DNA of 20,055 bases. Source: a virus. Shown one piece after another: positions 1 to 20,055 of the stretch. Below the pieces are notes generated by a model that was not told where the DNA came from, ran no database searches, and saw only the letters and a list, made by a program, of their open reading frames with translations. The stretch is from IMG/VR virus record IMGVR_UViG_3300025769_014293, positions 1 to 20,055 of that record. One strand, 5' to 3'. Made by a program: the position numbers and the translations under genes. Position 1 is the first letter of the stretch. Every line of letters starts with the position of its first letter.

Positions 1-674
1 CGCGCATTGTGAAGAAGGTGGCGCGTGTCATGAAGCTCGCCAAGGAGAAGCGCGCCGCTGACGTCCTCTTCACGGGCTCTAACTTCAACACCGCCACCTC
101 AACCGCTCAGTTCGGTGGGAAGTTCGACGCAGCGGGCGCAGAGCCCCTCAGCTATCTCCATGAGCTGAAGGACCTGGTCTTCGAGAACGCTCATGGGCTC
201 AATGCTGACACGCTCATCTTGGGTCGTCAGGTTTTCCGCTCCCTCGCTCGCTCAGGGGAGCTCCGTGGCTACTTCCAAGTTGGCACCTCTCCAAGTGGCG
301 TGGCTGGTGGTGGAAACCTCCTCCTGTCTGATGAGCAGGTCATCAACACCCTCCGCGACCTCCTTGGTATTCCGAACATTCTTGTTGGTGCAGCTCGTCA
401 GGATACCGCTGTCCCAGGTGCCACCAGCTCTGAGAGCTACATTTGGACTGGTGACAGCATCTTCATGGGCATCCTCCATGGCTCTGATGCCATTCAGAAC
501 CGCAACGGTGTTCGGATGATGCCTGTGGCAGCTGTCAACCTTGAGTTCGAGGCTATGAAGGCTGGTCAGTATGACAAGCTTGACCTCACTGCTCGTCAGG
601 TGTGGGCTGACATGAGCCACCTCTACAAGGTGGTGGATGGCAACCTTGGCTTCGTCCTCACTGACTGCCTCTAA
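1..674 (+). CDS. Major capsid protein, C-terminal part (5' end outside window)
   Basis: The reading frame is open to the left edge (first full codon at base 3), so the GTG at base 9 is probably internal and the true start lies upstream. The visible 223 residues include a segment around bases 204-275 (NADTLILGRQVFRSL, then ELRGYF) that resembles the conserved 'TLvlg..v...L' strand-helix of HK97-fold phage capsid proteins, followed by a beta-rich C-terminus ending GFVLTDCL. Position also fits: it sits directly before a minor head protein and the neck genes. The gene uses only CGN arginine codons, whereas its neighbours use AGG and AGA freely, as expected for a very highly expressed virion protein. 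It forms the icosahedral shell. Family assignment rests on motif and context; the exact capsid subfamily is not determined. Confidence 0.8.
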   Translation, partial: RIVKKVARVMKLAKEKRAADVLFTGSNFNTATSTAQFGGKFDAAGAEPLSYLHELKDLVFENAHGLNADTLILGRQVFRSLARSGELRGYFQVGTSPSGVAGGGNLLLSDEQVINTLRDLLGIPNILVGAARQDTAVPGATSSESYIWTGDSIFMGILHGSDAIQNRNGVRMMPVAAVNLEFEAMKAGQYDKLDLTARQVWADMSHLYKVVDGNLGFVLTDCL

Positions 675-682
675 GAGGTGGC

Positions 683-1594
683 GTGTTCTGCTCATGTGGC
701 CGCTCTCATGTAGCATTAGCTGAAGGTCCGAGCGCTGATCAGAAGGCGCTCGATGACCTCACAGCTCAGCTGCGTGACCTGAAGGGGCCACTGGGTGACA
801 TAGTCAAGGCAAAGATCAGGAGTCTAAACGCCCTCCTGAGAGCTGAGGCGCGCTTCAGGAAAGACCTTAAGCGCGCTCAGCGTGAAACAGTGGCTAATTT
901 ACAGACCGCTGTTGAGCTCACCTCAGCTGACCAGCTCCTTGCTCTACCACGTGACCAGCTCCTTGATTTTGTATTGAGGAGCGGCATGGGGTTAGCGGTG
1001 GAGGACTTTGTGGCAGCTGAGGAGCTCATCACTGAGGTGGCGCTTGATACGCTGCAAGTGATCATCTCTGCAGCTAGTGCTGATGACATCCCTGACCTAG
1101 CAGCCTTGCAGATTGCCACCGCTGATCAGGTCTTTCAGGATGTCATCCTCCCTGACACCCTCACAGCTGTGAGGAGCGCTCTTCAAGGGATGACTGTGGG
1201 TGTTCCCATGAGTCAAGCCATTGATGCTCTTAATCAGAGGCTTGAGCAGAGCACAGGAACACAGCTCACACAGGCTAGGACGCAGCTCAACAACTATGGG
1301 CGCACAGTCACCGCCAAGGCCGCTGAGGCTTATGGGCTCGACCTGTACCTCTACACAGGCCCGAGGGATGGCATCACCCGCTCATTCTGTAGACCACTCA
1401 TCAATAAGGTGGTAGACGAGAAGCAGATGGGGCGGCTCAATAATGGTCAAGGGATGCCTGTTAAAATTAGCGGTGGTGGGTATAATTGCAGACATAGCTG
1501 GTCCCCCATCACAGACACCTTCATGGAAGCGGCGGGGCTTCAGAAGGCCACAGCTCAGGATATAGCCAAAGCCAACGCAGGAGGCGCTCGATGA
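683..1594 (+). CDS. Minor head protein, SPP1 gp7 / Mu gpF-type head morphogenesis protein
   Basis: 303 aa, GTG start at 683 with a good ribosome binding site (AAGAGGTGG, 672-680) eight bases after the capsid stop. The N-terminus carries a CxC motif (MFCSCGRSH). Residues about 20-210 are mainly helical. The C-terminal part (about 224-275) holds the recognisable family signature: YTGPRDGITRSFCRPL with D229, R233 and C236, then GGGYNCRHSW with C269 and H271. In SPP1 gp7 and Mu gpF relatives this region defines the head morphogenesis domain; such proteins sit inside the capsid near the portal and act in assembly or DNA ejection. In many phages this gene lies between portal and capsid genes; here it follows the capsid gene. 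Family call is strong, the specific role is inferred. Confidence 0.85.
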   Translation: MFCSCGRSHVALAEGPSADQKALDDLTAQLRDLKGPLGDIVKAKIRSLNALLRAEARFRKDLKRAQRETVANLQTAVELTSADQLLALPRDQLLDFVLRSGMGLAVEDFVAAEELITEVALDTLQVIISAASADDIPDLAALQIATADQVFQDVILPDTLTAVRSALQGMTVGVPMSQAIDALNQRLEQSTGTQLTQARTQLNNYGRTVTAKAAEAYGLDLYLYTGPRDGITRSFCRPLINKVVDEKQMGRLNNGQGMPVKISGGGYNCRHSWSPITDTFMEAAGLQKATAQDIAKANAGGAR

Positions 1595-2538
1595 TTAAGA
1601 CAGTCACAGGTCAAACAAGGGTCTATGAGTGGGTGGCCCCTGGCCCCCTGAGTGGCTCAGCTGTGATGACTGTGGGGAGCTCCTCGCCTGTCACCCTCAC
1701 ACAGACCCGCGCCAACGCCACAGTCTCAGCCATCGCTAATGATAGACGAACGCTGACAGTAGACAGCCAAGCCACAGCGCTCCAAGCTGATCAGCTGAAG
1801 GCTTATCTGGTGACTGATGGTGACAGTATCTACAGTGTGACAGTGGTGAGAATGGTAGGTACCACGGCCATCCTCGCTGAGCCCCTGCCACGTGAAGTGG
1901 ATATGAGCGCCCCCTCCTCTCTCGTGTTTGGGATGTACTATGGGACCATCCCCTCAGTCATCACTGACACCTCAGGTTATTATCCAATTCAGGTCAGCTA
2001 CACCCTTGACCTAGGACAACAGACTCAGGCCAAGCTTGAGAAGGGGCTCCTTAAGGTCACCCCCCGACCGTTTGACACAGGCTTGAGCCATGATGAATTG
2101 GTGAGTCAATTCCCTCAACTAGCGGATATGATCCCAAGGCGCCAAAGTTCTTTTCAGCCTCAGATTGAGGCGGCGCTTCAGGAGTTGGTCTTAGTCCTGC
2201 GTGATCACCTGAAGGATGAGCCTGACGTGACAGAGGATGAGGTGTTCAACGCTGGCTCCTTCCTCAATGCCCACGCATACTGCACCGCCGCACGTGTCTA
2301 TGAGCTCGTCAATCAAATGGACACAGCCAACATGATGAGAGAGCGCTGTGGGCAGCTCATGGATATCAGCCTCAGGTCACTAGCCTTGGACCGTGATGGT
2401 GACAACGTGGTGGATGACAATGAGCTAGACGTAGCCAAGAAGGGGGGGAGCGCTCGTGACCTCAGAGCATCATGGAGCTCCTACAACAAGACAGCCTATG
2501 ATGCCACCTTTACGCCCACCCGTGGGATGAGGCACTAA
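1591..2538 (+). CDS. Putative head-tail connector / neck protein with EF-hand-like loop
   Basis: 315 aa; start overlaps the previous stop (ATGA at 1591) behind GGAGG. The first ~150 residues are beta-rich with low-complexity Thr/Ser/Val stretches. Residues ~163-265 are helical (HDELVSQFPQLADMIP, EAALQELVLVLRDHL, FLNAHAYCTAARVYELV), which resembles helical head-tail adaptor folds. Residues 267-278 read DRDGDNVVDDNE, a canonical 12-residue EF-hand-type spacing with acidic residues at loop positions 1, 3, 5, 9 and 12 and valine at 8. The C-terminus is basic and polar. Position between minor head protein and neck genes suggests a connector role. I do not recognise a named family, so the function is inferred from order and secondary-structure pattern. 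Confidence 0.5.
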   Translation: MIKTVTGQTRVYEWVAPGPLSGSAVMTVGSSSPVTLTQTRANATVSAIANDRRTLTVDSQATALQADQLKAYLVTDGDSIYSVTVVRMVGTTAILAEPLPREVDMSAPSSLVFGMYYGTIPSVITDTSGYYPIQVSYTLDLGQQTQAKLEKGLLKVTPRPFDTGLSHDELVSQFPQLADMIPRRQSSFQPQIEAALQELVLVLRDHLKDEPDVTEDEVFNAGSFLNAHAYCTAARVYELVNQMDTANMMRERCGQLMDISLRSLALDRDGDNVVDDNELDVAKKGGSARDLRASWSSYNKTAYDATFTPTRGMRH

Positions 2539-2539
2539 C

Positions 2540-3055
2540 ATGCCAGCCAAGGTCAGGCTCAATCTCCCCTCCTCGCTGTGGACCGCTAAGGATAGCGCCC
2601 GCTTGGCGCTCAACACTTTGGCCACCATCAAGCTGAGGACCTCGCGTGGAATTGATGCCAATGGTAAGCCCTTTGTGGGCTACTCGACCCGCCCTTTATA
2701 TGTCGCTTATAGAGGGGCCAGGCTGAAGCCAAAGGGAGGGCGTGTATCTAGGACAGGGCGCTCAGTCTATTATGAGGGGGGTTATCGTGAATATAAGAGC
2801 GAGAGCCGTCAGCATGGTGTAGGTTCAAGCGCTTTAGTGGACCTCACTTTAAGCGGTGCGCTGATGAATAACCTCATGGTGCTACAGGCCACAGATAGCT
2901 TCTTCATCATTGGCCTAACTCAGGAGGTCAGGCGATATGGCTACAAGGTGAACGCTGAGCGTGAATTCCTTGGCCTATCTCCTAGGGGTGTGGATGTGTT
3001 AGTCTCCACAGTGCAAGCTGAGATTGCCAAGAAGATCAAGAGAGGGCGCTCATGA
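2540..3055 (+). CDS. Putative neck / tail-completion protein
   Basis: 171 aa, ATG one base after the upstream stop. Strongly basic. Residues 36-49 (RGIDANGKPFVGYS) match the 'GiDa.GkpF..Ys' signature seen near the N-terminus of phage virion morphogenesis and tail-completion proteins. Further matching elements are a 'sG.L..L' segment (LVDLTLSGALMNNL, about 99-112) and NAEREFLGLSP (about 138-148), where such proteins usually carry 'aR.FlGls'. These proteins act at the junction between capsid and tail. Its place between the connector candidate and the tail-terminator candidate agrees. The role as neck protein is well supported; the precise ring (stopper or completion) is not. Confidence 0.65.
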   Translation: MPAKVRLNLPSSLWTAKDSARLALNTLATIKLRTSRGIDANGKPFVGYSTRPLYVAYRGARLKPKGGRVSRTGRSVYYEGGYREYKSESRQHGVGSSALVDLTLSGALMNNLMVLQATDSFFIIGLTQEVRRYGYKVNAEREFLGLSPRGVDVLVSTVQAEIAKKIKRGRS

Positions 3056-3513
3056 GCCAAGGTATTTATGCAGCGCTCGATTATCTTGAGGGGCAGATTG
3101 AAGCCACCCTCCCTAAGACAGACGCTCATCATGGCTTTGTGAGCATTAACAGCTCAGGGCGTGTGGGTCCACTTGAGGCTCACCAAAACACCACGCGCTA
3201 CTTTGAATTCAGACTTGAGCGCTATGGGGTGGATGATGGTGAGGCTGGTATCAGTGGGAGGCGGCGCGCCACTGTCAACCTGAGGGTCCGCTATGATATA
3301 GGGGAGCTCCACTTTATGGAGCGGATGATGGCTGAGGATGCCGCCGCGCTCCTTGTCACTCTCAAAGGCCCTCAATATAATCTCAGCTCCACAGGGATTG
3401 TGTCTGTTATCCCTGGTGAGCCCACCACAGAGCCAATCCTTGACCCTACTTCTGAGGTCATGGCCTTGGTCTTGACCTTCCCCTTTGACCTGCTTTATTT
3501 GGAGGCGCTATGA
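3052..3513 (+). CDS. Tail terminator-like protein
   Basis: 153 aa; overlaps the upstream gene by ATGA behind AGAGGGCGCTC. The order helix (IYAALDYLEGQIEATLP), strands (TTRYFEFRLE, RRATVNLRVRYDI), helix (HFMERMMAEDAAALLVTL), strands (ATG near residue 110 to the C-terminal VMALVLTFPFDLLY) fits the alpha/beta fold of lambda gpU-type tail terminators. Its location, one gene after the tail-completion candidate and directly before the tail tube gene, is the standard place for a terminator, which caps the tail tube and joins it to the head. No diagnostic residue motif exists for this family, so the call is based on length, fold pattern and synteny. Confidence 0.6.
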   Translation: MSQGIYAALDYLEGQIEATLPKTDAHHGFVSINSSGRVGPLEAHQNTTRYFEFRLERYGVDDGEAGISGRRRATVNLRVRYDIGELHFMERMMAEDAAALLVTLKGPQYNLSSTGIVSVIPGEPTTEPILDPTSEVMALVLTFPFDLLYLEAL

Positions 3514-4811
3514 GCGTGACCCACAGAAGTTTAAGCGTGGCTGTTGAGAGCTCCTTTGGCTCACTCAGCTCATCCACAGGCCTCCCTGATAACAGCGGCC
3601 TTTCATTCATCTCCATCCCATGTGAGCGTGATCCAATCATCATCTATGGTGACCCTGTGGTCAGCGAGCGCAACGACGCTCGTGATGGGACTTACTCGCT
3701 CCCCCCTGAGCCTGACACTGTGTGGAGTGGTGGCTCACGAGTGAGGCGGCGCACGGGCCAAGTGGTCATGAGGCTCGACCTCACCACTGTGGGCAGCTCC
3801 ATCAACAGCTATGGTGCGAACTATCTTGGCCACCTGCTGGGCGGTGGCTTCAAGGCGGCAGCCATCACAACAGGGTCAGATGCCATCACAGCCATCACCG
3901 ATGTCAACACCTTCACGCCCACCACAGCCGCAAATTACATCAGTGGTGGCCTGGTGGGTGTGGATATCAATGGCCGCGCTGAGTATAGCGCTGTGACTGA
4001 CAATGATGTGACAGGTGATGTGACTGTGAGCCCTGCTTTTAGCTCAGGCTTCACAGGGACACCCACAGCGCGGCTCTTGGCCAACTGGTACGCGCCACAG
4101 CGTAAGGATGAGCTCGGGACCACTGAGCATAGCCTCAGCTTCAGGGTGGATGGGGTCAACTTCCGCTCTTATGCGTATGGCTGCCGACTTGAGACAATGC
4201 AGCTCAGCCTTGATAATGGGCGGGTGATGGCTGATCTGACTTACCAGGCGGCGCTCATTCAAGATGACCACGGCGCAGCTGTGGGGCCAATTGAGCCTAC
4301 TTATAACTCAGGAGCTCCATGCTTCTTCCGTGGCTCCTATGCTGTCATCTCAAGCGCCTCACCCACCTCCCTCACAGATGCCTCTACAGGTGACACCCTA
4401 GGTCGCATCTCTCTTGAGGTGGATGACTTCACTTTGACTGTCACCAACACCCTCACACCAAAGGGTCACTCTAACAGCATCCTGGCCATGAGTGACATGG
4501 AGGTGACTGACGTGGATGTGGAGCTCACGCTCACCCTCAGCACAGTCAACACCGCGATCAATAGCGATTTCTTCAACCGCACCCTGAGACAGGTGTTGAT
4601 TGGCTTTGGCCCATTGGCGGCTGGTGATGGTGGGGCCTTCCAAATTCCTGCGGCTTATCTTACAGTGGACCCCTCCAAATATGATCCAAGCGGGAATGAC
4701 ATCGTCAGGCAGCAGCTCACCTATAAGGCCTCACGCTTTGGCGGTGACATTGATGATGGCTCTTATTATGCTTGGAACACCCCCTTCAGGCTTGCACTAG
4801 GCAAAGGCTAA
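3510..4811 (+). CDS. Major tail tube protein
   Basis: 433 aa; ATGA overlap with the terminator-like gene behind GGAGGCG. The protein is almost entirely beta-strand, rich in Thr, Ser, Gly and Asp. It begins with VAVESSFGS, a pattern typical of tail tube proteins ('a.E.tfGt'), and carries a central RLETMQLSLDNGRVMADLTY segment (about 222-241) that resembles the 'v..l.ls...g....t.t' core strand pair of tube proteins. At 433 residues it is longer than the usual 150-300, so one or more inserted surface domains are likely, for example around residues 112-190. It polymerises into the tail tube. Position before the assembly chaperone and tape measure genes makes the assignment firm. Confidence 0.82.
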   Translation: MSVTHRSLSVAVESSFGSLSSSTGLPDNSGLSFISIPCERDPIIIYGDPVVSERNDARDGTYSLPPEPDTVWSGGSRVRRRTGQVVMRLDLTTVGSSINSYGANYLGHLLGGGFKAAAITTGSDAITAITDVNTFTPTTAANYISGGLVGVDINGRAEYSAVTDNDVTGDVTVSPAFSSGFTGTPTARLLANWYAPQRKDELGTTEHSLSFRVDGVNFRSYAYGCRLETMQLSLDNGRVMADLTYQAALIQDDHGAAVGPIEPTYNSGAPCFFRGSYAVISSASPTSLTDASTGDTLGRISLEVDDFTLTVTNTLTPKGHSNSILAMSDMEVTDVDVELTLTLSTVNTAINSDFFNRTLRQVLIGFGPLAAGDGGAFQIPAAYLTVDPSKYDPSGNDIVRQQLTYKASRFGGDIDDGSYYAWNTPFRLALGKG

Positions 4812-4814
4812 CCC

Positions 4815-5321
4815 ATGGCAATCTCATTCCTACCTGACGCTGACCTCACTCTTGACGTGGTGGTGACCTGTGATCCTGCTGTGGTGGCCACACCTGAGCA
4901 GGTGAGCGCATACATGGCGAGCGGTGAACCTTCAGATTTAGGGGGGATTGAGGGAGCCACAGTATTCACTTTGAAGGCGCTCTCACCTAGCGATAGGGAG
5001 ACAGCTGAGGTGAAGGCGGGCGCCTACACTCGCTCAGAGCTTGGCCGCCTTTTGTGGCTTGAGGCCCCTGATGATGAGCGGGTTAAAGCGCGCTGGCATC
5101 ATGAGCTAGCTGATGATGAGCGTGAGGCGCTCGCTTCTTATCAAGGCTACCTCAACAGGGTATTTGTGGAGATGGTACGAGTGGCGCTCATCAGCATTGA
5201 TGGTGAGCCAGCTGAGGGGAGGCTTGACCTCATCAAGCCTGAGGCTCACAGGCTTCAGGTCATCTCTGAGCTCGTGACCCATATTCAGCGAATGAGTCTA
5301 TTGGGTCAGCGGGGAAAATAG
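4815..5321 (+). CDS. Tail assembly chaperone, short form (lambda G-like)
   Basis: 168 aa; ATG preceded by AAAGG with 7 bases spacing. Acidic and helical after residue ~55 (LSPSDRETAEVKAGAYTRSE, DDEREALASYQGYLNRVFVE). In siphoviruses the gene between tail tube and tape measure makes a chaperone that binds the tape measure protein and guides tube assembly. The reading frame ends at TAG right after the slippery heptamer GGGAAAA, exactly as in lambda G, and the -1 frame is open for a further 141 codons up to the tape measure start. Sequence conservation of this family is low, so the call depends on position plus the frameshift architecture. Confidence 0.8.
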   Translation: MAISFLPDADLTLDVVVTCDPAVVATPEQVSAYMASGEPSDLGGIEGATVFTLKALSPSDRETAEVKAGAYTRSELGRLLWLEAPDDERVKARWHHELADDEREALASYQGYLNRVFVEMVRVALISIDGEPAEGRLDLIKPEAHRLQVISELVTHIQRMSLLGQRGK

Positions 5322-5743
5322 CCTTAGCCTCCTCTGTGTGGCTCGCCCACAGTGGAGGCAGAGGATGGAGCTGTGATCAGTGCAGGGCTCGCCCTGAGCT
5401 CAGGAGGCAGCGGGGCAACTGTGGAGGGCCATTCAGGGCAGGGCTTCCCCTCGCTCAGCGTGATGAGCATGGCTTGTTTATCCCTGGTTATAGGGTGGCT
5501 CCCAATTGTGGCCAGGGGTTCTCTGACCTTCAGGTCAGGAGTTGCCCTGTGGCTGATCAGAACCGAATGGCCTCAATCATTGAGGCTTATCATAGGCATA
5601 GGCAAGGGCTCAGCTCTTTAGCTGCTAGCTATCCGAGGCCCACCTGTGCAATTATAGAAGCGCTTGATGTGCTACATCACAACACTGAAGAGATGATGTT
5701 AAGGCAGCGTGAGCAAGCCCTACAGGAGGCCCACCATGGCTGA
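4815..5743 (+). CDS. Tail assembly chaperone, long frameshifted form (lambda GT-like)
   Basis: Product of a -1 ribosomal frameshift: codons 4815-5318, then reading resumes with base 5318 used twice (ATA GCC TTA...) to the TGA at 5741-5743, giving 309 aa. The extension is rich in cysteine: C187 and C190 (CxxC), C203, C232, C244 and C278. It contains SCPVADQNRMASIIEAYHRH followed by a predicted helix near the C-terminus (IIEALDVLHHNTEEMM); the 'CPv......i..y....G' pattern is one I associate with T-type extensions of other siphophage chaperones. There is no good independent start for this frame: the ATG/GTG codons after 5318 lack a convincing ribosome binding site. By analogy with lambda, the T part should recruit tail tube subunits to the tape measure. 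Confidence 0.75.
5312..5359 (+). promoter_or_regulatory. -1 programmed ribosomal frameshift signal
   Basis: Slippery heptamer GGGAAAA at 5312-5318 lies in the zero frame as G GGA AAA, directly followed by TAG. After an 8-base spacer a stem-loop forms: 5327-5338 pairs with 5348-5359 (12 positions with one T-T mismatch at 5333/5353) around a 9-base loop TGGCTCGCC. Slippery site, spacing and stem length match canonical -1 signals; lambda G/T uses GGGAAAG. Confidence 0.82.
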
Positions 5744-7787
5744 GAATGTGATTGAGATTGAGGTCGAGCTCAAAGGTCAAAAGGACACCCTCAAAGGTAT
5801 TGACAAGGTAAAGGAGGGGGCTGAGGGGATAGGTGAAACCTTCAAGGGTGTTGGTGATCTAGTAGGTAAGACAAATCAACAAATGGGTGAAAGTTTAGGC
5901 GCTGTCTCAGACGCGGTGGGTTCAAGCGTGACAGCGTTCTCTGAGATGGGCTCAGCCATTAAATCAGTCTCTGCTGGTGGTGCAGGGATCACCGCCTTGC
6001 TTGGCCCCTTAGGGCTGCTCACGACCGCTATAGCGGCGGGTGTTGAGGCATTTAGACAGCTGAGCGGAGCCGCCAAAGAGGCAGAGAATCGACAAGCGGC
6101 CTTTGCAGCTGCAGCTGGTGACCTGACTTCGAAGCTTGAGGCCTTAGCGGAGAAGGGGTTTGTACCTGCTCGCCGTGAATTGCTCGCCTATAGCAGGGCC
6201 AATATTCAAGCACAGATACAAAAAGAGCTCTTAAATGCTGAGATCGAAAAGATCTCAAAGACCCTGCAAGCTGAGGCAGATGCCCAGGCACAAGCCACCA
6301 AGGCTCAACAGGATTATAACGCAGCCTTACAAGCGCAATATAAAGACGCTCGCCTTGTCCGTTATGCATCCGTTGAACTAAGACAAGCACAAGACCAGCT
6401 GAAGCAAGCACAGGAGGCCTCCGCCAAGGCGTTTGAGACGATTGGGCAAAGAGTTGAGGAGGTCAACAGGCGCATCTCAGGAGCTGCGGATACTTACAAA
6501 GAGTTTGAGGAGCAGAGCAAAGAGGCGCTTGAGACTAAGGCTAAGGAGTTGATTGCTCAAAGGGCGGCTCTACAGGCGCTTGAGGCTCAGGTCAAGATTG
6601 AAGGAGAGGCTGCTCGACTCACAGCTGAGAGGAATATTGAGAGGCAAAAGACAGCCGATTTATTGAGGCTTGAATCAATGTCACGTGATCAGCTGTCAGC
6701 CTTTGTCACTCAACAGAAAGAGGCGATCAAGTTACTTAATGAAGAGGGATTAAAAGATGCTCAGCTTGCAAAGAAAATCATCGAGTTAAACCAAGCAAAG
6801 ACAAAGGCTAGACAGGGTGAAGCTAAGGCGATTGATCAACAGAAGCTAGCTCAGCAAGCGCTGAGGGAAGAGCAGTTGCGTCTTGTACAAGAGAGTCAGA
6901 TCAGACAGCTTGACATCAAGTTGACCAAGGAGGGGGATGAGGAGCTCTTAGCCTTAGCGCGTGAGCGCTATGAGACAGGGCTTGAGCTCGCCAAAGATGA
7001 CGCGATGAAGCGCGCTATCGTGCTTAAGCAATACCAGCTTGAGGTCAAGACAATCATGGACCAAGCTAAGGCCACCGAGACAGCTAGGCTTCAGAAGATG
7101 GATGATGAGCGCCATGAGCGCCGCCGCCGCCAATTGGATGAGGAGAGAGAGCGCGCTCAACAATTGCTAGCAGATCAGAAGGAGATGGTCAGCAGCTTTG
7201 AGGCCTTTGCAAAGGGCATCACCAAGACCACAGCGGCGGAGCTCCAAGCCACAGCGACCGCCTTAGGTCAAGTGATTGATGATTATGGGCGGGGCTTCGC
7301 TGAGGCGGGTGTAGAGGCGGCCATGTTTGGTGATGTGGCGGGGAAGAGCTTCAAGGAGGCCACAGGTGAGCTCCTCAAGTCTCTGGCCATTGAAGCAGGG
7401 GTCAAGGCCCTCATGACAGGAGCTGAGGCGCTCGCCATGCTCTTCATTAACCCAGCTCAGGCGGGCTCACTCTTCGCCGCTTCAGGGGCTTATGCCGCCA
7501 CAGCGGCAGCTGCTAGGGCAGGGGCGGGGGCCTTGGGTGTGAGCGGTGGAGCGAGCACAGGGGGCGGTGGGACAACCGCCTCACCTTCAGGAGCTCCTCA
7601 GGTGGCCTCGACTCCACAGCGCGCTACAGCTGACACTCAGGCCACAGTGGTAAATATTAATTTTGGAGGGGCTGTGATATATGACACTCAGGAGGCAGCA
7701 CGCCGCGCCATGGTGAATGATATCGTCAGAACGTACAATCAAAACCCTAGGGGGATGGCCCGCTTTAATCAGCAGAGGATGAGGTGA
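5736..7787 (+). CDS. Tail tape measure protein
   Basis: 683 aa with start chosen at ATG 5736, which has AGGAGG at 5724-5729 and 6 bases spacing; it overlaps the chaperone T frame by 8 bases. An upstream in-frame GTG at 5709 lacks such a site. Layout: amphipathic N-terminus; Gly/Ala hydrophobic segment at about 82-105 (ALLGPLGLLTTAIAAG); a long Gln/Lys/Glu/Ala-rich coiled coil about 110-510; a second hydrophobic Ala/Gly region about 565-603; a Gly/Ser/Thr linker; and a basic C-terminal 45 residues (VVNINFGG ... NQQRMR). It sets tail length and is released during DNA ejection. At about 1.5 angstrom per residue the tail would be near 100 nm (family rule of thumb, not measured). No peptidase or lysozyme domain is visible. 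Confidence 0.9.
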   Translation: MAENVIEIEVELKGQKDTLKGIDKVKEGAEGIGETFKGVGDLVGKTNQQMGESLGAVSDAVGSSVTAFSEMGSAIKSVSAGGAGITALLGPLGLLTTAIAAGVEAFRQLSGAAKEAENRQAAFAAAAGDLTSKLEALAEKGFVPARRELLAYSRANIQAQIQKELLNAEIEKISKTLQAEADAQAQATKAQQDYNAALQAQYKDARLVRYASVELRQAQDQLKQAQEASAKAFETIGQRVEEVNRRISGAADTYKEFEEQSKEALETKAKELIAQRAALQALEAQVKIEGEAARLTAERNIERQKTADLLRLESMSRDQLSAFVTQQKEAIKLLNEEGLKDAQLAKKIIELNQAKTKARQGEAKAIDQQKLAQQALREEQLRLVQESQIRQLDIKLTKEGDEELLALARERYETGLELAKDDAMKRAIVLKQYQLEVKTIMDQAKATETARLQKMDDERHERRRRQLDEERERAQQLLADQKEMVSSFEAFAKGITKTTAAELQATATALGQVIDDYGRGFAEAGVEAAMFGDVAGKSFKEATGELLKSLAIEAGVKALMTGAEALAMLFINPAQAGSLFAASGAYAATAAAARAGAGALGVSGGASTGGGGTTASPSGAPQVASTPQRATADTQATVVNINFGGAVIYDTQEAARRAMVNDIVRTYNQNPRGMARFNQQRMR

Positions 7788-7791
7788 ACTC

Positions 7792-9012
7792 ATGCCATAT
7801 AACACACCCGCTCCTGACTTCGCCCTCTTGGCTGCCTTTGATGCTCGTGAGTGGGCAGGGGTCGATGTGGTGCGCTACAATGCCACAAACATCAGCCTTC
7901 CTACATACGCCACAGGAGCTGGGGTGTATGAGGATGGGCTGTTCTTCCTCAATGGCCGTGGAGTGGGAGACAACACACCCACAGACGCCATGGGAACGCT
8001 TGAGGAAGCTCTACAGACGCTTAAGACCTTTGGCACCACATGGACCATCGAGCTGACCTCAGCTGATAAGATTAAGGTCACCTCAGATGTACAGTTTAGG
8101 GTGACCCCTCTTGATGATGATGTCCTAGGCCTAGGCACCACCACAGCGGTGGCTGATGGTGGAAACTACAGCGTAACAGCCTCAGCGGATTGGGCCAGGG
8201 GGCTCTACAGTGGGGAGCGCTATCAGTTTGATGACCTAGGTGGGACTAGCTTTGATGCCTTCCGAGCTGCGCTTAATCGACCTTGGCCAGCTCAGGACGT
8301 AGTGACAGCGCTGAGAGAGCGCGGCTCAGGTGATGCTGATGACCTCGCTCCCACCAACTGCCTCGAGGAGCTCATCAGGACCCAAGCTGGTCAAGAGATC
8401 AGGTGGGTGTTGAATAATGATGGCCATGTGGAGGTCTGGTACATGAACACGGGGCTCTTCAGCTGGTTAAGCACTAGCTTCCGCGCTCGCCTAGGCTTCA
8501 ATGGGCGTGAGGATGCTGAGGCGATGGGCTCGACAGCCACAGATTATGTGGCTCGCATAGTGGCAGCCAACCCCATGCCAGGGGCTTTGTTCCCCTCTCG
8601 ACCTTTTCAAGATCATCACTACAGCGTGGAGAGTGTGACACAGGCAAGGCGCAAGATTGGCGGGGGCTATACGAGCAACCTCATAGGCACCTACACCACA
8701 AGCGCTCTGAGCTTTGATCTGGATGCCCTCCTTGATCAGCGCGATTTATACCGTCACTTCACTGATGAGTTTGTCCCCTATGCTCCCAATGGTGAGCGGG
8801 TCAACTTTTATCAAGGGTGGGGCGATTCGCGGCGCTCGCTCAGGTCAGCCTTGGTCAGCTTCACTCAGCAGCCTTATGACCTCATCTACACCTCAGAGGA
8901 CAATGGCGACCAAGGGCGGCTCAGGTGCAGCTTGGTGAGCTCCAACTATGATCTAGCCTATGGCTCACTGAAGCGGCGGGTTCCTGTGGGCATGAGATTG
9001 GAGCATCTATGA
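7792..9012 (+). CDS. Tail-tip protein (position of distal tail protein), tandem-domain
   Basis: 406 aa; ribosome binding site GAGGTGA overlaps the tape measure stop. First gene after the tape measure, where distal tail proteins usually lie. Two similar stretches can be seen: residues ~69-125 (TLEEALQTLK ... WTIEL ... KIKVTSDVQF ... VLGLG) and ~190-245 (CLEELIRTQ ... IRWVLNNDGHVEVWY ... RLGFNG). Both have a Leu-Glu-Glu helix, a strand pair and an 'LGF/LGL' turn, a pattern I have seen in tail proteins of other siphophages. The second is followed by PMPGALFPSRPF. The C-terminal 130 residues are mixed. Structural virion protein by context; exact place in the tip is not determined. Confidence 0.55.
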   Translation: MPYNTPAPDFALLAAFDAREWAGVDVVRYNATNISLPTYATGAGVYEDGLFFLNGRGVGDNTPTDAMGTLEEALQTLKTFGTTWTIELTSADKIKVTSDVQFRVTPLDDDVLGLGTTTAVADGGNYSVTASADWARGLYSGERYQFDDLGGTSFDAFRAALNRPWPAQDVVTALRERGSGDADDLAPTNCLEELIRTQAGQEIRWVLNNDGHVEVWYMNTGLFSWLSTSFRARLGFNGREDAEAMGSTATDYVARIVAANPMPGALFPSRPFQDHHYSVESVTQARRKIGGGYTSNLIGTYTTSALSFDLDALLDQRDLYRHFTDEFVPYAPNGERVNFYQGWGDSRRSLRSALVSFTQQPYDLIYTSEDNGDQGRLRCSLVSSNYDLAYGSLKRRVPVGMRLEHL

Positions 9013-10094
9013 GTAACAGCTTTACAACGCCACCCACCTTGGCTGATGAGGTGACAGTGGTGGCGGGCCAAGTCATAGGTGAAGGCGCTGTCACCACCAT
9101 GAGTGAGGCAGCTAACTATTTATTCGCCTATGGTGGAACTCATAACGTGGTGAGCCAAGCATGGGCTGAGGGTCAGTTCCAACAATCGAGCACCACCTAT
9201 CAGATCATGGCCTCTTATCAGATCCCCATCATTAGCCATGAGCATTATGACCTTCATGTTCATTATATTGCCTTAGCGCCTGGCGGCCTCAGAACCTCGC
9301 TCAAGATAGGGGCCGCCACATATACTGATGAGGTGATCTCAACAGGGTCAGGCCCTCATGTAGTAGAGTCTACAATCACAGTCACATCTACACCCACTAG
9401 CTCCTATGCCACCTTGGTGGTTGAGGTGAAGTCAACCTCAGGCACACCACCCCATCATGAAATCAGGACCATTGCAGCCCATTGGGTGGCTAAGGCCTCA
9501 CCCCTCTCTACAGGCGCGCTCCCTGATGGGAAGCTTAACATTTACACTCCATTTGGGATCAACAGGGTGGGGAATGACTATCCGCTCAGCGCCAGGTGGG
9601 GCGTGGATATGCTTGAGAACCTAGAGACGCTCAGGAGGAGGGTGATGGTCTATGCGTCATGGAGTGGTGTAGATAACCTAGCAGCTGCCCCCACCTCAGT
9701 CTCAGACCCTGCCCCCGCTGTCTATTTGGGCGTGGGTGACATCGAGGTACTCTTCAGCCCTGTCTACATCCCTCATGAGGCCTTTGAGCGGGGCAACTTC
9801 TACACAGTCACCGTTTGGGTCAACATGGTGAATATTAACGCCACCTATCCATCTGTGACCTATGTCATCATGGGCCAAGAGATCACCCTCACAGCCAGTG
9901 GGTGGACCTCCCATGATATCACTGTCAGGCCTGATCAAGATGAGGGAATGAGCGAGCTCTATGACTTCAGCGTATATAGGGCAGGGTTAGACAACGCTGA
10001 CAACAATTGGGAGTTCCTGCTCAATATTGAGCAAAATCCCACCTTGACCCCAGGGCTTCCATGGATTCAAGGCCTTTGCATTTGGGGAGTTTGA
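9009..10094 (+). CDS. Hypothetical tail-tip protein
   Basis: 361 aa; ATGA overlap with the upstream gene and GGAGC five bases before the start. I do not recognise a family. The sequence is beta-rich and poor in Lys and Cys, with short hydrophobic strands (YDLHVHYIALAPGG, SYATLVVEVKSTSG, YTVTVWVNMVNINATYP). A segment near residues 181-215 (TPFGINRVGNDYPLSARWGV then helix ENLETLRRRVMV) could separate an N-terminal and a C-terminal beta-sandwich. The C-terminal part (about 230-361) looks like a carbohydrate-binding-module type jelly roll, but no catalytic or binding residues can be named. Lies between tape measure and hub, so probably part of the baseplate-like tip. Confidence 0.5.
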   Translation: MSNSFTTPPTLADEVTVVAGQVIGEGAVTTMSEAANYLFAYGGTHNVVSQAWAEGQFQQSSTTYQIMASYQIPIISHEHYDLHVHYIALAPGGLRTSLKIGAATYTDEVISTGSGPHVVESTITVTSTPTSSYATLVVEVKSTSGTPPHHEIRTIAAHWVAKASPLSTGALPDGKLNIYTPFGINRVGNDYPLSARWGVDMLENLETLRRRVMVYASWSGVDNLAAAPTSVSDPAPAVYLGVGDIEVLFSPVYIPHEAFERGNFYTVTVWVNMVNINATYPSVTYVIMGQEITLTASGWTSHDITVRPDQDEGMSELYDFSVYRAGLDNADNNWEFLLNIEQNPTLTPGLPWIQGLCIWGV

Positions 10095-10095
10095 C

Positions 10096-10749
10096 ATGGC
10101 TACACCTATTAATTTTCAGCCATTGCCGCTCAGCCAATCCTGTTTCAATGGCGTGGTGACCATGGGAGCCCCTGTGGCCCAGATGGCGCTGACCCTTAAG
10201 CAGCTCAATCAAGTCAAGTTTCGGTCAGCTGGCTACTATCATGTAGGGCGCTCCACTTGGCAGGATTGGAATTCAATCAACTATGCCAAGGGGGCCACCT
10301 TTGGTGGATATCAAAACATCCCTACCAAGGGCTATCTAGATGAGTTTGATCTGTTTTATTTTAGCCTCCCCACTTCTCAGTGGATTGGAATTGAGATCAT
10401 TTATGGGGCCGCCTCATCTAACCCCACCTCATTAGATGGGCCTTATATCTTGGCAGATCTTTATGAGATCAGCGGTGGAGCCATCAGCACCAAGATAGAT
10501 GAGGGGATCCTCTTCACCTATCCTGAGCAGCTCCAAATCTTAGAGCGTGGGCAACTCACAGGATTGGCGAGGGTCAACACAGGGTCACGCTTGTATGACT
10601 TCCCTAGTGGTGGCCTCAGCGCTCCCACCTTCCCACGCCCTCTCTATATCCCACCATCAAACAGGGGTGATGAGCTCGTTGTGAAGATCGAAGCTAGGGA
10701 GGTGATTATCTATGCTGTCCACTTGTTTGATATCTTCATGGAGGCATGA
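10096..10749 (+). CDS. Hypothetical tail-tip protein
   Basis: 217 aa; ATG one base after the previous stop, GGAG at 10086-10089. No family recognised. Aromatic-rich (many Tyr, Phe, Trp) and mostly beta-strand, with segments such as KFRSAGYYHVG, EFDLFYFSLPTSQWIGIE and ELVVKIEAREVIIYAVHLFD; no membrane segment, signal peptide or cysteine cluster (a single Cys near residue 16). Similar in style to the preceding gene, and both may be accessory subunits around the tail hub. Real gene status is supported by ribosome binding site, tight coupling on both sides and open frame; function is unknown. Confidence 0.5.
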   Translation: MATPINFQPLPLSQSCFNGVVTMGAPVAQMALTLKQLNQVKFRSAGYYHVGRSTWQDWNSINYAKGATFGGYQNIPTKGYLDEFDLFYFSLPTSQWIGIEIIYGAASSNPTSLDGPYILADLYEISGGAISTKIDEGILFTYPEQLQILERGQLTGLARVNTGSRLYDFPSGGLSAPTFPRPLYIPPSNRGDELVVKIEAREVIIYAVHLFDIFMEA

Positions 10750-13700
10750 TGAGCATCACTGACGACCGAGCGCGGCGGGTGTTTGTGCTAGAGGTGGCGG
10801 GGCTTCCTGTGCGCTACACCTCAGGAGCCTTTGACCCCACTGCCAGCAACTTCTCAGGGGCCATCTCAGTGGGTATCCCTTATGAGGATGTGGAGGCCAT
10901 TGTGGGTGTGAGCGCCTACAGCTCACAGCTTGACCCCTCAGGTGGAGTGGCCACCTATAATAGCCTCACCATCACATTGGCTAGCGACCGAACTAGAGGC
11001 GGCCTCACTGACCCTTCCGTGATCTTTGGGCGCTGTGGTGCTAGGGCCTCTGACCCCTTTCGGGCTCAGGTCACCTCTGAGCTGCTCTATGTCACAGACT
11101 CAGGGACGCTCGACATTGACACCACTGTGAGTGGGGTGAGCTATCCTGCTCTCTTCCATATTGGCGCTGAGACGATTAAGGTGACAGGAGCCACGCCCAT
11201 AGTTGGTGGTGATCGGCTCACCTTTACTGAGCGCGCTGTAGGGCGCTCACAGCGTCAGGCCCACCTCATCACCCAAGGTGGGACCAATGTCCCTGAGGTT
11301 AGCACAGCGATCACTACCTTCAGAGGGCGCCGCGCTGGCCTGTGGGTAGCTCAGGAGCTCCCTGATGGTGGGCTCAGCGACTTCACCCAGGTCATCAATG
11401 GCTTCATTGATAGCTCACCCATAGTGGAGACAGGTGGGACTGTGAGCGTCAGCCTCACCCCTATCATCTCTCTCTTAGATGGGCCTATCACTGAGCGAGG
11501 ACGCAACACCACCCACCTCCTTCAAGGCTATCATCATTATAGTGGAGCTGAGGGGAGCTATCTAGAGTGGGGTGTGGAGCTTGAGAATGGAGGGGTGAAC
11601 TACTTTATTGAGCGCGCCACCATTGACCCTGTGGGGCCGCCTCCTCAGTTCGAGATGTTCACCGCTCAGCCTGATGACACCAGGCTGTTTTGGATTGGTG
11701 GCCCTAAGGGGGTGGATCCTGACACAGATGGGCCTCACCCGCGTTATCCTCGCTTTCAAGGCCCCTATGAGGGAGGCACTGAGCAGATCTTTTATCCAAC
11801 TGTACAGAGCGGTCCTTTCTATCAGTTTGACACTGCCTACACCACATACAGCGCCACAGGCTCTGACTATATCACTGTGAGGACTAATTCAGAGACAGAG
11901 GTCAAGCATGTCAAGCTAGGCAGCGATGAGGTGAAGCCATGGCCTGACGTGGTCACCACAGCCCTCCTCAATGAGAGTCAATATGTGACAGGCTATGATG
12001 GGGCGTGGGCGAGGTGGCAGCTCAGCGCTGAGGGTGTCATCACTGTCTCACCCAATGATGACCCTCATGGGGTGAGGCCTAGGATTGTCTTGACTCAAGG
12101 GAGCCTTAACAACCTCGGGCGCCGCGCTCGATATTGGGACTCAGCGGGGCCACGCCCTGCATTGTGGACACGCTACAGGGTCTGGTATCCACTCGACATC
12201 AGGAAGCCAGACTCAGAGCTCCGCTTCAGCTCAGATCATAGGACAGGGCAGCCACGCGCTGTGGTGACTCGCACCTTTGCGTGTGCTGATAGCTACACAC
12301 AGCGCTCCACCTCCTATCAGATCAGGAGCATAGCGCTTGGTTATTATCAGTGGCGTGAGCTCACCATGTTAGTTGAGGATGGGATTGGGCTCCCTGCGAC
12401 CGCCACAGCTGGCACCTCATATGACATCCAAGTCAAGTACGTGGACCGCAGGACTGAGGAGGTGGCCTATCAATGGCTAAAGGCTACCCACCAGACCACA
12501 GCCACCTATGACAGCGCCACCGTGGGTTATATTATTCACCTTGACCCTGCTCAAGATTGGGACTTGGTCAGCTCGTTTGGTGATTGGGTGGATAGTGAGC
12601 GCGCTGAGATCTATGGTGGCGCGCTGTTTGATCGTGAGCGCCCAGGTGAGATTATCCTGAAGTTACTTGAGAGCGGCGGGGGAGCTCAGAAGCTAGGGAC
12701 TTATGATGTGTATAGTATCGGCCTATCCATCCCCTCCACAGATATAGATGAGCAGAGCTTTCTGACCTATGATGGAGCGAGCGCCTTTACCTTCTCAGGA
12801 GCCATCTCAGGTGATGGAGTAGCTATTAGGGATGTGATTGATAGCATGCTGAAGGCCATGAGCTGTGCGCTGATTATGAAGCGTGATCTCAATGGCTTTG
12901 CCAAGCTCAGCCTTCAACCCATAGGCGCTGAGAGAGCAGCTCAAGCTGTGGCCACTATAGCGGCAGAGGATTGGCTCGCTGATCAGCCTCCTACCTGGTC
13001 TATCTATGAGGACGTGGTCACTCAGACTGTGGTCAGATTTCAATGGAACACCGAGGAACAGAAGTGGGGCTCTGAGCTCACCTTCAACAATCAAGAGGCG
13101 ATTAATCGCTATGGTGGTGAGCGCTCACAGACTAGCCTTGATCTATATGGCCTTACCAATAGAGACGTGGGGAGCTCCTTAGGTGATACGCTTGGCTATT
13201 TCTTGCCTGTGGTGGCGCGCCAATGGAACCTCCTCTCTAATCCTCTGAGAATGTGGCGGGGTTCGATTGGTACAGGTCAGAGCCTCCTCTTGGATGTGGG
13301 CGCCTATGTAGAGGTGAGCTCACCTCTGCTCAAAGGCTATGGAGATGGATGGGGGGTGTCAGGTGAGGTGGGGATGATCCAAGCGATTCATCAGGAGCTC
13401 ATGGGAGAGGGCGCTCAGCTTGACATCATCAGCACAGGGACCAAGCCTGTGGCATGGAACGCTTCCGCTGATGTCTCTGCGATCACATCCACCACAGAGC
13501 TTGAGGTGGCCACCTCAGCCTACTCCACCTCAGCGGTGGATGACGTCACCTTCTTCGAAGCAGGTGATGTGGTGGATTATCTGCCCAGGGGTGATCATGA
13601 CAACGCCATCACAGGGCTGGTGATTGACAGTGTCAGCGGGAATGTGATCACCTTCACCGCCGCCCATGGGGTGACTGTGACAGGTGGGACGCTTGAGCCC

Positions 13701-13808
13701 ACTCTCTACACTAGCGCCTCTACCCACCATAAGGCTGACGCTTATCTGGCTAGCGACACAAGCCCCCCTGTGTTAGGCTCAAATGTAGAAGCGCAAAGGT
13801 ACAGCTAA
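10746..13808 (+). CDS. Tail hub / central tail-tip protein
   Basis: 1020 aa, the largest gene here. ATG 10746 forms an ATGA overlap; ATG 10749 has better spacing to GGAGG (10740-10744), so the start may be one codon later. An early ~240 residues are beta-rich and end with VINGFIDSSPIVETGG, reminiscent of hub domains that begin tail 'J' or gp27-like proteins. A middle part (about 240-640) is aromatic and Thr-rich. Residues ~690-890 contain an alpha/beta section (IRDVIDSMLKAMSCALIM ... AKLSLQPI ... DVVTQTVVRFQW) that resembles the second tube-like hub domain. The last ~130 residues form a small beta domain (FFEAGDVVDYLPRGD, SGNVITFTAAHGVT, AYLASDTSPPVLGS). It probably closes the tail tube and carries fibres. 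Assigned from size, order and fold-like motifs. Confidence 0.62.
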   Translation: MMSITDDRARRVFVLEVAGLPVRYTSGAFDPTASNFSGAISVGIPYEDVEAIVGVSAYSSQLDPSGGVATYNSLTITLASDRTRGGLTDPSVIFGRCGARASDPFRAQVTSELLYVTDSGTLDIDTTVSGVSYPALFHIGAETIKVTGATPIVGGDRLTFTERAVGRSQRQAHLITQGGTNVPEVSTAITTFRGRRAGLWVAQELPDGGLSDFTQVINGFIDSSPIVETGGTVSVSLTPIISLLDGPITERGRNTTHLLQGYHHYSGAEGSYLEWGVELENGGVNYFIERATIDPVGPPPQFEMFTAQPDDTRLFWIGGPKGVDPDTDGPHPRYPRFQGPYEGGTEQIFYPTVQSGPFYQFDTAYTTYSATGSDYITVRTNSETEVKHVKLGSDEVKPWPDVVTTALLNESQYVTGYDGAWARWQLSAEGVITVSPNDDPHGVRPRIVLTQGSLNNLGRRARYWDSAGPRPALWTRYRVWYPLDIRKPDSELRFSSDHRTGQPRAVVTRTFACADSYTQRSTSYQIRSIALGYYQWRELTMLVEDGIGLPATATAGTSYDIQVKYVDRRTEEVAYQWLKATHQTTATYDSATVGYIIHLDPAQDWDLVSSFGDWVDSERAEIYGGALFDRERPGEIILKLLESGGGAQKLGTYDVYSIGLSIPSTDIDEQSFLTYDGASAFTFSGAISGDGVAIRDVIDSMLKAMSCALIMKRDLNGFAKLSLQPIGAERAAQAVATIAAEDWLADQPPTWSIYEDVVTQTVVRFQWNTEEQKWGSELTFNNQEAINRYGGERSQTSLDLYGLTNRDVGSSLGDTLGYFLPVVARQWNLLSNPLRMWRGSIGTGQSLLLDVGAYVEVSSPLLKGYGDGWGVSGEVGMIQAIHQELMGEGAQLDIISTGTKPVAWNASADVSAITSTTELEVATSAYSTSAVDDVTFFEAGDVVDYLPRGDHDNAITGLVIDSVSGNVITFTAAHGVTVTGGTLEPTLYTSASTHHKADAYLASDTSPPVLGSNVEAQRYS

Positions 13809-14522
13809 ATGAGTAAGACCAAAGCCCATCTTGAAGCAGAAAATAAAGAGCTCAGGCTCATGTTGGCTGACCTTAAGGAGAGCCATGGTCATGAGATCAG
13901 GAGGCTTCATCGAGCTATCTCACAAATGGGCTTAGACCTGAAGGCGCTCGAAGTAGAGACACGCCCACAGCGTACAGTGTACGCTTCACCACAGAGCAGA
14001 GAAGCCCTTGACCGAGCTCAGGCTGAGTGGGAGCGCAACGTCACAGAGCCTGAGTATGGTGGAGACTGGCAAAGGATCAATTCATACATCAAGAGCTCTG
14101 AGGGGCTAGGGTGGAGCTGGGAGGCTGACTACACTCAGAATGGTCAATTTAGTTGGTGTGGAGCGTTCGCCGCCTTTGCTTATGGGCGCTCAGTGCTCCC
14201 ATCCATTCGCTCAAAGATCTTCCCTAGCTGCTATAGGATGTGGAGCTCATGGGGGAAGACCTCACGCTGTAGGGATGGAGAGCAGCCACAGCCTGGTGAT
14301 ATTGTCACAGTATTCACCTCAGAGGATCGCTCACCCGTGCAGGGGAATCACATTGTCTTAGTGGCGTCAGCTCCTGATGATATGGGGCTGTTTGATACAA
14401 TCGAGGGGAACGCACATGGGGAGGGGCCTGAGGGCAGGATTGAGGGCGTTATCAAGCGTCAGCGCTCAATGGATAGCGTGGCCCACATCTACCGCTTACT
14501 CACAGAAGATTTCGAGGACTAA
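13809..14522 (+). CDS. CHAP-like cysteine peptidase/amidase (endolysin or tail-associated hydrolase)
   Basis: 237 aa; ATG directly follows the hub stop. Residues 1-50 form a charged coiled coil (LEAENKELRLMLADLKE ...). Residues ~85-235 form a papain-like peptidoglycan hydrolase domain: catalytic Cys117 in FSWCGAFAAFAYG, His181 in GNHIVLVAS, and a likely third residue Asn201 in TIEGNAHGEG. QPGDIVTVF (161-169) matches the 'pGDiv.f' turn before the catalytic His of CHAP domains. No signal peptide or cell-wall repeat is visible. Activity would be cleavage of peptide or amide bonds in peptidoglycan. The location between the hub and fibre genes leaves open whether it is the lysis enzyme, or rides in the tail tip and acts at infection. 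Confidence 0.75.
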   Translation: MSKTKAHLEAENKELRLMLADLKESHGHEIRRLHRAISQMGLDLKALEVETRPQRTVYASPQSREALDRAQAEWERNVTEPEYGGDWQRINSYIKSSEGLGWSWEADYTQNGQFSWCGAFAAFAYGRSVLPSIRSKIFPSCYRMWSSWGKTSRCRDGEQPQPGDIVTVFTSEDRSPVQGNHIVLVASAPDDMGLFDTIEGNAHGEGPEGRIEGVIKRQRSMDSVAHIYRLLTEDFED

Positions 14523-14524
14523 TC

Positions 14525-14896
14525 ATGGCTAGACTCAAAGTGACAGAGCCCATCATCAGCGGCTCAATTCGTGGCTCAATTGATCTCTCAGGTGTATCCA
14601 ATACGGATTGGAATGACCTCACCTCAGCTGACTTCATTGACGTGACCACAGGGAGCGCTTGTGCCTCTGGGCTCGCATTTGAGTGGATTGGTTTTACCAA
14701 TGAGGGCTCTGATGTGATGTTTGTTAAGTATCGAGCGCGCACAGGGGCAGGAGACGCCACCACTAATGAGATCGCCGTGGGTCAGATCTTCTCTGATGAT
14801 CTAGGCACCTTGAGGACTTCAGTCTTAACCATCGCATACAAGAAGAATGACGCCGCTGACACAGTGCGCGTCATCGCTGGCTTCAGCGCTATCTAA
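14525..14896 (+). CDS. Hypothetical small virion protein
   Basis: 123 aa; start two bases after the upstream stop, with CGAGGA about 6 bases before ATG. No family recognised. The sequence is beta-rich, with strands such as EWIGFTNEGSDVMFVKYRAR, NEIAVGQIFS, SVLTIAYKK and TVRVIAGFSAI. There is a single Cys (GSACASG) and no hydrophobic membrane segment. The length, strand pattern and position between hydrolase and fibre suggest a compact beta-sandwich that belongs to the tail or fibre attachment site. An alternative is a capsid or fibre decoration protein. Confidence 0.55.
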   Translation: MARLKVTEPIISGSIRGSIDLSGVSNTDWNDLTSADFIDVTTGSACASGLAFEWIGFTNEGSDVMFVKYRARTGAGDATTNEIAVGQIFSDDLGTLRTSVLTIAYKKNDAADTVRVIAGFSAI

Positions 14897-14907
14897 GGAG
14901 CTCCACC

Positions 14908-16641
14908 ATGTCAGTCTTATTCCTCCCACCTCCTTCAGCCTCCTCAATCCCTGACGCATCTGAGACAGTGAAGGGAAAGATCAGGATTGCCACCTCAGCT
15001 GAGGCTACCACAGGCAGCGATGACCTGACAGCGATGACACCCGCCAAGGTCAAGAGCGTGGTGGATGCCGCCGTGGTGGGTGGCGTTGAATATAAGGGCA
15101 CTTTTGACGCAGCTGCGCCCGCTGATCTCAGCAACGCAGAGCAGGGTGACCTGTATATCATCAGCGGTGCAGGGACCTATCAGGGTCAGGTGTGGGCTGT
15201 GGGTGATCACCTCCTCATCAATGCAGATATGGGTGGCACCCTTGACTCCGCCAAGATCGACAAGGTTGACAACACTGACGCTGTCACATCAGTGGCAGGG
15301 CGCACCGGGGCAGTCACCCTGTCAACCGCTGATATCTCAGGGCTTGCCACGGTGGCGAGCACAGGGGCCTACTCTGACCTGAGTGGGACGCCAAGCCTAG
15401 CAACCGTGGCCACCACAGGGGCCTACTCTGACCTGAGTGGGACGCCCACGCTTGGGACAGCGGCAGCTGAGGACGTGGGAACAAGCGCGGGGAACGTGGT
15501 GCAGCTCGATGGGACCGCTAAGCTCCCAGCTGTGGACGGCTCACAGCTCACCAATCTTCCAAATGGCACGCTGTTTTATAAAACTCAGATCGCGAGTCTC
15601 GGGCCTACGCTATCTCAAATCACTGACAACCGTAGACAGCACTATGATGTGGCCTTGGCCAACCCATCGAACCCAATCACGCTACCTGCTGCCACTAGCG
15701 CGGCAGTTGGTGGTGTCGTCAGTTTCTTTAATAGTGACGGGGTAAACCAAGCAGTAGTCAACAGCCCTACAGCTCGCCTGCTCTCGGGATCCTCTGTGAC
15801 TAGCTTCACCGTGGAGCCTTACGAGGCGCGCTCATTTGTTTGGGTCGGTGCTAGCTCACTTCAAGAGATCACAGCGACCAGGCTTGATCACTTCAATGGT
15901 GTCAGCATCACGAGCCCATCAAATGGTGAGGCGCTGATTTATAACAGCACATCAGGTGCCTGGGAAAACAGCACAGTTAGCGCGACTGTGGCTGCACTTG
16001 ATGACATTGGTGACGTCAATGCACCGACGCCAGCTGACACAAATGTCCTCAAGTATAACAGCACCTCAGGGGATTGGGAGGATGGTGCGGTCGCTGCCTC
16101 TGAGGTGTCAGGGCTCGCCACGGTGGCCACTACGGGGGCCTACTCTGACCTATCAGGCACGCCCACCAACGTCAGCACCTTCACGAATGATGCTGGCTAC
16201 CTGACAGGGATCACAGGTCAGAGTCTCAATGATCTGAGTGATGTGAGCTTTAGTGCTGGGCCAGGTATCGATAACTATGTTCTGACCTATGACGACGCGA
16301 CGAACTCATGGGGAGCTGAGGCAGCTGCAGGGGGTGGTGGCACGGCACCGACCGTCAGCGTGAGCTCACCGAGCACAGACCAAACACTCAGCTCACCTTC
16401 AGCTGGTGTCATCGAGGAGGTCTATGTATACACACCCAGCGTAGACATCACCGTCAATTTAGTAGCAGCTGCCACCTGTGGCAGCGGCTTCAAGTATCAG
16501 ATCAAGAACATGTCAACAAACGTGATCACCATCGACCCAAACAGCTCTGAGACAGTAGATGGCTCTTCGACGTTTTTGCTGAACGCTCAATATGAGAGCG
16601 CGACACTTATCACTGACGGCTCCAACTGGTTTGTGATCTAA
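14908..16641 (+). CDS. Tail fibre protein with internal repeats
   Basis: 577 aa; GGAGCTC ribosome binding site at 14897-14903. N-terminal ~55 residues (ETVKGKIRIATSAEATTGSD, then TAMTPAKVKSVV) match the short tail-fibre repeat 'a....G...lAt..Ea..G.d...a.tP..l'. Next come EYKGTFDAAAPADL with GDLYIISGAGTYQGQ and VTSVAGRTGAVTLSTADISG, both common fibre modules. Three copies of an 18-residue unit (GLATVATTGAYSDLSGTP type) follow, two in tandem and one about 750 bases later, plus repeats of the 'L.D..DV.....VL.Y.....W' type (YNSTSGAWE, YNSTSGDWE). The C-terminal ~95 residues (FKYQIKNMSTNVITIDPNSS, SSTFLLNAQYE, DGSNWFVI) form a beta domain shared by many fibre ends. No chaperone domain is seen. It binds the host surface, probably as a trimer. 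Confidence 0.85.
   Translation: MSVLFLPPPSASSIPDASETVKGKIRIATSAEATTGSDDLTAMTPAKVKSVVDAAVVGGVEYKGTFDAAAPADLSNAEQGDLYIISGAGTYQGQVWAVGDHLLINADMGGTLDSAKIDKVDNTDAVTSVAGRTGAVTLSTADISGLATVASTGAYSDLSGTPSLATVATTGAYSDLSGTPTLGTAAAEDVGTSAGNVVQLDGTAKLPAVDGSQLTNLPNGTLFYKTQIASLGPTLSQITDNRRQHYDVALANPSNPITLPAATSAAVGGVVSFFNSDGVNQAVVNSPTARLLSGSSVTSFTVEPYEARSFVWVGASSLQEITATRLDHFNGVSITSPSNGEALIYNSTSGAWENSTVSATVAALDDIGDVNAPTPADTNVLKYNSTSGDWEDGAVAASEVSGLATVATTGAYSDLSGTPTNVSTFTNDAGYLTGITGQSLNDLSDVSFSAGPGIDNYVLTYDDATNSWGAEAAAGGGGTAPTVSVSSPSTDQTLSSPSAGVIEEVYVYTPSVDITVNLVAAATCGSGFKYQIKNMSTNVITIDPNSSETVDGSSTFLLNAQYESATLITDGSNWFVI
15346..15446 (+). repeat. Tandem fibre repeat, copies 1 and 2
   Basis: Two 47-base near-identical blocks at 15346-15392 and 15400-15446, with a 54-base (18-codon) period, inside the fibre gene. 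Both include CTACTCTGACCTGAGTGGGA and encode TGAYSDLSGTP. The nucleotide identity is high enough to point to recent duplication or recombination. Confidence 0.85.
16117..16163 (+). repeat. Fibre repeat, copy 3
   Basis: A third 47-base copy of the block at 15346-15446, about 700 bases downstream in the same frame. It differs at several positions in its second half (CTATCAGGCAC instead of CTGAGTGGGAC) but encodes the same TGAYSDLSGTP peptide. Confidence 0.8.
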
Positions 16642-17072
16642 TGAGCTATTTTCCTACATACGCAATCAAACCAGCCATCAACTGGCTTGAGCTGAGCTCT
16701 GATCAGACGTATTCGAGCAACGCTGTGGTGGCATGGGATACGCTCACCCAGACGCGCTCAGGTCGAGTTACGCTGGCATCCAATCAAATCACGCTACAGC
16801 CTGGTGAATATGTCATTAACGGATGTGTGGCAGTACAGCGCAACGTCCTGACGACTAGCTATGGGGTTGAGTTTCGCGATAGCCTAGGCACTACACTCAC
16901 AGAGGCAGATGGATGGATGGATAGCCAGACTGTGACTGAGGACATGACAGGGTCACAGGTGCTGCAAGCGCGGGTCATACTCACTTCAGCGCTGACGATC
17001 GACACCTATATCACAGGCAGCGCGGGTGATATCAGGAGTGATGGCTCACACCTCATCATATTGGAGCTCTGA
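16641..17072 (+). CDS. Putative receptor-binding tip protein (small beta-sandwich) 1
   Basis: 143 aa; start overlaps the fibre stop as TAATG without its own clear ribosome binding site, so translation is coupled to the fibre. The sequence is beta-rich with a pattern similar to TNF/C1q-like jelly rolls: a central ITLQPGEYVINGCVAVQR, GVEFRDSLGT, ARVILTSALTIDTYITG and a final strand SHLIILEL. It has no membrane or coiled-coil segment. Position after the fibre and its fold pattern suggest a fibre tip or separate receptor-binding head. No sequence family was identified with certainty. Confidence 0.6.
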   Translation: MSYFPTYAIKPAINWLELSSDQTYSSNAVVAWDTLTQTRSGRVTLASNQITLQPGEYVINGCVAVQRNVLTTSYGVEFRDSLGTTLTEADGWMDSQTVTEDMTGSQVLQARVILTSALTIDTYITGSAGDIRSDGSHLIILEL

Positions 17073-17073
17073 C

Positions 17074-17517
17074 ATGTCCATTAAGTTTGACAATAATCAG
17101 CTCAGTTACTATGCGTACAATCCCACAGGCAGTCTGATAAATCAGACCGGCGTAGCCTTGAGCTTTACCTCTGCCCATAATGTCACAGTCACAGGCGCGA
17201 CTAATTATAGTGTGGAGCTGAGAGACAGGACCTTAACTTGGGCCGATAGTAGGACACAGTCCGCAGCTCCTGACCCTTATGTGATCTCAGTGCTCTCATT
17301 CACAGCCACGGGCAGCGAGATCATTAAGCGCAACTCCACTGAGGTGAGCGGCACAGGGGGATGTGTCTTGGGTGATGGGCGTAACGGGGGGATGAGCTAT
17401 TGCGTGAATCGTGGTGCAACCACTACCACATCAGTTCTGCTCAACACAGATGTGGCAACGTTTGACTTTGATGTGATCAATTCTTACTCACGACTCATAG
17501 GAGTGCTCTACAAATGA
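17074..17517 (+). CDS. Putative receptor-binding tip protein (small beta-sandwich) 2
   Basis: 147 aa; start chosen at ATG 17074, preceded by GGAG (17063-17066) with 7 bases spacing and one base after the previous stop. An in-frame ATG at 17026 would overlap the upstream gene and has no such site. Beta-rich, Thr, Ser and Asn heavy, beginning MSIKFDNNQLSYYAYNPTG and ending SYSRLIGVLYK, the same type of closing strand as in the neighbouring genes. Two Cys (GGCVLG and SYCVNRG) may form a disulfide or be buried. Function inferred from position among fibre genes; could be an alternative or additional receptor-binding subunit. Confidence 0.58.
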   Translation: MSIKFDNNQLSYYAYNPTGSLINQTGVALSFTSAHNVTVTGATNYSVELRDRTLTWADSRTQSAAPDPYVISVLSFTATGSEIIKRNSTEVSGTGGCVLGDGRNGGMSYCVNRGATTTTSVLLNTDVATFDFDVINSYSRLIGVLYK

Positions 17518-18023
17518 CTTACGTGATTAGCGAGCGCAGAGCAGATATTGATGTGAGCGTGCATGGTTATAGTGGATTGAGCGCCTCACAATTCAGATAT
17601 AATACACCTAGCTACGTAGGTTTGGGAGTCAGCCGGCCCGACAATGCAACATTCCAGCTCGCAGAAGGTAGACACTACCTGTTGTTTGGCGCCATCGCCC
17701 ATTATCGCACAGCTGGAGGCATCACCTATCGTGAGACGCGATTTGTGTGGAAAGAGGCGAATGGGGTCGAATATGGCAAACGTGGCAGTATTCGGATCAA
17801 TCAGAGCGTGTCCATCAGCAATACATATGCCGGGATTTATCGTGACCCACTGTATCGACGTGAGGCGGTGGCCTTTATTCCAAATTCAGTCATCTCAGCC
17901 CATGTGGGCACCTTTGATCTGACCTTGTGGGTGAGCTCGCTAGCAGGTTCAATCACTGGGCTAGCATATGGCGAGGGAGCACAGACAGAAACAGGTGTCA
18001 TTATTATGTCTATTCCGGCATAG
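17514..18023 (+). CDS. Putative receptor-binding tip protein (small beta-sandwich) 3
   Basis: 169 aa; ATGA overlap with the upstream gene and AGGAG at 17499-17503. Beta-rich with aromatic strands (ATFQLAEGRHYLLFGAIAHY, TYRETRFVWKEANG, GTFDLTLWVSSLAG) and a final hydrophobic strand TGVIIMSIPA. The 'F.L..G.Y.l.......' layout is again that of TNF/C1q-like folds, more clearly than in the two preceding genes. Cysteine-free. Third member of a row of three small proteins downstream of the fibre. Probably a virion surface protein; sequence alone does not tell whether the three assemble together. Confidence 0.58.
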   Translation: MTYVISERRADIDVSVHGYSGLSASQFRYNTPSYVGLGVSRPDNATFQLAEGRHYLLFGAIAHYRTAGGITYRETRFVWKEANGVEYGKRGSIRINQSVSISNTYAGIYRDPLYRREAVAFIPNSVISAHVGTFDLTLWVSSLAGSITGLAYGEGAQTETGVIIMSIPA

Positions 18024-18032
18024 GAGCTCATC

Positions 18033-18308
18033 ATGAATTGGGACAGAATCAAGGACATCATCACCGTGGCGCTCATCCCTGTTGTGGGGTGGGTCATGAT
18101 GACAATGCAGGATCTCAGCGCGCTCAAGGCTAGATGTGATCAGCAAGCAGGTCAGATCATGGCGCTTGAGGCTGAGGTCAAGGCGGTCAACAAAAGGACC
18201 CAGGCCATGGAGGTGCAGAGCGCCAAGATTGAAACAAAGCTTGAGGCGCTCAGCGCTCAGTTGACTCGAATTGAGCGCATGCTCTCAGTATATGAGACGG
18301 CCAAATAA
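18033..18308 (+). CDS. Membrane-anchored coiled-coil protein, lysis-module candidate
   Basis: 91 aa; GGAG at 18023-18026 with 6 bases spacing to ATG. One N-terminal membrane segment at about residues 7-25 (DIITVALIPVVGWVMMTM), then a charged helical tail to the end with heptad-like leucines and isoleucines (ALEAEVKAVNKRTQAME, KLEALSAQLTRIERMLSVY). Predicted N-in with the coiled coil outside, or the reverse. This small-TM-plus-coiled-coil layout is common among phage lysis-cassette proteins (holin-associated or inner-membrane spanin types). No named family was recognised; role inferred from topology and the following genes. Confidence 0.6.
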   Translation: MNWDRIKDIITVALIPVVGWVMMTMQDLSALKARCDQQAGQIMALEAEVKAVNKRTQAMEVQSAKIETKLEALSAQLTRIERMLSVYETAK

Positions 18309-18653
18309 ATGACACAGCTGCCCAATGACCTCACCCTCTCTCAGGGGCTCATCATTGTCTGTGTGTGGTCTGTGCTCGCCATAGGTGGCGGGGCATGGAT
18401 AGGAGTGTCATGCTCAGCGGTGGACTGTGGCACCTGTGAGGCTGCGCTTGAGGATAGCATTGATGAGCTCCACTCATGCCAGCGGCAGCTCTTGACTAGA
18501 CCCATCTCAGCCTGTGATGATGAGCGCCAAGCTGAGCGCGAACGCTGCCAACAGACGTTGCTAGAATACAAGCGCCTGAGATGCCGCATATGTGAGGCCA
18601 CACATGACACCTATCCTCCTGAGCCTGCTGACAATCCTCACCCCACTCCCTGA
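18309..18653 (+). CDS. Cysteine-rich single-pass membrane protein, lysis-module candidate
   Basis: 114 aa; ATG directly follows the upstream TAA. Membrane segment at about residues 12-34 (GLIIVCVWSVLAIGGGAWIG). Beyond it lie eight cysteines: C35, C40, C43, C57, C69, C80, C92 and C95, with CxxC at each end and 11-12 residue steps between the middle ones, in a helical, charged region. The end is proline-rich (TYPPEPADNPHPTP). If the tail is periplasmic it could form four disulfides. The overlap with the next gene and the proline tail recall spanin pairs, but a classical lipobox is not present (IGVSC is atypical). Function not established. Confidence 0.55.
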   Translation: MTQLPNDLTLSQGLIIVCVWSVLAIGGGAWIGVSCSAVDCGTCEAALEDSIDELHSCQRQLLTRPISACDDERQAERERCQQTLLEYKRLRCRICEATHDTYPPEPADNPHPTP

Positions 18654-19026
18654 GCTGAGTGAGCCGCTGACCCTCTCCACAGGTGAGGTCATCACAGCGC
18701 GCTACCTACAGCCCTCAGATGAGTTTTGTCTCAGGCTTGAAGAGTTCGCCCGGGTGCAGGGTGACCTCATCCACGCTGAAGAGTATTGGGAGGGCAGGAT
18801 TGAGAGGCAGAAGGCCTACTTTGTGGAGGAGTTGACCAAGATGCAAGCGGCTCATAAGGATGTCCACAAGGCATATCTCAAAGAGCAGCAACTCCTGAAG
18901 GACGCAGCTGCTGAGGCATTGGTGGAGCGTGACCGAGCGCGCTCAGATCTGTGGTGGTGGAGGGGGGCCACCATTGGCCTGACGCTCTCTACATCAGTGA
19001 CCATTATCTATCTGATCAGCAGATAG
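18604..19026 (+). CDS. Double-anchored coiled-coil protein, possible spanin
   Basis: 140 aa from ATG 18604 with GAGG at 18594-18597 (6 bases spacing); a GTG at 18592 would add four residues. It overlaps the previous gene by 50 bases in another frame. N-terminus is hydrophobic (MTPILLSLLTILTPLP) and could be a signal peptide; residues ~35-115 are helical and charged (RLEEFARVQGDLIHAEEYWE, KQ-rich part, LKDAAAEALVERDRARSD); C-terminus is a membrane segment preceded by WWWR (ATIGLTLSTSVTIIYLI). N-terminal export signal plus C-terminal anchor with a helical linker is the layout of unimolecular spanins, but no lipobox cysteine is seen. Disruption of the outer membrane at lysis is therefore only a hypothesis. 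Confidence 0.55.
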   Translation: MTPILLSLLTILTPLPELSEPLTLSTGEVITARYLQPSDEFCLRLEEFARVQGDLIHAEEYWEGRIERQKAYFVEELTKMQAAHKDVHKAYLKEQQLLKDAAAEALVERDRARSDLWWWRGATIGLTLSTSVTIIYLISR

Positions 19027-19034
19027 ACTAGACC

Positions 19035-19049
19035 AGGGGCTCAGCCCCT
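19035..19049 (+). other. Short GC hairpin between lysis-candidate gene and reductase
   Basis: AGGGGC (19035-19040) and GCCCCT (19044-19049) form a perfect 6-bp stem with loop TCA. No T-run follows, so it is not a typical intrinsic terminator; it ends two bases before the AAAGGA ribosome binding site of the next gene and could affect its translation or mRNA stability. Confidence 0.45.
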
Positions 19050-19065
19050 CAAAGGATGGTGAACC

Positions 19066-20055
19066 GTGCAGAATGATCTGCTAGGCAAGGTGGCTTTCTC
19101 CGCTCAATACGCTCGACCCCTGGTAGGTGGTGGAGGGCGTGAACTGTGGGACCATGCCGTGGCGAGGGTGGAGGCGATGCACCTCAAGCGCTATCCACAG
19201 GTGGCGGGTGAGACAATGCAAGCCTTCAAGCTGGTTAGGCAGCAGAGGGTGTTCCCCTCTCAGCGCTCGACACAGTTTGGAGGGCGGCCCATTGAGCGCA
19301 ACAATATGAGGATTTACAATTGCACCTACTCGCCATGTGACAGGCCACGCTTCTTTTCTGAGGCCTTTTGGCTACTGCTCTCAGGCTGTGGGACAGGCTT
19401 CTCACTCAGGCAGAAGGACATCAAGCGCCTCCCTAGACTCTTGACGCCCTCAGAGATGATCAGGCGTGAGCGCAGGGTCCACATGGTCAGTGACTCCATT
19501 GAGGGGTGGGCTCACGCTGTCCACCTCCTCATCAGCAGCTACCTTCACCGAGGTTATTATGAGGAATATTATGACTATAGGTTTGACTTTCGTCTGATCA
19601 GATCAAAGGGAGCTCCCATCAGCTCAGGGGGCCACGCCCCAGGTCATAAGCCATTAGCCAAGGCGCTTGAGTTGATCGACAAGCTGCTCCATGGCCTGAC
19701 GCTCAACAAGATGCCAAGGCTGCGCTCAATAGACTGCTTTGATCTCATGATGCACCTGTCAGAGGCGGTCCTCTCAGGAGGGGTGAGGCGCTCCGCTTCT
19801 ATTGCCATATTTGATGAGGATGACCACCTCATGATGGAGGCCAAAACAGGAGACTGGTATATTGACCACCCTCAGCGAGCTTACGCCAATATCTCAGCGG
19901 GGCTCAGCATCACTGAGGCTGAGCGCTCAACTGTGGATCACATTGTGGAGATGGCCCGCCAATGGGGTGAGCCTGGTGTGCTATGGCAGGCTAATGAGCA
20001 TCATGGGACCAACCCATGCGCTGAGATTGGTCTGTTTCCCTACCTGATCACAGAC
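19066..20055 (+). CDS. Adenosylcobalamin-dependent (class II) ribonucleoside-triphosphate reductase, N-terminal part
   Basis: 330 aa visible, truncated by the right edge. Start is GTG 19066: an in-frame TGA at 19060 excludes anything earlier, and AAAGGA/GGTGA precede it. Motifs typical of class II monomeric reductases appear in order: YNCTYSP with Cys86 (first redox cysteine), LLSGCGTGFSL (104-114), DSIEGWAHAVHLL (143-155), DFRLIRSKGAPISSGGHAPG (174-193, binds nucleotide), SGGVRRSASIAIFDEDD (237-253), and the active-site loop TNPCAEIGL with Asn316, Cys318 (thiyl radical) and Glu320. The second C-terminal redox cysteine would lie outside the window. It reduces ribonucleotides to deoxyribonucleotides for phage DNA synthesis using vitamin B12 coenzyme, independent of oxygen. 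N-terminus is short, without an ATP-cone domain. Confidence 0.92.
   Translation, partial: MQNDLLGKVAFSAQYARPLVGGGGRELWDHAVARVEAMHLKRYPQVAGETMQAFKLVRQQRVFPSQRSTQFGGRPIERNNMRIYNCTYSPCDRPRFFSEAFWLLLSGCGTGFSLRQKDIKRLPRLLTPSEMIRRERRVHMVSDSIEGWAHAVHLLISSYLHRGYYEEYYDYRFDFRLIRSKGAPISSGGHAPGHKPLAKALELIDKLLHGLTLNKMPRLRSIDCFDLMMHLSEAVLSGGVRRSASIAIFDEDDHLMMEAKTGDWYIDHPQRAYANISAGLSITEAERSTVDHIVEMARQWGEPGVLWQANEHHGTNPCAEIGLFPYLITD

Follow-up and report, generated by a model that had tools for sequence, protein, structure and literature searches.

Comparative analysis of a 20,055-nucleotide stretch of viral DNA (positions 1 to 20,055 of IMG/VR record IMGVR_UViG_3300025769_014293; hereafter, the window) points to a programmed -1 ribosomal frameshift site of the lambda G/GT tail-chaperone type, a reading to which we assign a probability of roughly 93% and in which the slippage itself is deduced from sequence comparison. 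The layout and its conservation are directly observed in many relatives, as are a conserved -1 frame, a downstream hairpin and the near-absence of any other overlap between the two frames.

Layout of the junction

The features discussed below are as follows.

3510-4811, + strand: putative major tail protein gene (433 aa), assigned by position
4815-5321, + strand: G-like zero-frame gene (168 aa), ending Q-R-G-K-stop with TAG at 5319-5321; putative tail assembly chaperone, short form
5312-5318, + strand: slippery heptamer G GGA AAA, in phase; invariant in 85/85 sequences and 117/117 distinct junctions
5319-5321, + strand: zero-frame stop TAG, directly 3' of the heptamer
5319-5326, + strand: 8-nt spacer between heptamer and stem; in relatives, the core stem is anchored at the same distance
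5327-5338, + strand: hairpin 5' arm, with fold-energy excess over synonymous controls and compensatory changes
5348-5359, + strand: hairpin 3' arm, the register of which varies among relatives
5312-5743, + strand: T-like -1 frame, 143 residues from the slip site; C-terminal extension only, conserved in relatives
5736-7787, + strand: putative tail tape measure gene (683 aa), the orthologues of which match PHROG tape measure families

The earlier note on this DNA described a canonical -1 signal, and its individual parts were recovered exactly. The window reads CGG GGA AAA TAG at 5310-5321, and G GGA AAA thus lies in the X XXY YYZ phase expected of programmed -1 frameshifting, with TAG as the next zero-frame codon; the spacer has 8 bases, and the 12-position stem forms 11 of 12 pairs, with a single mismatch at 5333/5353. 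Beyond the heptamer, the -1 frame comprises 141 codons (5318-5740) and ends at a TGA (5741-5743), so that the predicted GT fusion would have 168 + 141 = 309 residues. The ATG of the tape measure gene overlaps the T stop by 8 nt, and its Shine-Dalgarno sequence, AGGAGG, sits inside T. Neither an Rfam scan nor a tRNA scan found anything in the window.

The bare heptamer is not rare in the window, which holds two copies against 0.79 expected; the second (15962-15968) lies inside the 14908-16641 open reading frame and, by arithmetic, is out of slip phase. Chance is ruled out for the first copy because the heptamer is conserved in all 117 distinct junctions, not because it is rare.

Conservation of the heptamer among relatives

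Scans with the G and T proteins and their alignments recovered well over 200 relatives in viral contigs. The two widest scans yielded 233 and 236 relatives, from each of which the best 80 were taken; the G-anchored loci were collected without any use of the junction. Among the best 80 G-anchored loci, GGGAAAA is present in all 79 readable junctions (the eightieth, L280, is unreadable there, since its contig ends one base past the match), and it is present in 80/80 of the best T-anchored loci. When pooled, the two sets contain 117 distinct junction sequences, all with GGGAAAA, as have 85/85 sequences from the first searches, although raw counts of this kind overstate the evidence because the relatives are not independent. 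Relatives that keep the frame and lose the heptamer, which according to the earlier note would have spoken against frameshifting, were sought and none was found among the 79 readable G-anchored junctions or the 85 first-search sequences. The comparison of slippery site and stem that it proposed gave the same picture: heptamer, stem, -1 frame and gene order all hold across the family.

A tblastn search of 50,697 annotated phage records gave no match, and no relative was found in a scan of species-representative genomes. Judging from these searches, the phage family appears to be undescribed and is absent from the annotated phage collection.

The run of G and A at the heptamer (G4A4 in the window) might also be a site of transcriptional slippage, in which mRNAs with an altered number of bases would likewise fuse both frames. 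We consider this very unlikely. No more than four A and three or four G stand in a row, whereas the runs cited for polymerase slippage exceed 7 A or 8 T (PMC3711429), and the conserved phase, spacer and RNA stem point to the ribosome.

The T frame and its start

T is conserved as a protein, with about 62-87% amino acid identity among relatives and differences concentrated at third codon positions (0.275/0.19/0.536 for the three positions). The 141-codon frame had been described as start-less. Its length is as claimed, but at 5336, 15 nt past the TAG, the window contains a GTG in this frame. This raises the possibility that T is a separate gene with its own start, either at this GTG or by coupling to the G stop, and that the heptamer is incidental. 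However, of 57 distinct relatives only 17 have GTG at this Val position, the other 40 having GTT, GTA, GTC or ATC, and in many relatives 29-56 codons of the conserved T frame precede any possible start. A separate start would also leave the invariant heptamer and the stops that bracket it unexplained, and we regard it as very improbable. An open -1 frame that is conserved and has no conserved start codon is what frameshifting predicts.

Within T, cysteines C21, C24, C37 and C78 are invariant in 50 sequences, and C66 and C112 are nearly so, a pattern suggesting that the T extension binds a metal. The structure prediction for the T domain was poor (pLDDT 64) and was not interpreted.

Minimal overlap of the two frames

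In 45 of the 117 distinct junctions (25 of the first 57), a -1-frame TGA immediately precedes the heptamer. With a stop abutting on either side (TGA GGGAAAA TAG), the frames overlap in the heptamer only, that is, in the 7 nt needed for tandem slippage, and the slip site is therefore pinned from sequence alone. Such an arrangement is, on its sequence, the smallest frameshift box (the term is used as in PMC3711429) that tandem -1 slippage allows. In the window, the -1 frame stays open over the 42 nt that precede the heptamer, and the slip site there is thus pinned by homology.

The downstream hairpin

The RNA fold of 5319-5380 has a predicted energy of -27.6 kcal/mol (z = -2.39), a value equalled or bettered by 4 of 200 shuffles. 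All 57 distinct sequences have a predicted stem that begins 5-8 nt past the heptamer. Against synonymous-codon controls, the window just 3' of the heptamer gave a mean z of about -2.4 to -2.47 over the 57 sequences, whereas 18 other G and T windows gave means between -0.71 and +0.11; the excess is thus limited to the post-heptamer window. In the larger run, 43 of the 57 sequences reached p < 0.05 against random synonymous codons.

Relatives share a stem anchor, the G that follows the 8-nt spacer, and the 3' partner arm occurs in several registers (offsets 47, 48, 50 and 53). RNAalifold consensus folding over the whole family returned no consensus hairpin, because the 3' arm changes register between relatives; register-wise counts and the synonymous-codon null therefore replaced it. 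Within two register groups, 94.9% and 89.9% of pair cells hold standard pairs, compared with 38-70% in slid-register controls. Double-change cells numbered 16 and 12 in the two groups, against shuffled means of 1.9 and 3.4 with 0/500 shuffles as high in each, counts that are not to be read as probabilities since the sequences are related. Taken together, these results indicate RNA structure under selection 5-9 nt after the heptamer, which is the known range of distances from heptamer to structure (PMC8211752).

The stop codon at the slip site

The zero-frame stop abuts the heptamer in 110 of the 117 distinct junctions (TAG in 103, TGA in six, TAA in one). In the remaining seven, where the codon is TCG (three) or CAG (four), a stop follows exactly two codons (6 nt) later. 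The loci in which the adjacent stop has been lost and a TAG stands exactly two codons on are L085, L088 and L247 (TCG) and L244, L270, L272 and L278 (CAG). A second stop two codons on is also present in 11 of the 110 junctions with an adjacent stop, and the window itself has a second zero-frame TAG 6 nt beyond the first. On a protein tree of 113 sequences, at least five changes have occurred at the stop position, so that stop-change events are few.

A stop followed by a hairpin is also one of the layouts of readthrough signals, and it is seen here; the TAG could accordingly be read through, or reassigned, to give a longer zero-frame protein. Such an explanation is extremely unlikely. Ribosomes reading through would meet the second TAG in the window, and in relatives they would soon encounter further zero-frame stops, in many cases at +24 or +81, whereas the conserved downstream frame is the -1 frame, not the zero frame. 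As regards reassignment, TAG occurs in frame in none of the window's other listed genes, and three genes are terminated by it, G among them.

What is maintained is where the stop stands and not which stop codon is used, since it may be TAG, TGA or TAA and is found two codons later when lost. TAG costs the -1 frame an ATA isoleucine codon; in the rest of T, 70 of 316 isoleucine codons are ATA, but at the slip site nearly all are. The switch from TAG to TGA or TAA alters the -1-frame residues from I-A to M-M or I-M, yet a stop is retained, which argues that the stop is selected for itself. A specific dependence on RF1, suggested by the prevalence of TAG, was rejected because one clade has TGA or TAA instead.

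Selection on stop position fits the idea that the abutting stop is a working part of the frameshift signal and would modulate slippage, which we put forward tentatively as a reading of somewhat less than even odds; it is also compatible with a plain need to terminate G there. The earlier note had proposed that termination and slippage compete directly at this site, and by analogy with other systems such competition is plausible (PMC4373837). Stops abutting the slip site are known at the Rous sarcoma virus and barley yellow dwarf virus sites, insertion of a stop behind the slippery sequence of HIV reduces frameshifting, and bacterial frameshifting was abolished when the cognate release factor was raised (PMC4373837). 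The one yardstick found for slip-to-stop distance is the mean in the SEA-PHAGES training set, which is 26 nt, compared with 0 nt here (PMC10885494).

Gene neighbourhood and identity of G

The window begins inside a major head protein gene (PHROG 1005, 1.2e-16), and the gene order is head, tail protein, G/T and tape measure. The gene after T encodes 651-787 aa in relatives, and 8 of 10 orthologues tested matched PHROG tape measure families (best 3.6e-10). The gene upstream of G encodes 428-443 aa in relatives, one of which matches a PHROG tail family (7.7e-6). G/T thus lies between the putative tail tube and tape measure genes, the tail tube call being made by position and one weak match.

The G, T and upstream tail proteins of the window gave no PHROG or Pfam match, and sequence similarity to a known chaperone family was not found; similarity among phage tail chaperones is usual but known to be low (PMC5009743). 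G was aligned across 50 sequences, and its AlphaFold model had a pLDDT of 86. The fold matches of the model were weak; named tail assembly chaperones recur among them (best named E 0.026), and against the PDB the HK97 chaperone 2ob9 stands at rank 2 with a non-significant E of 1.3. The frameshift might therefore be real and the protein be a phage structural protein other than a tail chaperone, as the lack of family matches for G and T and the weakness of the fold similarity would allow. Nonetheless, the G/GT position directly before the tape measure gene and the recurrence of tail assembly chaperones among the fold matches, with that of HK97 second, if not significant, in the PDB, make this improbable. 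We regard G as a putative tail chaperone on the basis of position, signal and weak fold similarity rather than family assignment, and because no similarity to a known chaperone family was found it is better said to work like G/GT than to be a proven homologue.

Other parts of the window gave weaker hints. A CHAP domain match at 13809-14522 (5.8e-4, below cutoff) may indicate a peptidoglycan hydrolase, hinting at a bacterial host. Two small open reading frames, 18309-18653 and 18592-19026, overlap in what may be a spanin-like arrangement; the latter encodes a hydrophobic segment at its C-terminal end. The frame 19066-20055 runs off the end and has a weak match (4.4e-4, below cutoff) to PF21995, the B12-dependent ribonucleotide reductase insertion domain.

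Proposed mechanism and its meaning

Most ribosomes would terminate at the G stop, giving the 168-residue putative chaperone. A minority would pause when the hairpin reaches the mRNA entry, and both tRNAs would slip back one base on G GGA AAA, from GGA to GGG for Gly and from AAA to AAA for Lys. Having slipped, these ribosomes would bypass the stop next to the heptamer and extend the chain by the 141 residues of T, yielding the 309-residue GT. Both the occurrence of slippage and its frequency are what we infer here. If the lambda scheme applies, the tape measure protein would be coated by G, and the major tail protein would be recruited through the T part.

On comparative evidence, G/GT-type frameshifting can be placed in a family without a homologue found in the annotated phage collection. 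The family offers a natural series of sites, with an adjacent TAG, TGA or TAA, a stop two codons on and a hairpin in several registers, which could serve for direct tests of release-factor competition at bacterial -1 sites. It also calls for caution in gene calling, as T is invisible or mis-started unless frameshifting is considered.

Comparison with known systems

In lambda, low-level -1 slippage yields G and GT in a fixed ratio, G binding the tape measure protein and T the tail tube protein; frameshifting of this type is spread among long-tailed phages, in certain of which stimulators seem to be absent, as reviewed (PMC5009743). The term lambda-like, applied to the site in the earlier note, holds for the gene arrangement and not for the signal. 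Both systems make a short and a frameshift-extended product just before the tape measure gene, by a -1 slip on a GGGAAA- sequence, but the heptamer here is GGGAAAA rather than GGGAAAG, a conserved hairpin lies downstream, a stop stands at the slip site, and sequence similarity is not detectable. Eukaryotic viral adjacent-stop sites share the X XXY YYZ heptamer, the immediate stop and the downstream RNA structure; those sites make other products, whereas here bacterial ribosomes would make a phage tail protein. The E. coli dnaX -1 frameshift likewise combines a slippery heptamer and a downstream hairpin on bacterial ribosomes, but its heptamer is A AAA AAG, and a Shine-Dalgarno-like element upstream acts as stimulator (PMC3711429); no obvious counterpart of that element was seen here. 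The kind of frameshift is known; new are the family and, within it, the joint occurrence of an invariant heptamer, an adjacent stop whose position is conserved and a hairpin with a moving partner arm.
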